Assembly: GCF_008704495.1 (NCBI RefSeq) | Contig: NZ_CP023699.1 | Span: 10,044,001-10,108,000 of the forward strand | Length of the DNA stretch: 64,000 nt | Reading direction: 5' to 3' | Source of the DNA: Streptomyces kanamyceticus | GTDB taxonomy: Bacteria; Actinomycetota; Actinomycetes; Streptomycetales; Streptomycetaceae | Shown: positions 1 to 64,000 of the stretch, one piece after another | Layout: each line of letters begins with the position of its first letter | How positions within the stretch are numbered: position 1 is the stretch's first letter | Notes under the pieces: generated by a model | What the model was told of the DNA's origin: nothing | Database searches by the model: none | Seen by the model: only the letters and a program-made list of their open reading frames with translations | Made by a program: the position numbers and the translations under genes

Positions 1-104
1 AGGGGAGTTCGCACGACACCCGACGCGACCTCCCGAGTGATACCGCCACCGTTCTTCCACGGCACACTGGGGTATTCGCTCCAGCGCAGGACACTGGTGC
101 CCAT
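1..104 (-). CDS. HutD/Ves family protein, 5' part only
   Basis: The gene starts at ATG 104 (minus strand) and runs off the left edge, so only about 34 codons are visible. The peptide begins MGTSVLRWSEY and carries PWKNGGGITRE, the N-terminal signature of the HutD/Ves cupin-like family. A good ribosome site (ggaggt) lies about seven bases upstream of the ATG. HutD proteins accompany histidine utilisation in many bacteria but their biochemical role is poorly defined. No histidine-catabolism gene is visible here, though the rest of the locus lies outside the window. Family assignment rests on the motif alone. Confidence 0.8.
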   Translation of the reverse strand, partial: MGTSVLRWSEYPSVPWKNGGGITREVASGVVRTP

Positions 105-218
105 ACCGCGCCACCTCCATCTTCATCGTCCGCGGCAAGTCATGTGACCACTGATTCCGGGGCCACCCTACGTGTGGGCCGGGTACGCGGAGCGAGGCGC
201 ACATCCCACCGCCGTGGC

Positions 219-482
219 TCAGGAAGAACGAAGATGCCCATCGACCTGATAGTCCAGTCCCGCCCGGAACTCCAGCCGGGGGATGGCCTCCAGCATCGCT
301 TCGTACAGTTCTAGCGTCACTTCGTAAGCAGCGGTCGCGAGCCACTCATCTTCACGGCCGGGAAAAAGGTCACGGACGCGCAGAATCTCATCACGGGTGA
401 GTTTGGTGAGGTGGGCCAGACGCTCCTCGCTGTCCCACCCGTACAACTGCCATTCGAGCTGCTCACCAACATCGTCGATCAT
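219..482 (-). CDS. Small acidic hypothetical protein, 87 aa
   Basis: An 87-residue protein with coding-like composition begins at ATG 482 (MIDDVGEQLEWQLYGW). The reading frame stays open far upstream, but residues beyond about ten codons before this ATG lose protein-like composition. The start could lie slightly upstream (…DGWTDYRFCMIDD…), because the Shine-Dalgarno sequence before ATG 482 is weak. The protein is rich in Glu, Leu and Asp, probably helical, with no signal peptide or membrane segment. Small acidic proteins of this kind in streptomycete arms are often immunity-like, but I do not recognise a named family. Confidence 0.5.
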   Translation of the reverse strand: MIDDVGEQLEWQLYGWDSEERLAHLTKLTRDEILRVRDLFPGREDEWLATAAYEVTLELYEAMLEAIPRLEFRAGLDYQVDGHLRSS

Positions 483-1026
483 GCAAAAACGATAATCAGT
501 CCAACCGTCAACCGCCAAGCGGCACCAGGCACACCTGAGGCCGGCGCCCACCAACACGTGCCGTCCCGAATACGTCACTTGCCGGGCCCTCAGAGCCGAG
601 ACCCCACCCCGCCAAGGTGACGCGAGACCGCGACTCCGACGCGCTCTTTGCCCGAAAGGGCAGACGTCCCATGCAACGGGAACACCGGACAGTCTGGAAG
701 ATCTCCACCCGACCGCACAGTGCCCAACTACGCCAGCATGCCCAGAAGTCCACAGGACGCATTGGCTGAGCAATTCGCGCGCGTACGTCAGGACCGTCGC
801 GCTCGGATGAGGCCGCGCTGCCCTGTGGCCAGTGCGGTGAAACCGGGACCTCCACCGGTGTCCGCACCGCACCTGAGCGCCCCGCTTTGTCGGTCCCTTG
901 CAACACCACGTCGTCGATCACGGACTTGGCCTAGGAATGTCCTCGGTAAATAACGTGACCATGCGGCGGCCACCGCTCATGGCGCGGCGCGGAACCCAGG
1001 GAAAGAGCCTCTCTTCTTTGCGCGCG
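483..1026. other. No supported gene
   Basis: About 540 bases without a convincing gene. Open frames exist on both strands, but they have random-looking composition and no plausible ribosome sites. The hairpin array follows directly. Confidence 0.5.
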
Positions 1027-1138
1027 GTCTGCTCCGCAGACGCGACGCGCCGCCGCTACGCGGCGGAACCCTCCAGGAACGCTCCGCGTTCCACTGTGAT
1101 CTGCTCCGCAGACACGGCACTCCACCGCTCCGCGGCGG
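1027..1138. repeat. Array of five short hairpins with a shared trinucleotide loop
   Basis: Five consecutive inverted repeats lie at 1027-1041, 1050-1066, 1076-1092, 1100-1112 and 1122-1138. Each has a 4-7 bp stem, a closing GC pair and a 3-base loop. The loop is TCC in four and TAC in one, giving a common core GC-TCC-GC. Units 1 and 4 are near copies (TCTGCTCCGCAGA core), as are units 2 and 5. The last stem has one A/C mismatch. The array ends about 110 bases upstream of the recombinase-like gene at 1250. It could be a protein-binding or recombination site, or an array of folded single-strand elements. Confidence 0.75.
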
Positions 1139-1249
1139 ATCACCACACCGGTCGTATGCGTGGACGACTCGTACCGGGTGGCATGGTGGACTGAACGACA
1201 GACCAGATGCCCGGGGCGATGCGGCGACGTAAGGATAGAAAGGATAGAT

Positions 1250-2416
1250 GTGAACGTGCACTCCTACCGGACGCCGTCGGTAGAGCAGTTGGCCGCAGCC
1301 GTGGAACGCGTAGCACCGCGGGACCCGGGCCGCTGGGAGGAGCGGGAGCCCGTCGCCGGACTGGGCGGGATCGCAGCGAAGGTGTCGACGGCACGGGCCC
1401 GTCAGCTGTGGATGGTCGTGGGCATGTGGAACCGGGCAGTGGACCGCGCCGAAGTCCCGGATCGAGCGCGGCGCTCGGTGTCCCAGTTGTTCACAGCGAG
1501 GGCGCTTCGAGAGTTCTGGGATCTGGCGCAGGCAGGGGAACTGCGGGTCCTGGAACCGGAGCAGGGCCGGGACGCGAAGCTGCCGCCTGCGACGCTGCGG
1601 ATCGTGCGGGACTGTCTGAGGATCCTGGCCGAACTGGTGTTGCCGGACGCCGACGCGGTGTGGCTGCCCTCCGTGGCGCAGCCCGAGCCCAAGGCGACGG
1701 TGCGGCCTGATTCGCTGGGAGTGCTGTACCGCCGCCTGGCGGACATGGCGGTGACGAGCCCTTTGGAGAGAGACGGGCTGGCTTTGTCGTACGAAGACCG
1801 GACGCGGTTGCTGGCGATGCTGTCGATCGTGCTCGACGCCGCGCCACGCTCCGGTGAGCTCGCAGCGTTGCAGCTGACTGACCTGACACCGGGGGAGCGA
1901 GCCGTGGGGGTGCGGCGCAGGCAGCAGAAGGCGCCGCCGAACCGCGCCGAGGAGATCGCCGCGCTCGCCGAGGTCGATCCGTCATCGGTGCGGGCGGTGC
2001 TGTGGGGCAGCAGGCAGCAGGTGTCCGAGGCCACCTATCAGCGGATCGTGGCGGCGCAGAGAGAGTTGGAACCGCTGCCGGAGGTTGAGTGGTACACCCT
2101 TCGAGAGGGTAGTCGCGTGGCGGTGCGGCGCTGGCTAGAGGTGCGTGAGCGGCTGCTGGAGTCGCTTCCGCTCAGGGGAGGCCGGTCGGGGCTGTGGGTG
2201 ACGCTCGTACCGACGAAGGCAGGCCCGCCGGGGATCACCCTGCGCCCCCAAGGGCTGACCCAGGCCTTCGCGCGGGGGATGACCGCACTGAACTGGCTGA
2301 TGGCCGGTCAGTACGGGTGGGAGCCGATGCCGGTGAGGATGGAGCAGGTGCGCCGGGCGGTTGTGGTGGAGCCGACCGAGCTCTCCGACCGGCTCCACCT
2401 GCCACCGACGTGTTGA
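1250..2416 (+). CDS. Tyrosine-recombinase-like protein with an embedded LacI-type HTH
   Basis: The 388-aa frame starts at GTG 1250, chosen because aaagga lies just upstream (the frame is open from 1160). The middle of the protein looks like the catalytic core of a tyrosine recombinase: RTRLLAMLSIVLDAAPRSGE (about residues 181-200), where APRSGEL matches the box I arginine region. Soon after comes a segment (about residues 232-275) that fits a LacI-family helix-turn-helix: IAALAEVDPSSVRAVLWG followed by VSEATYQRIVAA. I see no HxxR box II and no catalytic tyrosine near the C-terminus, so strand-exchange activity is doubtful. It may be a derived DNA-binding protein. The hairpin array lies just upstream. 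Domain assignments come from motif reading only. Confidence 0.6.
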   Translation: MNVHSYRTPSVEQLAAAVERVAPRDPGRWEEREPVAGLGGIAAKVSTARARQLWMVVGMWNRAVDRAEVPDRARRSVSQLFTARALREFWDLAQAGELRVLEPEQGRDAKLPPATLRIVRDCLRILAELVLPDADAVWLPSVAQPEPKATVRPDSLGVLYRRLADMAVTSPLERDGLALSYEDRTRLLAMLSIVLDAAPRSGELAALQLTDLTPGERAVGVRRRQQKAPPNRAEEIAALAEVDPSSVRAVLWGSRQQVSEATYQRIVAAQRELEPLPEVEWYTLREGSRVAVRRWLEVRERLLESLPLRGGRSGLWVTLVPTKAGPPGITLRPQGLTQAFARGMTALNWLMAGQYGWEPMPVRMEQVRRAVVVEPTELSDRLHLPPTC

Positions 2417-2525
2417 CCTTGGGGGCGCCCGGCGAATTCGCCCTCGGCACTTGCGGTGTCGTCCTAAAGCGTTTTGCACGAGGCGGCGTTCAGCCAGGTC
2501 AGGGCCTGTGATCGCGGTTCTCTGG

Positions 2526-2945
2526 TCATGAGGCGAGGGTGAGGTTGTGCATGTGGGCGACGGCCTGGACGGCGTGGTGGAGGCCGCCGCCGTGCTGTCG
2601 GCAGGCGCGGAGGATCTTGTAGTTCTTCATCCGGCCGATCACATGCTCCACCCGGGCGCCGGACCATGCAGCGGGCGGTGTACGTTCGCGGAGTAGCGGT
2701 AGTTGCGGCTGGCCGCGCCGATGTGCCGGTCACGGACCGGAACCAGGGTGCCGTCCACGATCCACAGTCGCTCTGCGGCGTCGGCCGGGCGGGAGAGGGG
2801 CTCCAGCGCAAGCAGCGGCCCGAGCTTTGGGATCACACGGCACACGGTGAAGGAGGAGATGCCGAACAGCGGCGCCAGCTGCCGCATGGTCAGGTTTGTG
2901 CGGTAAGTACACCGCCACCACCAGCACCCGTTCGGCCAGGCGGCA
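2526..2945 (-). pseudogene. IS5-family transposase remnant
   Basis: The minus strand encodes pieces of a DDE transposase. A start piece (ERVLVVAVY) is in one frame, then YRTNLTMRQLAPLFG and WIVDGTLVPVRDRHIG in another, up to NYRYSANV. The sequence then jumps to the conserved C-terminus (VEHVIGRMKNYKILR and AVQAVAHMHNLTLAS, stop at 2526). The central catalytic part is missing, so there is at least one frameshift and one internal deletion. It cannot make an active transposase. I found no matching terminal inverted repeats. Confidence 0.8.
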
Positions 2946-2967
2946 GACTCCACGGCCGACCCAGCAT

Positions 2968-2997
2968 CGTTGCCGTTGCCGTTGCCGTTGCCGTTGT
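2968..2997. repeat. Hexanucleotide tandem repeat (CGTTGC)
   Basis: Four perfect copies of CGTTGC plus a fifth with one change (CGTTGT). On the minus strand this reads as alternating Gly-Asn codons just upstream of the decayed IS5 transposase. It is probably a slippage product with no function I can name. Confidence 0.85.
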
Positions 2998-3238
2998 CGC
3001 CCCGCTCCCGGACTGCCTGCAGCATCCCGCCGAGTGAGCCCCGTGTCACCCTTCAGGAAGCCTGGCGATCAACGCCCACGAAGATCTTGGATGAGCCCGG
3101 TTTCTCTCTAGGGATCGTGAGCTGCATCGACGCCCGGCATGCGTGGGTGAGGTTGCAGTGATGCCGTGCCGTCACACGGTGGCCCGTCCTGCGCCTCGTG
3201 GATGGGCGTTGTCAGTGCCGGGTGCGACGATCGCCCAC

Positions 3239-5173
3239 ATGACTGAGACGGATGGCGCGAGTGACGACTGGCGGGGGTTCCTCACGCGATGGAGCGCGGA
3301 GTGGGCGGACGCATACGATCCCGATGAAGTGCAGGAAGCGGGCGATGAGGAGGCCCGTCGCACCCGCTGGCTCGGCTTCGAACCCGCGACGCCCGAGCGG
3401 ATCGCGGCCCTCGAAGAACGCCTCGAGCACCGACTGCCACCGTCGTACCGGACGTTCCTGGAGGTCACCGACGGCTGGCGGCATGCGGGCGGGTTCGTGT
3501 GGCTGCTCGCGGGCACGGACACGGCCAACTGGCACGAGGACGACGCGGGACTCGCCGAGATCTATCAGGAGGACTTGGACGAGAACGCGACGCGGGAGGA
3601 GGTCCTGGAAGCCACGATCTGGACCCGAGGGCTCGAGCTGGCCGTGGAATCCGACGCCATGACCGTCATGCTGGACCCGGAAGACGTGGACGCGCACGGC
3701 GAATGGGCGGTGTACACGTGGGCGCCCTGGCGCGCCAGTCCTCCTGAACGGCACGCGTCCTTCTGGGAGTTCATGCAGGATGCCTACCGGGAGTTCCACA
3801 GCTTGCGGGCGGGAGCCGACGACGCGCCGGAATTCGTGAACGCCACGACCGAGGCGCTGGACGCCGAGGTGGAGCAGGCGCGGCGTGACGCGCTGCGCGG
3901 CGACTTCGAGCGGGCCGAAGCGGTCTTCGCGCAGGCGCGGGCGTTCGGCAGGCCCCGCGCCGGGGCGCTGAGGGACCAGATCGTGTGGCTGCTCGGCGAC
4001 CGATACTCCACGCACTTCGACGGGCTCGCTGCCGACCCGGTGTACGCGCCGGATCTGCTCCCCGCCCTGATCGCCGGTCGCGGGGGGCGGCCCTGGCATG
4101 GCGAAGGAGCATACGCGGGCTACGTGCGTGGCAGGTCCGACGAGGTGTGCACGCTGGAGCGGCTGATACTGCGGCAACTGCGGGAGGGCACCTACGCGTA
4201 CACCGCACCAGGGCCGTTTGGCGACGCCGTGCAGGCGGCCCGGGAACAGGCGCGGTGGGGCGAGACGGACGCGGCCTGGCGGACGCTGCTGATCGCGCTG
4301 CCCCAGTGGCAGCCACTGGGTGTCGACCACCTCGCGCCAGTGGGCCTCGCCGCCGACCCGCTGCTCGGTCCGCTGCTCACGCAGGAGCGGGGTCGGGCGC
4401 TGCTGGCTACCCCCAGAGGCGAGGAGGCCACCGGCAGTGGGAGCGTGGCGGTCGACGAGGACCCCCCGGGCATGGCCTGGCTCGCGGAACGGCCTTCTAC
4501 CGGCCAGCGCCAAGGGTACCGATTCCTCCTCGTCGAGGGCGTAGAGCCCGACGCGCTGCCCACCCTCATCGGCGCCGAGGACGGCGCGGAGCTGTTCGAG
4601 CCCATGACCCTGTGGGATGCGCGCTCGAAGCTACGGTCGGGTGGGACGTCCTCCTCGTACGACGACAAGGCACTGGTCGCCGTTGGTCGAGCCGGGGGCG
4701 GCTGGAGCTTCGCATTCGACGGTATGCCAAAGCCGTTCAATGAGGCGCGGTTCACCTCACCGGCCGTCGCCGCCTCACGACACGGCCGTGCCGTGGTGGT
4801 CTGGGCCTCACCCGACGACTTCGGCAGGGGCGCTCTGTTCCACCTTTCTGTGGCCGAACGCGCCACAGAACGTTACGCGTTCACGGTCCTGGGGGAACGG
4901 TGTGACCGCTCCGGAGAGATTCCGCAGGACCTGGACCCGGACCGACTCTTCCCCGAGCTTCGAAGCGGCGGCCAGAACCGGGAACTGCCGGGCGAGGCCG
5001 CCGCCCTGACGGCGATCGCCACGACGTTCGGTGCCACGCTGCCTCGCTTTGCCCTCGATGACGGCCGACTGCACACCTTTGTCACCCGTTCCTGGACACG
5101 CCCGCCGGGCGCCGGCGAGACGTACATAGTCATCACCTCCGGCCCACCTGGAGCACATACCTCAGACGCGTGA
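3239..5173 (+). CDS. SMI1/KNR4 (SUKH) domain protein, 644 aa
   Basis: The start at ATG 3239 (MTETDGASDDW) is chosen because the protein-like region begins here; the Shine-Dalgarno is weak. Residues about 30-200 resemble a SMI1/KNR4 (SUKH) domain, with PATPERIAALEERLEHRLPP followed by YRTFLEVTDGW. The C-terminal third (WLAERPSTGQRQGYRFLLV onward) resembles a DUF6461-type module. SUKH proteins often serve as immunity proteins against contact-dependent or secreted polymorphic toxins, and two-domain versions occur in actinomycetes. The protein is probably cytoplasmic, with no signal peptide or membrane segment. No toxin gene is adjacent, so it is an orphan here. A second SMI1/KNR4 protein lies at 60769-61350. 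Confidence 0.75.
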   Translation: MTETDGASDDWRGFLTRWSAEWADAYDPDEVQEAGDEEARRTRWLGFEPATPERIAALEERLEHRLPPSYRTFLEVTDGWRHAGGFVWLLAGTDTANWHEDDAGLAEIYQEDLDENATREEVLEATIWTRGLELAVESDAMTVMLDPEDVDAHGEWAVYTWAPWRASPPERHASFWEFMQDAYREFHSLRAGADDAPEFVNATTEALDAEVEQARRDALRGDFERAEAVFAQARAFGRPRAGALRDQIVWLLGDRYSTHFDGLAADPVYAPDLLPALIAGRGGRPWHGEGAYAGYVRGRSDEVCTLERLILRQLREGTYAYTAPGPFGDAVQAAREQARWGETDAAWRTLLIALPQWQPLGVDHLAPVGLAADPLLGPLLTQERGRALLATPRGEEATGSGSVAVDEDPPGMAWLAERPSTGQRQGYRFLLVEGVEPDALPTLIGAEDGAELFEPMTLWDARSKLRSGGTSSSYDDKALVAVGRAGGGWSFAFDGMPKPFNEARFTSPAVAASRHGRAVVVWASPDDFGRGALFHLSVAERATERYAFTVLGERCDRSGEIPQDLDPDRLFPELRSGGQNRELPGEAAALTAIATTFGATLPRFALDDGRLHTFVTRSWTRPPGAGETYIVITSGPPGAHTSDA

Positions 5174-5316
5174 ACTCCCCGCTGCGGGTAGGCAATTCCC
5201 TGGTTCCCGTCCAGCATCGCGATCTGCTGGACGGCCGCGCACGCCTGTCACCCACCAGGCCGTGGCTGAACAGCTACCCGCCACCCGCCACCCGCCGCGA
5301 CGCCGTTACCACCTGC

Positions 5317-5344
5317 TGTCGGCGTACTTGAGAATGTGCTCAGT
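5317..5344. repeat. Solo IS21-type terminal repeat
   Basis: This 28-base stretch matches the left end of the IS21-family element at 30418 at 26 of 28 positions. Homology stops abruptly after CAGT and no second end or istA/istB sequence is nearby. I read it as the scar of a deleted relative of that element. The rest of 5174-5524 has no gene I can support. Confidence 0.7.
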
Positions 5345-5524
5345 AGGTGAGTCTGTCGGGGATCTTGGTGGAGGCATTGTCGACGGTGGGCGGCGACGTT
5401 GTGCTCACAGCTGGTGAAACTTCGGCGGGGCTGGAGGCGCCCGTGATCATCTCCGGTAACGGTGTCAGCTGCGCGTGTTCCGTCAGGCTCATTGGCGCGG
5501 GAGGCCCTACCAGCCGAGGAATTT

Positions 5525-5990
5525 CTGGAGAGTGGTGGGCGACCAAGACCGACACCCGAGGTGCGTTCATCATCGCCGATGCGGCCGGGCACTCGAGATA
5601 GACGTCTAGAGGGTCGCCGAGCGGGACTTACTCATCGCTTTCGACGACGACCTGGTCGCCGAGGCGAACCGGCTCCGCGGCCTGTTCGCGCAGGTCCACC
5701 CGCACTTGGACAGGATGCTGGGCCCGCACATGCAGCACCCGGGCGTCCTGGTCGTGTTGAAGCGGTTCGGCTCGCCCTCGGCTGACCGACGAGATCTTCA
5801 CCGCGCTCGAACAGACCGTCACCGATGCGGCCGCAATGATCGTCCCGAACCTGGCCCGGTCCCTGGCCGCCGTTCTCGAACAGCGCCATCTGCTGGAGCA
5901 GCGACTCGCTTCCTCAGCCCGGTCGAGTTCGAGGAGAAGCACTACGCCGAGCAGGCGACGGCCGAAGCAATGAACCTGAAACCCCGTCAA
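5525..5990 (+). pseudogene. IS110-family transposase remnant
   Basis: Fragments in changing frames match IS110-type transposases: KTDTRGAFIIADAA (the conserved KTDAKDA motif), then FDDDLVAEANRLRGLF, HPHLDRMLGPHMQHPGVLVV and a shifted LTDEIFTALEQTVTDAAAM. A stop codon and at least two frameshifts interrupt it, and neither the N-terminal DEDD catalytic part nor the C-terminal Ser domain is present. It is inactive. Confidence 0.75.
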
Positions 5991-6092
5991 CCCGCTCTGA
6001 CCATCCGCTCAGCACCTCCTGTGCAGCGGGGAACCCCACTCGGGCGACCGGGTCCGGGGTGGGACCGCCTGGTCGCGGTCGCACCGGGTCTA

Positions 6093-6113
6093 CCCGCTCG
6101 GGACCCGAGCGGG
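6093..6113 (-). terminator. Hairpin downstream of the esterase gene
   Basis: A 10-bp perfect stem (CCCGCTCGGG / CCCGAGCGGG) around one central base begins four bases beyond the esterase stop codon. There is no U-tract, as is common for Streptomyces terminators. Confidence 0.65.
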
Positions 6114-6116
6114 ACG

Positions 6117-7097
6117 TCAGTCCGCCGCCAGCACCCGCTCCAGCCAGGAACGACGGGCCTGCCACGCCGCCCGGCTGATGACCGCGTCCGGGACCACCAG
6201 GTCGAACGTGTGATAGCCGCCGGACCACACATGCAGCTCGGCAGAGCCGCCGGCCCGCCAGATCCGGTCGGCGTAGGCGACGGCCTCGTCGCGTAGCGTC
6301 TCCGCAGAGCCGACGTCGATGAAGGCGGGCGGCAGTCCGGACAGATCCGTGGCGCGGGCAGGCGCGGCGTAGGGCGACACGTCCGGGCCCCCACACTCGG
6401 AACCGAGCAGGGCCTTCCACCCGAAGCCGTTCCAGCCACGATCCCAGACATCGACACCGTCCATCTGATGGGCTGAAGCACTGTCGTTGCGGTCGTCGAG
6501 CATCGGGCACATCAGCAACTGCCCGACCAGCCGTGGACCGCCCTTGTCGCGCACCGACAAAGTCAGCGCGGCAGCCAGGCCACCGCCAGCACTTGTCCCC
6601 GCGACGACGATCCGGTCCGCGTCCAAGCCGAGTTCGGCCGCGTGCTCAGCGGTCCACAGCAGCCCGGCGTAGACATCGTCGAGCGGTGCGGGATGCGGAT
6701 GCTCCGGCGCGAGCCGGTATCCTGCCGAGATCAGCGACGCCCCCAACCGCTCGGCCTCGTCCAGCAGCGGTTCGAGGAAGAACAGGTGCCGCGGATCGCC
6801 GCTGAAGTAGCCGCCGCCATGCACGAAGTAGATGGCCGGGCGCGACGCGGCCAGGCCCGAAACGGCGGCAGGCGTGCAGATCAGCAGCTCGGCCTCTGAA
6901 GTACCGGACGCCCCCGGAACCGAGCGTGAAGTGACCTCGAACCGCCCGCCCCGTCGCAGGTCGTCGAGCGGCGGCACCTCTGCGGCGTCTTCGGCCCGGA
7001 CCATTGGCAGCCGCTCCAGGCTCATCGGGCCCGAACCGGCCCCATGCACCGCCCGGTATCCGTCCAGCAGCGCCGCATCGAAAGGTATTGCCACCAT
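6117..7097 (-). CDS. Alpha/beta-hydrolase-3 (HSL family) esterase
   Basis: A 326-aa protein starting at ATG 7097, with gaaggtgg as ribosome site. It carries the HSL-family oxyanion motif HGGGY, the nucleophile elbow GTSAGG, the acid region DVGSAETLRDEA and the catalytic His in GGYHTFDL, so the triad is complete. This family hydrolyses short-chain carboxylic esters in the cytoplasm. The length is usual for the family. It is a single-gene unit followed by a strong hairpin, and the natural substrate is unknown. Confidence 0.9.
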   Translation of the reverse strand: MVAIPFDAALLDGYRAVHGAGSGPMSLERLPMVRAEDAAEVPPLDDLRRGGRFEVTSRSVPGASGTSEAELLICTPAAVSGLAASRPAIYFVHGGGYFSGDPRHLFFLEPLLDEAERLGASLISAGYRLAPEHPHPAPLDDVYAGLLWTAEHAAELGLDADRIVVAGTSAGGGLAAALTLSVRDKGGPRLVGQLLMCPMLDDRNDSASAHQMDGVDVWDRGWNGFGWKALLGSECGGPDVSPYAAPARATDLSGLPPAFIDVGSAETLRDEAVAYADRIWRAGGSAELHVWSGGYHTFDLVVPDAVISRAAWQARRSWLERVLAAD

Positions 7098-7256
7098 CAG
7101 TCCACCTTCATCAGAATTCGCACGCCCCCCCGGGGATGGCGATCGTGTGCTCCGAATGCGCGCCCCGCGATCCATCGCTGGAAGCGAGAGCCCAGCCGCC
7201 GGAGGCAGTTTAGATCTTGCTCTACGTGGCCAACCCCCAGGGTTCCAGGGCCCGCG

Positions 7257-7469
7257 TCAGGCCGGGACACAGCACCAGGCGGGAGCGTGCGGCGTCTTCT
7301 GTACGGCTGCCAGGACGGCGGCCTCCCACACTGTGGCGTGCAGGCTCACGACCGCGACCAGAGGGATGGCAACCGTGCTGAGCGAGGAGCCCAGCACGTC
7401 GCTGGCCTGGTCCGTCCAGTACAGGCGGAAGTCGCGGTGGCGCCACAGGCTCGACTCTGTGGGTGTCAC
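7257..7469 (-). pseudogene. MFS transporter, N-terminal fragment
   Basis: GTG 7469 overlaps the TGA of the methyltransferase-Nudix gene (GTGA), so it is translationally coupled. The 70-aa product begins VTPTESSLWRHRDFRLYWT and continues through one membrane helix (LSTVAIPLVAVVSL), as in EntS-like major facilitator exporters (RNRDFRLLW type). After VLAAVQKTP it runs out of homology and stops. The remaining ten or so helices are absent. The operon therefore once ended with an MFS gene that has been lost. Confidence 0.65.
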
Positions 7470-8656
7470 GTCAGGCCGTCCGCCGTTGTGCGATGGGCGA
7501 AGGGGGTGAAGTGCGTGGGCGTGTGGTCGATGGGCAGGTCGGGGCGCCACGCCGTGAGGATGTTGGCGCTGCACTCGAATAGGTCGGAGGGGAGATCGTC
7601 GAGCGGACACCAGCGCCAGTCGCCGACGCTCTCGCCCGGCTGAGTGGCGGGCTTGCCTTCCCAGGCGGTGACGACTGCGCCGATGGTGACGCGTAGGACA
7701 TCGCCGACGTGATCGACGAGCGTGCCCAGGAGGATGACGTCCTCGGTGCGCGTGGTCAGTCCGGTCTCCTCGGCGAGTTCACGCACGACTGCCTCTTCCA
7801 GGGCTTCGCCCGCTTCCACGGTGCCGCCGGGCAGCTCGGTGGTGCCGAGGCGGTGGTGGCCCATGAGCAGGCCGTGGTCGCCAAGGACGATGGCGCCCAC
7901 GCCGAGGGCCGCATGCGGGGCGGGAGGCCGTCGAGTGCGTGGCCGACTGGAGATCCGTGTACGTCGTTCCGGAAGCCTCCGTGCACGGATGAGCTGATGG
8001 ACGACCGGGTTCTCCGCGTCGGGTGCGCTCAGCAGGTTCATGGCTTCGACCCGGAAGCCGTACGAGGTCAGCAGGTCCTCCCATAGGTGGGGGACGAGGA
8101 CGAACATGTCGACGGGAATCGCTGGCTCCTTGCGCAGAAGCAGCTGCTGCTCGCGCGGTGCGACGGTGGTAGACGGCCCGCGGCCATGAAGGTCTGTGTG
8201 GAGGACCGAGAAGATGAGTGGGGCGTCCGCGATCAGCGCGTCGCGCAGGGCGGGCAGGGAAGTGTGCGGATCAACGTAGGCGAGACTGCCGACCGCATAC
8301 GCGGCGTCGTACGGATCGGCCGTCCGTAGGTGCTCGATGACGTCCCCGTGTACCCAGTTGACACCTGCTTCGGTGCTGTAGTGGCGGGTGGCGCGGGCGT
8401 GCTGGGTGGTGGACAACTCGATCGCGGTGACGCGAGCGCCGTGGGCGCGGGCCAGATGGACGGCGTGGTGACCGGAGCCGGATCCGATGTCCAACACTCG
8501 CTTGCCGACGAGGCCGCCGAGAACCTCGCTGCCCGGTCCGACACCCTCCCACGGAGCCCACGAGATGTCCCCGGGTACGGGTGGCATGAAGCCGTGATCG
8601 AGCTGTCGTTGGCCGTAGAGCGTCCAGGCTTGGGCGTTGACGTCCTCGGTGGGCAC
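7466..8656 (-). CDS. Class I methyltransferase fused to a Nudix hydrolase
   Basis: A 396-aa two-domain protein starting at GTG 8656 behind an excellent ribosome site (aggagg, 5-base spacer). Residues about 1-225 are a SAM-dependent methyltransferase with motif I VLDIGSGSGHHAVHLA. Residues about 245-396 are a Nudix domain with a complete box (GTVEAGE … RELAEETGL). Nudix enzymes cleave nucleoside diphosphates linked to another moiety. The fusion suggests methylation and hydrolysis act in one pathway, perhaps on a nucleotide-linked compound. It is the last intact gene of the coupled operon that begins near 12919. Known Streptomyces proteins with this architecture have no established substrate as far as I know. 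Confidence 0.85.
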   Translation of the reverse strand: MPTEDVNAQAWTLYGQRQLDHGFMPPVPGDISWAPWEGVGPGSEVLGGLVGKRVLDIGSGSGHHAVHLARAHGARVTAIELSTTQHARATRHYSTEAGVNWVHGDVIEHLRTADPYDAAYAVGSLAYVDPHTSLPALRDALIADAPLIFSVLHTDLHGRGPSTTVAPREQQLLLRKEPAIPVDMFVLVPHLWEDLLTSYGFRVEAMNLLSAPDAENPVVHQLIRARRLPERRTRISSRPRTRRPPAPHAALGVGAIVLGDHGLLMGHHRLGTTELPGGTVEAGEALEEAVVRELAEETGLTTRTEDVILLGTLVDHVGDVLRVTIGAVVTAWEGKPATQPGESVGDWRWCPLDDLPSDLFECSANILTAWRPDLPIDHTPTHFTPFAHRTTADGLT

Positions 8657-8684
8657 GGTGCCTCCTGGGCGGGTGTGATGCGGA

Positions 8685-9617
8685 TCAGGTGTGCGTGCTG
8701 AGGTAGGCGGGGCCCTGGCCGCGCCGGGCTCGTTCGACCGCGTCCAGTCGGGCGAAGGACGTGGGCGCCATCAACTCCCGCCACGCGGCCATGTCGTGGA
8801 CGGCCCACATGTCGTGCTCGGTGGGATCGAGGCGGACGGACCGCAACTGGTCGGCGGTCAGCTGGCCTCCGTCGAAGATGAGACCCACCTTTTTCAGCGG
8901 CATGTGGGGCCCGGCGTGCAGGAAGTGCGTCAGGAGCAGGCCGGGCGCGTCCAGGCCGAGTTGGAGGCCGATCTCTTCGACCGTTTCCCGCTGGGCGGTC
9001 CGGAGCGGGTCTTCGCCTTGGGTATCGAGGTTGCCGCCGGGGAACTGCCACTGACGCGATCCGTAGACCGAGCGCAGCTGCACCGGTCGGTCGTGCTCGT
9101 CACGGACGTAGAGGCAGCCGTACACCGTGTGGTGGGGAACGGCCTGCGCGTACTTCGTGGGCGTCATCGGCAGGGGGAGTCCGGGCCGGGCAGGGCGGTG
9201 GTCGAACTCGAAGACCAGGGGGCCGAGCGCCTCCTGGTCCAGCGAGTAGATGGCGCGAAGGTTCGACAGGAGTTCCCCGCGGGGTACGTCGGGGTCGATG
9301 CGGGAGGCATCCTCCGCGTTGAGGAGATCCTCGAACGAGGCGTATGGAGTGATCCGCTTCACGATGACGTCGCGCTCCTGGTCGCTGTCCCGGTCGTGGA
9401 AGACGACGGCATCTCCTGCCTCGACGGCGGCCTTCGGCGGGGTGGCGACGCGGATCTCGATCGTCTTGCGACCTGACTCCACCTGCCGGTAGTAGCGGTC
9501 CATGAGGCGGAAGTGATGTTGGCGCCGCGGCAACGGTTCGGCCTCGTCGTGCGTGCTCGACGGCGTGTGGCGTGCATCGGTGTTGCCGTGGTCTTCGTCG
9601 TTCTGGGTGGTGAGCAT
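8685..9617 (-). CDS. ASCH domain fused to a Nudix hydrolase
   Basis: A 310-aa protein. After a polar N-terminus, residues about 36-135 resemble an ASCH domain (LMDRYYRQVESGRKTIEIRV, then GDAVVFHD), a PUA-like fold linked to RNA or modified-nucleoside binding. Residues about 160-300 form a Nudix domain with GGNLDTQGE, seven residues, then RETVEEIGL. The box has one extra residue before the first Glu compared with the canonical spacing. The ribosome site (aaggggg) is somewhat far from ATG 9617. The gene lies 96 bases after the preceding operon gene and 28 bases before the next. Pairing a nucleoside-recognition fold with a Nudix domain fits processing of a modified nucleotide. Confidence 0.8.
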   Translation of the reverse strand: MLTTQNDEDHGNTDARHTPSSTHDEAEPLPRRQHHFRLMDRYYRQVESGRKTIEIRVATPPKAAVEAGDAVVFHDRDSDQERDVIVKRITPYASFEDLLNAEDASRIDPDVPRGELLSNLRAIYSLDQEALGPLVFEFDHRPARPGLPLPMTPTKYAQAVPHHTVYGCLYVRDEHDRPVQLRSVYGSRQWQFPGGNLDTQGEDPLRTAQRETVEEIGLQLGLDAPGLLLTHFLHAGPHMPLKKVGLIFDGGQLTADQLRSVRLDPTEHDMWAVHDMAAWRELMAPTSFARLDAVERARRGQGPAYLSTHT

Positions 9618-9713
9618 GTGTGAAGGCTGCCCCCTTCTCGGTAGCGGTTTCCGGCCGAGGCGGCGGAGTTGCTGAGCGTGCCGCCCGCGTCGGTCGTGGG
9701 GATGCGGACGACG

Positions 9714-10250
9714 TCAGGACCAGCCCATGGGGAGGTAGGAGGTGCCGCGGGTGATCGCCTGTACGGCGACGCGCGTGTACTCGACGATGGGCTCGGGCAG
9801 GCTGTCCAGCGGCCACCAGCGCCACTCGGTGCAGCAATCCGGCTCGCGTACGACCGGCTCGCCCTCCCAGCGCGAGGGGGCGAAGAACAGTCCCAGGCGC
9901 GGGCTCGTGCTGCCGGGATCGAGCAGGTCCAGGACGTGGACGAGTGACAAGTCGGCCTGCGGGATGCGCAGTCCGGTCTCTTCCTCCGCTTCCCGGACCA
10001 TGCAGGCGACGGCGGATTCCGTGGTCTCGCGATGGCCGGCGGGAAGGTGCCAGGTCGAGGGGGCGAGGACCGGCACTTCGGGGGCGAAGGCATGCCGGGG
10101 CACGGTACGCAGGGCCTCGTCGACGGCGGGGGTGCGGATGTGGCCGGACTCGGCGAGCTGGTCGGCCAGTTGATGGCGTAGAGCGCCTGCTTCGTCGAGG
10201 TCGGTGGTGGGAGATGGGGTCACGGAGGGCCTTTCGGGCGAGTGGGTCAT
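9714..10250 (-). CDS. Chimeric protein: PCMT-type N-terminus on a Nudix domain lacking its first strands
   Basis: A 178-aa protein, ATG 10250, overlapping the ABC gene stop (ATGA). Residues about 22-57 (ALRHQLADQLAESGHIRT then VDEALRTVPRHAFAPEVP) match the N-terminus of protein-L-isoaspartate-type methyltransferases, including those called FxLD-system methyltransferases. Directly after, at STWHLPAGHRETTESA and REAEEETGL, a complete Nudix box begins, but the early Nudix beta strands are missing. The simplest reading is a deletion that fused the 5' end of a methyltransferase gene to the 3' part of a neighbouring Nudix gene. The reading frame stayed open, but whether it folds is uncertain. Confidence 0.75.
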   Translation of the reverse strand: MTHSPERPSVTPSPTTDLDEAGALRHQLADQLAESGHIRTPAVDEALRTVPRHAFAPEVPVLAPSTWHLPAGHRETTESAVACMVREAEEETGLRIPQADLSLVHVLDLLDPGSTSPRLGLFFAPSRWEGEPVVREPDCCTEWRWWPLDSLPEPIVEYTRVAVQAITRGTSYLPMGWS

Positions 10251-12238
10251 GCGGGGTCCGCGACGGTGGGCTCGGCGGGCTTCGGGATGCTGGCGGTGGG
10301 GGCGTACTGGGCGGCCTGCGTGTCGAACATCGCGGCGTACCGGCCGCGTTGGGCGAGGAGTTCGTCGTGCGTGCCGTGCTCGGCGAGGCGTCCTTGGTTG
10401 AGGACGTAGATGTGGTCGGCGTGGCGGACGCCGGACATGCGGTGGGTGACCAGGACGACGGCCCGGTTCGGGGCGGCCAGGCGGCGGATGCGGTCGAAGG
10501 CCGCGATCTCGGCCTCGGGATCGAGCGCGGAGGTCGGCTCATCGACGATCAGGACGCTGTCCGCCCGCGAGGTGGCGCTGCGCCAGTGGGTGCGGGCCAG
10601 GCCCACCTTCTGCCACTCGCCGCCGGACAGTTCAGTGGCGCCGCGGAACATGCGGGCCAGCAGGCTGTGCAGACCGTCGGGGAGTTTGGCGATGACCGCA
10701 GCGGCGCCCGCGTAGTCGAGCGACGGCTGCAGGTCCTGCGATGTCCCGGCGTGGGCAGGGCGGCCGATGCGGATGTTCATCGCGGCGGTCACCGGCCAGC
10801 GCTGGAAATCCTGGGTCAGCAGGGAGACCCGCTCGAAGTACTGGGCCCGGTCAAGGCCGCTGATGTCCGCCTCGCCCCAGCGCAGCGTGCCTTCCTGGGG
10901 CAGCAGCATGCCCGACAGGACCTTCATCAGCGTGCTCTTGCCGGAGCCGTTCTCACCCACCACGGCGGTCACCGACCCCATCGGCAGGGTCAGCGACACC
11001 TGCTCCAGGGCCGCCGTGTCACGGTCGGGGTAGCAGTAGGTGACCCGGTCCAGGATGATCTCCTTGACCCGGTCAGGCACCGGGGCGCCGCCCGCGGGGA
11101 TGGTGCGCCGCGCGGCCTGGGTGAGGAACCGGCCGTGGTCGCGGACGTAGAGGGATTCCTCGTGCAGCCGGTTGATGTTCATCACCAGCCCGCCCAGGCT
11201 CGCCGACCCGGTCCGCACCGCGATCACGGCGGTCCCGGCAACGGCGAGGCTCATGTGACCGGCCAAGATCAGCCAGAACATGGCCCCGTAGGTGGCGGCC
11301 ATGGCCAGTCCGGACAGGGCCGCGGCGACCCACTCGGTGAGGGCTTTGCTGGAGGCGAGGCGTTCCTGTTCGCTCTCGGCGCTCTCGGCCATGCGCTCGT
11401 AGCGGCTGAGGAGGAACGGGCCGACGGCATGGAGACGGACCTCCTGGGCGGCGGTGCGCTCGGTGAGGAGATTGCCGATCAGGCGGCTGGCCCGTACGTG
11501 CTCGATCCAGCTCAGCACCGACACATACCGCTCCTGGGCCACGCGCATGGCGCCCCAGCCGCGTGGGGCGGCGATGAGGAGCAACAAGGGCAGGAGCAGG
11601 GGATGCAGAACGGCGAGGACACTCGCGGTCGTGACCAGAGAGATCAGACCGTTCAGGGCCGCGACACAGGCGCCGATCATGCGGCGGGCGGCGCCGGGCC
11701 CCTGCTGGGCGATGTCGACGAGCCGCCGGAAGTCGGGATCCTCGATGGCCTCCAGCTCGACGCCGGCAGCGGCGGCCAGGTACTGGGTGGTGGCGATCCG
11801 CTCGATCTTCGGCTCCAGACGCCCTGCGCGGGAGGTGGACCAGGCTGAGAGGGCGGAGTTGGCGACACCGATGGCGGCGGCGGCCAGCAGTCCGGGTAAC
11901 AGCGCGTGCAACCGCTCGGCGGGGCTGCCGGTTCCGGCGAGCAGCGCGTGCATGACGGCGTTGACGGCGAGCAGCCCCATGGCCGCGGCGATGCCCTGGC
12001 CGATCTCGCTGACCGCCACGGCCAGCAGGGCGCGCCGGTCGACCTGCCAGGCCATGCGCAAGGTGGCGCCGACGAGCGAGGGCATGGAGCGCAGCGCCGA
12101 CATCATGGTCAGATCCAAGCTGGCGTGCTCGTGCTGCGACCAGCCCAGGTCATAGCGCAACGGTCCGCCGAACAGCTCCTGTTCGGCGTCGGACACCCGG
12201 GGCTCGGCCATCTTCACCGGTCCGAAGAACCTCTTCAC
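10247..12238 (-). CDS. ABC transporter half-molecule (permease + ATPase)
   Basis: A 663-aa exporter-type half-transporter. Start GTG 12238 overlaps the upstream Nudix stop (GTGA). The membrane domain covers about residues 60-345, and the ATPase carries Walker A GENGSGKST, signature LSGGEWQKVGLAR, Walker B SVLIVDEPTSALD and the H-loop VTHRM. Such proteins act as dimers and export peptides, lipids or small molecules. Membership of an operon with two tiny ORFs and several Nudix proteins suggests it exports the pathway product. The substrate cannot be read from the sequence. No peptidase (C39) domain is present. Confidence 0.92.
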   Translation of the reverse strand: MKRFFGPVKMAEPRVSDAEQELFGGPLRYDLGWSQHEHASLDLTMMSALRSMPSLVGATLRMAWQVDRRALLAVAVSEIGQGIAAAMGLLAVNAVMHALLAGTGSPAERLHALLPGLLAAAAIGVANSALSAWSTSRAGRLEPKIERIATTQYLAAAAGVELEAIEDPDFRRLVDIAQQGPGAARRMIGACVAALNGLISLVTTASVLAVLHPLLLPLLLLIAAPRGWGAMRVAQERYVSVLSWIEHVRASRLIGNLLTERTAAQEVRLHAVGPFLLSRYERMAESAESEQERLASSKALTEWVAAALSGLAMAATYGAMFWLILAGHMSLAVAGTAVIAVRTGSASLGGLVMNINRLHEESLYVRDHGRFLTQAARRTIPAGGAPVPDRVKEIILDRVTYCYPDRDTAALEQVSLTLPMGSVTAVVGENGSGKSTLMKVLSGMLLPQEGTLRWGEADISGLDRAQYFERVSLLTQDFQRWPVTAAMNIRIGRPAHAGTSQDLQPSLDYAGAAAVIAKLPDGLHSLLARMFRGATELSGGEWQKVGLARTHWRSATSRADSVLIVDEPTSALDPEAEIAAFDRIRRLAAPNRAVVLVTHRMSGVRHADHIYVLNQGRLAEHGTHDELLAQRGRYAAMFDTQAAQYAPTASIPKPAEPTVADPA

Positions 12239-12702
12239 CGGGGACCTCCCGAGGTAGGCCAGTTCATGGCCCGGTAGGACGGGCCGTGGGTGAGCATCTG
12301 GAAGATGGCGGCGGTGTAGGGGTGGCAGTCCGGCGAGGGCTTCTCCATCGACACCCAGAACAGCCCGTCGTGCCGGTCCGGCTCGGCGTTGTACGGCTCA
12401 CCGCTCCAGGACTGCGTCACGAAGACCGCGGTGATCCGATCCGTGCCGCCGGGCTTGTGGTGATGGACCAGCCCGCAGAACTCCTGCTGGTCGGCACGGA
12501 TACGAACCCCGGTCTCCTCCTCCGCCTCACGTCGCGCCGCGAGGTCCAGTGGTTCGCCGGCTTTGAGATGGCCGCCCACAACGGTGAGTTGTCCCGGCGC
12601 GAGGGCCGCATCCGGCTTGCGTCGCACACACAAGACGGCGCCGCTGGACCGGAGCAGGATCTGCGCCACGTCCGCGATCAGTAGATGGGGAGCCTCGGTC
12701 AA
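12235..12702 (-). CDS. Nudix hydrolase, TTG start
   Basis: A 155-aa single-domain Nudix protein. I chose TTG 12702 because gggaggga lies just upstream and TTGA overlaps the stop of the 26-aa ORF. The frame is open further upstream, but that part has no protein-like composition. The box is canonical: GHLKAGE, seven residues, REAEEETGV. LLRSSGAVLCVRRKPDAALA is the usual first strand pair. It overlaps the ABC transporter start by four bases, so translation is coupled. It is the most ordinary of the four Nudix domains in this operon and may have been the ancestral hydrolase. Confidence 0.85.
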   Translation of the reverse strand: MTEAPHLLIADVAQILLRSSGAVLCVRRKPDAALAPGQLTVVGGHLKAGEPLDLAARREAEEETGVRIRADQQEFCGLVHHHKPGGTDRITAVFVTQSWSGEPYNAEPDRHDGLFWVSMEKPSPDCHPYTAAIFQMLTHGPSYRAMNWPTSGGPR

Positions 12703-12779
12703 CGCTGTCCCTCCCGCACCAGGCGCTGGACCGTACGCCGGCCGCGCGCGGGGGAGGAATGACGAGCGGAGTGAGTCAT
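12699..12779 (-). CDS. 26-aa coupled small ORF
   Basis: ATG 12779 overlaps the stop of the 47-aa ORF (ATGA), and its TGA overlaps the TTG start of the Nudix gene (TTGA). The peptide begins MTHSARHSSPARGRR and ends REGQR, basic and low in complexity. It may be a translational bridge rather than a functional peptide. The double overlap is the main evidence that it is translated. Confidence 0.45.
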   Translation of the reverse strand: MTHSARHSSPARGRRTVQRLVREGQR

Positions 12780-12919
12780 GCCAGGTACCTCGGATCCGGT
12801 CGTGACCCCTCGGCGAACAGGGCGGCGCGGCCGGAAGCGAACTGACGCGCGATACCCGAGGAGGCGGCAGCGTTTTCGAACGCAGGATGAACGAGCGCAG
12901 GGCGGCGTACGGGATGCAC
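12776..12919 (-). CDS. 47-aa small protein, first gene of the Nudix operon
   Basis: GTG 12919 follows gaggag with a five-base spacer. The peptide starts VHPVRRPALVHPAFENAAAS and ends GSRPDPRYLA, with IARQFASGRAALFAEGS between. It has no Cys, no signal peptide and no membrane segment. Its TGA overlaps the next ORF start. Position at the head of an operon with an exporter would suit a peptide precursor or a small regulatory protein, but nothing in the sequence proves either. I do not recognise the family. Confidence 0.55.
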   Translation of the reverse strand: MHPVRRPALVHPAFENAAASSGIARQFASGRAALFAEGSRPDPRYLA

Positions 12920-12997
12920 GGGGACTCCTCGGGGCGGGATGCGGACAGGTGATCGGGTAACGGGCGATCTGCTGTCGCCGTAACGGGTGGGAGCGGG

Positions 12998-13019
12998 CGA
13001 AATCTAGAACGAGATTTCG
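12998..13019. promoter_or_regulatory. Palindrome upstream of the Nudix operon
   Basis: CGAAATCT, six bases, AGATTTCG: a perfect 8-bp inverted repeat in a locally AT-rich stretch. It lies about 80 bases upstream of GTG 12919. Size and position fit a dimeric repressor site or part of the operon promoter region. Confidence 0.55.
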
Positions 13020-13295
13020 AATACCGGGCCCTCTCCTTGTGTGGCCGAGTGGGGCCGGCTGTGATGCTGCGTTCGATCACTCATGTGGGTTTCGGTAACC
13101 CCTCCGGGGGATTGCCCGGTACCGCCTGCCGTCCCGGAGTAGCTGCCGCAATGCGGTTTCGCCGAGGGGGGACGGCTCTGGACCGTGACTGCCGGGGATC
13201 CGCGGGCAAGATGCGAGCCCCGAGCTTCTCCGCCGTGATCACCGCACGGAGTGCGTCTGCCTGATCACCGCTCAGTGCGGCGCTGCTGCCGGTGC

Positions 13296-13883
13296 TCAGG
13301 CCCTGGGCGACGGTTTGGGTGCAGCGGCGGCGGGCGGTGACAAGGGCAGCGCCGGGGCGTGTGTGCCAACGGCTGCTGAAATGCTGGTCAGTTGCCCAGC
13401 TCTGCGGGCCATGAGATAGACGAGATTGTGGGTGCGCTGTACCTGGTGGATCACCCTGAATCCCTGAGTCTCGTAGTAGTGGACCAGGCCCGGGAACATG
13501 CATCCGCGCCGCACCCAGGCCCGGCCCGAGCGGGCGGCGCGGTCCACCGCCCACAGGGCGATGAGGGTGCCGGGCCGCTGTGCGCGCTCGGCCGGGTCGG
13601 TGACGGTCGTGTAGAGGTAGTCGGCGGGTTCGGCCAGTTCCTGTTCTGTCCAGCCCCACGGCGGGGTCTCGCGCTGGACCGTGGTGCAGCCGATGACCTT
13701 GCCGGAGCCTTCGTGGGTCAGCAGCCACATCGAGCCGTCGGTGTTCTCGGCCTGCCCGGCCACGTCCTCCGCGCTGGCCCGCCAGGAGAGCATCTGCCGC
13801 TCCTCAAGCCACGCAGAGCGGGCCAGGGCCAGCGTTCGGACGGCGGCGATGTCAGCTGCTTCGGCCAGGCGCATCAGGTACAT
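13296..13883 (-). CDS. GNAT family N-acetyltransferase
   Basis: A 195-aa protein starting at ATG 13883 after gaggag. The GNAT fold is indicated by the N-terminal MRLAEAADIAAVRTLAL strand-helix, the central SMWLLTHEGSGKVIGCTTV strands, and the acetyl-CoA-binding helix region (WAVDRAARSGRAWVRRGC) followed by LVHYYETQGFRVIHQV. The C-terminal 35 residues are Ala/Pro-rich and probably disordered. It is monocistronic and transcribed in the same direction as the Nudix operon but separated from it by about 380 bases. The acceptor substrate is unknown. Confidence 0.75.
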   Translation of the reverse strand: MYLMRLAEAADIAAVRTLALARSAWLEERQMLSWRASAEDVAGQAENTDGSMWLLTHEGSGKVIGCTTVQRETPPWGWTEQELAEPADYLYTTVTDPAERAQRPGTLIALWAVDRAARSGRAWVRRGCMFPGLVHYYETQGFRVIHQVQRTHNLVYLMARRAGQLTSISAAVGTHAPALPLSPPAAAAPKPSPRA

Positions 13884-13929
13884 CGGCTCTCTCCTCGGGT
13901 GGGGTTCAGCCTGGTCTACAGAAAGGGTG

Positions 13930-14445
13930 CGGCGGCCAGGTGGAGGTTCCAGCAGTTGGGCGTCGCCGTCCCTCCCGGTAGGGCCCGGTGCCGAGGTGGT
14001 GCAGGCCCTGGCGGAGGCCGTCCGGGTCGACCAGGCCCTCTTCGAAGAGCGGGGAGCCTTCGTTGAGCATGGCGTCGAACAAGGGGCGGTCCTGATCGGT
14101 CAACGCGGCCTGGACGACTCGGCGAAGGAGTCCCGGGTGCGGGATTGCGTGACGTCGGATCCCAGTCCGAGGGCTGCCAGCCAACGCCGCTGGAGCTGCT
14201 TCAGCTCGCGCCAGTCGTAGGGCAGCCACTCGCCGAGCTGGATCATGTTGGGGTCGGTGAAGGGGCGCACGGGCCAGATCCCGGCGCGCAGGAGAACCGG
14301 GGTGGTCGTCTCCAACGACAGCAAGGTCATCGAGTTCACCCGCGCGGGAGGCGCGATGCCGTCATCGGTGAATTCGAGGGCGGCTCGGGCACGGGCGCCG
14401 ATCCACGGCAGGGCGTCGCTGATCTCGCCCCTAGCTTGATATTTA
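13930..14445 (-). pseudogene. Asparagine-synthase-like C-terminal fragment (tentative)
   Basis: A conserved-looking stretch spans two frames: VNSMTLLSLETTTPVLLRAG then WPVRPFTDPNMIQLGEWLP in one, and VVQAALTDQDRPLFDAML then EEGLVDPDGLRQ in another. The frame changes near 14118. The PFTDPNMIQLGEWLP segment resembles the C-terminal synthetase domain of asparagine-synthase-related proteins, but I cannot confirm this. No start codon or N-terminal part is present, so it is a decayed 3' fragment. Confidence 0.4.
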
Positions 14446-14729
14446 ACCTGTGCGGTGTGGTCGTGGGGTGGTTGACTTCGTCGTTCTCCTTTTCGCTGCC
14501 GCAGTTTTGCTGGGTGAATGCACGTCGTGGCGGGGTGTGGGGCGGGTGGTTTTTGGCCCGGCGGCCGTCTGGGGCCAGGGCGCGAGGGTTTCGGTGCTTG
14601 GGCTGGACAGGCCGATTGCGGGCGGATGTGCCGGAAGCCGCGGCGGACTCGGGCGGAGGTGAGTCTGTCCGGCGGGCTGGTTTCTCCCAGGGTTGGTGCC
14701 GGTCGGCTGCGAGGGGGCGAGCAAGCCGC

Positions 14730-15026
14730 AGTTGGGTGTAATCCGCGAGGATTAGCCAGGTCCATCGGGAGGCTGCCTCGGGAGTGCGCGGATCGAATCG
14801 GGCGAAGAAGTCGTCCAGGGACTCTTCGCTGACCAGGAGCGCGTTGGCGTCCTCGCGTCTGTTGCGTTTGGTTAGACGCCGCAGCGGTTCGCCACGGTCG
14901 ACGGGGAGGTAGACGATGATGGGGGTGCGCGCCGGCGTCAACGGCGGTCTGCCGCCAGGTGTCGAGGTCGGTGCGACGCCACGGGCCATGGTGTAGGACG
15001 ACGTCGTTGCCCGACGCGATCTCCAT
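14730..15026 (-). pseudogene. P-loop kinase-like ATP-binding protein fragment
   Basis: IASGNDVVLHHGPWRR and TWRQTAVDAGA are in one frame, followed after a shift by IIVYLPVDRGEPLRRLTKRN and NALLVSEESLDDFFARFD in another. These resemble the middle and C-terminal part of AAA_33/zeta-toxin-like P-loop proteins of actinomycetes. The Walker A part is missing upstream and the frame is broken, so the gene is dead. Confidence 0.5.
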
Positions 15027-15029
15027 GAC

Positions 15030-15574
15030 TCACCACGTGGAGTGTGTCGCGATCCTTGAGCCTGCCAAAAAGGGCTCCTGAACTGGGGCTTTGACCGTGC
15101 GCATGATGTGCGGTGTGGGCGTTACGGACGATATCTTGACGCTGAAATGACGCTCCTTCTGATGGGGCGTCAGGTGACGTGTGGGCAGGTCAGATCCTGC
15201 CAGGCGGTGAGAGTTTCGATGGGCGCCGACGGTAGGTTGACGCTCTGCGGGAAGCGGCCGGTCGCTGCTCTGTAGATGTCGTGGGAGTCGATTCTCCCCA
15301 CGCGCTCCCCAGCAGCTCGGATTCTCCCCAGATTTCCCCAGGGAACGTCGTTGTCGTGGGTGGCGGTGATGATGGATGCTTCGCCGCCCTAGGCGCGCTG
15401 AGCTACGTGATGGCGGCGGCGGATTCAGCCCGGCCAACACTGGACTTGGCCGATGTGGTGATCGGAACACCCCCACGCTGGTGGGGAGGACGCCTGGGCA
15501 AGGGCTTGATCCGCGCTCTAAGTGGAGCTGGTGAAGTTGATTGCGTTGGGTAGGCGTCCTTGGGGAGGGACGCC
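15030..15574. other. No supported gene
   Basis: No gene recognised. The stretch holds scattered gattctcccca motifs (15291 onward) and a short hairpin near 15469-15488 (cccac / gtggg) upstream of the IS630 remnant. No terminal repeat of that element could be identified. Confidence 0.45.
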
Positions 15575-16468
15575 ATGCCGAACATCCTTCGAGTCGCGCT
15601 GGCCGACGAGGAACGCCGTGACCTGCATGCGCTGCTGGGTCGCCGCGATCTGACCCGGTACTCGCGGCAGCGCGGCGAGCGCATGCGGCTCCTCGATCAG
15701 GGCCGGTCCGTTGCTGAGGTCGCCAGCGTGCTGGAGTGCCATCCGGTCACGGTCCGCGCCACGGTCCACCGCTTTGTGAAGGGTGGGATCGCGGGGCTGC
15801 CGGATGCCCTGCGGCCGGGCAGGCCGGCGAGGCTGCTGGGGGTGGAGGACCGCGCCGCGCTGGGCGAGCTGCTGGACTACTCCGGCCAGGCCGGGATCAC
15901 GTGGGGTGTCCCGGCCCTGTGCGAGTGGCTGCGGGCCGAGCGCGGGGTGGAGATCTCCTCGGACTGGTTGGGCGAGCTGCTGCGGCGCGAGGGCTTCTGC
16001 CGGAAGCGCACCCGCGACAGCGTGCGGCACAAGGCAGATCCCGTCCTCCAGCAGGCCGCCTGGGCCCAGTTGGAGGACTTGCGGCCTTGCGTCAGGCCGC
16101 ACACGCGGGAGAACGCGATCTGATCTTCCTGGACGAGTCCGGCTTCGCTCCCACCATGCCCACCGGCTACACCTGGTCCAGGATCGGGCGGCGTGCGGTG
16201 GCGCCGCGTGAAGACATCCGCAACCGCCGGGTCAACGTGCTCGGCGCGAGGATCATCGGCGGTGAGCCGGAACTTCTCTGGCAGCGCGCCAGCGGGAAGA
16301 TCGACGGGGAGATGCTGCTGGACTTCGTCTGCGTGCGGCTGGCGGGCCTGGGCGGCGGCGCGGCCGTGCTGGACCTGGCCGCCGACGGCCTTGGCGTCGA
16401 CACCATGCCGGTCTTCGAACGGCACAGGCCGTGCACGGTCGTACTGGACAACGCCTCGGGCCCCCTGC
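15575..16468 (+). pseudogene. IS630-family transposase, frameshifted and truncated
   Basis: Start ATG 15575 (MPNILRVALADEERRDL) follows ggggaggg. The first 170 residues carry the helix-turn-helix part (LDQGRSVAEVASVLECHPVT). A one-base shift near 16095-16110 moves the frame to DLIFLDESGFAPTMPTGYTW, which contains the first catalytic Asp of the DDE domain. VVLDNAS, with the second Asp, is present, but the sequence diverges at 16468 before the PYSPELNxIE box with the final Glu. It is therefore inactive. Some IS630 elements use programmed frameshifting, but the C-terminal loss is decisive. Confidence 0.85.
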
Positions 16469-16523
16469 CGTCCATCGCCGCACTCATCCGCATCGCGCGC
16501 ATCCCCCTTCAGGGGAGGACGCG

Positions 16524-16730
16524 ATGAGCCCACCCGAGACGTGCGCCTCAGAACGACGGGCTCAGGAGGTGTACGAGGTGTACCTCGCGCACATCGATGG
16601 CTGCGCCCCCTGCCAGGCCGAGGAGGATTGCGTGGAGGTGGCGCGGATTCGTCGTGATCTCCGCGCCGCACGGGCCGCGGTGAGGGAGAGCCCGGCGCTG
16701 CGGGCGGCCCGAGCCGAGGCCCGCAAGTGA
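16524..16730 (+). CDS. Small Cys-containing hypothetical protein, 68 aa
   Basis: ATG 16524 follows aggggagg. The 68-aa product (MSPPETCASERRAQEVYEVY…) contains HIDGCAPCQAEEDC, a cluster of one His and three Cys that could hold a metal. A basic helical C-terminus (IRRDLRAARAAVRE) follows. Proteins of this type are common near plasmid and integrative-element genes in Streptomyces. Here it sits beside a DUF6192 pseudogene. I do not recognise a named family. Confidence 0.65.
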   Translation: MSPPETCASERRAQEVYEVYLAHIDGCAPCQAEEDCVEVARIRRDLRAARAAVRESPALRAARAEARK

Positions 16731-16779
16731 ACCGGCGAGGTGTGAGCTGAGCGCCCGGCAGACGGTCTGGGCAGGGGTA

Positions 16780-17377
16780 GATGCCAGACGGTTGAGGAGA
16801 CTCTGGCCCGGTTTCCGGACGATGTCGGGGTGTCGACGTCCAGCGTGATGAGTTACCGCAGCGTGGCGGCCCACTGGCCGCCGAAGCAGCGGGCCAAGGG
16901 GTGTCGTTGGCCATTCATCGGATCCTGAACGGGACCCCGGACCGGTTCGAGCTGATCCGTAAGGCACCCTTCGGTCGAGCGCGGGCGCCAGGTCCGCGGG
17001 GAGTACGAGCAGACCAGCGAACTCGCCCCTGCCATCCGGCATTTCGAGCGGACGGCGGAGTTCCTTGATCTGGTCGGGGCCTGTCACGCGTTTGTTGCCA
17101 CGACGAACCGGGTCATTTCCGGCCTGCGAGGACGCGTGTTCTCGGCGACGACGAACAGGCGGTTCTGCGCGAGAACGTTGCCCGGGTACGGGGCGCGCTG
17201 GAGTGGATCGAGCACGCCGCCGAGCTCCTTGGCAAGCATGCCCGAGAGCTGGCCGCGCTGCTCCAGGGAGAGCGCGCCTCGGTGTACGAGGACGCCGGGC
17301 AACGCACGGCGGACGGCATCTCACGGGCCGTGACGTACCTGGAGGCGTACGCGCGAGGCCTGGCGCCGGACGCATGA
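16780..17377 (+). pseudogene. DUF6192 (RacO-like) gene, decayed copy 1
   Basis: Pieces in several frames match the intact DUF6192 protein encoded at 62765-63733: VSTSSVMSYRSVAAHWPPKQ (the STVKTYRWVASRWP motif), RHFERTAEFLDLVGACHAFV, and VARVRGALEWIEHAAELL near the end. Deletions and at least two frameshifts break it. It is one of three copies of this family in the window. Confidence 0.7.
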
Positions 17378-17484
17378 GCAGCAGGACAGCCGCCCGTGTT
17401 GGAGCCACGGGCGGCAGTCGCGCCCTCAGCACACCACACCGACTGGTCACGTTTCCGGTGCTCGGCCTCGCGGCCACCGTTACG

Positions 17485-17725
17485 TGGATGTGGGGCCACG
17501 ACGGGTGCCCGCGCCGGTCCGCGACGGCCTTCGTGACGGTGCTGCCGCGCCAGCGGTGCGCGCGGCCCGAGGTGTCGTCGGGGTTCGGCTACCGGTGCTT
17601 GGAGACATCGGCGCGGATCGTCGCAGCGGTGATACCGGTCGTGTCTTCGAGCTCGCGGGCGGTGTAGAGGCGGTGCGGCTGGAGCTCGGCGATGGCCTGG
17701 TCGACGGCGGCGGGGTCGTAACGCC
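17485..17725 (-). pseudogene. Decayed hypothetical with HTH-like segment
   Basis: On the minus strand one frame reads YDPAAVDQAIAELQPHRLY and ARELEDTTGITAATIRADVS, which looks like a small winged-helix protein. A stop codon follows, and the same frame continues with WRGSTVTKAVADRRG. No start codon is evident. Probably the remains of a plasmid-type gene; low certainty. Confidence 0.35.
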
Positions 17726-17986
17726 TGCGGATTTATGTGCCCTTGCCGACATGGTGATTACGGAGGCCTGACCGTGGGCTGCCAGGGCTGTCGGTTCGCG
17801 CAGGTCATTTCGGGGTTCGAGCTGCACAGGTTCTACCAACTGGCATAAACGGGGCGATCTTTCGGGCAGCCACAGTAAGGAACCTCAGAGTTGACTCAAA
17901 TACCTACCGTGTTCACCCGTACCCGTGCTGTGATCTTGGTTGACCGCGGCTTTACCAAGGGCCGCATATCCACAGGGGGAACGCTC

Positions 17987-18682
17987 ATGAGACGTCTCAC
18001 GACCAGAGCTATAGCAGTGACCACCGGCCTGCTGATCATGGGGAGTTCGGCAACAGCATTCGCGAGTGACAGCCCTGTCGCACCGCCCATGACGGCAGAC
18101 GGCGCAGCCGTCGAGCCTGGAACCGTGACAGGTTCGCCTGCATCGGGCGCCGATGTGGCGACAGGCGCCGACGCCGACGCCACGCTGGAGGAAGACCAGC
18201 CGATCCCCGGCGAGACGGACGGGCCTGACCTCGGCGAAGGGGACAAGGGACCGGCGAGCGAGGACTGCCCGCAAGGTCCCTTCGTGCACATCACGAGGAA
18301 CCTGAAGAACACGACGTCCGTCAAGTACTCCACGTTCGCGAAGAACAACAAGGGGTACTCCTTGGACTTCAAGTTCACCTCCAAGCGATCAGGAACGACG
18401 ACCTACGGCGCTTCTCTCACGCTGAGTTCTGATTTCAAGGTCAGGTGGCTGGGCGAGATCAAGGCCGAGTTGCAGGGGTCCGCCGAGAAGAGCTGGACCT
18501 CTGAGCTTGGGGTCGAAACCGGCGGCAAGGTGAAGGCCCACAGCACCGTCTACGGGGACTACGGCATCAGGAAGGAAAAGGTCTACGGCTACTACGGGAC
18601 CCGGTACAGGAACTGCTCGGTCGGCCACAAGCAGTACGTGACCTTCTGGGCTCCGTACCGAGAGGGATGGACCATCCGCTAA
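17987..18682 (+). CDS. Secreted beta-rich protein of unknown function
   Basis: A 231-aa protein; ATG 17987 follows aggggga. It has a clear Sec signal peptide (MRRLTTRAIAVTTGLLIMG, cleavage near AFA-SD). An acidic Ala/Asp-rich linker (about residues 25-90) and a C-terminal domain follow, with alternating strands (GTTTYGASLTLSSDFKVRW, ELGVETGGKVKAHSTVYGDY) and two widely spaced Cys. The alternating Ser/Thr-rich amphipathic strands recall pore-forming or channel-type beta domains, but I cannot place it in a family. The product should act outside the cell. A lipoprotein gene follows on the same strand, 63 bases after the stop. Confidence 0.75.
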   Translation: MRRLTTRAIAVTTGLLIMGSSATAFASDSPVAPPMTADGAAVEPGTVTGSPASGADVATGADADATLEEDQPIPGETDGPDLGEGDKGPASEDCPQGPFVHITRNLKNTTSVKYSTFAKNNKGYSLDFKFTSKRSGTTTYGASLTLSSDFKVRWLGEIKAELQGSAEKSWTSELGVETGGKVKAHSTVYGDYGIRKEKVYGYYGTRYRNCSVGHKQYVTFWAPYREGWTIR

Positions 18683-18745
18683 ATTCCACCACGTCGGTCC
18701 GGTGATTCGCTGCGCCGGACCGGCGCACCCTCTCAGGAGATCCTC

Positions 18746-19216
18746 ATGGGCCGTAGCGCGGCAATCTCGACTGTCCTGCTTCCTCTTCTACTCGTCACTG
18801 CCTGCTCGAACAGCGACGATGCCCCTCATCCTGCTGGTGGCGAACCTGCTGCGAGCCGCACCGCCAGCACCTCGTCGACACCGAGCTCTAACGTCGGTAG
18901 CGTCGAGAAGAGCTTGCGCCTCCCCGCGCACCCGAAGTACCTCGTGCCGATCCGTAACGGCAAGGGAACGGCGGACCTGCCGGACTTCACCCCTGCCAAG
19001 GATGTGTACACCGTGCACATCAAGTGCTCTGGCGTCAGCGCAATGAAGCTGATCACGAGAGGGCATCCGAAGGACAACCCAAGCGATATCAAGTGCAATA
19101 CGCCAGTCACCGTCGGAAGGGTCTACACCGACCCGGTGAAGCAGAAGTTGGCTGTCCAAGCGGGTGGCGGCGCTCACTGGACTGTGGCGATCGTCGATGG
19201 TGAGCGTCCGTTCTGA
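18746..19216 (+). CDS. Putative lipoprotein, 156 aa
   Basis: ATG 18746 follows caggagat. The N-terminus (MGRSAAISTVLLPLLLVTAC) is a lipoprotein signal with lipobox LVTAC, so Cys20 should be lipidated and the protein anchored outside the membrane. A Ser/Thr-rich linker follows, then a roughly 100-residue domain with two Cys (IKCSG and IKCNT) likely to form a disulfide. Function unknown. It is probably co-transcribed with the upstream secreted protein, and a strong terminator hairpin lies 35 bases after the stop. Confidence 0.75.
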   Translation: MGRSAAISTVLLPLLLVTACSNSDDAPHPAGGEPAASRTASTSSTPSSNVGSVEKSLRLPAHPKYLVPIRNGKGTADLPDFTPAKDVYTVHIKCSGVSAMKLITRGHPKDNPSDIKCNTPVTVGRVYTDPVKQKLAVQAGGGAHWTVAIVDGERPF

Positions 19217-19250
19217 CCGAAGCGGATGAGGCGAAGGCGCGCTGACGCGA

Positions 19251-19289
19251 CGAGGCCCCGTCGCGACGGGGGTGCGCGGCGGGGCCTCG
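19251..19289 (+). terminator. Terminator hairpin after the lipoprotein gene
   Basis: CGAGGCCCCG pairs with CGGGGCCTCG at 19280-19289: a 10-bp perfect stem with a 19-base loop, located just after the two secreted-protein genes. Confidence 0.75.
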
Positions 19290-19448
19290 GTAGGACAAGC
19301 TGCATACAGCCCAGCGTCTGGAGGGCTGGCCCAGGCAGACCGTCTGTTCATCTATCGGGTGTTCACGAGTGGGTGTGACCAGCCGCGGGTCGAGCTTGGA
19401 GATCACTTCCCATCTGCCTGCTGATCGTTCCCCGAGTTGGTGGGTTGC

Positions 19449-20351
19449 TCAGCAGTCGTAGCGGTGCGTGTACGGCATGTCTGGGCACGCGGGGCAGACG
19501 AAGAGGTACACGCCTCCGAGGTCGCCCATGGCCATCCCGTGGCCGATGGTGTCGACGACCGTGTGGTCGGCCATGGGCCCCCGGCTGGCGTCCGGGCTCG
19601 CGGGTCCCTTTTCGTCGAGCGGGAACCAGCGTCCTTCGACCGGTTCCGTGGCGGTGATGCTGAGGAGGTGGTCCATGCGCCGGCCGCAGTGGCAGTCCGG
19701 CCAGTCGGGCTGCTGGAGCCAGCCCGGATACCCTCCGGCCTTGCTCTGGGCGGTGGTGGCCATCTCGTAGTACGAGGAGCCGAAGGCCTCCTCGATCTCG
19801 TCGAACCGTTGGCTCAGGTTCTGGACAAGGTCGCCCGGCAGGTCCCTGTTCGGGTATTCCACCGCCCGCGTGGGCGTCACCGTGCAGGGCCGGGGCATGA
19901 ATTCCTCTTCGTGCTCGTACGGCGCCGGAGGGTCCGACAGCACCCGCCCCTCTGCGACCGTCTGCTCGCTGCGCCAATACACCTTCGGCAGTGCGGCCCC
20001 TGCCTCGTCATTGTGGATCAAGGGGCACCATAGGACCTGCAGCACGTCAGTGCCTGCCGGGAAGGGCAGTTCAGGCACGTCCCGTGCAAAGAGTTGCACG
20101 ACGGGCACCATCGCCACCGGCTCAGGGCCGACTGTCTCGGTCGGGGTCCGCAGCGGCTTCCAGTGCCCTGGCTCAGCGCACAGAGGCCACGGTTCATCGG
20201 CCGGCCACAGCAGAGGTCCGCCGACGGAACTGTCGTACGCCGTTGGTTCGCCACTACGCGGATACAGCAGGGTCGTCTCCCGCGCGTGACCGGAGAGCTC
20301 CGGTATCAGCGACTCCACGTCGAGTGGTGGTGTGGGAATGCGGCGGGGCAT
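19449..20351 (-). CDS. DUF1963 (YwqG-like) family protein
   Basis: A 300-aa cytoplasmic protein. SVGGPLLWPADEPWPLC near the N-terminus, PVVQLFARDVPELPFPAGTD with LQVLWCPL in the centre, and the terminal YLFVCPACPDMP are typical of DUF1963/YwqG-like proteins in Streptomyces. The HCGRR…CPACP cysteines could bind a metal. The family has no established biochemical role but often occurs near SUKH-type immunity genes. A DUF4259 gene lies upstream on the same strand 40 bases away, and the two may form a small operon. Confidence 0.7.
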   Translation of the reverse strand: MPRRIPTPPLDVESLIPELSGHARETTLLYPRSGEPTAYDSSVGGPLLWPADEPWPLCAEPGHWKPLRTPTETVGPEPVAMVPVVQLFARDVPELPFPAGTDVLQVLWCPLIHNDEAGAALPKVYWRSEQTVAEGRVLSDPPAPYEHEEEFMPRPCTVTPTRAVEYPNRDLPGDLVQNLSQRFDEIEEAFGSSYYEMATTAQSKAGGYPGWLQQPDWPDCHCGRRMDHLLSITATEPVEGRWFPLDEKGPASPDASRGPMADHTVVDTIGHGMAMGDLGGVYLFVCPACPDMPYTHRYDC

Positions 20352-20391
20352 GGTGCCTTCCAGGTGGGGAGCGGGGCGAGTGTTGGGCAGG

Positions 20392-20817
20392 TCAGCTCCA
20401 GCGGAGCTGTTCGCCAGGAGACGGTGGGTTGAGCGTGGTCCGCAGTCGGCTGATGGTCGCTCGCCAAAATCCGCCGATCGGTTCGGCGCAGAGGTCCCTC
20501 AGCTCGGACGGCTCGGTCATGATGCGGTCGAGGGCCTGGAGGGCCGGGGCACGCAGATGGGTGAGGTCAGGGATGGGTTCTTCCGGACCATCGTGAGGAT
20601 CGGCAGGCTGACCTCCCCGGCACGGTGCGGCGATCAGGGCGGCTGCAGCAACGGCTTCCTCGGACTCGGGCGCCTCGAGGTAGCCCGCGGCGCCGATCAC
20701 TCGGGTGATGGTGCCATGGATGATGGTTTCGCGTTTGTCTGCGGCTGCCTGGTCGAGGGCGTCGCAGAAGTCTGCTGCGGTGTCATTGTCGAAGGGGCCG
20801 ACATCCCAGGTGCCCAT
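20392..20817 (-). CDS. DUF4259 domain protein
   Basis: ATG 20817 is preceded by caggggaaatac. The 141-aa product begins MGTWDVGPFDNDTAADFCDA, the diagnostic start of DUF4259 proteins (MGxWxxGxFxNDxAxDF). It is probably cytoplasmic and of unknown function. These small proteins are frequent neighbours of immunity-type genes. It is probably co-transcribed with the DUF1963 gene that follows 40 bases downstream. Confidence 0.85.
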   Translation of the reverse strand: MGTWDVGPFDNDTAADFCDALDQAAADKRETIIHGTITRVIGAAGYLEAPESEEAVAAAALIAAPCRGGQPADPHDGPEEPIPDLTHLRAPALQALDRIMTEPSELRDLCAEPIGGFWRATISRLRTTLNPPSPGEQLRWS

Positions 20818-21095
20818 GTATTTCCCCTGATCGTGGTGATGACCGGAGCATCCTGGCATCTGTCACTGACAGCGGCCGGTCCCACTGTGCGGGCGGGAAC
20901 GGTCGTCCGCTGCAGGGGTGCGAGCGCAAGACGCCCCCGGATCATGAACAACAAGGGGGGAAGTCATGCCGGACCCGAAGGCCGTAGGCCCCATTGCGGA
21001 GCCACGGAAAAGGGTAACCGGGCGGCCCAGGTGCAGCGCCAGCTGTTCCTCCACGTGCGTCTCCAGGATCCCCGTGTCGGCCGTGTCCACGGTGT

Positions 21096-23504
21096 ATGCC
21101 CACGCCTCTGGCGCGGTGCCTCATAGGGTTCTTCATCAACACAGTGGCCGTACGTGCCGACCTCTCCGGCGCCCCGTCGTTCTCCGATGTCCTGCATCAG
21201 GTGCGAAGCACGGTCCTGGAGGGCTACGCACACCAGGACATTCCATTCGAGGATGTGGTGGCAGGGGTCTCCGCGGCACGCACGGTGGGCCACAACCCGC
21301 TCTTCCAGACTTGGTTCAACCTGCTGGGCGAATCCGACCGGCCGCCCCGTCTGCCCGGCCTGAACACGTCGATCGTCGAACTCCCCGCCCACGCCTCCCT
21401 CTTTGACCTGGGCCTGTACGTGACGGATCACGGTGACCGACTTCGGCTCGACCTCGCGTACGACGGGAACTTGTTCACCGACGCGCGGGCGGAGGCGATC
21501 CTCGACCAGATGACGCTGGTACTGGCCGGGGCAGTCCTTCACCCCGACCGTCCCGTCGCCGACATCTCCCTTGTAGGAACGCCCTCCCGAAAGCTGCTGC
21601 CGAACCCCGGCGCGGAGCTGTCCCCCGCTCGCACGGCTGCGCTCGCCGCGGGTATCCGTGCGGGGATGAGCACCTCGCTCGTGCACGACTCCTCCACGAC
21701 CCTCGACGCGGAACGTCTGCTGACGCTGTCCGCACAGGTGAATCACCACCTCGCACACCACGGCGTGGGCAGCGGCGACATCGTGGCCGTGTACGCAGCC
21801 CGCTGCGCGGTGCTTGTGCCGCTGCTGCTCGGCATTCACGAGCGGGGAGCGGCATTCCTGCTCCTCGACCCCGCGCACCCACCCACCCGGTTGGCGGCCC
21901 AGACCGCCGCCGCAGGAGCAGCGCACTTGGTGCACTTCCCCGCAGCGGGCCCACTACCGAGGGAACTCCAGGAATCCGAGGTCCCGATCAGCGACATGAA
22001 CACCTTGCTCGCCACAACCTCCGAGCCGTTGCCCGCCCTTCCCCCGGCGCCGTCCGGCCCCGCCTACGTGATGTTCACCTCCGGCTCGACCAGCGCCGTA
22101 CCCCGTGGAGTCGTCGGTACGTCGGCCCCGCTCGCGCACTTCCTCTCCTGGTACACCAACGCCTTCCAGCTCACGGCGGACAGCCGCTTCGCGCTGCTCT
22201 CCGGGCTCGGGCACGACCCTCTGCTCCGGGACATCCTGACCCCTCTGTGGACGGGTGGGCAGCTACATGTTCCCGACGACGACCTGTTGCACAACCCGGT
22301 GTCCCTGCTGCGCTGGCTGGCGCACCGCCGCATCACGGTCCTGCACCTCACTCCACCGCTTGCCCGACTGCTCGCCCTCGCCGCCGCGGAGGCGGGAGTA
22401 CGGCTGCCCGAGGTCCGCCTGGTCTGCTACGGAGGCGACGTCCTGCGCAGCCAGGATGTGTCGTCCCTGGCCGCGATCGCACCGTACGCCCGGCACGTGA
22501 ACTTCTACGGAGCCACCGAGACGCCGCAAGCCATGACGTATCACGTGGTGTCCCCGCAGGAAGTCATGGGCGACGAGACGGCAGCCGTCGAGGGAGCGGG
22601 AGCATCCGTCCCGATCGGTACGGGAATCGACGGCGTACAAGCCCTGATCATCAACGCTGCCGGAAACCTGGCCGGCATCGGCGAGGTGGGTGAAATCGTG
22701 GTGCGCACTGCTTTCCTCACTGAGGGCTATCTCCAGCCCTCCTCTGCCGGAGGTTTCCACCGCGATCCCCAACTGGGAGTACGTCGCTACGCAACCGGTG
22801 ACAGCGGCAGGTATCTTCCCGACGGTACCGTCGAGGTCCTTGGCCGCATCGACAGTCAGGTCAAGATCCGGGGTTTCCGGGTGGACCCGTCGGAAATCGA
22901 CGCTGCCTTCCTGCGGATCCCCGGGGTGTGCGCCGCGACCACGCTGGCGCGATTCAGTCCGCTCGGCGACACCCGTCTGGTGACCTACATCGTCACCGCC
23001 ACACCCCACCCGTCCGCCGAGGATGTGCGCACGAGCCTGGAGGCTTTGCTGCCCGCACACATGGTTCCCTCCGAGGTGCTGGAGATCAGCAGCATGCCCC
23101 TCACTCCCAACGGCAAGATCAACACTGCCGAACTCCTCAACAAGAGGGCGACACCTCCGCTCTCCGGCGGCGGAACAGCACCGGACGACACAGTGGAGGA
23201 GACCCTCCGCGCCATCTGGCAGGAGGCGATCGGCACCGACGAGGTCGCGCTCAACGACAACTTCTTCGACCTCGGCGGCACGTCACAGCTGATGGTGCGC
23301 GTCCAAGCACTCCTCCACGAGCGCACAGGCCAGGACGTTCCCCTGGTCTCGCTCTTCCGATACGCCAGCGTCAGATCACTCGCCCGCCATCTGCGCGGCG
23401 CTACCACCGAGGACTCCGCTGCCCCGTCCCACCGCCGAGGGCGCAGCCGCGACGGAGCGGCGGCCCACGCTCAGAGACTCGGCCGGCGTAACGCCACGCC
23501 TTGA
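21096..23504 (+). CDS. NRPS remnant: end of C domain, A domain and carrier domain
   Basis: The frame is open for 802 codons but begins inside a condensation domain (LIGFFINTVAVRADLSG to HQDIPFEDVVAG); the HHxxxDG part is missing. The adenylation domain is complete by motif: A3 YVMFTSGSTSAVPRGVV, A5 NFYGATETPQ, A7 YATGDSGRYLPDG, A8 QVKIRGFRVDPSEID, A10 LTPNGKINTAELL. Its A4 region reads GLGHDPLLRDILTPLWTG, a less usual variant. A carrier domain (DNFFDLGGTSQLMVR) with its Ser is intact, and there is no thioesterase. With no start codon in a natural position, this is the 3' stump of a larger NRPS gene. It may not be expressed, although A-T could fold. Confidence 0.85.
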   Translation: MPTPLARCLIGFFINTVAVRADLSGAPSFSDVLHQVRSTVLEGYAHQDIPFEDVVAGVSAARTVGHNPLFQTWFNLLGESDRPPRLPGLNTSIVELPAHASLFDLGLYVTDHGDRLRLDLAYDGNLFTDARAEAILDQMTLVLAGAVLHPDRPVADISLVGTPSRKLLPNPGAELSPARTAALAAGIRAGMSTSLVHDSSTTLDAERLLTLSAQVNHHLAHHGVGSGDIVAVYAARCAVLVPLLLGIHERGAAFLLLDPAHPPTRLAAQTAAAGAAHLVHFPAAGPLPRELQESEVPISDMNTLLATTSEPLPALPPAPSGPAYVMFTSGSTSAVPRGVVGTSAPLAHFLSWYTNAFQLTADSRFALLSGLGHDPLLRDILTPLWTGGQLHVPDDDLLHNPVSLLRWLAHRRITVLHLTPPLARLLALAAAEAGVRLPEVRLVCYGGDVLRSQDVSSLAAIAPYARHVNFYGATETPQAMTYHVVSPQEVMGDETAAVEGAGASVPIGTGIDGVQALIINAAGNLAGIGEVGEIVVRTAFLTEGYLQPSSAGGFHRDPQLGVRRYATGDSGRYLPDGTVEVLGRIDSQVKIRGFRVDPSEIDAAFLRIPGVCAATTLARFSPLGDTRLVTYIVTATPHPSAEDVRTSLEALLPAHMVPSEVLEISSMPLTPNGKINTAELLNKRATPPLSGGGTAPDDTVEETLRAIWQEAIGTDEVALNDNFFDLGGTSQLMVRVQALLHERTGQDVPLVSLFRYASVRSLARHLRGATTEDSAAPSHRRGRSRDGAAAHAQRLGRRNATP

Positions 23505-23656
23505 TGGTGGGGCAGGCGGGCTCGCAGTCCGCGAACTGAACGGCTACTCGTTGGCCACCAACTTGATCTGTGCACGTGCGCCCTCATCGGGATGGGCGAA
23601 CTCCATGGACGTAGCAACACGTGATCACCGACGTGGTGGCGAGAAGTTTCAATAGG

Positions 23657-23684
23657 CGCTGGGCTGGGGTCTCCCAGCCCAGCG
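23657..23684 (+). terminator. Strong hairpin downstream of the NRPS remnant
   Basis: CGCTGGGCTGGG, four bases, CCCAGCCCAGCG: a perfect 12-bp stem about 150 bases after the NRPS stop. No U-tract. Likely a terminator. Confidence 0.65.
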
Positions 23685-24374
23685 TCTGGCGGATAGGGGC
23701 TCTCTCACGCAGCCGGTCGGTAAGCGTCACGGACCACGGACTGCAGACCACAGCGTCTGCGTCCGGAAGGGCCCTGGGCCGAACGTGACAGACGGACCAA
23801 CGTCAGACAAGACTCCACGAGCACCATGTGGCAGGGCGTCAGGCACGCTCTCACTCCAGCGAGATCTCACCATCTGGGAGCCAGTCCTCCCAGTAGCCGT
23901 CGATGAGGTCGAGCAGGATCGCAGTGGAGGGTCACGATGGCCGCGATCGAGCGCTACCGGCCCCAACTCCCGGCCCCGTAGGGGGTGCTGCTAGGACACT
24001 TTCGTCGGTGTCCCAGCGCGGAGAACGAACGCGGGACGGCGCTTCGCTCGCGCTGAGGAACCGAGCCGTTCTACTGCCGCCCGGGCGCGGGTGGAGAAGT
24101 CTGAGGAGAAACTGGCCAATTTGATTGGCAAGTTGGGTCAGGCTCGGGTTGGGGGAGTCTGGAACGGCTTCGGATCGCCCCGGAGATGATGGCTGAGATA
24201 CCGGCGGGCGCCTCGTCCGTGCCGGAGGCGTCGGCGGCCGTGGACTGTGGCCGGGAGTCATCCTGTAGGCCGCACCAGGGGTAGGCGGGACGACGGCGCA
24301 CGCCTTCTCGACCTCTCATTCTCGGATCAGATTCCTCTTGATCACTCAACTTGCTGTTTGAGATGCTTGGCGCC
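23685..24374. other. No supported gene
   Basis: About 690 bases with no gene I can support. One short stretch (LTIWEPVLPV near 23870) faintly recalls the start of IS4/IS5-type transposases, but it is too short to call. Confidence 0.4.
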
Positions 24375-24941
24375 ATGTCCCAAGTGATCTTGCGTACTGA
24401 ACGGGTCCATCTGACCCCACAGTCCGACGAGTATCTGGAATATCAGGTTGAGCTCGATGCCGACCCCGAGGTGATGCGTCACCTGGGCGGTGCGCGCAGC
24501 CGTGAGCAGGTGGAGGCAGCGCTTCGCGGGAACCTCGCGGATGCGGACCGGGCTGTGGGTCTGGGGTATTGGGCCGGGTTCGTCGAGGGACACTTTGTCG
24601 GCTACTGGATCCTGCGGCCGCCGGGCCCTGTCGACCAGGAACCAGTGGCAGGCCAGGGCGAACTCGGGTTCAAGCTACTGCGGCGCTACTGGCGCCAAGG
24701 ACTCGGCAGCGAGGGATCTCGTGAGCTGCTCCGGCATGGCTTCGAGGACCTCGGGCTGAGCCGGATCGGCGCCATGACGGGGGCGGCCAACACGGCCTCG
24801 CGGGCCACACTGGCCGCTCTCGGGTTGCGGTATGTCCGTGAATTCCAGGCGGATGCCGCTGACTTCCCGCCGGGTGCCGACCCGCGAACAGTCGAGTATG
24901 CGATCACCCAAGAGCAGTGGCATGCAGTCCGGAGCGCGTGA
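24375..24941 (+). CDS. GNAT family N-acetyltransferase (RimJ/RimL type)
   Basis: A 188-aa protein, ATG 24375 (MSQVILRTERVHLTP). It has the RimJ/RimL-like layout: LRTERVHL at the start, GELGFKLLRRYWRQGLGSEG (acetyl-CoA-binding loop, Q/RxxGxG/A as RQGLGS), then LGLSRIGAMTGAANTASRAT and ALGLRYVREFQ. This branch acetylates N-terminal amines of proteins or small molecules. The Shine-Dalgarno sequence is weak. It is a single gene with no obvious functional neighbours. Confidence 0.8.
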   Translation: MSQVILRTERVHLTPQSDEYLEYQVELDADPEVMRHLGGARSREQVEAALRGNLADADRAVGLGYWAGFVEGHFVGYWILRPPGPVDQEPVAGQGELGFKLLRRYWRQGLGSEGSRELLRHGFEDLGLSRIGAMTGAANTASRATLAALGLRYVREFQADAADFPPGADPRTVEYAITQEQWHAVRSA

Positions 24942-25095
24942 GCGGCGTCAGGAGACAACACCACCGGGCGCCTGCAACTCCCTTGCTCCCTAGGCGCATT
25001 GATCCAGCGGCACAGCTGAGGGTGCCGTGGAGCCAGGGGGGCATGGCAATCTTTTCTACCCGTGAGGGTCCACCGACCCGACGGTCGGTGGGCCC

Positions 25096-25911
25096 TCACG
25101 CACGCTCGACGATCCCCAGCTCTTCGGTACTTGCGGCAAGTGAGGAATCGGATCGGGCTTGGGGGAAAGCGCGGGTCCTCATCACCAAGGCGATCAGGCG
25201 GTCGATCTCGTGGGCGTCACCGCGGAAGTAGGCCAGTGGGACAACGAAGGCGAGCGACAGGGCATCGAGAACCTCGTCCGACGCCACCCGTACTGTGCCC
25301 TGACGCAGGTCCCTCACGGTGTCCGCGGTGAGCACGAACCGGCCGATCCTACGGTTGCCCGCCGAGGCCAGAGCTTCGTCCGTCGGCAACGTGCCGTCGT
25401 AGACCTGCTCCCGCAGGTGTTTGATCTTCCCGGCGAGGCTCTGCGCGGCCCAAGGCGTCGGCGGTTCCCCTTCCGGTGTTACGGCCGGCACGTCATGGCC
25501 GAACGATCTGCGCTGGGCCGCCAGGAGCTCGGATCGGGTGACCTTGTATGCCTTCGCCAGTGCCGTCACCGCATCATCGGACAGCGTGCGCTTGCCGTTC
25601 TCCGCTGCGCGCACGGGCATCGGTGACACCGTTCTGGTGTAGATAGCGGTATCCGACTGCGTCATGCCGGCATCACAGCGAAGATCGGCGAGGTTGGGCG
25701 GTGCCAGCCGCGGAAAGAGCTGGTCGAGGTCTGCTTCAACGGCCTGGGCGATGCCCGGCAGACGTTCCTGCGAAGGGGTTGCCTGCCCCGTTTCCCAGCG
25801 TGAGATGGCGTTGGTCTTGACGCCTACAGCAGCGGCCACATCGCCCTGCGACAGGCGACGGAGCACGCGGCAATCGCGCAGCTTCCTGCCGTCGAAGATG
25901 CGGTCGGGCAT
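25096..25911 (-). CDS. XRE-family regulator with repeated HTH domains (paralogue 1)
   Basis: A 271-aa cytoplasmic regulator starting at ATG 25911 (MPDRIFDGRKLRDCRVLRRL). The first HTH (about residues 10-65) reads LSQGDVAAAVGVKTNAISRW. A second HTH-like unit (about 75-130) reads RCDAGMTQSDTAIYTRTVS. A third, degenerate unit (about 165-235) includes IGRFVLTADTVRDLRQG. The architecture matches the XRE protein at 46630-47532. Both genes share a promoter-proximal sequence, which suggests auto- or cross-regulation. Targets are unknown. Confidence 0.85.
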   Translation of the reverse strand: MPDRIFDGRKLRDCRVLRRLSQGDVAAAVGVKTNAISRWETGQATPSQERLPGIAQAVEADLDQLFPRLAPPNLADLRCDAGMTQSDTAIYTRTVSPMPVRAAENGKRTLSDDAVTALAKAYKVTRSELLAAQRRSFGHDVPAVTPEGEPPTPWAAQSLAGKIKHLREQVYDGTLPTDEALASAGNRRIGRFVLTADTVRDLRQGTVRVASDEVLDALSLAFVVPLAYFRGDAHEIDRLIALVMRTRAFPQARSDSSLAASTEELGIVERA

Positions 25912-25941
25912 GCGGAGACTCCAAGAGGTTTGGCGGGTGCC

Positions 25942-25998
25942 ATCACTCTAGCCACTTGATCAAATCATCAGAAGGGGATAGTTTCACCTTCTGGTGAT
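25942..25998 (-). promoter_or_regulatory. Promoter box and imperfect palindrome upstream of XRE paralogue 1
   Basis: CACTCTAGCCACTTGATC and the following AAATCA (to 25966) recur almost exactly upstream of the second XRE gene (47571-47596). Read on the minus strand this gives TAGAGT, a plausible -10 box. Next to it, ATCATCAGAAGG (25964-25975) and CCTTCTGGTGAT (25987-25998) form an 11-of-12 inverted repeat, a likely operator. Confidence 0.6.
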
Positions 25999-26489
25999 CC
26001 GAGGTGTGGGTCACCGTGCGCTGGACCGCACAGATATTTCACCTCAGAACAGCCCACTCCCCAGGGAGAAGTGAGCCGGACCCAGCCGATACAGGTTCCG
26101 AGGCCGTGATCGGCCAGGTCCGAATGAGTCCCCGACAACGGAGATCTTGATGAGTGTGGCACCGATGGCGCCAGATCAGCAGAGTGAAGCACAGAGTTGT
26201 CATATTCAAGTACATGGCACGGCGCATCCGTTGGGCGGGCCTGGTGATCTCCCGCCGGAACGGCCGGTAGCTGGCGTCGGCCTGAGGCCCATCGCCTCCG
26301 AAGTCATCGGCGCCAGGGGCAGCACCGGTGCCGGTTCGGGTCGGGCGCACTGCGCATCGCCCGCTGCGACTGCCTGAGCGGGCCGCGGGGCCCACACCCC
26401 TGACCCGAAAACAACGTGAGGTCCCATGGCGGCGACTGTGATGAGTCCCGTGCCACGCCGTATCGGTAGGCCTGAGGGCGAACTGGAGG
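25999..26489. other. No supported gene
   Basis: Nothing recognisable apart from the promoter-side sequence of the XRE gene. It probably contains unrecognisable remains adjoining the IS110 fragment. Confidence 0.4.
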
Positions 26490-26993
26490 CCGAGTCGATG
26501 AAGTCGTCGTACGGCCTGGCGGGCGGCACGGTTGGGGGAGCGGTGGAGGAAGCAGGCGCCGCCGAGGTGCTTGGTGTCCTGGGTGCGCGCGGCCATAGCC
26601 GCGGCGCCCAGGGTCGTCTGGAGCCATTTGTTGCCGAAGCGGCCGGTCAACCCTTAGCCGAAGGCCGGGATCCAGGGGCGCATGCGGGCCTTGGTCATCG
26701 TGACCGGCACGTCGAGGTCGCGTGTCCCCTCGAACAGGGCCTCCAGTATCGCCCGGCCGCAGATGCCCATGATGTCGGTGGCCAGGCAAGAGAGCTTGAT
26801 GTCCGCTTCCGCCAAGGGCTTCTCCAGCCGCTACGTGGCCGGGGACCGCGCCACGGCCAACAATGTCCGCAGGCGGGTGAGCTCACGCAGGCGACGGATC
26901 GGCCACGGTGGCATGAACGGGGGGCGGACCAGGCCGCGTTCGACGATCTGGGCGATCCGATGGGCGTCTTTCACGTCGGTACCGTTCTTCTAG
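26490..26993 (-). pseudogene. IS110-family transposase remnant 2
   Basis: The minus strand reads NGTDVKDAHRIAQIVERGLV (the conserved T/NDxKDA box), PPWPIRRLRELTRLRTLLA, a stop, then KLSCLATDIMGICGRAILEA, TMTKARMRPWIPAFG, a second stop and GLTGRFGNKWLQTTLGAAAM. The first part and the end are missing. It is an inactive relic, different in sequence from the IS110 piece at 5525. Confidence 0.75.
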
Positions 26994-27194
26994 CCCACGG
27001 GCTCGGATCGCGCCCAGGCGGCAGGACTTCGCTGGACGGCCACCCACCGATCTCCACCCGCTCAGGATGGCGCTGTCAGGCGATCGGATTACTCCCACCA
27101 CCTGTGACAGAGAGATGGCGTTTGTTCCGTCGGCCAGCTCACGGCCAGTCACGCGCGTCATCGCGGTGACCCACCACCCGAGGTGCGGTGTTAC

Positions 27195-27590
27195 ATGACC
27201 TCTGACGACCCGCCGGCCAAGAAGACTGTCGTCCAGCCGACGGCGGCATGGCCCAATGTGGACGGCGGCATCGCCAGCGGGGAGCTCGCTGCGCTGTGGA
27301 TGCCCTGCGGCGGTGCCCCGTACTGCCGCATTGGACTTCGCACGGGACTGAGCCTTCCGCAGGCGCGCCGCCTAGCCAAAGCGATTACCGAGGAAGCCAA
27401 CAGTCCACCACAGCGCCTCAACGTCCTGCTGGACGGCAGCGGCCTGCCGTCCACGAGAGAGGCATGCGGTGAACACCGCGGGCCTGCCATGCCCCGGGCC
27501 CGCTGGTCGCCAGCCGACGGGGGCTACATCCCCGACCGCACAGGCCGAGCAACTCTCCTTGCCCGGCCTGTGAACCTGACCTCCGGCTGA
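27195..27590 (+). CDS. Hypothetical protein of plasmid type, 131 aa
   Basis: ATG 27195 (MTSDDPPAKKTVVQP). Residues about 23-70 form a compact unit, IASGELAALWMPCGGAPYCR then LSLPQARRLAKAITEEA, seen in small proteins next to replication or transfer genes of Streptomyces elements. The C-terminal part is Pro/Arg-rich. No signal or membrane segment. It lies 87 bases before the winged-helix protein and may share its transcript. Function unknown. Confidence 0.55.
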   Translation: MTSDDPPAKKTVVQPTAAWPNVDGGIASGELAALWMPCGGAPYCRIGLRTGLSLPQARRLAKAITEEANSPPQRLNVLLDGSGLPSTREACGEHRGPAMPRARWSPADGGYIPDRTGRATLLARPVNLTSG

Positions 27591-27677
27591 CCCCCGAGCC
27601 CACCAACTCCCTCACACGAAGCCCGTCGTGCCCTGAGCGCCGCAGGTCTACTTCGTGCTACCCGGAAACGGACCTGC

Positions 27678-29039
27678 GTGCCCTTCCCTGAGACCACCCA
27701 CGATCGAACTGGCCCTACTTCAGACGTGCTTGCCCTGAGCCAGCAATGGCTCGCCACCACCTCCGGCCGCATCGCCACCGACGGATTCTCCTGGTTGCAG
27801 GCCGTCTGCTGGTTCCGCCTCGACGGCGGCTACCGCGCCCCCCGCGGCCACGGCCCCCGGCGTGTGGGCGACACCACGCTGCGCGTCGCCACCGAACTGG
27901 CTCGGCTTTCCCCCTGCCGGCCCGGCGTCAGCTACCTGATGCACCGCCTCCAGTTGTCCAAGCGCACCGTCCAATACCACCTCGGCATCCTGCGCGAGAC
28001 TGGGCTGCTCACCTACCGGGCCAAAGGCACCCGGGTGTCCGGAAGGGGCGGAATGGCCTCGGAGTTCGAGTGGACCATCCCGACCACCTTTGACACCGCT
28101 GTGCACCTGCGGACCCGCACCAGTGAGCAGTACGGGCGCATCGTGCGCGGCATCGAGGACCAGGGCCGGGCCCTGATGAAACGGCTGTCGAGGATGGCGC
28201 AGCGGCTGATGCGTCGACGCCTCCGTCGTCCGTCCACGCGCCGACGGCATTGCACCCCAATGGAGGGCAGTTCAGAAAGTTCTGCGACTACCGGTACTAC
28301 TTCTGTCCCCCCTGAGAGCAACCGCGTCAGCGGGAACGCCATGGTCCCTCACTCTCAGAAGCCCACCCCAGCAACCCGTAGGAAACTCAACAAGGTTGGT
28401 CGGCGCTTCCAGCTGGCCCGAGAGCTCATCGGCCAGATCGACTGGCTGACCCGCTGCTCGGTGCCCCGCATCGCCTGGGTAGTCAGAAACGTCGCAGATG
28501 CCGGGTGGAGCGCCACTGACGTCCGGGCCTGGCTGCACCTACGCGGCGGCTCTACCCAGGTACGCCGCCCCTCCGGGCTGCTGGCCGTCCTGCTGAGTGG
28601 TGCCGAGACCACGCTGGACACCCCGGCCAAGCGGACCTACGCGGCGGACCGGTGGCACGCGGCCCAGGAAGCCGCCCGGCTGCACCGGATCGAGAGCGTG
28701 CGCCGCGACCGGGAGCAGCGGGACGGCGACTGGCGGCCACCGGTGAGCACCGCCGTCCAGCGCCTAGTCGCCGACGCCTTCGCGGCTGTGACACCACAGC
28801 ACGGCATCGGCGAGGACCTGCCGGAGGTGGCCGGCCCCCAGGACCTGACGGCCGAGGAGCTCCAGGTGATGCGGAACGCGGCCCGGGGCTCCTTCATGTC
28901 CGGCGACACGGGACTGGTGATGTGCGCGCTCGAGGCATTCGGCCGGCCCACGGCAGAGGCCCTGTACGGGCCCGACCTGGTCGAGCGTGCGATCAAGCTG
29001 GCCGATGGCAGCTCACTGATGGTCCTGGGACGCCAGTAG
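27678..29039 (+). CDS. Plasmid-type winged-helix (replication-associated) protein
   Basis: A 453-aa protein (MPFPETTHDRTGPTSDVLAL). Residues about 85-130 hold a winged-helix motif (YLMHRLQLSKRTVQYHLGIL then LLTYRAKG). A basic linker rich in Arg (about residues 170-190) is followed by a helical C-terminal region (ELIGQIDWLTRCSVPRIAWV and VRAWLHLRG). This layout is shared with the protein at 55243-56499 and is typical of helix-turn-helix replication/partition-type proteins on actinomycete plasmids and arms. It is followed 11 bases later by a DciA-like fragment, which supports a replication role. Confidence 0.6.
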   Translation: MPFPETTHDRTGPTSDVLALSQQWLATTSGRIATDGFSWLQAVCWFRLDGGYRAPRGHGPRRVGDTTLRVATELARLSPCRPGVSYLMHRLQLSKRTVQYHLGILRETGLLTYRAKGTRVSGRGGMASEFEWTIPTTFDTAVHLRTRTSEQYGRIVRGIEDQGRALMKRLSRMAQRLMRRRLRRPSTRRRHCTPMEGSSESSATTGTTSVPPESNRVSGNAMVPHSQKPTPATRRKLNKVGRRFQLARELIGQIDWLTRCSVPRIAWVVRNVADAGWSATDVRAWLHLRGGSTQVRRPSGLLAVLLSGAETTLDTPAKRTYAADRWHAAQEAARLHRIESVRRDREQRDGDWRPPVSTAVQRLVADAFAAVTPQHGIGEDLPEVAGPQDLTAEELQVMRNAARGSFMSGDTGLVMCALEAFGRPTAEALYGPDLVERAIKLADGSSLMVLGRQ

Positions 29040-29049
29040 GGGATACGCG

Positions 29050-29229
29050 ATGACGAAGCCGAACAGCGCCAAAGGCCCGACGAGCTCCACAGCGCCGACG
29101 TCCGGCGTCGATCTTGCCCGTGCCGCCCTGCGTGTGGCACGGGGGATACACGTCTCGCATGACGCCCGTTCGGCCGTCTACCGCAGAGCGCTTGCCGCTC
29201 AACGACCTCGCAACTGGACAGACAGCATG
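29050..29229 (+). pseudogene. DciA (DUF721)-like N-terminal fragment
   Basis: ATG 29050 lies 11 bases after the winged-helix gene. The first 60 residues include SGVDLARAALRVARG, nearly the same as the N-terminus of streptomycete DciA (SGVDLARVALRAAKE type), the replicative-helicase loader. Homology ends by about 29230, where the sequence becomes the 3' end of a type III PKS gene on the other strand. The KH-like DUF721 domain itself is therefore lost. The frame stays open to 29883, but that part is antisense to the PKS. Confidence 0.6.
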
Positions 29230-30505
29230 AGGAATCCGTCAGAGGTTGTGCCAGTGTCCTTCGATCGCGGCCCCGGTGAGCCCGGGCCCGATTCCCATCA
29301 GGAGAGTGCGCTGTCCGTGGGGCGGAGACGTGTCCGCCGTGCGCGCGAGGACGTCGAGGACCGCGACGCCGCCGAGGTTGCCGCTGGTGCGCATGCTCTC
29401 CCAGGAGTTATTGAGGAGTTCGGGGGCGCATTGCAGGCCCTTGGCAGTGTCCTCCAGGATCCGGGGGCCACCCGGGTGCGCGATGACGACGTCGGGCGTC
29501 CAGTCCGCCTCGTCTCTGCGAAGCCACTTCCACAGCGGGGGCATGATGTGGGTGATGCCGTCGGGCGCCCATTTCTCAGAGGTGAAACGCATGCCGGAAG
29601 GCTCAACGTTCAGGGTGTAGGAGTCCGTCGTGTCGGGGACCACCTGCTGCCAACTGCCGCGGACGTCCAGGCATGCCTGGCCCGGATCCGCAGTGACGAG
29701 GCAGGCACCCGCCCCGTCACCGAAGAGGAGCCGGTAGATGATGCCCGCGTGATCGTTCTGGTCGCTCTGGTACACGGTGGACAGCGCCTCCGCGACGACC
29801 ACAGGACACGCAGACCGGGCATGCGGTCGACCAGTTGGGTCGCCCAGGCCAGGGCATGCGCGCCGCCGACACAGCCCAGCTGAGTGGCGGGAATCCGCAG
29901 AACGTCCGGGCGTAAGTGGAGCTCATTGACGATGTGGGCGTCCAGCCCGGGGGTAGCGGGTGTAGTGCTGTGGCTGGTGATGATGCAGTCCACGTCTGCG
30001 GGGCCCAGGGCGGCGGCTTTGATGGCGTCGTGGGCAGCGGCCGTCGCCATGTTGAACGCAATGGGCTGAGCGAGACGATTGCGCTCAGCCGCTGAGCCTG
30101 GAGACGATTTCCAGCGGTGCCACGAAGTGGCGTGTGTCTATGCGGAGATTGTCGGCCAAACGCTCGATTACCGCGGGGGAGGGGTACTTATACGTTGTCC
30201 TATGTGGTGAGTCGGAGTAGTCGCTTGTAGCAGCACAGGGCGGCTGCCAGGCCGAGGAAGGCCAGGTAGTTGGCGGGTTGGCGTTCGTAGCGTGGGCTGA
30301 GACGGCGGTATCCGGTCAGCCAGGACAAGGTCCGCTCGATCACCCAACGGGGTCGCCCTAATCGTTCGCTGGATTCGATGCCCTTGCGGGCGATGCGGAC
30401 GCCGATGTGGTTGCCCCTGTCGGCGTACTCGAGAATGTGCCCAGTGAAGTACGGATGAACGTGCTCAGCGAGATGACAGGCTGTTCGCTCGGCTCGGTGG
30501 GCGGA

Positions 30506-30994
30506 TCACCAGAGGCCGAAGAACCGCGTCCACCACGTGGGCCGCGCTGCGAAGTGCTCCAGCGCGCTGGGGCCCTCGTAGTCGCTCTCCAGCAGTTCTT
30601 CGGGGATGCTCACGTAGCCGAGCTCAGTCAGGGCCTGCTCTACTTTGGCTAGGTCAGCGGGATCCAGCGCGCCCTCCTCACGGGCTTCGTCCGTGCCGAG
30701 GAAGGCCCCCGGATTGTCGGCGCATACCTCGGCGAGGGAGCCGAACTTGCTCACGCAGAGCACGATCCGTGTTCCGCAGATCATCGCGTCCGCAGGCACG
30801 TGGATGCGCCCGTACTCACTGGAGTCCTGGGTGTCCCGCTCGGACTCGCACGGGGCTCCGAAGTCCGCTTCGAGCCGACGGATCAGACCGCTGAACGCGA
30901 GGCCGGTCGCGGCGCGGTTGTAGTGCTGCGGTTGTTCCAGCCGCTCGGGGTCGTCGAGTTCGCGCAGGAGGGCCAGCAGTTCCGTCTCGCTCAT
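30506..30994 (-). CDS. Passenger protein in the IS21 element, 162 aa
   Basis: The start is taken at ATG 30994 (MSETELLALLRELDDPERLE); another ATG lies two codons upstream behind a G-rich sequence. The acidic cytoplasmic protein has Leu/Glu-rich N- and C-terminal helices and a central strand-rich part (IHVPADAMICGTRIVLCVSK). It ends PTWWTRFFGLW. It is not a transposition function. The composition resembles small immunity-type proteins of streptomycete arms, but I know no family name. The gene lies between istB and the left IS end, so the element can be viewed as carrying cargo. Confidence 0.7.
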   Translation of the reverse strand: MSETELLALLRELDDPERLEQPQHYNRAATGLAFSGLIRRLEADFGAPCESERDTQDSSEYGRIHVPADAMICGTRIVLCVSKFGSLAEVCADNPGAFLGTDEAREEGALDPADLAKVEQALTELGYVSIPEELLESDYEGPSALEHFAARPTWWTRFFGLW

Positions 30995-31078
30995 TGCCAT
31001 CCGCCCATCCTGCCGCCCGCCGGGCGGCAGCAGAGGGGCAGGGGTATGCAGGCAAGGGCCAGATCCGAAGGGCAGGGC

Positions 31079-31845
31079 CTAGGCTGCGGTCTCGCGCTCG
31101 ATGGCTGCGAGACGGTTCTTGAGTCTGTAGCTGGGGCCGTTGATGGAGACGACGTCGCAGTGGTGCAGGAGCCGGTCGAGGATGGCCGTGGCGAGGACTT
31201 CGTCACCGAACACCTGCCCCCATTCGCTGAAGGTCTTGTTCGAGGTCAGGAGGATCGATCCTTTCTCGTAGCGCTTGGAGATGACCTGGAACACCAGGTT
31301 GGCCTCAGCGCGTTCGAGTGGCTGGTAGCCGACTTCGTCGACGACGAGAACTCCGGGGCGAAGGTAAGTGCGGAGTTTGCTGTTGAGGCGTCCGGCCGCC
31401 TCGGCGACTTTGAGCTGGCGGACCATGTCGTCGAGGGTCGTGAAGTAGACGGAGAAGTTGGCCCGGCAGGCGGCGACCGAGAGAGCGACGGCGATGTGGG
31501 TCTTGCCGACCCGGGCGGTCCCAGCAGGGCCGCGTTGGCCTTGGCCTCGACGAAGGCGAGGGTGGCGAGGTCTTTGATCTTGCGGGGGTCGAGCTCGGGC
31601 TGGAAGGAGAAGTCGTACTCGTCGAGTGTCTTGTGGTGCGGCAGCTTGGACAGCCGCAGGCCCTGCCGGAAGCGCCGGTCGTCACGAATGGCGAGTTCCT
31701 CGGCCAGGACCAGATCGAGGAAGTCGAGGTAGCCCATCTTGGCCTCGTCCGCCCGGCCGGCGTACTGGTTCAGGCTCTCGGCCAGGTGGGGCAGGCCGAG
31801 TTTGGCGGCCGTGGTGCGGATTCGGGTGCTGATCAGCTCGCTCAA
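31079..31845 (-). pseudogene. istB: IstB ATPase, frameshifted in Walker A
   Basis: The N-terminal half (MSELISTRIRTTAAKLGLPH … FSFQPELDPRKIKDLATLAF) runs to ALLGPPG. One G is then missing, so GPPGVGKTHIA becomes GPPGSARPTS. The rest is present in the next frame: VLVVDEVGYQPLERAEANLV (Walker B), ILLTSNKTFSEWG and the end (INGPSYRLKNRLAAIERE). IstB is the AAA+ helper for IS21 transposition. Restoring one base gives a full-length protein of about 255 aa, so this could be a sequencing error or a recent mutation. Confidence 0.88.
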
Positions 31846-32562
31846 CTGGGCTCCTCTGGCTTGGGGTGGGTGGTGAAGGGACGGGTCCCGGTCAGTTCGG
31901 CATAGACCGACAGAGGTCTGCGGCCGACCTCGACGCGGACGGCCGCAGCCCGGTTCAAGAGAGCCATCAGCGAGCCCGCCGTTTCCGCGCCGAGTGCGTT
32001 CTGATGACGGGGCTGCGGAGGAACATCACCGGTGGTGGTCCGTCGGTTCCGGCCGTCGGGAAGACCGTCCCAGTGCTTCTCGTCGACGACACAGGCTCCG
32101 CGGCCGACAGCCCTGCGGTGAATGGCCAGCAGGATGTCGCCGTTGGCGTCGGGAACGGTGGAATGCAGAGTGATCTGGGACTTTGTTGCCCTGACTTCCA
32201 CCAGCTGACGTGGGCGGACCTTGCGGGCCGGCACCGAGTAGAGGTTCGCGTCGAAGGCGACCAGGCAGTCCTTGCCGACGTAGCGAAGGTGTCTCTGGGT
32301 GACCACGTAAGGTGTCGCCGGCAGGGGCCTGAGGGCCATGTGGTCGCGGATCGCGCGGTGCCCGATGACTTCGCCGTGGGGGCCGTGGGACTTCGCCCGG
32401 CGCAACGGAACCCTTGCGGACCGTGCGGCGGTTGAGCCCGGTCTCCTTCGCGATTTCCGACAGGCTCATCGCCCCGGACTCGAACAGCCCGCGGAAGCGT
32501 CGAAGCTCCATCCATCGTTGCGGGTCCAAGACCACGGTCAGCCGCCCTCCGCCACCCTTCAC
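31842..32562 (-). pseudogene. istA: IstA transposase with the catalytic core deleted
   Basis: The N-terminal HTH is present (LDPQRWMELRRFRGLFESGA, MSLSEIAKETGLNRRTVRK). The frame then jumps to the C-terminal domain (RPLPATPYVVTQRHLRYVGK, FDANLYSVPARKVRPRQLVE, KHWDGLPDGRNRRTTTGD). The roughly 250-residue DDE (rve) core is missing. The 3' end overlaps the istB start by four bases, as in intact IS21 elements. Transposition in cis is therefore impossible. Confidence 0.88.
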
Positions 32563-33368
32563 AGGCCGGCAGCAGACTGCCCACGATCAAGCTCCGATAC
32601 GTCAGGAAGTGGGCACGTTCATCCGTACGTGACTGGGCACGTTCACGTGTACGCCGACAGCCCCAGAGCCATCGCCGCAGGTGGGGAACATCGTAGGCCT
32701 TGTCGGCGTGGAGGCGTTGGGGTTTGAAATGGCGGCCGCGATGCGGGTCGTGTTGCGTTTGGAGACCTGCCACCATTGGCTTCAGTCCTTCGCTGTCGTG
32801 GACGTTGACCGCGGAGATCCCGACGACCAGGGGCAGTCCGTTCGCGTCCGACAGGATGTGCATCTTGATACCCGGCTTGCACCGGTCCACAGGGCTCGGA
32901 CCTGTGTGGTCGCCCCTTTTTTTAGCGCGGACGTGGGCGGTGTCGAGCACGACTCGGCTGACGTCGATGAGGCCGGCGTCATCGAGCTGGTGCAGCACGG
33001 CCTCGTGCAGCCGGCCCCAGACACCGGCCCTGGACCAGATCAGGAACCGTCGGTGAGCGGTCGACTTCGAGATCCCAAAGCAGGGCGGCAGCTGCCGCCA
33101 GGCGCATCCGCTGACCAGCACGACGATGATCGCGGCGAACAGCGTCTCATCAGGTGTGTCCGGTGCCCCGCCGCCCTGCGGTCGCACTTTTGGAGGCAGA
33201 AGTAACGGCTTCGCGATCTCCCACAGCCCGTCCGTAACAATCTAACTCCACGCCCCCTGACCCATGTTGAAGTACTACTCCGACTCACCACATAGGACAA
33301 CGTCTAAGTAGGCCAGTGGGCCAGCCGCGCGAGCGAGCGGCCCCTTGTGGCGGGTCCATACCGGTGTA

Positions 33369-34184
33369 TTACCGCGGTGCCTGCGCAGTGATGAGCATGT
33401 TGGTGGGGAGCCGCGCCGTCAACAGCCCGCTCAGCATGGCCGCACCCTGCTTGCGCATCTGCGCGTCGAGCCCCTGCGCCCGGTCGAGCTGGGCGATCAT
33501 GTGGCGGTAGTGCGGCAGGGTGTGGTCGGTGATGTCCAGGTATTCCGTGGGCAGCAGGCCCGCTTCGAGCAGAGCCGCGATGTAGGTGACCAGGGGCAGG
33601 AACGGTGCGTTGAACGACATGCGCCGGTACGCCTCGACGCTGGCACGCTCGGCCAGCGTCGGGGTCGTGAGCTGGACGCGGTCGGTCGCCACGAGGCGGC
33701 CGCCGGGCTTGAGGACCCGGGCGATGTGCCGGAACGCGGCAGGGCGGTCGTTCATGTGGACGAGGGACTCGATGGCCATGACGGCGTCGAAGGAGCCCGA
33801 CGGGTAGGTCAGCTCCTCGCCGTCGCCCAACTCGAAGGTCACGTGGTCGGTCATGCCAGTCTCGGCGGCGCGGCGGGCGGCTTCGGCGATCAGCGCGGGG
33901 CTCGTGGCGATCGCGGTGACGTGGACGCCCATGGCTTTGGCCAGGCGTAGGGCGGGAGCGCCGAGGCCGCAGCCGATGTCGAGGACACGGTCTCCCGCCT
34001 GGATGCCCAGCCGCTCGATGACGAGGTCGGTCATGCGGTTGGTGGCCTGTTCGAGGGGTGTGTCGTCCGCGTCGTCGTGCCAGTAGCCGACATGGACGTT
34101 CGCCCCGGAGAGGGCGCTGATCATCTCGACGTTGTCGTAGAACGCGGCGACTTGCTGCTTTGTGTGAACCTCGGCGCTGCTCAT
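33369..34184 (-). CDS. SAM-dependent methyltransferase of the terpenoid cluster
   Basis: A 271-aa class I methyltransferase; ATG 34184 overlaps the terpene synthase stop (ATGA). Motif I is RVLDIGCGLGAPALRLA, motif II region FELGDGEELTYPSGSFDAVM, and post-motif HIARVLKPGGRLVATDRV. It resembles the UbiE/RebM-like group that methylates O, N or C of natural products. An N-terminal segment (VAAFYDNVEMISALSGANVH) is like that of cyclopropane- and geranyl-diphosphate-type C-methyltransferases. In this operon it may modify a prenyl diphosphate, a terpene scaffold or a polyketide part. A broken type III PKS gene follows nine bases after the stop. Confidence 0.85.
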   Translation of the reverse strand: MSSAEVHTKQQVAAFYDNVEMISALSGANVHVGYWHDDADDTPLEQATNRMTDLVIERLGIQAGDRVLDIGCGLGAPALRLAKAMGVHVTAIATSPALIAEAARRAAETGMTDHVTFELGDGEELTYPSGSFDAVMAIESLVHMNDRPAAFRHIARVLKPGGRLVATDRVQLTTPTLAERASVEAYRRMSFNAPFLPLVTYIAALLEAGLLPTEYLDITDHTLPHYRHMIAQLDRAQGLDAQMRKQGAAMLSGLLTARLPTNMLITAQAPR

Positions 34185-35284
34185 CGGATTCCCTCAAGGG
34201 TAGGGACGTCGGGGAAGTAGGTGTGGGAAGGCGTCAGACGTAGTTCGCCCTTCAGGACGCCGTTCCAGACGAAGCCCCGGCCGTGGTAGCGGGGAGCCAT
34301 GAAGGACCAACGGTGGTTGGCGGCCCCGATGTGCTGGAACGTCTCAAGGAGCGGCAGCAGGCCGGGTACGTCCGCCAGGCGCGATTCGGTGATCTCGTTC
34401 CAGTGCCGCACCGCCGTGTCCTGGCAGTGGTCGATCATGCGGGCGACGGTGTCGACGGCTTCCTGGAGAGTCGCTCCCTGCGTTCGGCGCAGGAGGCAGA
34501 TGGCGTTGTTGTGGTCGCCCCGGGCGCACTCGGCGCGGAAGGACAGCAGGTCGTTGGGCAGGTACCAGTAGTCCATGATGGCGGCCCAATAGCGCTCGAC
34601 CGACTCGTGCTTGAGGGCAGTCTGGTCGATGTCCAGACCCAGGACGTACTGGGTGACGATGTGGTAGAAGATAGTCGCGGAGCTACCGTCGGCGGCCCGC
34701 ATGTGCCTGTAGCTGTCCAGGTCGGTGACTTGGTTGCGGAGCAGGTTCGTGGCCTCGTCGCCGATGGTGACGGTGGAGTAGTGGTCGAATGCCTCCACGA
34801 GGCGGGTGAAGCCCTCAGGGGTGGCCTTCGCGGCGAAGCGGGCGATCAAATCGTTGATGCTGTCCATCGCCCACGGCTCGTCGGGGGCTGGACCGCCTTC
34901 GAGCATCTTCTTCAGGGATTCCAGGTAGTCGTTGACGGCGTTCTCTCGGTGCGCGTCGCTGTCACCGGCGCCGGTCCGCAGCCGGGCCACGTCGTTGTCG
35001 TGGAAGAAGAGCCAGTCTGTGAGGTTGCAGACGTCCAGGACCTTCTCCGTATCCAGCCGGTAGTAGGACATGGAGACGAACAGTGCGGAAAGGTTGTCGG
35101 CCAGGATCTGTTCGGCGGCCTCACGCTGCCCCGGCAAAAGCTTGGTGCGAACCCACTCTTCGTGACGGCCGAGGATGTTGTAGTAGTCAGGATGAAGGCC
35201 GCAGGTGAAACGCTGGGTGACGTGCGGGAAGACAACGAACGATTCTTCGTCTATGCCGGGGCAGGGCGGCAGCGGGGTGGTCAC
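34181..35284 (-). CDS. Class I terpene synthase
   Basis: A 367-aa cyclase. GTG 35284 overlaps the P450 stop (GTGA). The NSE metal motif is intact: NDLLSFRAE (NDxxSxxxE). The aspartate-rich site reads FFHDNDVARL, a variant of DDxxD with Asp-Asn-Asp. A C-terminal Arg-Tyr pair is present (MAPRYHG), as usual in bacterial terpene cyclases. The enzyme should ionise a linear prenyl diphosphate and cyclise it in the cytoplasm. The adjacent long-chain polyprenyl synthase suggests a C20 substrate, though C15 cannot be excluded. The methyltransferase and P450 overlap or flank it, so its product is probably further tailored. Confidence 0.9.
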   Translation of the reverse strand: MTTPLPPCPGIDEESFVVFPHVTQRFTCGLHPDYYNILGRHEEWVRTKLLPGQREAAEQILADNLSALFVSMSYYRLDTEKVLDVCNLTDWLFFHDNDVARLRTGAGDSDAHRENAVNDYLESLKKMLEGGPAPDEPWAMDSINDLIARFAAKATPEGFTRLVEAFDHYSTVTIGDEATNLLRNQVTDLDSYRHMRAADGSSATIFYHIVTQYVLGLDIDQTALKHESVERYWAAIMDYWYLPNDLLSFRAECARGDHNNAICLLRRTQGATLQEAVDTVARMIDHCQDTAVRHWNEITESRLADVPGLLPLLETFQHIGAANHRWSFMAPRYHGRGFVWNGVLKGELRLTPSHTYFPDVPTLEGIR

Positions 35285-36624
35285 TTCTTCTCCTTGGTGC
35301 GGTCGCGGGCGGTCAGTATCAGGCCGTCGGGTTCCAGCAGGGCCCGGGGCCGGACACGGACCTGAACGTCGGGTACGGGGTCGAGGCGCCAGGAGGGCAG
35401 GATCGTCGCCAGGGCTATCAGCGACTCGGTGAGCGCGAAGTTGTTCCCGATGCACTGGTGTACTCCGGCCCCGAAAGGCACATAGGTACTGCGGGAGCGG
35501 CTGTTGTTCTCCGGCAGCCACCGGTCGGGGTCGAAAGTGTCAGGGTTGGAATAGAGCGACGGGTCGCGGTGGATGGAGTAGGGGCTGAAGAACACCTGGG
35601 CACCGGCCGGGATCGTGTGCCCGCCCAGCTCCGTCGGAACATGGGTGATGCGGGGCAGCAGCCAGGCCGGCGGGTACAGCCGCAGCACTTCGGTGATCAC
35701 CCGGCCCAGATATTCCAGACGCGGCAGGTCCGCGGACGTGACCGGCTCCCCCTTCAGGACATCCTGGATCTCCTGATGCGCCCTTTCGTCCGCCTTCTCG
35801 TCACACGACAGCAGATGCAGGGCCCAGGCCAGGGAGGTGGCCACAGTGGCGGAGCCCGCGGAGAAGAGGGTGACGACCTCGTCCCGCAGCTCCTTCGCCG
35901 ACAGCGGTTCGCCCTGTTCGTCCCGTGCCTCCAGCAGGAGGGTCAGGAAGTGCTCCGCCGGAGCGTCGTCCCGGGTGCGGTGTGCCTCGACCGCCTCGTC
36001 GGCGAACTCGTGCAGCATCTTCTGTGCTTGAGTGAAGCGCCGGTGCTCCGGTGTGGGGAGGCGGTGCAGCCATGGCACCGGGGTCACGCTGCGCCAGCCA
36101 ATGCCCGCGGAGGCCGTTGACACTGCCCACACGATGCGTTCGGTTTTCTCCCTGGGGAAATGGCCCGGCGAGAGCATGTTGCCAATCACGGAGACCGCAA
36201 GGTGGAATAGGTCATTCCAGATGTTCAGCCGTTCGCCCTCGTGCCAGCGGCCGGTCATTTCCTCCGCGGCCTCCCGCATCACCGAGTGATATCCCGGCAT
36301 TCTGCCCCGGGTGAAGGCCGGCTGGATCAGCCGCCGCTGCCGCCGGTGATGCGTGCCCTCGCTGATAGCCAGGCCGTTGCCGACGAACGCGGCCGACAGC
36401 TCGTAGAGTGGCCCTTCCTTGAGGAAGTCCTTCACGCGCGAGACCAGCATCTCCCGCACGAGTTCTGGGTCGTTGACGATCCGCGCCCGCCACGGCCCGA
36501 TCCTCAGCGCGGTCATCGCACCCGTGGCACGCTGCTCGTCCAGGAACTCGAGGGGCTTGAAGCCGAAGCCAAGACTGTGCCCGATCAGCGGACGTCTTCC
36601 CGGCGCAACAGGAGTGTGCTGCAC
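35281..36624 (-). CDS. Cytochrome P450 of the terpenoid cluster
   Basis: A 447-aa P450. Heme loop FGAGVHQCIGNNFA with the Cys ligand, ExxR as EVLR (ITEVLRLYPPAWLLPR), and an I-helix FSAGSATVATSLAW in place of the common AGxxT. N-terminal PLIGHSLGFGFKPLEFLDEQ is typical of class I bacterial enzymes like the pentalenene oxygenase group. It likely hydroxylates or further oxidises the cyclised terpene, using ferredoxin partners not seen here. It lies 33 bases after the prenyl synthase gene and overlaps the terpene synthase start. Confidence 0.9.
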   Translation of the reverse strand: MQHTPVAPGRRPLIGHSLGFGFKPLEFLDEQRATGAMTALRIGPWRARIVNDPELVREMLVSRVKDFLKEGPLYELSAAFVGNGLAISEGTHHRRQRRLIQPAFTRGRMPGYHSVMREAAEEMTGRWHEGERLNIWNDLFHLAVSVIGNMLSPGHFPREKTERIVWAVSTASAGIGWRSVTPVPWLHRLPTPEHRRFTQAQKMLHEFADEAVEAHRTRDDAPAEHFLTLLLEARDEQGEPLSAKELRDEVVTLFSAGSATVATSLAWALHLLSCDEKADERAHQEIQDVLKGEPVTSADLPRLEYLGRVITEVLRLYPPAWLLPRITHVPTELGGHTIPAGAQVFFSPYSIHRDPSLYSNPDTFDPDRWLPENNSRSRSTYVPFGAGVHQCIGNNFALTESLIALATILPSWRLDPVPDVQVRVRPRALLEPDGLILTARDRTKEKK

Positions 36625-36657
36625 AGTTCACCTCAATCGATCAACAGAACAAAGGGG

Positions 36658-37734
36658 TCATGCGGTCCGGGATGTAGCTGCGGCTGCGATCTGACGGAGC
36701 CGGTCCGCCGCACCGCGCATCAGCGAGGCACCGTCCAGCGCCGCCAGCGCCGCCAACGCCGCGTGCCGACGCTGCTCGATCAGGCTCTCCACCGTGTCCA
36801 CCGCGCCGGTCGCGATGAGGATCTCCCGTACCTCTTCCGCTTGTGCGTCGCCGAGTTCCGGATCACCCAGGAGCCTGGCGAGGCTCGCCCTGTCCGCGTC
36901 CGATGCCGCACTCCAGGCGGTCGCCACCAAGACGGTCCGTTTGCCTTCCCGCAGATCGTCCAGAGTCGGCTTTCCGGTCTCGTCCGGGTTGCCGAAGACC
37001 CCCAGCAAATCGTCCCGGAGCTGGAATGCCTCGCCGACCGGCGCCGCGTACGCCGCCAGCGCCTGCTGCTGTGCGCGGGTCGCACCGGCCAGCAACGCGC
37101 CGAGTTGGAGGGGCCGCTCAAAGGTGTAGCGGGCGGTCTTGTAACGGATGACCTGCCAGGACGCCTCTATGTCCGGCTGACCGGCCTGCCTGGCACAGGA
37201 AAGGTCGAGATACTGCCCGGTCAGGGTCTCCGTACGCATCGTGTTCAGCAGGTCCCACGGCAGCGCCCACCCCTCGGTTTCGGGGTGGCGAAGAAGGTCG
37301 TACGACCATCCCAGGGCGAGGTCTCCCAGCAGGATGCCCGCGTTACGGCCCAGGGTCTCGCGGTCGTGGTGACCTGGGTGCAGAGCTGACAGGACGCGGT
37401 GCGCGGCCGGACGGCCCCGACGGGTGGCGGAGTTGTCCATGATGTCGTCATGGATCAGTGCGAAGGCGTGGAAGAGTTCCAGCGACGCCGCCAGCCGGTA
37501 CACCACCGGAGGCACCGGCGTTTCGGAGATCGCCTGCCATCCCGTCACGCACAGCACCGGACGGATGCGCTTCCCTCCTGCGGCGATGATCTCCCGCAAC
37601 ACGTCTGTGAATATTTTCAGTTCCGCGGTTTGCGCCTGGCTCTCCTGGACGTCGAAGAAGTCGTGCAGGATCGCATCCACCGCCTTGCGCACGTCCTCCT
37701 TCTGGTGATCGACGACCTGCGTAACAGCGGTCAC
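36658..37734 (-). CDS. Polyprenyl diphosphate synthase (probably GGPP)
   Basis: A 358-aa trans-prenyltransferase. GTG 37734 overlaps the FAD enzyme stop (GTGA). First Asp-rich motif HDDIMDNSATRRGRP, second motif RDDLLGVFGNPDETGKPTL, and the N-terminal GGKRIRP. The residues before the first motif (LELFHAFALIHDD) are those of geranylgeranyl-type enzymes, but product length is an inference. It makes the linear diphosphate substrate for the neighbouring terpene synthase from IPP and DMAPP in the cytoplasm. Confidence 0.9.
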   Translation of the reverse strand: MTAVTQVVDHQKEDVRKAVDAILHDFFDVQESQAQTAELKIFTDVLREIIAAGGKRIRPVLCVTGWQAISETPVPPVVYRLAASLELFHAFALIHDDIMDNSATRRGRPAAHRVLSALHPGHHDRETLGRNAGILLGDLALGWSYDLLRHPETEGWALPWDLLNTMRTETLTGQYLDLSCARQAGQPDIEASWQVIRYKTARYTFERPLQLGALLAGATRAQQQALAAYAAPVGEAFQLRDDLLGVFGNPDETGKPTLDDLREGKRTVLVATAWSAASDADRASLARLLGDPELGDAQAEEVREILIATGAVDTVESLIEQRRHAALAALAALDGASLMRGAADRLRQIAAAATSRTA

Positions 37735-38981
37735 GCGCCCTGGTCCCAACGCGCCCCCAGCGCCTCGGCTGCGCGGACACCGGACAGGCAACCCGCTTCG
37801 TGGAAGCCGTTGCCGAACCAGGAACCGGCGAACGCCAGCCGGTCCGTGCTGCGTGTTCCCAGAGCGGCCTGTGCGCGCACGCTCTCCCCGGTGAACAGCG
37901 GCACTTCGTAGCGACGCCGTGCCAGCACCCGGGCCGGGTCGATCGCATCCGTGGGGTTGAAACTCTTCACGTAGCGCTCAGCGGTGTCGAGGCGCAGCGA
38001 CTGGGTCACGTCCACATGGCAGTCGGCGAACTCGGGGCCGGAGCTCCGGCAGCTCAGGTGCATCATCAGCGCACCGGTGCAGTCCGGGGTGGGCAGCACG
38101 CTCGTGTCCGTGTGCAGGACCACGTTCACGGCCACGAATCGGAAGGCGCCCAGGACGTCCCGTTCTTGGGGCGTGGTTTCTAGAATGCGGAGTGCCTGCT
38201 GCGGGTGCACGGCCAGGACCGCCTTGTTGAAGTACTCCTGTCCGCTGTCTGCAGTGCGCACGGTGACACCGTCGGCCGTACGGCGCACGTTCCGGACTGG
38301 GGTGGAAAGGCGTACGTCCGACAGTCGAGCGGCGATGCCAGCGGTGTAGGTATGGCTGCCGCCCCGGACCGTGTGCCACGACTCCAGGGCGGCCGGGTTC
38401 AGGAGAGGGGCCATGGAGTCGGCGAGGAAGGAAACGGGCATCCGGTCGAGGTCCGCCGCGCCCAGCAGGAACCACGGGCCGAACCGGGGGTAGAACCAAT
38501 GACGGGTGAAGTACGAGGAGTAGCCTCGGTCGGCGAGGAAGCCGCCGATGGTGAGGTCGGTGTCCCCGGTGCCGACGAGCGAGGCCAGTTCCTTGCCGAA
38601 CCGCTGCTGGTCGGCGGTGAAGGAGTCCCATACGGCCTCGGCCGCGTCCTCCGGCCGCTTCAGCTCACCGCCGGCGACCGTGGTTCCGTTCAGGTCGGCA
38701 AACCAGCAGTCCTGGCACACCGCGTCGCTCGCGGAGACAACCGGCTGACCCTCCACTCCGAGTTCACGGAACAAGCGTGACAGCGTCGGGTAGGCGACGG
38801 TGCTGTAGCCGGTGAAGCCCAGATCGACATCGAGCCGCTTTCCTACAGAGACCGTCTCCGCGTTTCCGCCAAGGCGGTCGTTCGCCTCGAACAGTGTGAC
38901 ATCAAAATGCTTCTGTAATATATAAGCAGCCGTCAGGCCGGATATGCCAGCCCCTATGACAGCAACGGATTTACGTGACAT
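37731..38981 (-). CDS. FAD-dependent oxidoreductase (amine-oxidase-like, COG2907 type)
   Basis: A 416-aa flavoprotein starting at ATG 38981 with aagga upstream. It has an N-terminal Rossmann motif (VAVIGAGISGLTAAYILQKH), the FAD-contacting EANDRLGGNAETV, and a C-terminal flavin motif (DRLAFAGSWFGNGFHEAGCL). It resembles the COG2907 NAD/FAD-binding proteins rather than classical phytoene desaturases. In a terpene operon it could desaturate, isomerise or oxidise the prenyl chain or scaffold. It lies 47 bases downstream of the glycosyltransferase and overlaps the prenyl synthase start. Confidence 0.85.
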   Translation of the reverse strand: MSRKSVAVIGAGISGLTAAYILQKHFDVTLFEANDRLGGNAETVSVGKRLDVDLGFTGYSTVAYPTLSRLFRELGVEGQPVVSASDAVCQDCWFADLNGTTVAGGELKRPEDAAEAVWDSFTADQQRFGKELASLVGTGDTDLTIGGFLADRGYSSYFTRHWFYPRFGPWFLLGAADLDRMPVSFLADSMAPLLNPAALESWHTVRGGSHTYTAGIAARLSDVRLSTPVRNVRRTADGVTVRTADSGQEYFNKAVLAVHPQQALRILETTPQERDVLGAFRFVAVNVVLHTDTSVLPTPDCTGALMMHLSCRSSGPEFADCHVDVTQSLRLDTAERYVKSFNPTDAIDPARVLARRRYEVPLFTGESVRAQAALGTRSTDRLAFAGSWFGNGFHEAGCLSGVRAAEALGARWDQGA

Positions 38982-39028
38982 CGGTAGGCGCCATCCTTCT
39001 TTTGTGCCCTGTATGCCGGTATGCCCGT

Positions 39029-39763
39029 TCAGCGTCGCAGCAGCAACCGCCATGGCGTCAGAGCTGATTCGGCCTGGACACCCAACGTCAGTTTCGACTC
39101 CCCGTCCACTCGTTCAGTGAACGTGATGGGAACCTCCCGAACCTGGCATCCCCTCGACAGGGCCCGGTGGTTCATCTCCACCTGAAATGAATAGCCGTTC
39201 GACTTTATGTCCTGCAGGTCGACCAGACGCAACGCATCCGCACTCCACGCCTTGAAACCCGCAGTAACGTCGCTGACTCCGAGCCTCAGCAGCGTATTGA
39301 CGTAGACGTTCGCCCACTTGGAGAGGGCACGTCTGTGCCACGGCCATGCGGTGTCCAACTGGCCACCCGGCACGTAGCGGGAACCGATGACGAAATCGGC
39401 CTCGTTTTGGACAATAGGGGCCAGTAACTCTGGGAGTGACTCGGCAGGGTGGGAAAGATCGGCGTCCATCTGCACCACGATGTCGGCGCCTTCGGACAAA
39501 GCCTGGCTCATTCCCGCGACATAGGCGCGACCGAGACCGTCCTTCGTGCTCCGGTGAATCACGGCAATCTGCCCGCGGCCCTCGGCCGCCAGCTTGTCCG
39601 CTACATCTCCCGTGCCGTCCGGCGAGCCGTCGTCCACCACCAAGAGGCGAAGGCCCTCAATGCCCAGGTCGAACAGCCGCTCCGCGAGGACGGGAAGGTT
39701 CTCTCTCTCGTTGTACGTTGGCACCACCACCGTGATCGCCGGGGCCAGTGAATCGCTGATCAT
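39029..39763 (-). CDS. GT2-family glycosyltransferase (DPM1-like)
   Basis: A 244-aa enzyme starting at ATG 39763 (MISDSLAPAITVVVPTYNER). The GT-A fold is clear: VVVPTYNERENLP, VVDDGSPDGTG, the DxD-like DADLSHP, and GFKAWSADALRLVD as in polyprenol-phosphate mannosyltransferases. No C-terminal membrane helices are present, so it is the short form. It is the first gene of the terpenoid operon, which suggests glycosylation of a terpenoid or of a polyprenyl carrier. The Shine-Dalgarno sequence is weak and no other start looks better. Confidence 0.85.
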   Translation of the reverse strand: MISDSLAPAITVVVPTYNERENLPVLAERLFDLGIEGLRLLVVDDGSPDGTGDVADKLAAEGRGQIAVIHRSTKDGLGRAYVAGMSQALSEGADIVVQMDADLSHPAESLPELLAPIVQNEADFVIGSRYVPGGQLDTAWPWHRRALSKWANVYVNTLLRLGVSDVTAGFKAWSADALRLVDLQDIKSNGYSFQVEMNHRALSRGCQVREVPITFTERVDGESKLTLGVQAESALTPWRLLLRR

Positions 39764-40169
39764 TGCGCCATCGTACGAGCAGATCACTGCAGTGCCCAGG
39801 GAAAACACGCTCCCTATTTCGGCCACTCGTGGCCTGCGCTTCCAACGGCCGCCATCGGGCACCGAGAGCCGTGAGGCGGAGTCATCGCTGGGGGCCAGGG
39901 ATGGAACTGCGCGTGAGTCAGCACAAGCTGAGGTTGAGAAGGCGGAGTCCGCACTGATACGACAGATAAGGCCCCAATCGGCGACATCCGGTGTTCTCTC
40001 CTCGCGTCACCGGCCGGTCAGGCACATTACGACAACCCCGGTGCTGCCCAATGTCCGAAAAGAGCTCCCCCGCTGAACCACTTCCGGGCCGGGCGCGAAG
40101 GGTTTGCGTGAGGGGCGTCCGTACGACCCAACGTGTTCTTCCCCAGACCGAAGCTGCGAGGGGTACCGC
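39764..40169. other. Upstream region of the terpenoid operon
   Basis: No gene supported. It should contain the operon promoter on the minus strand, but I could not define -35/-10 boxes with confidence. Confidence 0.4.
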
Positions 40170-40515
40170 AACGTGAAGTTACTTCCCCCAACTCGCCGCG
40201 CGGGCCCGCGAACTGGCCGCGGCAGGACACCGTGCCCCTTCCATCGCGAAGATCCTCAACCAATGAGGGGTTCCGCCCGCCCAAGCGCCGCGACCGCTTC
40301 GGTGCCGAGTGCGTACGCAAACTGCTGCAGGAACTGGGCTGCGTCAGCCACCAGGAACAGGCCCTGCGGCGATCCGCCCCACCGCTCGGGACGAGTGGTG
40401 GCCGACAGATCTCGCCCGCACCCTCGGAATGCCCCGCGTCACGCTCTTCGGATGGATCAAACGCGGCATCGTCACTGCCCGCCAACTTGGCGACCGGCGC
40501 CGGTCCTGGGTGTCC
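40170..40515 (+). pseudogene. Site-specific recombinase C-terminal remnant
   Basis: The plus strand reads ARARELAAAGHRAPSIAKIL, then FRPPKRRDRFGAECVRKLLQ and ELGCVSHQEQALRRSAPPL, and after a shift WWPTDLARTLGMPRVTLFGW and GIVTARQLGDRR. This resembles the C-terminal region of streptomycete recombinase/transposase proteins that recur with HTH segments. A stop and frame changes interrupt it, and no catalytic domain is left. Confidence 0.5.
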
Positions 40516-40539
40516 TGTGCACGACGCAGCCTTCAGCTT

Positions 40540-40963
40540 CCTCGACTGGACGGCCATGCTCGCGATCATGTCCTGCGTGATCCTTGGGCCTGTGTTCTGG
40601 GCTGCACGATGGAGTTCCACCGCCCGGTTCCGGCTGGTCCTGGGGGTGATCGATGCGGTCGTGGCCAGCGGCAAGACACGCACGACGCCTCGCGGCCGTG
40701 CGCGCGCCAGAGCGCTGCGGTACCTGGACCGGAGCTGTCGGCTGGTGGAGAAGCGCCTGTTCGAGGTGCACCGCATTGCTGGTTCGGTTCCTCGGCGCTC
40801 CTCCAGATTCCGGCCGATCAAGCGGCATGCCGCGCTCGTGGCCGGGGCCCATCGCATGGCTCTGCACCAGGTGGACGTGGTCCCGGAGGAAGCACTGACC
40901 GAGCTGGCGCGGCTGCAGCTCACGATCGCGGAGGGCGTCGAGCAGGAGGGGCCACAGACCTGA
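40540..40963 (+). pseudogene. Hypothetical membrane-associated protein fragment
   Basis: One open frame begins with a hydrophobic stretch (AMLAIMSCVILGPVFWAARW), followed by helical RYLDRSCRLVEKRLFEVHRI and ALTELARLQLTIAEGVEQ. It has no start codon or ribosome site in a convincing position and is fused to the recombinase remnant. I read it as a 3' fragment of a helical membrane protein of unknown function. Confidence 0.4.
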
Positions 40964-41119
40964 GGTGGTGTGCTCGACACGCAGTTGTGACCACAGTTCG
41001 TTGGTGGCCGGGCCGTCGCTCAGCCACAGCGGCTGCATGTCACCGTCTCCCTCGTTTGAGGTGATCAAGCGGCCGGCTGGGAGGGCTATGCCGTGGGGCG
41101 GGCGGGATTCGAGGTTCAC
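40930..41119 (-). pseudogene. DUF4253 N-terminal fragment
   Basis: ATG 41119 begins MNLESRPPHGIALPAGRLIT, followed by PLWLSDGPATNELWSQLRVE and SGLWPLLLDAL, the usual N-terminus of DUF4253 proteins. After about 65 residues the homology stops, and the rest of the frame is antisense to another fragment. The bulk of the domain is lost. Confidence 0.55.
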
Positions 41120-42105
41120 GAGCGGATGCTAAGCCCGGGGTCTGACAACGGTGGACGGCGTGATGGCTGCGAGAGCGTGGTGCTCGCCGTGACCCGCTAT
41201 TCAAGCGGAGTCCACTTCATGAACACCACACCCACCTGCGGGCTGCCCATAGGCGTGCAGGCGGCCGCGTGCATGATGCCGGGTTCGTTGCGGGTGCCGT
41301 GCGTCATGAGGCGGCGCGTCCCGTCCGGGTGGATGCAGGAGTCCAGGACTGTGGCGTACATCAGATTCAGCTCGGGGTCGGCCAGTACCTCGCGCTCGAT
41401 GGTCCGCAACTCCGCATGCCCAGGTTCCTCGTTGAGTGCGGCGGTTAGCTGCGAGAGGGCCACAGGTCCCCAATGTTCGGCCCAGTCCGGCATGCGTGCA
41501 CGGCTGTGCTCCTCCGGCGTCAGAGAGAGCATCCATCGCATGATGTTGCGGGGCATGCGGCCGAGGAGGGCCTCCGCCGCGGCGTTGTAGGTCACCACGT
41601 TCCATCCGAAATCGCTGATGTAAGCCGCTTCGTCCTGGCCCTCGATGACCCAGTGCCACTGCGGGGAGAAGGTGTGGTTTGAGTGAGGATCAACCGGCTT
41701 GGGCGCTTTGTATCCGTTGATAGCTGTATTCAGATCGTTCCACTGGTGCTCCTCCAGGCGCAGGAGGGTGGCGATCCGGCGCAGGTCGTTGTCAGAAGGG
41801 CTGGCGATCAGGCCGCGCTCGAGACGTGCGTAGAAATCCTGACCGGAGTTGTAGCCGAGCAGCGGAGACACGTCGATCTGCGAGAGGTAACGCACCCGCC
41901 GCCTGGGCTGGCTAGGGCGGCCGCTGGCGGGCTCTGTCACAGATCTTGGGGAGCGGTCGTGGAGGGTTACCCCAGTGTTCGATTGTGGGGTGCTGACGTG
42001 ATGTGAGACCGCGTACGCCGCACCCCGGAAACCGCGATAGTGACGCTCCATCAGGTCTGCGCCGAGCCCGGAGGATATCGCCTGCGGCTGGTGACGGTGC
42101 TGGTC

Positions 42106-43683
42106 ATGCAGGCTGACACGTCCTTCTGGGACTCGCTGGTGTTCGACGGGATCGACGACGTGGACGTCGAGGCGGTGGCTTCTGTCTTCGGCAGGATCGA
42201 CATCGTGGCCCGAGGCCGGGCAGTGGGCGCCGCGTGCCCGGACTGCGGCCAGTTCGCGTCCCGGGTGCACGACTCTTACCAGCGCACGCTCAGAGATCTC
42301 CCGATCGGCGGGCAGGGCGTCGCGATGCTGCTGACGGTCAGGCGCTTTATCTGCGACATCGTGGACTGCCCCCGTCGCACCTTCGCCGAACGATTCCCGC
42401 GCCTGACCACCCCGCACGCCCGCTTCACCACCCGACTCAACCACACACTGGAGCGCATCGGACTCGCCCTGGCCGGACGCGCCGGCGCCCGACTGGCAGC
42501 CCAGCTGGGCGTGAACGCGGGCCGGATGACCATGCTGCGCCGGGTCATGGCACTGCCTGATCCGCAGGTCAGCACGCCACGCGTGCTCGGTGTCGATGAT
42601 TTCGCCACACGCCGCGGGCACACGTACGCCACCGTAATCACGGACGGCGAGAGCCACCGGCCCATCGACGTACTGCCCGGGCGCGAGGCGGAACCGCTTG
42701 CCGTATGGCTGCAGGAGCCCCCGGGCGTCGAGGTGATCTGCCGCGACCGTGCCGGAGCCTATGCGGAGGGCGCCGCGCTCGGCGCCCTCCAAGTTGCTGA
42801 TCGCTTTCACCTGCTGCAGAACCTCGGCCAGGCCGTCGAGAAGTGTGTTGCCGCGCACCGCGACTGCCTGCGCCCACTTCCGCCGTCCGACATCGACCGC
42901 GAGGACGAGCCGGAACCTCCCGTACTTCCGACCGGTCGGCGGGCCGAGCGGACGCGCGCCCATCACGCCCTGGTCCATTGTCTGTTGAGCGAGGGAATGG
43001 GCCTGCGCGCGATCGCCTGTCACCTGGGCTGGGGACGGCATACTGTCCAGCGGTACGCCCGTGCCCAACGCTGGCAGGACGTGGTCACCGGGCGACGCAC
43101 CCGCGTCAGCCGTCTCGACACCTACCGGCTCTCTCTCCAGCGGCGCATCGACGAGACCGACGGACAGATCACCATCTGGCGCCTGCGCGAGGAACTCGCC
43201 GAACAGGGGCATGCGCTGCCCTACAGCAGCCTGCGGGACTGGGCCCGCACTCGTCTGACCTGGCCCAACACCTCGATCCCCACCCTCGCCGCACCATCCG
43301 TGCGCACCGTCGTCGGCTGGATCACCCAGCACCCCGACACGCTCTCCGAGGACGAGATCCAGCAGCTCAAGGCCGTCCTCGACGGCTGCCCTCAGCTGGA
43401 GCAAACACACGGACTCGTCCGGGACTTCGCCAGGCTGCTCAACCAGCGCACCGGAGCCGACCTGCCGCGCTGGATCGACACCGCCCGCGCCACGCAGCTC
43501 CCCGGGATGACCAGCATCGCAGCCGGACTGACCTCCGACATCGACGCCGTGACCGCGGGACTGACCGTGCACTGGGGCTCCGGTGGGACCGAGGGCGCCG
43601 TGACACGCGTGAAAAAGATCAAAAGGCAGCTGTACGGCCGGGCCGGATTCGAACTGCTCCGCAAGCTGATCCTGCTTCAGTAA
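42106..43683 (+). CDS. ISL3-family transposase
   Basis: About 525 aa from ATG 42106 (MQADTSFWDSLVFDGIDDVD); an ATG at 42040 in the same frame is possible but less likely by alignment to the family. It has the N-terminal zinc ribbon (AACPDCGQFASRVHDSYQRT, FICDIVDCPRRTF), the catalytic Asp in LGVDDFATRRGHTYATVI, the second Asp in EVICRDRAGAYAEGA and the final Glu region in SGGTEGAVTRVKKIKRQLYG. All parts are present and uninterrupted, so the element may be active. Confidence 0.92.
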   Translation: MQADTSFWDSLVFDGIDDVDVEAVASVFGRIDIVARGRAVGAACPDCGQFASRVHDSYQRTLRDLPIGGQGVAMLLTVRRFICDIVDCPRRTFAERFPRLTTPHARFTTRLNHTLERIGLALAGRAGARLAAQLGVNAGRMTMLRRVMALPDPQVSTPRVLGVDDFATRRGHTYATVITDGESHRPIDVLPGREAEPLAVWLQEPPGVEVICRDRAGAYAEGAALGALQVADRFHLLQNLGQAVEKCVAAHRDCLRPLPPSDIDREDEPEPPVLPTGRRAERTRAHHALVHCLLSEGMGLRAIACHLGWGRHTVQRYARAQRWQDVVTGRRTRVSRLDTYRLSLQRRIDETDGQITIWRLREELAEQGHALPYSSLRDWARTRLTWPNTSIPTLAAPSVRTVVGWITQHPDTLSEDEIQQLKAVLDGCPQLEQTHGLVRDFARLLNQRTGADLPRWIDTARATQLPGMTSIAAGLTSDIDAVTAGLTVHWGSGGTEGAVTRVKKIKRQLYGRAGFELLRKLILLQ

Positions 43684-43699
43684 CCCCTGCATCCGGTGG

Positions 43700-44248
43700 T
43701 CAGAGTTCTGCGGTCCAGACCCCGGCAGGGTGATCAGCGGGCGGCAGCCATAGTTGCGGCTGGGACTCACGGTGCCTCTGGTCCGCCTGCTCTTCCCAAT
43801 GGAAGCACCCTTCCACATCGGGCCATGCAACTTGCAGGACGGGCAGAGGGGGCCGCCGGTAAAACCCGATGGCCCGCCCGAAGAAGGTCCGGTACCAACG
43901 CCGGTCCGCGCTCTTGAGAGTGACTGGATAGCCGTCCACAACGTCGTGATGTTCCTGGCCGCTCTCCAGGACGCAGCCAGCAGCAGCCTTGTCGCCGAGA
44001 ATGTTGAGCATGCGGTGCATGGCGTGGACGTCGAGTCCGAACATGGCGAGCTCAGGCACACCATGAGTGTGAGCGAGGCCGATGGTGTACGCAAAACCCG
44101 GGCCGACCTCGTCCTCGGGGACCATGGCCACATGCCAGCCGTGCTGCTGCACGTTTGAGTTGATCATCAGGTCCATCTGGTCGGCTTCGCCACGGTCGCC
44201 GTAGTCATGGCAGAGAACACAGCGGCACTTGAACGGATCACCAGTCAT
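43700..44248 (-). CDS. DUF4262 protein, transposon passenger
   Basis: A 182-aa protein (MTGDPFKCRCVLCHDYGDRG). HGWHVAMVPEDEVGPGFAYT with IGLAHTHGVPELAMFGLDVH is the DUF4262 signature. The N-terminal Cys cluster (CRCVLC) is an addition that could bind metal. Function of the family is unknown. The gene lies convergent to the transposase and inside both terminal repeats, so it moves with the element. Confidence 0.85.
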   Translation of the reverse strand: MTGDPFKCRCVLCHDYGDRGEADQMDLMINSNVQQHGWHVAMVPEDEVGPGFAYTIGLAHTHGVPELAMFGLDVHAMHRMLNILGDKAAAGCVLESGQEHHDVVDGYPVTLKSADRRWYRTFFGRAIGFYRRPPLPVLQVAWPDVEGCFHWEEQADQRHRESQPQLWLPPADHPAGVWTAEL

Positions 44249-44481
44249 ACACGGAGGCTACGAGGCGACTATGCAAGGTGATCGGTCGGGCCCTCAATCG
44301 AACACTGGGGTAACCCTCCGCGACCGCTCCCCAAGATCTGTGACAGAGCCCGCTGGCGGCCGCCCTAGCCACGCCTGGGCTGACCTGCGGCGCGTCGCAG
44401 GCCAGTCAGAGTGGGGTAGTCCGCGGCGTCCGTGCGCAGGCGGGCCCTGGTCAAGATGCGACTGAACCTGCTGCTGTCCAT

Positions 44482-44847
44482 GAGCCCTCCCGTGAGCATC
44501 CGTAGGGCATCGCTACCCGCGCGCCCGTTCAAGATTTGATAATGCGAGATCGTTTCCCCTGTTGCAGCATGCAGTCCTTCCGTCACACTCGACCACCTGT
44601 GCGGAGGTACTCGCCCGTGCAGGTGGCTGGAGTCGTGGGGGCAAATGCTGTCTGAGCAGGGGATATCACCCCGCACGTTGATCAACTTGCGCTGTCCGTA
44701 GATCCTTCTCGGGAGTGCATGGGCAGCTCCCGGTACGGCCGTGAGAGATTCCATGACACGTCGTGCTCACGGTTGCACGTAGCCGTCCAAGAAGCCTGCT
44801 TGCGCAGCACAGGCCACCTGCGCAGGAAGAGAAGTTGTGAGGTACCG
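44482..44847. other. Intergenic region with no supported gene
   Basis: Divergent region between the disrupted MmyB-type regulator (minus) and the metallopeptidase (plus). It probably holds promoters for both. No gene seen. Confidence 0.45.
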
Positions 44848-45473
44848 ATGCCCAGCCTCGAGCCCAAGGGGGAGGGCGAACGCGCCCCTACGACCGGTAG
44901 TGGACGCGGTTCGCTTCGCCATCTCGCCCGCAGGCTGTTGGACGCCCGGCGCGAACGGACGGCGGGGCGAGATCTGGAGCGACGGCTGCGCCAGGAACTG
45001 CAGGACCTGGACATCCAGCCGCCGCTGAGCGTGACAGAGCTCTGCCAGGCGCTGTCGAAGAAGCGCGGACGCCCGATCATTCTGCAAGCACACCCGTTGC
45101 CGGTCTCCGGCCCATCGGGACTGTGGCTGGAGACCGACAAGGCTGACCTGGTGCTCTACCAGAAGGACACAAGCCCGCTGCACCAGGACCACATCATCCT
45201 GCACGAGGTCATGGGACACATCCGTGGAGACCACCGTCCCACCCCGGACGGCCCGAATGGGAGGTGGCCGTGCCCGGACTCGGCCCCGATGCGGTGCGCC
45301 GGGTGATGGCCCGCTGCGACTACGACGACGGGCAGGAGTGCGAGGCCGAAAACGCGGCGACGATCATCATGGCGTGGTCCTGGATGACGGCCGGCGACGC
45401 TCCGCAGCGCCAGTCCGACCCCGCGCTGCGTCGGGTCCACCGCGCGATCGGCGACAAGCGCGGGTGGCTGTGA
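44848..45473 (+). pseudogene. ImmA/IrrE-type metallopeptidase, frameshifted
   Basis: ATG 44848 follows tgagg. Residues 1-130 include LSVTELCQALSKKRGRPI and DHIILHEVMGHIRGDH, with the HExxGH zinc-binding motif. About 45235 the frame shifts by one base, and the conserved end continues in the next frame (WEVAVPGLGPDAVRRVMARC, CEAENAATIIMAWSW) to TGA 45473. ImmA-type enzymes cleave or derepress XRE repressors. Here the gene precedes a MAB_1171c transporter gene whose ATG overlaps its stop. Restoring one base gives a full protein, so an assembly error is possible. Confidence 0.75.
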
Positions 45474-46633
45474 TGTTCGGCGTCTTCTTCGCTGTTCTGG
45501 CCGCTGCGACGCTCTGGAAGCTCTACCAGCTCTCTCGCGCTCCGAAGAACCTCCCACTGCGCTGGCTGACCTTGAGCCTGCTGTGCGCCGCCGTCCAGTA
45601 CTTCGCATCGATCGCGGACGCCGCTGAGTTCGTCGACGAGGTGGTCGTCGCCGGCACGGCGAAGATCATCACGAACGTGATGGTCATGGGGATGACGTAC
45701 TCCCTCCTGGTCTTCTACGTCGTCTCCGTCGAGGACGGTCCGGCAGGGCGGCGCCGGGCGCGGTGGGAGGGAGTGGGACTGCTCGGCTCCATCGGCGTTC
45801 TCATGGCCGCTGCCATATCAGCGCCCCACCACTCCGTGCTCGACGACACCTACGCGCACGCGAACATGCGGATCCCACAGGTCTTCCTCTTCTACTTCTG
45901 CGTAGGCGTGTACCTGACCTACGCACTCGTCATGACCTGCCGCTGGACCTACCGCTACGCGCGCCAGTCGAGCAGCTCCGATGCGGTGGGGCTCTGGATG
46001 GCCACTGCGGGCCTGCTGGGGATGACAGCCTGCTGCGCCGTACGCGCGGTGTTCGTCGTCATCCGCTTCCGGGGTGGCGAGGTGCCCGAGCTCCTGACCT
46101 TCGCCTCAGCCCTACTCATGTTCCTTTCCACCCCGTTGTTCGTCCTCGGATTCACCTGGCCCGGCCTGCGCGCCCGATTCGTCACCTGGCGGGCCTGGCG
46201 CCACCACCGGCGGGTGCATCGTCAACTGGAGCCGTTGTGGCAGCTGCTGTCCACGGCCTTTCCCAACACCGTGCTGCTGGACGCGGGCTGGGGGTACCGA
46301 ACCTTCGACGCCCACCGCCGCTACGCGCGACGGGTTGTGGAGTGCCGGGACGGCCTGGTCCGCATCAGCGCGCAATTGCCCATTGACCGCACTGCCGAGA
46401 CGACGTCCGAGGGTCTGCCTGCCCGGGACATCGCCATCCGGATCCGGCATGCGGCCGAAGCCGTACGGCGCGGGGAGGAAAGCCCGCTGCACGGGAAGCC
46501 GTTGCTCCTTCCACATGCCAGGGACCGCGAGTCCGACGTACAGCAGCTGGTCGCTCTCTCCCAGGCTCTCCGAGGGGTGCCGGGGCACCCATACTGTGCG
46601 GAGGCAGGAATGGGGCGTGTCACGGGCGGCTAG
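45473..46633 (+). CDS. MAB_1171c-family putative membrane transporter
   Basis: A 386-aa protein; ATG 45473 overlaps the metallopeptidase TGA (TGATG). Membrane helices can be seen at MFGVFFAVLAAATLW, LTLSLLCAAVQYFA, MVMGMTYSLLVFYVVS, LLGSIGVLMAAAIS, VFLFYFCVGVYLTYALVM, WMATAGLLGMTACCAV and LLTFASALLMFLSTPLFVLG. A cytoplasmic C-terminal half follows (HHRRVHRQLEPLWQLLSTAF). The family commonly sits next to ImmA-like peptidase and XRE genes in Streptomyces, and transport has not been shown. Its 3' end overlaps that of the convergent XRE gene by four bases. Confidence 0.85.
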   Translation: MFGVFFAVLAAATLWKLYQLSRAPKNLPLRWLTLSLLCAAVQYFASIADAAEFVDEVVVAGTAKIITNVMVMGMTYSLLVFYVVSVEDGPAGRRRARWEGVGLLGSIGVLMAAAISAPHHSVLDDTYAHANMRIPQVFLFYFCVGVYLTYALVMTCRWTYRYARQSSSSDAVGLWMATAGLLGMTACCAVRAVFVVIRFRGGEVPELLTFASALLMFLSTPLFVLGFTWPGLRARFVTWRAWRHHRRVHRQLEPLWQLLSTAFPNTVLLDAGWGYRTFDAHRRYARRVVECRDGLVRISAQLPIDRTAETTSEGLPARDIAIRIRHAAEAVRRGEESPLHGKPLLLPHARDRESDVQQLVALSQALRGVPGHPYCAEAGMGRVTGG

Positions 46634-47532
46634 TCCGCCGCACCGCCTTCCCTCTGCTCCCACTCGTCGAGATTGAAACTTTCGGCGAAATCATTCACGG
46701 CCTTCAACACATCCGCGGAGAGAACCTGGTCCCCGGGACCCCGGGCGGCAACCCGGCCGATGCGGCCCTGCTTGCGCAGCCTCAAATAGCGCACCGCTTC
46801 CATCAGGTCCCGGGCGACTGCTTCGTCATCCTGGAAGTAGTGGATGGAGACGTCGAAGACACTCGCCAGCCCGGTCATGACCGCGGGTTCCGCCTTCGTC
46901 ACGGCACCTGTCCGCAGATCCGCCACATCGTCAGCGGCGAGCACCTCCTCGCCGACCTCACGGTTCACGCCAAAGGCGATCTCCGCGTCGGTGGGGGGGA
47001 TCTGACCATTCGGATACAGGCTCTCCAGGAGGTAGTTGAGTTTCTCCGCGAGTGTCTGGGGTGTGCCTAGCCCAGCAGGGCCAGACGCATACCTCGGCCG
47101 GACGTCCGGCACAGGGTTCCCGAACGAGCGCTCTTGTGCGGCCCTGAGCTCCTCGACGCTGACGTCGTAGGCCTCGGCGAGCGGCGCCTCGAAGTCCTTG
47201 GTGAGCCGGCGCATCCCGTTCTCAGCGCCGCGGACAGGCATGGCCGACTTGGTTCGGGTGATGGCAGCCGTGTCCTTCTGCTGAATGCCGGCATCACAGC
47301 GGAGGTCCTTCAGATCCGGCAGCCCTTGGCGGGGCGCGAGATCAGCCAAAGGAAGATCGACCAGACTGGCCATCGTCGGCAGCCTCTCCGGGGGCGGAGC
47401 GCTCTCTCCGGTCTCGTAGCGCGAGATCTGGTTCGTCTTGACCTTGAGCACCGCGGCCACCTGCGGCTGTCTCAGCCCCTTCCGTCGACGCGCCGCCAGA
47501 AACTTGTCGGCGTCAAAGACACGGTCGGGCAT
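46630..47532 (-). CDS. XRE-family regulator with repeated HTH domains (paralogue 2)
   Basis: A 300-aa regulator starting at ATG 47532 (MPDRVFDADKFLAARRRKGL). First HTH: RQPQVAAVLKVKTNQISRYE. Second HTH-like unit: RCDAGIQQKDTAAITRTKSA. A third part (about residues 180-235) includes VGEEVLAADDVADLRTGAV and IHYFQDDEAV. The arrangement equals that of the regulator at 25096-25911, and MPDR(I/V)FD starts both. It is convergent with the MAB_1171c gene and part of a peptidase/transporter/regulator module. Confidence 0.88.
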   Translation of the reverse strand: MPDRVFDADKFLAARRRKGLRQPQVAAVLKVKTNQISRYETGESAPPPERLPTMASLVDLPLADLAPRQGLPDLKDLRCDAGIQQKDTAAITRTKSAMPVRGAENGMRRLTKDFEAPLAEAYDVSVEELRAAQERSFGNPVPDVRPRYASGPAGLGTPQTLAEKLNYLLESLYPNGQIPPTDAEIAFGVNREVGEEVLAADDVADLRTGAVTKAEPAVMTGLASVFDVSIHYFQDDEAVARDLMEAVRYLRLRKQGRIGRVAARGPGDQVLSADVLKAVNDFAESFNLDEWEQREGGAAD

Positions 47533-47570
47533 GCAGGGACTCCAGTAAGGTGCACGAAGCGGGCGGGAAG

Positions 47571-47596
47571 CACTCTAAGCCACTTGATCGAATCAC
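47571..47596 (-). promoter_or_regulatory. Promoter box upstream of XRE paralogue 2
   Basis: CACTCTAAGCCACTTGATCG then AATCAC. It matches the box upstream of the other XRE gene (25942-25966) except for one inserted base and one substitution. It lies about 40-65 bases upstream of ATG 47532. TAGAGT on the minus strand may be the -10 element. Confidence 0.6.
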
Positions 47597-47774
47597 TGGA
47601 AGAGCGAGCTCGTCGGCCCCGATGCGACCGAGGGCCACGGGCCGACATGTCCGTCACCTCCTGGACCACGAAGGCTAACGGCAAGACCACCTTCGCCAAA
47701 GACATCGCCGCTCGCCCGCACCTGCGGTGAGACACGCCCGCGGTCGGCTGGAGAGAGTGAAGCTCCCACACTAC

Positions 47775-48075
47775 CCACGACGCGGAGGAGTCGGAGGGCG
47801 ATACCCGCTGCCGCCGCAGGTCCCGGGTGACGCTGACCCGCTTGAGCCAGCGTTCCGGCCCGACGTACCGGGCCTGGAAGGAGCGCCTACCGCGTACGCC
47901 CGGGTAGCTGTCCAGGAGCAGGACGCTACCTGGTGCGAGGGCTATGCTCCGCAGGTCCTCCTCCACGAGGGCGTACGCCTTGGCCAGCGCACGGGTGGCC
48001 TCTTCGTCACCCGGGGGACCGAGACCGGTAAGGGGCCGCTCAGCCGCTTCTCCATGTCGCCAAGGAGTTCGGCGA
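47775..48075 (-). pseudogene. TauD/clavaminate-synthase-like oxygenase, C-terminal fragment
   Basis: The minus strand reads ATRALAKAYALVEEDLRSIA, then APGSVLLLDSYPGVRGRRSF and ARYVGPERWLKRVSVTRDLR. This matches the end of Fe(II)/2-oxoglutarate oxygenases of the asparagine-hydroxylase/clavaminate synthase group (GDLLxxDNxRxVHGRxxFxARYDGxxRWL). The metal-binding HxD part is absent and upstream pieces are in other frames. The His that should precede GRRSF is replaced by Arg (VRGRR). Dead gene. Confidence 0.6.
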
Positions 48076-48191
48076 GGCCGGGACTCTCCTGACGTCCCGG
48101 AACACGCACACTGAGGTGCGAGTCGCCGGGCAGGACCTGGAACCGTGCCTGGAAGGCTTCGCACGTTGCTGCCCGCCCATAGTTTGGCGAA

Positions 48192-48449
48192 ATGGACGAA
48201 GCCGAGGCGAGCGGTCAGGTGTGGAGGGACGAGGTCCGAACGCGTTCGATAGCTGAGCAGGATCGGGACGCCCTGGCTCGCCTTATCGAGGTGGACGCGG
48301 ATCCCTTCGAAGCCGAGCTGTACGAGCGCGCGGCAGATCCGCAGGTGCCTTCGATTGATCGCGCCCAGAGGTCGCAGGCTGGGCAGTACGCCAGGCACGT
48401 GCGGCGACTGCGAGAGTGGCGAGAGCGCCAGCAGCGCCAAGAAAGTTGA
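48192..48449 (+). CDS. Possible small protein, 85 aa
   Basis: An open frame with coding-like composition (MDEAEASGQVWRDEVRTRSI … QYARHVRRLREWRERQQRQE). It is mostly helical and highly charged. The Shine-Dalgarno sequence is poor. Neighbours are a decayed oxygenase and a decayed IS5, so this may also be a remnant. Family not recognised. Confidence 0.4.
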   Translation: MDEAEASGQVWRDEVRTRSIAEQDRDALARLIEVDADPFEAELYERAADPQVPSIDRAQRSQAGQYARHVRRLREWRERQQRQES

Positions 48450-48484
48450 GCAATAGTCGTCGGATCAGCTGATCGTTGATCTGG

Positions 48485-49045
48485 TGTGTCGTTGACTGAC
48501 GCCCAGTGGGGTGAGGATCGAGCCGTTGCCGCTGGACGGGACGCCGCAGCGGGGTGGGCGGTGGCGGGATCACCGGAAGATGATCGCGTTCACGCACCGC
48601 ACCGGGACACCTTGGATGGACCTCCCCGAGCACTTCGGGTCGTGGAAGGGTGCCCACAACCGCCTGCGGAAGTGAGCCGCCGATGACACATGAGAGCGTG
48701 TGCTCACCGCCTTGCTTGCCCGGGCCGACGCCGAGGGCGACCTCGACTGGGTCGTCGCGGTCGACTCCACGATCGTCCGCGCCCACCAGCACGCCGTCGG
48801 GGCCCGGCAAAAGGGCCCCGACGGCGAGCCGGAGCATCATGTCCTCGGGCGCTCCGACGGCGGACTGACTACCCACCCCTCCTCGCCGCCGACAGCCGCT
48901 GTCGCCCGCTCGCCTTCGTCATCACGCCCGGCCCGGCCGGTGACGCGCCCGCGTTCACCCAGGACATGCCACGGTTGCCAGCGCCCCGGCTCATCGGCCG
49001 ACCACGGGGCGCACCGGATGTGATCCTGACCGACAAGGCGAATTG
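48485..49045 (+). pseudogene. IS5-family transposase remnant
   Basis: Successive frames read LTDAQWGEDR, then GGRWRDHRKMIAFTHRTGTP, WMDLPEHFGSWKGAHNRLRK, LDWVVAVDSTIVRAHQHAVG (catalytic Asp) and FVITPGPAGDAPAFTQDM, ending at VILTDKA (second Asp). The C-terminal third with the Glu is missing, and several frameshifts occur. No matching right end was found. Confidence 0.8.
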
Positions 49046-49132
49046 ATCCGGATGCGGGTCCTCCGAAGTGATGCGTCGAAGCGCGGAAGTTGTCACAGGG
49101 CTGACGCCCGACCGACCGCGACGGTGCCGTCG

Positions 49133-49540
49133 CTAACCCGTTGTGCGCAGCTCGGCGCATTCGTCGGCGAAGGCACAGAGTCGGCGGATCAGGCTCAGGT
49201 AGGTGGCGTAGGCGTTGGCATGCTGCCTGTCGGGCCTGCCTTGGAGCCACTGATGCCACAGTCCGCTTGGAGCCAGGAAGCGGGCGGCCTTGTTGTCGCC
49301 GAGGCCCAGGTCGATGTACACAAGGGCGCCCATGGCCACGAGTTGGTCGAAGTCGAGGTCGGGACGGCGCAGGTAGCGATCAAGGTAGTCGGCCAAATGA
49401 TCGGCATCGTCCGGGCTGCCGAAGGAAGCCAGGGCCACGCAGTACGCCAAGCCTGTGCAGCAGACCTCGCTAGCCAACAGGAGTTCTCCGAGGCGCTCAC
49501 GGAACGCGGTCCGGCGAGACACGGCGATGAGCCATGCGGC
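49133..49540 (-). pseudogene. DUF6000 protein, N-terminally truncated
   Basis: From about 49537 the minus strand encodes AWLIAVSRRTAFRERLGELL, then LASFGSPDDADHLADYLDRY and DLDFDQLVAMGALVYIDLG, ending LCAFADECAELRTTG. This is the C-terminal two thirds of a DUF6000 protein. The N-terminal third is absent, replaced by sequence antisense to the zinc-ribbon gene. No proper start codon. Function of the family is unknown. Confidence 0.6.
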
Positions 49541-50103
49541 GGTTCGCCGCCGAGCAGATGCGGCCGGCCCCAAAGGAACGCGAGCGTGAAGCCGCCCCCG
49601 CACATCCTCTCCCGAAGCGGCGGACGAAGGCCTACCGGGAGGGCCGGGCGCAGGAGGCGGCGGCCCGGCTCCACCACCAGGTGCCACGCGGAGACTGGTA
49701 CCGAATGATGTGCCCACGGTGCCACGCCGGGCCGGGCAAGCTGTGCGACAACGACGATCGCGTCGGCCCCAACGAGAAGCGGCAGCTTCCCCACGATGAA
49801 CGCCTGCGCCGCGTCCTGCGGAGCGACGACCTCATTGGCCCCGGCGAGAAGCAGAAGGGCGCCCGCGGTGAACGCCGACACCAGGACCCGCTGCCTGCCC
49901 AGGCCAAGGCACAGCCTCCTCGGCCGCGCAGGGGAGAGCGGGAAACGCAGGAGACCGCAGGATCGGCGGCGCGTACCTGGCATACGGAGGAGGTCACGTG
50001 CCCGAAGTGTCAGGCCGACCCAAACTCCCCATGCACGCCCCACGGCCCGCACTACGAACGGGTGGAGTGGGCGAGGGAGTTCACCCGAAAGCTGTGGGGC
50101 TGA
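49534..50103 (+). CDS. Double zinc-ribbon protein of phage/plasmid type
   Basis: A 189-aa basic protein with two copies of a CPxCxAxPxxxC zinc motif: MCPRCHAGPGKLCDNDDRVG (about residues 59-78) and CPKCQADPNSPCTPHGPHYE near the C-terminus. The second ends with the typical ERVEWAREF helix. Proteins with this repeat are common on Streptomyces phages and mobile elements and probably bind nucleic acid. The start codon is uncertain: ATG 49534 or the ATG eight codons further on. A 10-bp hairpin follows the stop. Confidence 0.7.
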   Translation: MRRFAAEQMRPAPKEREREAAPAHPLPKRRTKAYREGRAQEAAARLHHQVPRGDWYRMMCPRCHAGPGKLCDNDDRVGPNEKRQLPHDERLRRVLRSDDLIGPGEKQKGARGERRHQDPLPAQAKAQPPRPRRGERETQETAGSAARTWHTEEVTCPKCQADPNSPCTPHGPHYERVEWAREFTRKLWG

Positions 50104-50121
50104 GGTGCCCGGCCCCTTCAC

Positions 50122-50150
50122 CGGGTTCGCCGTGAATCATGGCGAACCCG
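50122..50150 (+). terminator. Hairpin between the zinc-ribbon gene and the toxin-antitoxin operon
   Basis: CGGGTTCGCC, nine bases, GGCGAACCCG: a perfect 10-bp stem 18 bases after the zinc-ribbon stop. It could terminate that gene or form part of the toxin-antitoxin control region. Two direct repeats GCTGTACGG (50159-50167 and 50171-50179) follow directly before the antitoxin start. Confidence 0.6.
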
Positions 50151-50186
50151 ATACCTGTGCTGTACGGCCTGCTGTACGGTCGGAGT

Positions 50187-50432
50187 ATGTCGAAATCAGT
50201 GACGATCCGGGTCCCCGAGGAGCTCCACGCACAGCTCCAGGAGCGCGCCGAGGCCGAGGGGACGTCGGTGACCGCGCTCATCACCGAGGCCGCCCGCAAC
50301 GCGGTCCGCGACCCCCGCCTCGAGGCGGCCGCCGACGTCTTCCGCGCCTTCATCACCGAGAACGCCGACGCCTTCGACGCCGCGTTCCCCGACGACGCAC
50401 CCACCCGCACGGACTCCTCGCGAGCCGCCTGA
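50187..50432 (+). CDS. Ribbon-helix-helix antitoxin
   Basis: An 81-aa protein starting at ATG 50187 with cggag directly upstream. It begins MSKSVTIRVPEELHAQLQER, followed by GTSVTALITEAARNAVRD: the beta strand and two helices of an Arc/MetJ-type DNA-binding domain. The acidic C-terminus (AFDAAFPDDAPTRTD) is the likely toxin-neutralising part. The repeated GCTGTACGG before the gene is a candidate operator for autoregulation. One base separates its stop from the toxin start, so translation is coupled. Confidence 0.85.
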   Translation: MSKSVTIRVPEELHAQLQERAEAEGTSVTALITEAARNAVRDPRLEAAADVFRAFITENADAFDAAFPDDAPTRTDSSRAA

Positions 50433-50433
50433 G

Positions 50434-50805
50434 ATGGACCTGTCGATCGACATCCGCTGGCTCCTGGAACGCCAGGCCGAGCTCCTGCCCAAGCAGCCAG
50501 AGATCCACGACTTCTCCAGCCTCGTCGCCGCGGTCGCCAAACACCGCGTCAACACCCCGCAGATCGGCACCGTCCCCGATAACTCGTGGCGCGCCGCGGC
50601 CCTGATGTACGCCCTCACCCGCCTGCGCCCGCTCCCGGCCCGCAACGCCCTGTACGGCGTCGGCATCGCCACCGCCTACATGAGCGCCGCGGGCGAGGCC
50701 ATCGACCCGCCCTACGGCGCTCTCGTCGACCTCGCACGCGACATCGACACCGGCCGCGCCGACACGTACGACACAGCCGACCGCATCCGCTCCTGGCGGA
50801 TCTGA
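50434..50805 (+). CDS. Fic/Doc-like toxin with a degenerate active-site motif
   Basis: A 123-aa protein (MDLSIDIRWLLERQAELLPK). The fold resembles Doc toxins: VAAVAKHRVNTPQIGT, AALMYALTRLRPLPARNALY, GVGIATAYMSAAGEAIDPP and the terminal YDTADRIRSW. In canonical Doc/Fic the loop reads HPFxDGNKR; here the equivalent is RPLPARNAL, which lacks the His and Gly. It is therefore either a non-adenylylating variant or inactive. Pairing with an RHH antitoxin and close spacing support a toxin-antitoxin system, frequent on plasmids. Confidence 0.75.
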   Translation: MDLSIDIRWLLERQAELLPKQPEIHDFSSLVAAVAKHRVNTPQIGTVPDNSWRAAALMYALTRLRPLPARNALYGVGIATAYMSAAGEAIDPPYGALVDLARDIDTGRADTYDTADRIRSWRI

Positions 50806-50870
50806 GACACCTGAGCTCGTCCGGGGGGCACCAAGGTGTCCTGGCGGGCTGTCCGGACGTTGTGCGCGGC

Positions 50871-51131
50871 GTGAACAACCTCGCGATTCGATCTCTTAGC
50901 GCCCTCGCACCCGTCCTGGCCTTCGGGCTGGCATCACCGGCGACGGCTGCCGCCGACCCGTCACCGTCCCTCTCCGCGCTGTGGGAGAACGCCGTTCCTG
51001 AGAACGCGGCCGCAGTCCGGTGCGGCGACGTGACACTCAACGCCGATGCCGCTCCATGCATCGTCTCGGCATGGGCGGCCACTCTCGCAGGGCAGGCCTA
51101 CCGCGGCACGTGTCTGCCAGATCCTTCCTAG
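50871..51131 (+). CDS. Small secreted protein, 86 aa
   Basis: GTG 50871 opens VNNLAIRSLSALAPVLAFGL followed by ASPATAAADPS, a Sec signal peptide with a likely cleavage after ATA. The mature part is about 60 residues with three Cys (VRCGD, APCIV, GTCLP). A weak ribosome site and no known family. It could be a secreted small protein or a remnant. Confidence 0.45.
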   Translation: MNNLAIRSLSALAPVLAFGLASPATAAADPSPSLSALWENAVPENAAAVRCGDVTLNADAAPCIVSAWAATLAGQAYRGTCLPDPS

Positions 51132-51500
51132 GGCAGCGGCCAGCTCACCGCACTGGCAATCCCTCGCAAGGCCGGCCCAGGAGGGCGAGGCCCTCGGACA
51201 GGCGGTGGCCCTCGTATACGAGTGAGGGGCACCCTGATGACCGAGACGACCGTCCCCATCGAGCGGCCCGCCGTCGACGGTCCGGAGCCGACCTCGCCCG
51301 GGCGCGCTGCACCAGGCCCGCGAGGCCGCCAAGAAGCGCGGCGGGAGTGAGGCCCACCCTGCATTCTGGATTTCCTGCCGAAGTCGCCCAGGTGCTCCCC
51401 GAGTTGGTCCGGGGCGAGCGCCTCACATGTGGGCTGTCCCTCGACTTGACCGCTTCTCTGTCAAGTTCAGCGTGTTGATGGCTTGGCTTGACATTTAACC
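51132..51500. other. No supported gene
   Basis: Nothing convincing. A 37-codon frame from 51237 (MTETTVPIERPAVDGPEP) has a fair start but ends early and looks like a fragment. Confidence 0.4.
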
Positions 51501-51911
51501 TCAGTCCGACTGCGTTTTCCGCGTTGCAGCTTCGTGAGCTGTGAGTTCTTCTGGTGTTCCGACGAATGCGGGGCCACAGCGTGCTGGAAGGCGTTCGACC
51601 ACCATGGCGATGGCCTCCTGCGCTGTGGCCGCCGAGCCCACCGTGTCAGTGCGGAGAGGTCCGGAGACCCAGTAGGCGCCTTCGGCTGCGGGCTGGATGT
51701 AGGGAATGTCCCAGGTGTGCCGCCACTCTGTGCAGCGGCTGAAGTGCAGCTCGCCCATCCCCGTCCAGGGGAACAACTGCCGTAGGCGCGGCTCTGCGTA
51801 GGCCGCTTCGAGGAGTTCGGCGCGTACGCGTCCGTCGTCCCTTACCGTCTGCCAACCGGCTTCCACGACGGCGTTGCCCGATGAGGTCCAGTTCACTGCC
51901 CCATCATGCAT
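51501..51911 (-). CDS. DUF6193 family protein, short form
   Basis: ATG 51911 (MHDGAVNWTSSGNAVVEAGW) gives 136 aa. RAELLEAAYAEPRLRQLFPW, MGELHFSRCTEWRHTWDIPY and VERLPARCGPAFVGTPEEL are the core of DUF6193 proteins, which are often annotated as linked to natural-product biosynthesis without proof. Family members are usually longer at the N-terminus, so this may be truncated. No clear ribosome site. Confidence 0.65.
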   Translation of the reverse strand: MHDGAVNWTSSGNAVVEAGWQTVRDDGRVRAELLEAAYAEPRLRQLFPWTGMGELHFSRCTEWRHTWDIPYIQPAAEGAYWVSGPLRTDTVGSAATAQEAIAMVVERLPARCGPAFVGTPEELTAHEAATRKTQSD

Positions 51912-52030
51912 GCCGGGGTCGAACAGGTTCCGAACTGAGTCACTCACCGGGGGGGGCGCGGGACAGGCGGACGGCCCTCGCATGAGCATGCGTTCCGCCA
52001 CGGTATGACGTTCATACGAAGGCCGTAGGC

Positions 52031-52245
52031 GTGAGTCTGCTGCACCGCGATGCCCGGCACGAGGCATTCGGCTTCACGTCCCACTTTCGGGAGGACTTCT
52101 ACGCGCGCCTGCCCCGGCGAGGTGACACCCTGTTCGAGCTCTGCGACGCGATGCTCTGCGAGAACCGAACATCGGCGTGGGCACGGCGCGTTGTACGACG
52201 GGCTCAACCACGGCCGCGTCGACGCGGCCGAGTGCGGTCATTGAC
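52031..52245 (+). pseudogene. IS701-type transposase N-terminal remnant
   Basis: VSLLHRDARHEAFGFTSHFR and REDFYARLPRRGDTLFELCD are in one frame; HRRGHGALYDGLNHGRVDAA is in another. These match the N-terminus of IS701-family transposases. An internal deletion and a frameshift separate the pieces, and the catalytic part is gone. Confidence 0.65.
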
Positions 52246-52261
52246 GAGATCGAGGCGGCGG

Positions 52262-52740
52262 CTGGTGAGGATGCGCATGCACCGGCCGGAGGTGGCGTTC
52301 AAGGCGATGGCCGACCGGCAGGCCCGTGAGCTGGTCAACCAGGCCCAGTTCGACCAGGCCGGACTCGTCGAGGAGGACGACGAGGAGAACTGGTGGGACT
52401 CGCCCGAGGCCGGGGAGGACGGCGGCGTTGTGGATTCCGCCGCGATCGTGCGGGGATTCCACTGGGCGATGGAGTTCACAGACTTGATCGGGGCGTGTCA
52501 GGGCTTTGTCGCGGGGGCGAGCCGGCTGGTGCCCAAGCTACGGACGCGAGTTCTCCGAGTCCCAGCTCGCCACCGTGGCACGCCAACTGGAGAAGATCCG
52601 GGCAACCGCGGACTGGATCGAGACCGCAGTGTCCACCGGGAGGATGGATCTGGACGGGGCCCTGGCCGAGCTGCTGCGGGGCGGGCGTGCTCGGAGCGGG
52701 TCAGGTAGCGCAGCCGCGCCAGGAGGCCGCGCCGCGCGGT
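52262..52740 (+). pseudogene. DUF6192 (RacO-like) gene, decayed copy 2
   Basis: The C-terminal half of a DUF6192 protein: MHRPEVAFKAMADRQARELV, WAMEFTDLIGACQGFVAGAS and, after a shift near 52545, ATVARQLEKIRATADWIETA with GALAELLRGG. It lacks the N-terminal half and lies directly behind an IS701 remnant. Compare the intact gene at 62765-63733. Confidence 0.75.
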
Positions 52741-53260
52741 GACGGGTGTCGCGATGCCCCCGGCGAGGTCGTCGAGCGACGCGCCACGACCTCGTGCCCC
52801 GTGATGCGCTCCCTACCCGGCCCGTCTCGTAGGGGGCAGTATCTTCTTGTGAAGCGTGACCATGAGCTTCTGATCAGTCGTCCCGCCGACCCTGTCGCGG
52901 TCAAGCGCTTCCGCTCCGGAGCCTTTCCACCGCATTGGCCTCGGCGCGCGTTCATCGCCCGCTGCGATAGACGCGCACGGGAACCGCTGTTGGCCGAACC
53001 GCGTGAGTACGGCCGCACGCACCGCGCTACATAGAACGGGCCAGACGCGTGATCATGGCCGTTGGCTTCACCGGCCCAGTCCAGCCAACGGGGCGCCTAC
53101 CCGGCTCCCTGCGAATGCGCCACGGACCTGTCATCGTGCGGCACACTGCGATGACAGGTCCGTGGCGCGCGCAGGCGTCACGGACCTGTAGTTCGCCGGA
53201 GAGCGACTTCAACCTGATCACGCCGCAGGCCACTGCCAGGCTATGGGGGCCTCGCCATTG
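52741..53260. other. No supported gene; contains a long hairpin
   Basis: No gene recognised. The 20-bp inverted repeat at 53117-53168 is the only structure of note, with a third partial copy of its arm (CACGGACCTGT) at about 53180-53190. Confidence 0.45.
53117..53168. repeat. Perfect 20-bp inverted repeat
   Basis: Left arm 53117-53136 (GCGCCACGGACCTGTCATCG), 12-base loop, right arm 53149-53168 exactly complementary. It lies about 90 bases beyond the 3' end of the type III PKS gene and could be its terminator. Its length and perfection also suit a mobile-element end. Confidence 0.8.
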
Positions 53261-54355
53261 TCAGGTGCGGGTGAGTTTGCAGGCGGCGACGCTGATGCCG
53301 GGTCCATAGCCGAGGAGCACGCCCTGGTCTCCGGGGGCGGGTTCGTCGAAGGAACGGCGCAGGACATCCAGGACGGATGCGCCGCCGAGGTTGCCGCACA
53401 GTTCCAGGCTGTCCCAGGAGTGGCGCAGTGGCCCGGTCCGGGCTTCCGCGTTGGGGCCGTTGTCGACGCGGAGTGCGGTCTGGGCGTGATTGAGGATGGC
53501 CGGACCGCCGGCGTGGACCACGCAGAAGTCGGGGGCGAACTCGGTTCCCTCGCCGTCCAGCCACTCGCGCAGGGCCGGGGCGACAGTGCCGATGGTACGG
53601 GTGGCGTCCCGAGTGGAATCGAAGTGGAGGCCGTAGGAGTCCAGCCGTCCCTCGAAGACCGTTCGTGTGTCGGGCAGGACGTACTGCCAGGTGTCGTCGA
53701 TACGGAAGCGGGGACCTTGCCCGTCGCGCTCCTGGCCGGAGACCACGCAGGCCACGGCACTGTCGCCGAACAACACTTTGTAGATCATGCTTTCGCGGCT
53801 GGTGTCGACGGGGTTGTAGGTGGCGGCACTCAGGCACTCCGCGACGACCACCAGGACGTGCGCTCCGGGATGGGCGGCGACATGCTCGTATGCCAGGGTC
53901 AATGCCTGGGCGCCGCCCGCGCAGGCATACGAACTGAGAGGTATTCGGGCTATGTCCGGCCGCAGCCCCTGCGGGGCGAGGGTGCGTATGAGGTCGGTGT
54001 CGAGGCTGGGTGCAGTCCAGGAGGTGGCGTGGCTGGTGATTACGCAGTCGATATCCTCCAGCGCGAGCCCCGCGTTCTCCAGCGCTCCGGGTACGGCACG
54101 CACGGCCATCTCGAGCGCGTCGTCGTATGCGGCGCGGTTGCGGTCCTCGAAGGTCGCGTCGCCGGCGACGGTCTCCGAGTGCAGGGGCCGGGTGAAGTAC
54201 CGGGTGCGCACGCCGGTAGCCCGCGCCGTACGCAGGTAGGCGGCAAGACGGGGGAGATCGGCGTACCGACGGGCGATGTCCTCGGTGACATCGTCCATCG
54301 AGACGGAGTGCTCGCCGAGCTCAACGTACGGTCTGGCGATCAACGCGATGGGCAT
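53261..54355 (-). CDS. Type III polyketide synthase, intact
   Basis: A 364-aa enzyme from ATG 54355 (MPIALIARPYVELGEHSVSM). The triad is complete: Cys in SSYACAGGAQALTLAYEH, His in DFCVVHAGGPAILNH, Asn in ELCGNLGGASVLDVL. Other landmarks are TGVRTRYFTRPLH near residue 50 and the terminal GYGPGISVAACKL. It should condense malonyl-CoA units onto an acyl-CoA starter; the starter and cyclisation mode are not readable. A MmyB ligand-domain protein is encoded upstream on the same strand, 167 bases away, and may regulate it. No tailoring gene is adjacent. Confidence 0.9.
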   Translation of the reverse strand: MPIALIARPYVELGEHSVSMDDVTEDIARRYADLPRLAAYLRTARATGVRTRYFTRPLHSETVAGDATFEDRNRAAYDDALEMAVRAVPGALENAGLALEDIDCVITSHATSWTAPSLDTDLIRTLAPQGLRPDIARIPLSSYACAGGAQALTLAYEHVAAHPGAHVLVVVAECLSAATYNPVDTSRESMIYKVLFGDSAVACVVSGQERDGQGPRFRIDDTWQYVLPDTRTVFEGRLDSYGLHFDSTRDATRTIGTVAPALREWLDGEGTEFAPDFCVVHAGGPAILNHAQTALRVDNGPNAEARTGPLRHSWDSLELCGNLGGASVLDVLRRSFDEPAPGDQGVLLGYGPGISVAACKLTRT

Positions 54356-54522
54356 AGACCAGGAAGTCCTATTCTTCTGTGGAAGTGGCTCCGGCCGCAC
54401 TCAATTCGGTCTGCCGGACGCCCGGTCGGAAGATGCGGAACACGTGTTCCACCGCGTGCGGAAGCGCCAAGCTAGCGGCCCCTGAGCATTGATATGGAGC
54501 TGTCCGCCAACTCGAGGCCGCC

Positions 54523-55092
54523 CTAGGCTCGCCCCGGCGGAACCCAGTGATTGTCCTCCGTACTCAGAGGAAATGGCAGATGTGGGCGGGTCGTTCCCGG
54601 GTGGAATTGCATGAAGACAACTCGCGCGTCGATTTGAGTGAGCGGGTTGGCGGCGGAGACTACCACCCAGCCCGGTCCTCTCACGGCGTGGTGGATCGGG
54701 CGAACAACGCCATCAGGGTGCAAGGCACGAGTGGTCCCGGTCGCCTTGTAGATGGGACCCACGACAGGGTCAAGACGGACATCGGTCGCCAGGTCGATAA
54801 GCTCGGGATCGGCTGGATTCTGCGCGGCAGCCTCTCGGAGCGCCGGGCAGACCACTGGAGCCCAGTCCTCGGCCCAGTTCGTAAGCGTGACTGTGCGGGC
54901 CTGCTCGTCCAGCAGCATCCACCGCATGACGTTCGACGGCTTCCCTCCTGGGAGAAAGAGCGCCTCAAAGTCGGCGTTATGCGCCACGAGGTTCCAGTGT
55001 CTGTCGGTGATGTAGGCCATCGAATCGGAGACTCCCTCGACGACGGTGCGCCAGACCTCGTGCATTGCGTGCCACCCCTCCCTGTTCTGCAC
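54523..55092 (-). CDS. MmyB-type ligand-binding-domain protein without HTH
   Basis: A 189-aa protein (ATG 55092 or the ATG ten codons later). It contains only the MmyB-like PAS-related domain: SMAYITDRHWNLVAHNADFE, NVMRWMLLDEQARTVTLTNW, LIDLATDVRLDPVVGPIYKA and VVFMQFHPG. In family members an XRE HTH precedes this domain, but here upstream frames show none. It may be a truncated regulator or a stand-alone ligand sensor. It is transcribed toward the type III PKS gene, which suggests a link. Confidence 0.75.
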   Translation of the reverse strand: MQNREGWHAMHEVWRTVVEGVSDSMAYITDRHWNLVAHNADFEALFLPGGKPSNVMRWMLLDEQARTVTLTNWAEDWAPVVCPALREAAAQNPADPELIDLATDVRLDPVVGPIYKATGTTRALHPDGVVRPIHHAVRGPGWVVVSAANPLTQIDARVVFMQFHPGTTRPHLPFPLSTEDNHWVPPGRA

Positions 55093-55242
55093 CTGAGTTC
55101 CCCCTGCGCGTCGTTTCGCCCTCTGAGGGTTGGCGACGAGCGCATGTGCGCCAAGCGTAGTCAGCGTCTTCCCGGCCGGGTCCCGTTCCCCTCCAGAAGA
55201 GGCAGGCGGGGCGCGTTGCTTGTTTGGCCAGAGTCCGGCTGC

Positions 55243-56499
55243 CTAGGGGGCGTAGTAGGTCCACAACCGCACGCCGCGTTCGTCGCAAAGCGCGTCCCAC
55301 TCGGCCAGGGAGGAGCATGAGTCCGGTGTGCGGTGCAGGCGGGCCTCGGATGCTGTACGGAGCGCGGCACGGATCCGGTTCCGTATCACGAACGCGGGCG
55401 GGTGAACCTCCTTGGCTTCGGTCTCTTCCACTGCCGGAAGCTTGGCGCGAAGGCCCATGACGGCTTCGAGGAAGGCCTGGTTGGGTGCGCATCCGGTGGC
55501 GGGGGAGTCGGGGGTGGGGGCGTGCCGCGGGGTCTGTTGCTGGCGGGTGTGCCACCGCGAGAGCAGGTAGGCCGCAGGCTGCCGGGGGCGCCAGGACAGC
55601 CACCAGGAGCTGAGATCGTCCACGATCTCCCCACCAGACAGGCCCGCTTCGATCCAGGGCCGCAGGGCGAAGGCCAGCCTTCGCAGGCTTTCCGCCTGCG
55701 TCCAGGGCACGCGGGGCCGTACCCACGCGGCAACCGCGGTGGCTGCCGCCGCGCTGCTTGTCGATGAACTTCGGGACGCACGGGGTGTAGTTCTTATCCC
55801 CCTCTCTACCTTGGCTGCAGGACGTAAGGGGTTCTCCCTACAGGAAGGGGTGTCACGCATGGTCCGCTGGAATGCCATCCGGCTGTGCGTCCTGATGGGC
55901 GCTGCCTGCTTGCTGTGCCCCCTGCGGCGGGCGTCGGTGATGGCCAGGCGGCGGCCGTCCGGAGTGAAACCGACGAGCCGCGCTTGATAGCCGCTGCCGC
56001 GGATGCGGTGGCCCATAGCGGTATCCCAAGCCGGAGGCGCAGTGGCCGCGTAGATCGTCGCGGTACCGGACCAGCCCGGCAGGTGGCACGGGCGGGTGTT
56101 GGTGCGTGAGCCGTGCACGACCCAGGCCAGCAGCCCGATCTCGCGCAGCAGCGCGACGTGCCGGTCGACGGTACGGCGGCTGACCTTGAGGCGTTTGGCC
56201 AGGGCCAGGCGCCCGTAGGCGACATGCCCGTCGGCGTTCATGCGACGCGCCAGGTCCTCGGCGATGCGGGCAGTGGTGTGGTTGGCGCGCGGCCAGAGGC
56301 CGGAGCCGATAGCCCATTGCACGGCCCGCAGGAAGTCGTGGCGGCGTACACGCCGCGACGTCGTGGTGGAGATCTCCTGCGCTCCGTGGTCGGCAGCGGG
56401 CGCGACCGTCCGGAACAGACTCAGCGGTACGGGACGGTCTGGACCTGGCGTGACGGCCTTATGCGAGCCGTGGACCAGAACACGGGCATGCTGCATCAT
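55243..56499 (-). CDS. Plasmid-type winged-helix (replication-associated) protein 2
   Basis: A 418-aa basic protein; ATG 56499 follows aaggagg by about 13 bases. Winged-helix core: HVAYGRLALAKRLKVSRRTV then DRHVALLREIGLLAWV (about residues 95-130). A basic Ser/Arg linker follows, then a helical C-terminus (LRRLAFALRPWIEAGLSGGE, AYLLSRWHTRQQ, FVIRNRIRAALRTASEARL). It shares layout with the protein at 27678-29039 but is clearly diverged. Such genes are common on actinomycete plasmids and chromosome arms and probably have a replication or partition role. Confidence 0.65.
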   Translation of the reverse strand: MMQHARVLVHGSHKAVTPGPDRPVPLSLFRTVAPAADHGAQEISTTTSRRVRRHDFLRAVQWAIGSGLWPRANHTTARIAEDLARRMNADGHVAYGRLALAKRLKVSRRTVDRHVALLREIGLLAWVVHGSRTNTRPCHLPGWSGTATIYAATAPPAWDTAMGHRIRGSGYQARLVGFTPDGRRLAITDARRRGHSKQAAPIRTHSRMAFQRTMRDTPSCRENPLRPAAKVERGIRTTPRASRSSSTSSAAAATAVAAWVRPRVPWTQAESLRRLAFALRPWIEAGLSGGEIVDDLSSWWLSWRPRQPAAYLLSRWHTRQQQTPRHAPTPDSPATGCAPNQAFLEAVMGLRAKLPAVEETEAKEVHPPAFVIRNRIRAALRTASEARLHRTPDSCSSLAEWDALCDERGVRLWTYYAP

Positions 56500-56749
56500 G
56501 AGAGGAGCACGCCTCCTTCCGGCGTGCGACGGCCCCGCACTGCGGAGCCGGATTCGTGGAGAGCACGTAAAAACCGCCTGTGACGAGGCGGATTTCCCGC
56601 CTCAGGACGGGACTTCGCTCCTTGAAGTTGGCGCTTGGGGAGCGGTGGAGTGTGGCGTGGCGCGCGGGTGTCGGAGCCTGCGCGCCATCACTCTGTGCTG
56701 AGCACTGGCTCAGCGAAGGTCATGACCTCATGGCATTCCTTCCTACTAG

Positions 56750-57235
56750 GCCTGTCGCGATGCGAGTACCTCATCCGGCTCTACGGTCGGCATCCATGAC
56801 CGCTTCGGGCGAAACGACTGGGCTGCGACGAGGTGAGGAAGACAATCGTCGCCGCCATCTCCTGCGGCCGGGCCAGCCAGCGCAGGGGCGACGACGGTGG
56901 ACGTGCTGTTGCGAGAGCCGCGCGCGCAGCTCATGGCCCGCGGCGAATCAGCCGGTCGCGGGGGACGCGGCACAGTTGGCCGGGCCTGCCTCACCGCACA
57001 GACCGGCTGCGGAGGTAACCAGCTCTCCCCGGAGCTGAAGTCGTCCTCTTTCATGAGCATGAGCAGTTCGTCCTTGGCGGTACCCGCGCAGCACACCAGG
57101 ACCTCGAGGAGTCCGAGCGCGTCCGTCCTCCGCCTCCTTGAACGCGGCATCGACCTGAGCGGCATCGGTGACGTCACAGCGGATCGCCAGGACACCCAAC
57201 GGCGAGCCGGTGATCAAAAGGGGAACATGACACAG
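56750..57235 (-). pseudogene. FabG-like short-chain dehydrogenase remnant
   Basis: PLGVLAIRCDVTDAAQVDAA is in one frame, LLEVLVCCAGTAKDELLMLM in a second, and LRWLARPQEMAATIVFLTSS in a third. These match the NAD(P)-binding part and the end of 3-oxoacyl-ACP reductases. The catalytic Ser-Tyr-Lys region is deleted. Dead gene. Confidence 0.65.
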
Positions 57236-57286
57236 GAAAGTCCTTCTTGACACAGTGGAGTTGTCCGTCGCGCACCAAGGAGACAG

Positions 57287-58059
57287 TCAGTCAGTCAATG
57301 CCTGATCTAGTGTCATCCGGCGGCTGATCGCGCCGGCGGTGTCCATCACGGCAGACGCGAAGCGGTTTCGAACCGGAGTGCTGCAGATCTGCCGGTGGGA
57401 GGCCAGTAGGCTCACCGCACCCGCTACCGTCGACCCCCGCCAGATCGGGGCGGCGATGATGTCTCGCCCCAGCACAGGGGAGGGGCCCACGGCATAGCCG
57501 TCCTCGCGAATGCGTTGGAACGGCGGCCGCGCCGCCGCTGTGTCCCCCAAGCTGGCCAGGATGACCCAGCCAGACGCGTCAGCCTCCAGCGGAGCGCTCC
57601 ACAGAGCCTGAAGTGACGCTGTAGAGGCCGTATACAACTGTTGCGCGTGTGCCCCGAGCGCCTTCTCCGTCTGTACCCGCAAGGGCCTCCCGACCAGCAA
57701 TGCGGCATACGCCAGTGCGATTTGGCCAGTTCGTGACTGTAGGGTGATCAATTCAGTGCGAACAGTCACTGAACCCAAGCCAGTTGGAGGACCGGCCAGA
57801 CCGAGGGGAAGTTGGACAAGCAATGCGGTGTCTCTATAAAGGCGTAGTGGCCGTGTGGACCCTGCCGCTCCACCGCGCCCTCGCCGATCAACGCCTGCAG
57901 ATAGCGATGAGCCGTGGGCGACGGCAATCCCGCCTCGGCGGCGATGGCCGCCAGCGGGTAGGTTCCCGGCCCGAGCTGGCGCAGTGCGCGCAGCACGGAG
58001 AGCGTGCGCCCCACGCCGCTGGCCGACCGCTCCGGCGGCATGACGGCAGCACGATGCAT
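57287..58059 (-). pseudogene. IclR-family regulator, frameshifted
   Basis: ATG 58059 (MHRAAVMPPERSASG) follows gggggag. The winged helix is intact (TYPLAAIAAEAGLPSPTAHR, YLQALIGEGAVERQG). Near 57790 the frame changes, and the effector domain continues in another frame (VTVRTELITLQSRTGQIALA, PVLGRDIIAAPIWRGSTVAG, ICSTPVRNRFASAVMDTAGA). One base restores the protein. It is divergent from the MmyB-type regulator at 58257. As read, only a truncated DNA-binding domain would be made. Confidence 0.75.
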
Positions 58060-58256
58060 CGCGAACTCCCCCTCGCGGTTGTGGACCCAAAGGACCCCAC
58101 GCGTCTCCCACAACACGATCGGATCCGGTCCGTCATTGTGGCAACGGCAACGCTCTCGTCACTAGGAGAGCTTCTTTCCGGTAGTCGCATTTCAGGAAAC
58201 GCCGTTTCCGGTATATGGATTCATGGAGAGAGGATCAGTCGACGAAAGGATAGAAA

Positions 58257-59165
58257 GTGGACAATAAGGCAGCTCTGCGCCAGCTGCTGATGTGGAAGAG
58301 ACGGCAGCTGGATCCCGCCCGCCAGCCAGACCTCATGGGCTGGACACCCCGTCGGGGACGTGGGCGCCGTGCACCGGGCCTCTCCCAGGCGCAGGTCGCC
58401 CAGCTCCTCCACGTCTCGGAACGCACCTACGCGGATTTCGAGCGTGGCGAGAAGGCTGCGCCAACCCTCGAGTTCCTTGACGACACCGCCCGTGTCCTAC
58501 ATCTGAGGGAATACGAGCGTGTGGCTCTCTACGTCTACGCCGTCGGCTACGAACCACCGCACCCGCTCGATCCGCTGGCAGGCAGGACGGTGCCGGCCAT
58601 TTGGGATGAGGCCGTCCGCCACGTCACGGGCCAGGCGTGCTACGTCAACGATGTGGCCTGGAACGTCGTCGCCTACAACGACGAATTCGTCCGCATGTTC
58701 CCCCGCGCCCCGGATGCCGAGCCGGTCATTCCTGAGCGCAACCTTATGCGCTACGTGCTTCTCAACAACGCTGCCCGTGAACACCACTTGGTGAACTGGG
58801 AATCGGAATGGGCTGTGCCCCTCTCCGCGCAGCTACGCAACGCCGTCGCGCAGTACCCGGGCAATGCGGACCTGCAACGACTCGATGAGGAGGTCGCGGC
58901 CGACCCTGTGTCCGGCCCCATCTACCGGGCGAACCATGTCGCATCCGTCCACCCGAACGGTGACACCCGCCGCATGCGCTACCCCTGGTACGGCCCGCCG
59001 GACGAGCAGGTCCCATTGGACAGGTGCTGTCAGCGTCACGCGCACTCTCAGGAGGGCGATGTCACCATGTGCGCAGCCATGCCGCTGGGTTCGCCCGGCG
59101 CCAGGTTCTTCCTCCTGGTCTTCAAACCAGACCTCGCCCGTCAACCGGATGGGCAAGACGACTGA
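58257..59165 (+). CDS. XRE regulator with MmyB-like ligand-binding domain
   Basis: A 302-aa protein; GTG 58257 is preceded by aaggatagaaa, the same string that precedes the gene at 1250. HTH: APGLSQAQVAQLLHVSERTY then ADFERGEKAAPTLEF. Ligand domain: YVNDVAWNVVAYNDEFVRMF, HLVNWESEWAVPLSAQLRN and PLGSPGARFFLLVFKP. These regulators sense a small hydrophobic molecule and often control an adjacent divergent gene; here that gene is the broken IclR regulator. It is the only complete MmyB-type protein in the window. Confidence 0.88.
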   Translation: MDNKAALRQLLMWKRRQLDPARQPDLMGWTPRRGRGRRAPGLSQAQVAQLLHVSERTYADFERGEKAAPTLEFLDDTARVLHLREYERVALYVYAVGYEPPHPLDPLAGRTVPAIWDEAVRHVTGQACYVNDVAWNVVAYNDEFVRMFPRAPDAEPVIPERNLMRYVLLNNAAREHHLVNWESEWAVPLSAQLRNAVAQYPGNADLQRLDEEVAADPVSGPIYRANHVASVHPNGDTRRMRYPWYGPPDEQVPLDRCCQRHAHSQEGDVTMCAAMPLGSPGARFFLLVFKPDLARQPDGQDD

Positions 59166-59563
59166 CCGGCCCACGCACAGCGCCAGTCGAAGACACGGAT
59201 GGGGAAGCAGGTTTCACCTGATCGAACTGTCGCTGGGTTCTATTCCTGTCAGTGGAACCGAGGAGAGAGACGCGACCTGAGACATTGCGCGGCTCCTGAC
59301 GTAGGCCCTTTTGTGGGCATGCTTGCCCGCCGAACCCGCCATCGGGTGTGCGCGGTCGGGTGCCGAACCGGCCGCCCCCGGCCATCCCACTGTTCGGCCG
59401 GTGCCGCCCACACTCTCAACCCAGATGTGGCGGGCGGCGCCCAAATCCTTGCGTCAGGTGTCACAACCGCTGAGGTCATACACAGTGCTTCCTCGCCATC
59501 TGCCCCATGGAAGGGAGTCAGAGTCCGTCCCCCATTTCGGACCTCGCGTCTCTGACTTCACTG
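59166..59563. other. No supported gene
   Basis: Nothing recognised in about 400 bases. A short ggttctattcc segment near 59236 resembles a tRNA T-arm, but no cloverleaf can be built around it. Confidence 0.45.
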
Positions 59564-60511
59564 CTACTGGTACGACCAGGCCGCCGCCTTGCTGCAGAGG
59601 TCAAGGATCGGCGGCAAGGTCGATCCGTCCTGCAGGTGGCTGTACTCCACCGCGATAGATATCAGCAGGCGTTCGGGCAGGCCTAGGTGGGGATAGAAGT
59701 CCCCTTCCTGGATGAACTCGTCCATCGCCTTCTCCGCGCTGAGACCGGCCTCGTAGCAGCGGTGCACCTCGCGCTGCACCGTGCGCAGGTAGATCAGGTA
59801 CTCCTCAAGTCCCGCCCGGTCCGTCGGTCGCCCGTGCCCGGGGACGATGACCCGCGGGTCGAAACTCAGGACCAACTCACAGGCATTGATGACGTTCTGC
59901 AGCGGGCCCGCCCAGTGCGGCGGGTGGTCACCGTGGAAGAAGATGTCGCCGGTGCAGACCACGTCACCGATGCGGGCCACGAGGTCCCCGACGTGGTGCG
60001 CGGGCCCCACCTCGTACAGCTCCACCTCCTTCTCCCCCACGGTGAAGGTGTGCCGCCCGGCGAAGGTCTTGGTAGGCAGGGTGAGTTGCGCCGAGGTGAA
60101 GTCGAAGACGCTGAAGTGGTCGCGCAGGTACCGGCCCAGCGGGAGACCGGCGGGAGTGTTGTTCACGAGGGCGTGCATCTCCTGCGGAGTCGGCTCGTGC
60201 TGCTGGTGGTGCTGCCCCGCACTGGTGCCGATGATCTCCGCTTCGGGGAAGAGATGGTTCCCGAAGCTGTGATCGCCGTTCGCGTGGGTGTTGACCACGG
60301 TCCGTACGGTGCGCTCGCCCAGCCAGGGCCGGGCGGCGGCGATCATCGCCTCGGTCAGCGGACCGTCGTACGGCGTGTCGATGACCGCCGCGTCGGAACC
60401 CGAAATGATCCACAAGCAGTTCGCGTACCCCCAAAGGCCCGTGCCCTCGGGAGCCCACAGGTAGAGACCGTCTGTATCAGGCACAGGACTGAGCTGAGTA
60501 GGGAGTTTCAT
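59564..60511 (-). CDS. Metallo-beta-lactamase-fold hydrolase
   Basis: A 315-aa protein from ATG 60511 (MKLPTQLSPVPDTDGLYLWA). The metal site is visible: NTHANGDHSFGN (HxNGDH, a variant of HxHxDH with Asn for the second His), AHHVGDLVARIGDVV, CTGDIFFHGDHPP and VPGHGRPTDR. Similar proteins act as lactonases, glyoxalase II-like or quinoprotein-relay-like hydrolases. The missing His suggests an altered or mononuclear site. No signal peptide. Single gene, substrate unknown. Confidence 0.85.
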   Translation of the reverse strand: MKLPTQLSPVPDTDGLYLWAPEGTGLWGYANCLWIISGSDAAVIDTPYDGPLTEAMIAAARPWLGERTVRTVVNTHANGDHSFGNHLFPEAEIIGTSAGQHHQQHEPTPQEMHALVNNTPAGLPLGRYLRDHFSVFDFTSAQLTLPTKTFAGRHTFTVGEKEVELYEVGPAHHVGDLVARIGDVVCTGDIFFHGDHPPHWAGPLQNVINACELVLSFDPRVIVPGHGRPTDRAGLEEYLIYLRTVQREVHRCYEAGLSAEKAMDEFIQEGDFYPHLGLPERLLISIAVEYSHLQDGSTLPPILDLCSKAAAWSYQ

Positions 60512-60768
60512 GGGCGCATTGTTGCCGAAGCGGGCACCGGGAGTCGCTATGCCGTCGAGCACACCATGCGTCACGGCACGCCACTGCAGTGCTTAGAAGC
60601 TGCTTGTGAACCTGAGTCTTTAGCTCTGGGGATGCGGGTGCGGGCGAGGTGGGCACGCTCGGTGGCGAGCAGATTCAGGCAGGTGAGTTCAGAACTGGTC
60701 GTGATGGTGCTGCGAACAGATCTCGAATCCTTCCGTTCAGCGGCGCATTGAACTGGCATGATCCCAGG

Positions 60769-61350
60769 GTGACTTCGTCGATATCCGAGTCGTGGGCCCG
60801 TATAGAGGCTTGGCTTGTCCGGTATACGCCACGTACGTTTGCCGCTCTTGGCCCTCCGGCGGATCGCTCGGAGATTGCCGCGGCCGAACAGGCCATCGGG
60901 CAGCCGTTCCCCGAGCCCTTGGAGGAGTCCTTGCTGCGGCACAACGGCATGGAGCACTACGACCTGCTGCCACCGTTCTGGTCTTTGCTCGAGGTGCAGG
61001 GCATCACCAGGGCCTGGCAGACACGTATGGAGATCTACGGGGATGAGCTGGCGGGAGCGGAGGAAGGTGACCCGGACGGGGAGTACGGGCCGTGGTGGCA
61101 TGGGCAGTGGATCCCCTTCGCCTTTGACGGCGCAGGGGATCACCTCATCGTGGACCAGCGCTTCTCTCCTCGCCGTGGACGGATCGGCGAGGCCGATCAT
61201 GAAACAGGATGCTCCTTCTCGCGCCACCCCATGTGGGCGTCGCTCCCAGCTCTCCTGGATGCGACGGCCACGGCTATGGAGACTGGCGAAGCGGTGGACG
61301 GTTACCTGCCTGTCGCAGTCGATGAGGACGAGCTGGACTGGGAGTTCTAA
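60769..61350 (+). CDS. SMI1/KNR4 family protein
   Basis: A 193-aa protein; GTG 60769 is chosen by where protein-like sequence begins (VTSSISESWARIEAWLVRYT). PADRSEIAAAEQAIGQPFPE, LEESLLRHNGMEHYDLLPPF and GQWIPFAFDGAGDHLIVDQR are typical of the SUKH/SMI1 family, often immunity proteins. The DHLIVDQR segment is well conserved in streptomycete members. A 9-bp terminator hairpin follows three bases after the stop. Confidence 0.88.
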   Translation: MTSSISESWARIEAWLVRYTPRTFAALGPPADRSEIAAAEQAIGQPFPEPLEESLLRHNGMEHYDLLPPFWSLLEVQGITRAWQTRMEIYGDELAGAEEGDPDGEYGPWWHGQWIPFAFDGAGDHLIVDQRFSPRRGRIGEADHETGCSFSRHPMWASLPALLDATATAMETGEAVDGYLPVAVDEDELDWEF

Positions 61351-61352
61351 TG

Positions 61353-61376
61353 CTCAGGCCGCTGCCACGGCCTGAG
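61353..61376 (+). terminator. Hairpin after the SMI1/KNR4 gene
   Basis: CTCAGGCCG, six bases, CGGCCTGAG: a perfect 9-bp stem starting three bases after TAA. It lies between two convergent genes and could serve both. Confidence 0.75.
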
Positions 61377-61403
61377 GGCCCGAGCCTTTGCCGGTGGGGC
61401 GGG

Positions 61404-62323
61404 TCAGCCAGTCATCTCGGTGAGTGGGCGCAGGCGGAGGGGGCGTCCAGCCAGGCGGATGTGCTTCGGCTGGATGGTGGGGATGGGCGGAGGTTTCGGT
61501 TCGCGCCAGCGTTCGGGAACGGGCCGGGCCAGGCGGGCCGTGGTGAGGGAGATGACGGTCCACGCAAGGTGAGCCTCAGCGTGGGCGATGAGGCGTTCGT
61601 AATCGCGGCAGTGTCTTCGGGCGCGGACCAGCCACGAAATGCTGCGCTCCACCACCCAGCGTTTCGGCTGGAGGACGAAGCCTTTGACCTGCGGCCGGTT
61701 GACTGTCTTCAGGGTGAGTTGGAGTTGCTCCTGGGCCCAGGTGACGAGTTTGCCGCCGTAGGTGGAGTCCGCCCAGACCAGGGTGATTTGAGGGTGTGTC
61801 AGCTTGAGGCGGACGAGGAAGTCGCGGGCGGCGTGGGCGTCGTGAACGTGAGCGGGAGTGACCATCATCATCACGGGGGTGCCGCGCAGGTCGACCGCGA
61901 GGTGCCGCTTCCTTCCGTCGATCTTCTTCCCGGCGTCATAGCCGCGGGTCGCTTTCCCACGGTGGCATCGCCTTTGACCGACTGAGAGTCGACCACCACC
62001 GTGACCGAGCGCGGGTTCTTGCCCTCTCTGATGCGGGCCTGCTCGTGGAGCCGGGCCATGACCGAGACGGTGACGCCAGCACGGTGCCAGTGGCGGAAGA
62101 ACCCATAAACCGTCCAGGCGGGAGGGAAATCCGCAGGCAGAGACCGCCACTGGCAGCCCGTCCGGTTGAGATAGCGGATGGCATCGACGATCTCGCGTCT
62201 GGGCCACCTCTCAGGCCGCCCGCCCTTGCTGGTCTGGCATGCGGGGACGGGAAGCAAAGGCTCGATCAGCGCCCACTCGGTGTCGGTCATGTCGGAGGGG
62301 TAACAACGTTCGCGCACGTCAAC
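61404..62323 (-). pseudogene. IS5-family transposase, one-base frameshift
   Basis: The first part is MTDTEWALIEPLLPVPACQT, PRREIVDAIRYLNRTGCQWR, YGFFRHWHRAGVTVSVMARL and VTVVVDSQSVKGDATVGK (first Asp). One G is missing near 61958, and the rest is in another frame: YDAGKKIDGRKRHLAVDLRG, ITLVWADSTYGGKLV (second Asp), WVVERSISWLVRARRHCRDY (Glu). Every catalytic residue is present across the two frames. It would be functional if the missing base is a sequencing error or if frameshifting is programmed, which is known in parts of this family. I could not identify its terminal repeats. Confidence 0.85.
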
Positions 62324-62354
62324 ACGCCAATCAAGGTCGGGGGCGGATGCCGGG

Positions 62355-62768
62355 TCAGCGTTCGATGCGGATGATGACTTCGAGGGAGGCGCGGATGCCA
62401 CCGAGCTGATCCAGGACCAGGCGGACGAAGTCGTCACCAGGGGCACGCTTGGCGTGGGGTGTCATGACCTCGTCGATGGCCCGCGTGATGTGCCGCATCT
62501 CGGCGTTGAACAAGATGCGCTCGAACGCGATCCACACCGCGGGGTCTTCCGACAGCTGCCAGCCTGTCGTCCGGCTCCAGGTGACCGGCGGCAGGCCCCA
62601 CTTCGCGGCGGACTTACGCAGGAAGTTGATGCCGGAGCGGACCTGGGAGACGGTCCGGCCGGTCGACTCACGCAACTGGACGGTGGTGGCACCGGCAGGA
62701 CGGGCCTCGATTAGCGCGTCGCGGACCGCTTCGGCGTGAATGTGCGCCGGAACTCCGTGTGGCATCAC
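62355..62768 (-). CDS. RacP-like winged-helix protein
   Basis: A 137-aa protein; start GTG 62768 (GTGA overlap with the upstream gene) or ATG 62765. It has a winged-helix-like N-terminus (VRDALIEARPAGATTVQLRE, RTVSQVRSGINFLRKSAAK) and a helical C-terminus (IAFERILFNAEMRHITRAID). In streptomycete elements a gene of this type commonly follows a DUF6192 (RacO) gene, as here. The role is unknown; DNA binding is likely. Coupled overlap shows that the pair is co-translated. Confidence 0.65.
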   Translation of the reverse strand: MMPHGVPAHIHAEAVRDALIEARPAGATTVQLRESTGRTVSQVRSGINFLRKSAAKWGLPPVTWSRTTGWQLSEDPAVWIAFERILFNAEMRHITRAIDEVMTPHAKRAPGDDFVRLVLDQLGGIRASLEVIIRIER

Positions 62769-63733
62769 TGGCCTCGCAGCAGTTGCGCGAGAGCATCATC
62801 CAGATCGCCCTTGCCGGTTGCCACCGCGCTCTCGATCCAGTCACAGGTCGCGCGGATCTTCTCCAGGACCTGCTCCACGCTGGTGTGCTGCTTGCTGGTG
62901 AACTCCTGCCCGCGCAGCTTCGGTACCAGCCTGGAAGCGCCCGCGACGAAGCCGTGGCACACACCCATCAGGTCGTTGAACTCCATTTGCCGGTGCCAGG
63001 CCCGCACCACAGTCGCCGGATCGGCCCGCAGCACATCACTGTCATCGTCCTGGCTGTCCTCGCAGGCCAGAGCCCGCTCGTACTCCTCGTCCAGGCCGTC
63101 GTCGTCCTCGTCGTCCTGGCCTACTCCGGACTGCTCAAACTGGATCTCATTGACCATCTGCCGGGCATCGCGGTCACGCATCGCCACGAAGGCGACCTCT
63201 CGCCGTTTCAGCATCCCGGTGATCACCTGGCACGCGACTGCCTCGTCCGGAACTAGATCAGCGACCGTCTCGACCTTCTCCGCCACCGTCGAAGGAGTGC
63301 CACTCGTCTTCCAGCCGACCGCCTTCCTGGCCGCATCGCCGTCCCAGCACCGCCGCCCCGTGCGCTCGTTCACCGGCGGGTCGGCTATCAGCGCGAACGG
63401 ATCATCGGCCGACAGCAGGATCTTGTGGACCTCCCATGCCACCGAGGCCACCCGCCGCTCAGCCGGCCACCGAGAAGCCACCCACCGGTACGTTTTCACC
63501 GTCGACAGGGACAGGCCCACCTCCTCAGCGAAGATCCGCAACGACTCCTCCACCCGCGGCCCGTCCTCACCCACCGGAAGATGCCCACCGTGCGCACGGA
63601 CCGGCTCGATCTCCAGCGCCGCGTCCCCCACGCCCCACTGGCCTGCGGAAACAGCTTCCACATGGCGAAGCGAGCAGGCCACCAACTCGTGGTAACGGCT
63701 CGCGGCAACATTCCCGACAGGCGACACAGACAC
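62765..63733 (-). CDS. DUF6192 (RacO-like) protein, intact
   Basis: A 322-aa protein (MSVSPVGNVAASRYHELVAC). Landmarks: LRIFAEEVGLSLSTVKTYRW with VASRWPAERR (an HTH-like unit, residues about 66-95), RRCWDGDAARKAVGWKTSGT, a highly acidic stretch (DDEDDDGLDEE, about residues 226-236), and AWHRQMEFNDLMGVCHGFVA with RATCDWIESAVATGK at the end. It is probably a DNA-associated regulator of mobile-element origin. It overlaps the RacP-like gene. Two decayed copies lie at 16780 and 52262. Confidence 0.75.
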   Translation of the reverse strand: MSVSPVGNVAASRYHELVACSLRHVEAVSAGQWGVGDAALEIEPVRAHGGHLPVGEDGPRVEESLRIFAEEVGLSLSTVKTYRWVASRWPAERRVASVAWEVHKILLSADDPFALIADPPVNERTGRRCWDGDAARKAVGWKTSGTPSTVAEKVETVADLVPDEAVACQVITGMLKRREVAFVAMRDRDARQMVNEIQFEQSGVGQDDEDDDGLDEEYERALACEDSQDDDSDVLRADPATVVRAWHRQMEFNDLMGVCHGFVAGASRLVPKLRGQEFTSKQHTSVEQVLEKIRATCDWIESAVATGKGDLDDALAQLLRGQ

Positions 63734-64000
63734 GAGGGATCACCACCCACCAGCAGGACGGAGCTCGCGCCACACCGCCAGCGAAACGGACTCCGCCCCG
63801 CCACTACCCGCAGAGTCCGCGCCCACCAGCACAGATCACCAGAGGCGACCGGAAAACCACTAAACGGACACCCCAAGCCGCCCGCGGGCGACCCCTCACC
63901 GGCCACTACCGACCGAACCAGAACCAAACCCGACCCACACCCCAACTACCCCTCAAAACAAGGAGATTGAAAGCAGCTTCTTACTGAGCGTTCGGCGCGG
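63734..64000. other. Upstream region of the DUF6192 gene
   Basis: No gene supported. It probably holds the promoter of the RacO/RacP-like pair. AAGCAGCTTCT at about 63972 is an inverted match to 60594-60604, but this is likely coincidental. Confidence 0.4.

Follow-up and report, generated by a model that had tools for sequence, protein, structure and literature searches.

Gene content of the locus

The window (the whole 64,000-nt stretch of Streptomyces kanamyceticus DNA analyzed here) stops 26 kb short of the assembly's end. Near this chromosome end it encodes a run of eight tightly packed ORFs at 12919–7257, all on the minus strand (Table 1). Five of the seven junctions are 4-nt overlaps (12779–12776, 12702–12699, 12238–12235, 10250–10247, and 7469–7466) and 96 and 28 nt separate the ORFs at the other two, which agrees with the initial annotation of an operon-like run with mostly 4-base overlaps.

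Table 1. Features of the gene run and its upstream region, in window coordinates.
Feature	Position	Strand	Description	Basis
Leader/promoter region	12915..13115	-	~200 nt, upstream of pep1	Alignment A3
pep1	12776..12919	-	47-aa conserved short ORF, candidate precursor or leader peptide	
pep2	12699..12779	-	26-aa ORF, scar of deleted APH-like phosphotransferase gene	
Nud1	12235..12702	-	Complete single-domain Nudix hydrolase, 155 aa, TTG start	PF00293, 2.8e-16
ABC half-transporter	10247..12238	-	Membrane part and ATPase, 663 aa	PF00005, 2.7e-23
PAMT-stub/Nudix remnant	9714..10250	-	178 aa	Alignment and frame; TIGR04364 stub match
ASCH-Nudix fusion	8685..9617	-	310 aa	Pfam; PDB matches; alignment to L054/L068
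Class I methyltransferase-Nudix fusion	7466..8656	-	396 aa	Pfam
MFS exporter N-terminal stub	7257..7469	-	70 aa	Identity to L039; alignment with L066

Nudix hydrolases are normally encoded by single genes. Pfam searches support the earlier count of four Nudix domains around one ABC half-exporter, with NUDIX matches in four ORFs (2.8e-16, 8.2e-14, 3.7e-8, and 3.1e-18, all over the Pfam cut-off) alongside ABC_tran (2.7e-23) and Methyltransf_25 (1.9e-12) matches. The RExxEE catalytic core is present in the window's Nudix domains, judged by position type. The whole genome (10.13 Mb) contains 43 Nudix matches, and only 13 of 200,000 random placements reach four within 5.2 kb, making chance clustering unlikely. 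Elsewhere in the same genome, three more Nudix genes cluster within 1.6 kb at 6.826 Mb. Anti-phage defense was considered and rejected, as PADLOC gave no specific model and returned generic ATPase, methyltransferase, and Nudix similarities only (10 proteins, five from the window).

Four enzymes of the run are intact, with pairwise dN/dS values of 0.16–0.35, calculated with our own script and mostly reflecting history that predates the deletions described below. Values for Nud1 are 0.21 and 0.23 (against L068 and L078; L-numbers denote named loci) and those for the ABC protein are 0.16–0.22. The best solved relatives of the ABC protein in a PDB sequence search are P-glycoprotein/MsbA-type exporters (1.5e-61 and 4.4e-35), and exporter-type models and chains cover the ATPase as well as the region preceding residue 400, consistent with membrane and ATPase parts in one chain. 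The window protein differs from these exporters in being a half-transporter, of which standalone relatives occur. In the ASCH-Nudix protein, the ASCH model scores 21.2 bits, exactly at the cut-off. The solved chains 1xne and 2z0t, both of the ASCH type, lend it weak support; 1xne matches residues 35–116 and an ADP-ribose pyrophosphatase matches residues 160–220.

Nudix-rich cassettes in related loci

The co-occurrence of such genes elsewhere, on which the initial annotation had staked its proposal, is borne out. Among 55 named ASCH-Nudix loci, 45 contain at least two Nudix domains (44 when split domains are merged), 30 contain at least four, and 22 at least six, with a maximum of 10 within 21 kb. 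Nudix domains were counted on both strands of the whole fetched flank with our own HMM, built from 15 seed domains; for the 12 of these loci whose flanks are shorter, a missing gene carries little weight. Frequent partners are a triple-Nudix gene (34 loci), an M15 peptidase (33; PF01427, 2.5e-15 in L062), the methyltransferase or its Nudix (32), and a double-Nudix gene (25), followed by an AAA kinase with a weak AAA_33 match (23), a second-type ABC (22), PAMT (16), and the window-type ABC (8). A different kinase, in L078, matches AAA_33 (4.1e-21) and Zeta_toxin (2.1e-5).

The fullest single locus with pep1 and the kinase/M15 gene, L088, encodes eight Nudix domains on one strand in the order pep1–Nudix–ABC–PAMT–double Nudix–triple Nudix–kinase/M15–ASCH-Nudix–methyltransferase-Nudix. 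L192 presents one run of LanC–SpaB_C/PAMT–pep1–APH–Nud1–ABC–double Nudix. A cytidylyltransferase (PF02348) lies beside the cassette in L066, with a nucleoside diphosphate kinase nearby, and L197 contains an independent Nudix-ABC-methyltransferase run. Genes in relatives were called with a simple codon-composition script of our own, and APH, VanX, MFS, TPR, HIT, and LanC labels without a family-model match come from BLAST to a labeled relative or from inspection by eye. Several names denote the same place (L054/L104, L057/L094, L088/L149/L195, L117/L158, L080/L160, and L078/L194).

The tree that the initial annotation called for places the Nudix types in separate clades. Catalytic residues are mostly kept, with the RExxEE core found in Nud1 (7/7), MTaNud (25/25), ASCHnud (59/60), tripA (25/28), tripB (28/29), tripC (31/32), and dblA and dblB (22/23 each); MTbNud retains it in only 3/5. 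The ASCHnud node is weakly supported (0.11) and the Nud1 clade takes in one domain labeled ‘other’. Tandem duplication of one Nudix gene is not supported, since each position forms its own clade, with the exception of one group that unites tripC, L068C, and the window remnant.

In-frame deletions have reduced the window copy

Of the ‘two tiny peptides’ originally described, pep1 stands as a conserved short ORF and pep2 does not. Window positions 12960–12763 align to L162 1460–1657 (85%) and 12751–12641 to L162 2461–2571 (84%), so that pep2 consists of the two joined ends of an APH-like gene, keeping its first few and last ~17 codons. The APH genes of relatives and pep2 share a C-terminal ARG(R/Q)RT... 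sequence.

The supposed PCMT/Nudix chimera is likewise a deletion product, derived by an in-frame loss of 1,632 bp relative to a 722-aa PAMT-Nudix-Nudix gene (L068). Its PCMT part is a 41-residue stub that scores 38 bits against TIGR04364, below the RiPP-type PAMT cut-off of 320, whereas the L062 (388 bits) and L068 (375 bits) proteins are members. The remnant's Nudix match begins at profile position 29 of 134, and the N-terminal Nudix part is missing relative to L067. Of the three partner domains proposed for Nudix, methyltransferase is a real fusion, ASCH probably is as well, and the PCMT partner is a scar. Alignment to L054/L068 shows that the ASCH-Nudix protein begins with ~12 aa left over from a methyltransferase domain, MTb, that has been lost. 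The last ORF is indeed the start of an MFS gene (74% identical to the gene start in L039) but a stub only, without a Pfam match; its DNA alignment with L066, which encodes a 388-aa version, stops at 7288.

The three internal deletions (APH, PAMT-Nudix, and MTb) leave ORFs with their original start and stop ends. Relatives contain comparable in-frame reductions, joining APH to Nud1 (L166) or pep1 to Nud1 (L169), with ABC next in each; in L171, pep1 is fused in frame to the last Nud1 codons, followed by ABC. Not every loss keeps the frame, since Nud1 is broken out of frame in L165. The cassette shows an operon shrinking through recurrent deletions, most of them in frame, whose tiny scar ORFs can be mistaken for peptide genes.

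pep1 and its upstream leader

Of 392 genomes of the genus, 22 contain pep1, at 25 places in total, four of which are apparently chance occurrences inside another gene. Seven aligned sequences (alignment A2) share the pattern MHPVRRPALVHPAFEN...GSRPD-T/P-RYLA, and length differences in L080 and L067 are multiples of three. With a dN/dS of 0.5–1.4 and a start codon that is altered in L170 and L166, pep1 is no more than a candidate coding gene and candidate RiPP precursor. The window sequence has D-P where 6/6 aligned relatives have D-T. Aspartimide formation requires a backbone NH, which proline does not have.

The leader has a mean column identity of 84% in a 22-sequence alignment in which some rows are near-identical. 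It contains the inverted repeat CGAAATC-N8-GATTTCG (12998–13019) and two CCGTTAC repeats ~23 bp apart. Allowing up to two mismatches, the window contains a single copy of the inverted repeat (mean of 0.07 in shuffles) and the whole genome a single copy of the leader core pattern. There is no sign of a structured RNA, because compensatory changes occur in 0/21 pairs and the fold z-score is −0.77; Rfam also gave no match at gathering scores.

Association with FxLD-type lanthipeptide clusters

LanC or LanB-C-terminal genes lie beside 12 of the 55 ASCH-Nudix loci (11 with other lanthipeptide queries), and the remaining 43 have neither within the fetched flanks. Among 17 methyltransferase-Nudix loci without a full ASCH-Nudix gene, one has lanthipeptide genes (L052), also with the other queries. 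This comparison set is small and has slightly shorter flanks, and its sole positive supplied two of the original queries. Of 15 loci tested, 9 have an FxLD precursor over the cut-off (TIGR04363) near the cassette, and all but one of these nine are near-identical; its position on the cassette contig was read directly in L149–L151 and deduced for the remaining six from contig numbers or coordinates. LanB, LanC, and PAMT (TIGR04364) were confirmed by family models. No FxLD precursor exceeds the cut-off in the L078, L080, L117, or L066 genomes, and the one in the L067 genome is on a different contig from the cassette.

The suggestion of a peptide-compound pathway is supported for the subset of loci adjoining lanthipeptide genes and is not supported for the window. 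LanB, LanC, and LanB-C tblastn queries found nothing in the window or its flanks (L063–L065); identical queries recover the genome's own FxLD cluster (L153, 4.74 Mb). There is no FxLD precursor in or near the window, and the only match over the cut-off in the genome, at 4.744 Mb, belongs to that cluster, 5.3 Mb away.

Among the closest known systems are class I lanthipeptide clusters of the FxLD type that include an isoaspartyl-type O-methyltransferase (families I 1–4 of PMC7268733), and the 11–12 cassettes that adjoin LanC and/or LanB-C-terminal/PAMT genes resemble them, whereas the window lacks any lanthipeptide gene. Pamtides are RiPPs modified by PAMT only (PMC10787088). They resemble pep1-type loci in having a ~47-aa ORF upstream of PAMT in the same run, but (APH,) Nudix, and ABC genes separate pep1 from PAMT in relatives of the cassette, and in the window no precursor gene neighbors an active PAMT because PAMT is deleted. 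The main text of neither paper contains the word ‘Nudix’. Puromycin and cystocin clusters include a Nudix hydrolase, Pur7/CstH, described as acting on an NTP (PMC11641026); this is likewise a Nudix enzyme within an antibiotic cluster, but one gene, in contrast to the multiple different Nudix domains that adjoin RiPP clusters here. Text searches of the open-licence literature found no description of a Nudix-rich cassette, in line with the initial annotation, whose author knew of no described pathway with this gene set, and co-mentions of Nudix and lanthipeptides look unrelated among the matches listed.

Interpretation

We favor, at a probability of roughly 0.6, the reading that the gene run represents a pared-down accessory module belonging to FxLD-type RiPP clusters (mainly class I lanthipeptide clusters) of Streptomyces. 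The module would serve export, protection, or tailoring, and the window copy is probably still partly functional, though no longer a complete pathway. Pooled from several relatives, the full module would run pep1–APH-type kinase–Nudix–ABC exporter–PAMT–double Nudix–triple Nudix–AAA kinase/M15 peptidase–(methyltransferase-)ASCH-Nudix–methyltransferase-Nudix–MFS, every part of which no single locus examined shows. PAMT is an isoaspartyl-type methyltransferase, fused in some relatives to two Nudix domains. In the window, in-frame deletions have taken out APH, most of the PAMT-Nudix gene, and one methyltransferase domain, and the MFS gene has been cut. In-frame scars would preserve translational coupling, so that the intact Nudix, ABC, ASCH-Nudix, and methyltransferase-Nudix proteins could still be made. 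If these proteins are expressed and active, as we infer, the ABC exporter and Nudix enzymes would most likely shield the producing strain, or remove by-products that carry phosphate or nucleotides, during peptide antibiotic production. The window copy could no longer make or modify a peptide itself.

Three internal deletions and one truncation, the terminal location, and the standalone position of the run would also fit a decaying remnant without present function, a lanthipeptide-linked cassette that is eroding after its relocation to the chromosome end. We consider this unlikely, given that the internal deletions keep ORFs with original ends, that the leader is conserved, and that the four intact enzymes have low dN/dS, though mostly from history before the deletions. 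The complete dedicated pathway of the initial annotation, which would make, modify, and export a nucleotide-linked or peptide compound, draws on the co-occurrence of these genes with exporters and methyltransferases in relatives, on the conserved pep1 ORF, and on the cytidylyltransferase and nucleoside diphosphate kinase of L066. For the window it is very unlikely: PAMT, APH, and MFS are broken, the LanB/LanC queries find nothing, pep1 has D-P in place of D-T, and no nucleotidyl-transfer gene was recognized in the operon. Its nucleotide-linked variant has so far gained little support, the L066 cytidylyltransferase counting in its favor.

A nucleotide-pool or damaged-metabolite clean-up operon, whose lanthipeptide link is incidental clustering in variable chromosome regions, would account for the Nudix genes gathered with HIT-like (L053, by eye), NDK, and CYTH (L066, Pfam) genes where no lanthipeptide gene was found, for the Nudix group at 6.826 Mb, and for the independent run in L197. 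We regard it as quite unlikely because the pep1(–APH)–Nud1–ABC order recurs beside lanthipeptide genes in L192, L088, and L168, and because lanthipeptide genes adjoin 11–12/55 cassette loci against 1/17 comparison loci. The AAA kinases (zeta-toxin-like), the APH-type sugar kinase, the D-Ala-D-Ala-type M15 peptidase, and the Nudix diphosphatases might instead alter UDP-sugars or lipid II and so spare the producer from the co-encoded lanthipeptide. Such kinases and peptidases act on cell-wall precursors, and both are cassette members (the L062 M15 and L078 kinase matches; 33 and 23 loci for M15 and the weakly matching kinase). The window has neither a kinase nor an M15 gene, and this reading is very unlikely.

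A further reading, which we hold to be unlikely, is that Streptomyces RiPP clusters use about eight different Nudix enzymes as functional components. APH and the AAA kinase would make a peptide, sugar, or cell-wall intermediate that carries phosphate or a nucleotide, and Nudix enzymes specific to each position would hydrolyze it. The lanthipeptide concerned has a precursor ending in STGDTCGSSCPSACTTS or a closely similar sequence, and the scheme would give it a new type of protective-group or self-immunity logic; the window would have kept only the exporter and part of the battery. Up to eight distinct Nudix lineages conserved in one run, partly beside one lanthipeptide type, would point to undescribed phosphate or nucleotide chemistry in RiPP production or self-protection. 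The complete cassette in named Streptomyces provides a clear experimental system.

Occurrence of individual cassette genes

The methyltransferase-Nudix gene, at ≥90% coverage, occurs at at least 19 places in 18 of 200 family genomes, the window genome included. Several relatives with ~54–55% identity lie in unrelated neighborhoods (L041, L043, and L045). Full-length ASCH-Nudix occurs at 11 places in nine of the 200 genomes, and matches at E ≤ 1e-20, mostly over the Nudix half, in 63. Genome-wide pairing of the two is partial: among the rows listed, a methyltransferase gene accompanies six of the 11 full-length ASCH-Nudix places, and only two of these six have the complete methyltransferase-Nudix gene. 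The ABC gene is also found solitary, 7 of 14 ABC loci (among 122 places listed) having no other cassette gene within ~8 kb. A mobile plasmid origin was considered but is not favored: ASCH-Nudix relatives occur in 4 of 72,556 plasmid records, all from Streptomyces, and three of them cover ≥80% of the query.

A multi-Nudix operon and its counterparts in relatives

The initial annotation described a minus-strand run of eight ORFs with four Nudix domains and an ABC exporter, with 4-base overlaps at most junctions. ORF positions, Pfam matches and a placement test confirm this arrangement. Overlaps of 4 nt occur at five of seven junctions, and the run matches NUDIX four times, an ABC exporter and a methyltransferase, with ASCH exactly at the cut-off score. 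There are 43 NUDIX matches genome-wide, and four fell inside 5.2 kb in 13 of 200,000 random placements. Because such density is so rare under random placement, the Nudix cluster is real.

Features and aligned segments of the operon, its relatives and the S. kanamyceticus genome
Sequence	Coordinates	Strand	Feature
NZ_CP023699.1	10,044,001-10,108,000		Window, in a single-contig genome of 10,133,897 bases
Window	12919-7257	minus	Operon of eight ORFs
Window	12960-13080		Second possible short conserved leader ORF (MSDRTQHHS...), ending at a TAG within the inverted repeat in several relatives
Window	15575-16527		Transposase of IS630-like type (by eye), divided between two ORFs and lying upstream of the operon
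Window / L068	13291-10071 / 4099-7361		Aligned segment, 86% match
Window / L068	10065-9568 / 8999-9497		Aligned segment, 80% match
S. kanamyceticus genome (L154)	6825866-6827449	alternating	Three further Nudix genes in 1.6 kb; layout unlike the operon
S. kanamyceticus genome (L153)	4736000-4755500		FxLD cluster
L066 (S. albospinus)	1-20930		Larger Nudix-rich island
L197	5990-10700		Independent Nudix-ABC-methyltransferase run

A search seeded with four aligned ASCH-Nudix proteins (A1) identified 55 named loci, all in Streptomyces or Actinacidiphila, with flanks of up to 10 kb (full at 43 loci). Co-occurrence in other genomes had been set beforehand as the test of the grouping, and it held: 45 loci encode at least two Nudix domains (44 with split domains collapsed), 30 at least four and 22 at least six, with a maximum of ten. 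Frequent partners are a triple Nudix gene (tripNud, 34 loci), M15 (33 loci), a double Nudix gene (dblNud, 25 loci) and an AAA kinase (23 loci). The methyltransferase or its Nudix domain occurs at 32 loci and both at 19; MTb, a methyltransferase domain fused to ASCH-Nudix, and PAMT, an isoaspartyl-type methyltransferase, occur at 16 loci each, the single-domain Nud1 at six and the short ORF pep1 at five. The window-type ABC is present at eight loci and a second type (32-45% identical) at 22.

Three loci (L078, L080 and L117) share the gene order pep1-Nud1-ABC-PAMT-dblNud-tripNud-ASCHnud-MTNud-M15-AAA kinase, with eight Nudix domains on one strand and two more close by. The window copy is a shrunken version, and the full cassette in relatives is the object of interest. 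In the reverse test, the ABC was found in 113 of 197 genomes of the order (E <= 1e-150), mostly at ~50% identity. It stood without any other cassette gene at 7 of 14 loci hand-picked from 122 listed places to span identities, two of which repeat the L078 and L088 (Streptomyces sp. NRRL S-37) places. A separate run at L197 brings together roughly four Nudix domains with a methyltransferase and an ABC that is 43% identical, which suggests that the Nudix-ABC-methyltransferase grouping is more widespread.

Nudix genes in antibiotic clusters have precedent in Pur7/CstH (PMC11641026), and PMC10787088 and PMC7268733 describe PAMT in RiPPs. Text searches covering open-licence papers returned none that describes a RiPP cassette with multiple Nudix domains.

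Deletion scars in the operon

Judged by alignment with relatives, the odd ORFs of the operon are deletion scars. Of two tiny peptides annotated initially, pep1 is a conserved short ORF; pep2 consists of the first few and last ~17 codons of a phosphotransferase-like (APH) gene, which lies between pep1 and Nud1 at L162, L163, L165, L167, L168 and L180 (276-315 aa as called). The window is 85% and 84% identical to L162 either side of the ~0.8 kb gap. The supposed PCMT/Nudix chimera is instead, relative to the 722-aa PAMT-Nudix-Nudix gene of L068 (S. olivochromogenes), an in-frame deletion product; the segment missing from the window falls within that gene. The remaining ORF is 1,632 bp shorter than its counterpart, with the frame kept, and its Nudix part lacks an N-terminal stretch present in L067.

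The first ~12 residues of the ASCH-Nudix protein are the remainder of a methyltransferase domain that is whole in L054 and L068 and likewise missing in L066. What had been read as the start of an MFS exporter does derive from an MFS gene, but ends after 70 codons, versus 388 aa in L066; this gene is also cut in L067 and split into two ORFs in L039. Comparable reductions include Nud1 fused to APH (L166) or to pep1 (L169), pep1 joined to the final Nud1 codons and overlapping ABC by 4 nt (L171), pep1 adjoining ABC with an ambiguous junction frame (L174) and an out-of-frame disruption of Nud1 (L165).

Selection, leader and Nudix diversity

Pairwise dN/dS between window and relatives is 0.16-0.22 for ABC, 0.21-0.23 for Nud1, 0.24-0.35 for ASCH-Nudix, 0.29-0.33 for MT-Nudix, 0.23-0.24 for both halves of the PAMT-Nudix remnant and 0.5-1.4 for pep1. 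These ratios are no proof of function today, since the history they record is mostly older than the deletions.

A 200-nt leader is conserved across 22 sequences. Within it lie an inverted repeat of 7 bp and a pair of CCGTTAC repeats spaced by ~23 bp; the leader core has a single occurrence in the S. kanamyceticus genome. Sequence and folding tests gave no sign of structured RNA, so a promoter/operator is more likely. Pep1 is conserved at both ends, with D-P in the window versus D-T in six of six aligned relatives. PAMT-driven aspartimide formation requires a backbone NH following Asp; the pep1 peptide and its presumed PAMT may thus have been lost together.

A tree of 272 Nudix domains (55 loci, the window and six further loci) groups domains in clades by cassette position. 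Labels follow the best BLAST seed at >=45%, leaving 26 domains as 'other', 17 of them with an RExxEE core. This core is intact in 59/60 ASCHnud, 25/25 MTaNud, 7/7 Nud1, 28/29 tripB, 31/32 tripC, 25/28 tripA, 22/23 dblA, 22/23 dblB and 3/5 MTbNud domains. Most types have node support of 0.89-1.0; the group of tripC with one L068 domain (L068C) and the remnant has 0.64, and ASCHnud 0.11. The position-specific clades therefore show several different enzymes assembled together, with no support for recent copies of one Nudix gene.

Larger Nudix-rich islands occur at L066, L053, L055 and L056. Pfam identifies cytidylyltransferase, NDK, CYTH and epimerase genes at L066; HIT-, MazG- and endonuclease-like genes were seen by eye at L053 and L056.

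Association with lanthipeptide genes

The link to LANTHIPEPTIDES consists of LanC or LanB C-terminal genes at 12 of 55 loci (11 with other lanthipeptide queries); none was found in the fetched flank of the other 43. Lanthipeptide genes occur at 1 of 17 methyltransferase-Nudix loci without full ASCH-Nudix, the one positive, L052, being also the source of the first lanthipeptide queries. Family models confirm LanB (PF04738, 2.9e-154), LanC (PF05147, 3.3e-27) and a LanB-C/PAMT fusion (TIGR04364, 410 bits). L149 carries FxLD region-LanB-LanC-LanB-C/PAMT-TPR-pep1-Nud1-ABC-PAMT in one run, and L192 LanC-SpaB_C/PAMT-pep1-APH-Nud1-ABC-dblNud. At L088 a complete cassette is accompanied by lanthipeptide genes.

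For each of the eight lanthipeptide-type loci tested, and for L088, the genome contains FxLD (class I lanthipeptide) precursors scoring above the TIGR04363 cut-off. They sit 0-5 kb outside the fetched flank; the contig was read directly for L149-L151 and deduced from its number or from coordinates for the remaining six. Eight of nine precursors form a nearly identical set, in which seven end in MCSTGDTCGSSCPSACTTS and the eighth in MCGTGDNCGSSCPSACTTS. The L099 precursor is unlike these; its genome encodes FxLD precursors with a DDGC-type core and nonetheless a similar cassette, which may therefore be separable from product type. The L067 precursor is on a different contig, and the genomes of L078, L080, L117 and L066 have none above cut-off. 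LanB and LanC queries had no match in the window or its flanks (L063-L065).

Possible roles of the reduced operon

We favor, at a probability of roughly 0.6, a reduced accessory module whose leftover exporter and Nudix enzymes would support peptide antibiotic production through export, protection or clean-up. Its evolutionary part, reduction from a larger cassette, is very probable; the functional part is tentative. The complete dedicated pathway proposed initially is improbable for an operon in which a PAMT-Nudix-Nudix gene, an APH-like gene and an MFS gene appear as scars. Those scars would also suit a dead remnant, a doubtful reading set beside the dN/dS of the four intact enzyme genes, even though that record is mostly older than the deletions.

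The cytidylyltransferase, NDK and CYTH genes near the L066 cassette speak for nucleotide chemistry. We consider a nucleotide clean-up operon unlikely. Immunity based on cell-wall precursors is the most improbable of the roles weighed.

S. olivaceus NRRL B-3009, for which PMC7268733 mentions a PAMT-modified lanthipeptide, carries the cassette (L094); the fetched flank shows neither a LanC nor a LanB-C gene. S. kanamyceticus's own FxLD cluster, at 4.74 Mb, holds the genome's sole above-cut-off FxLD precursor with LanB, LanC and PAMT genes; a Nudix gene and, by eye, an XRE-type gene lie immediately upstream.
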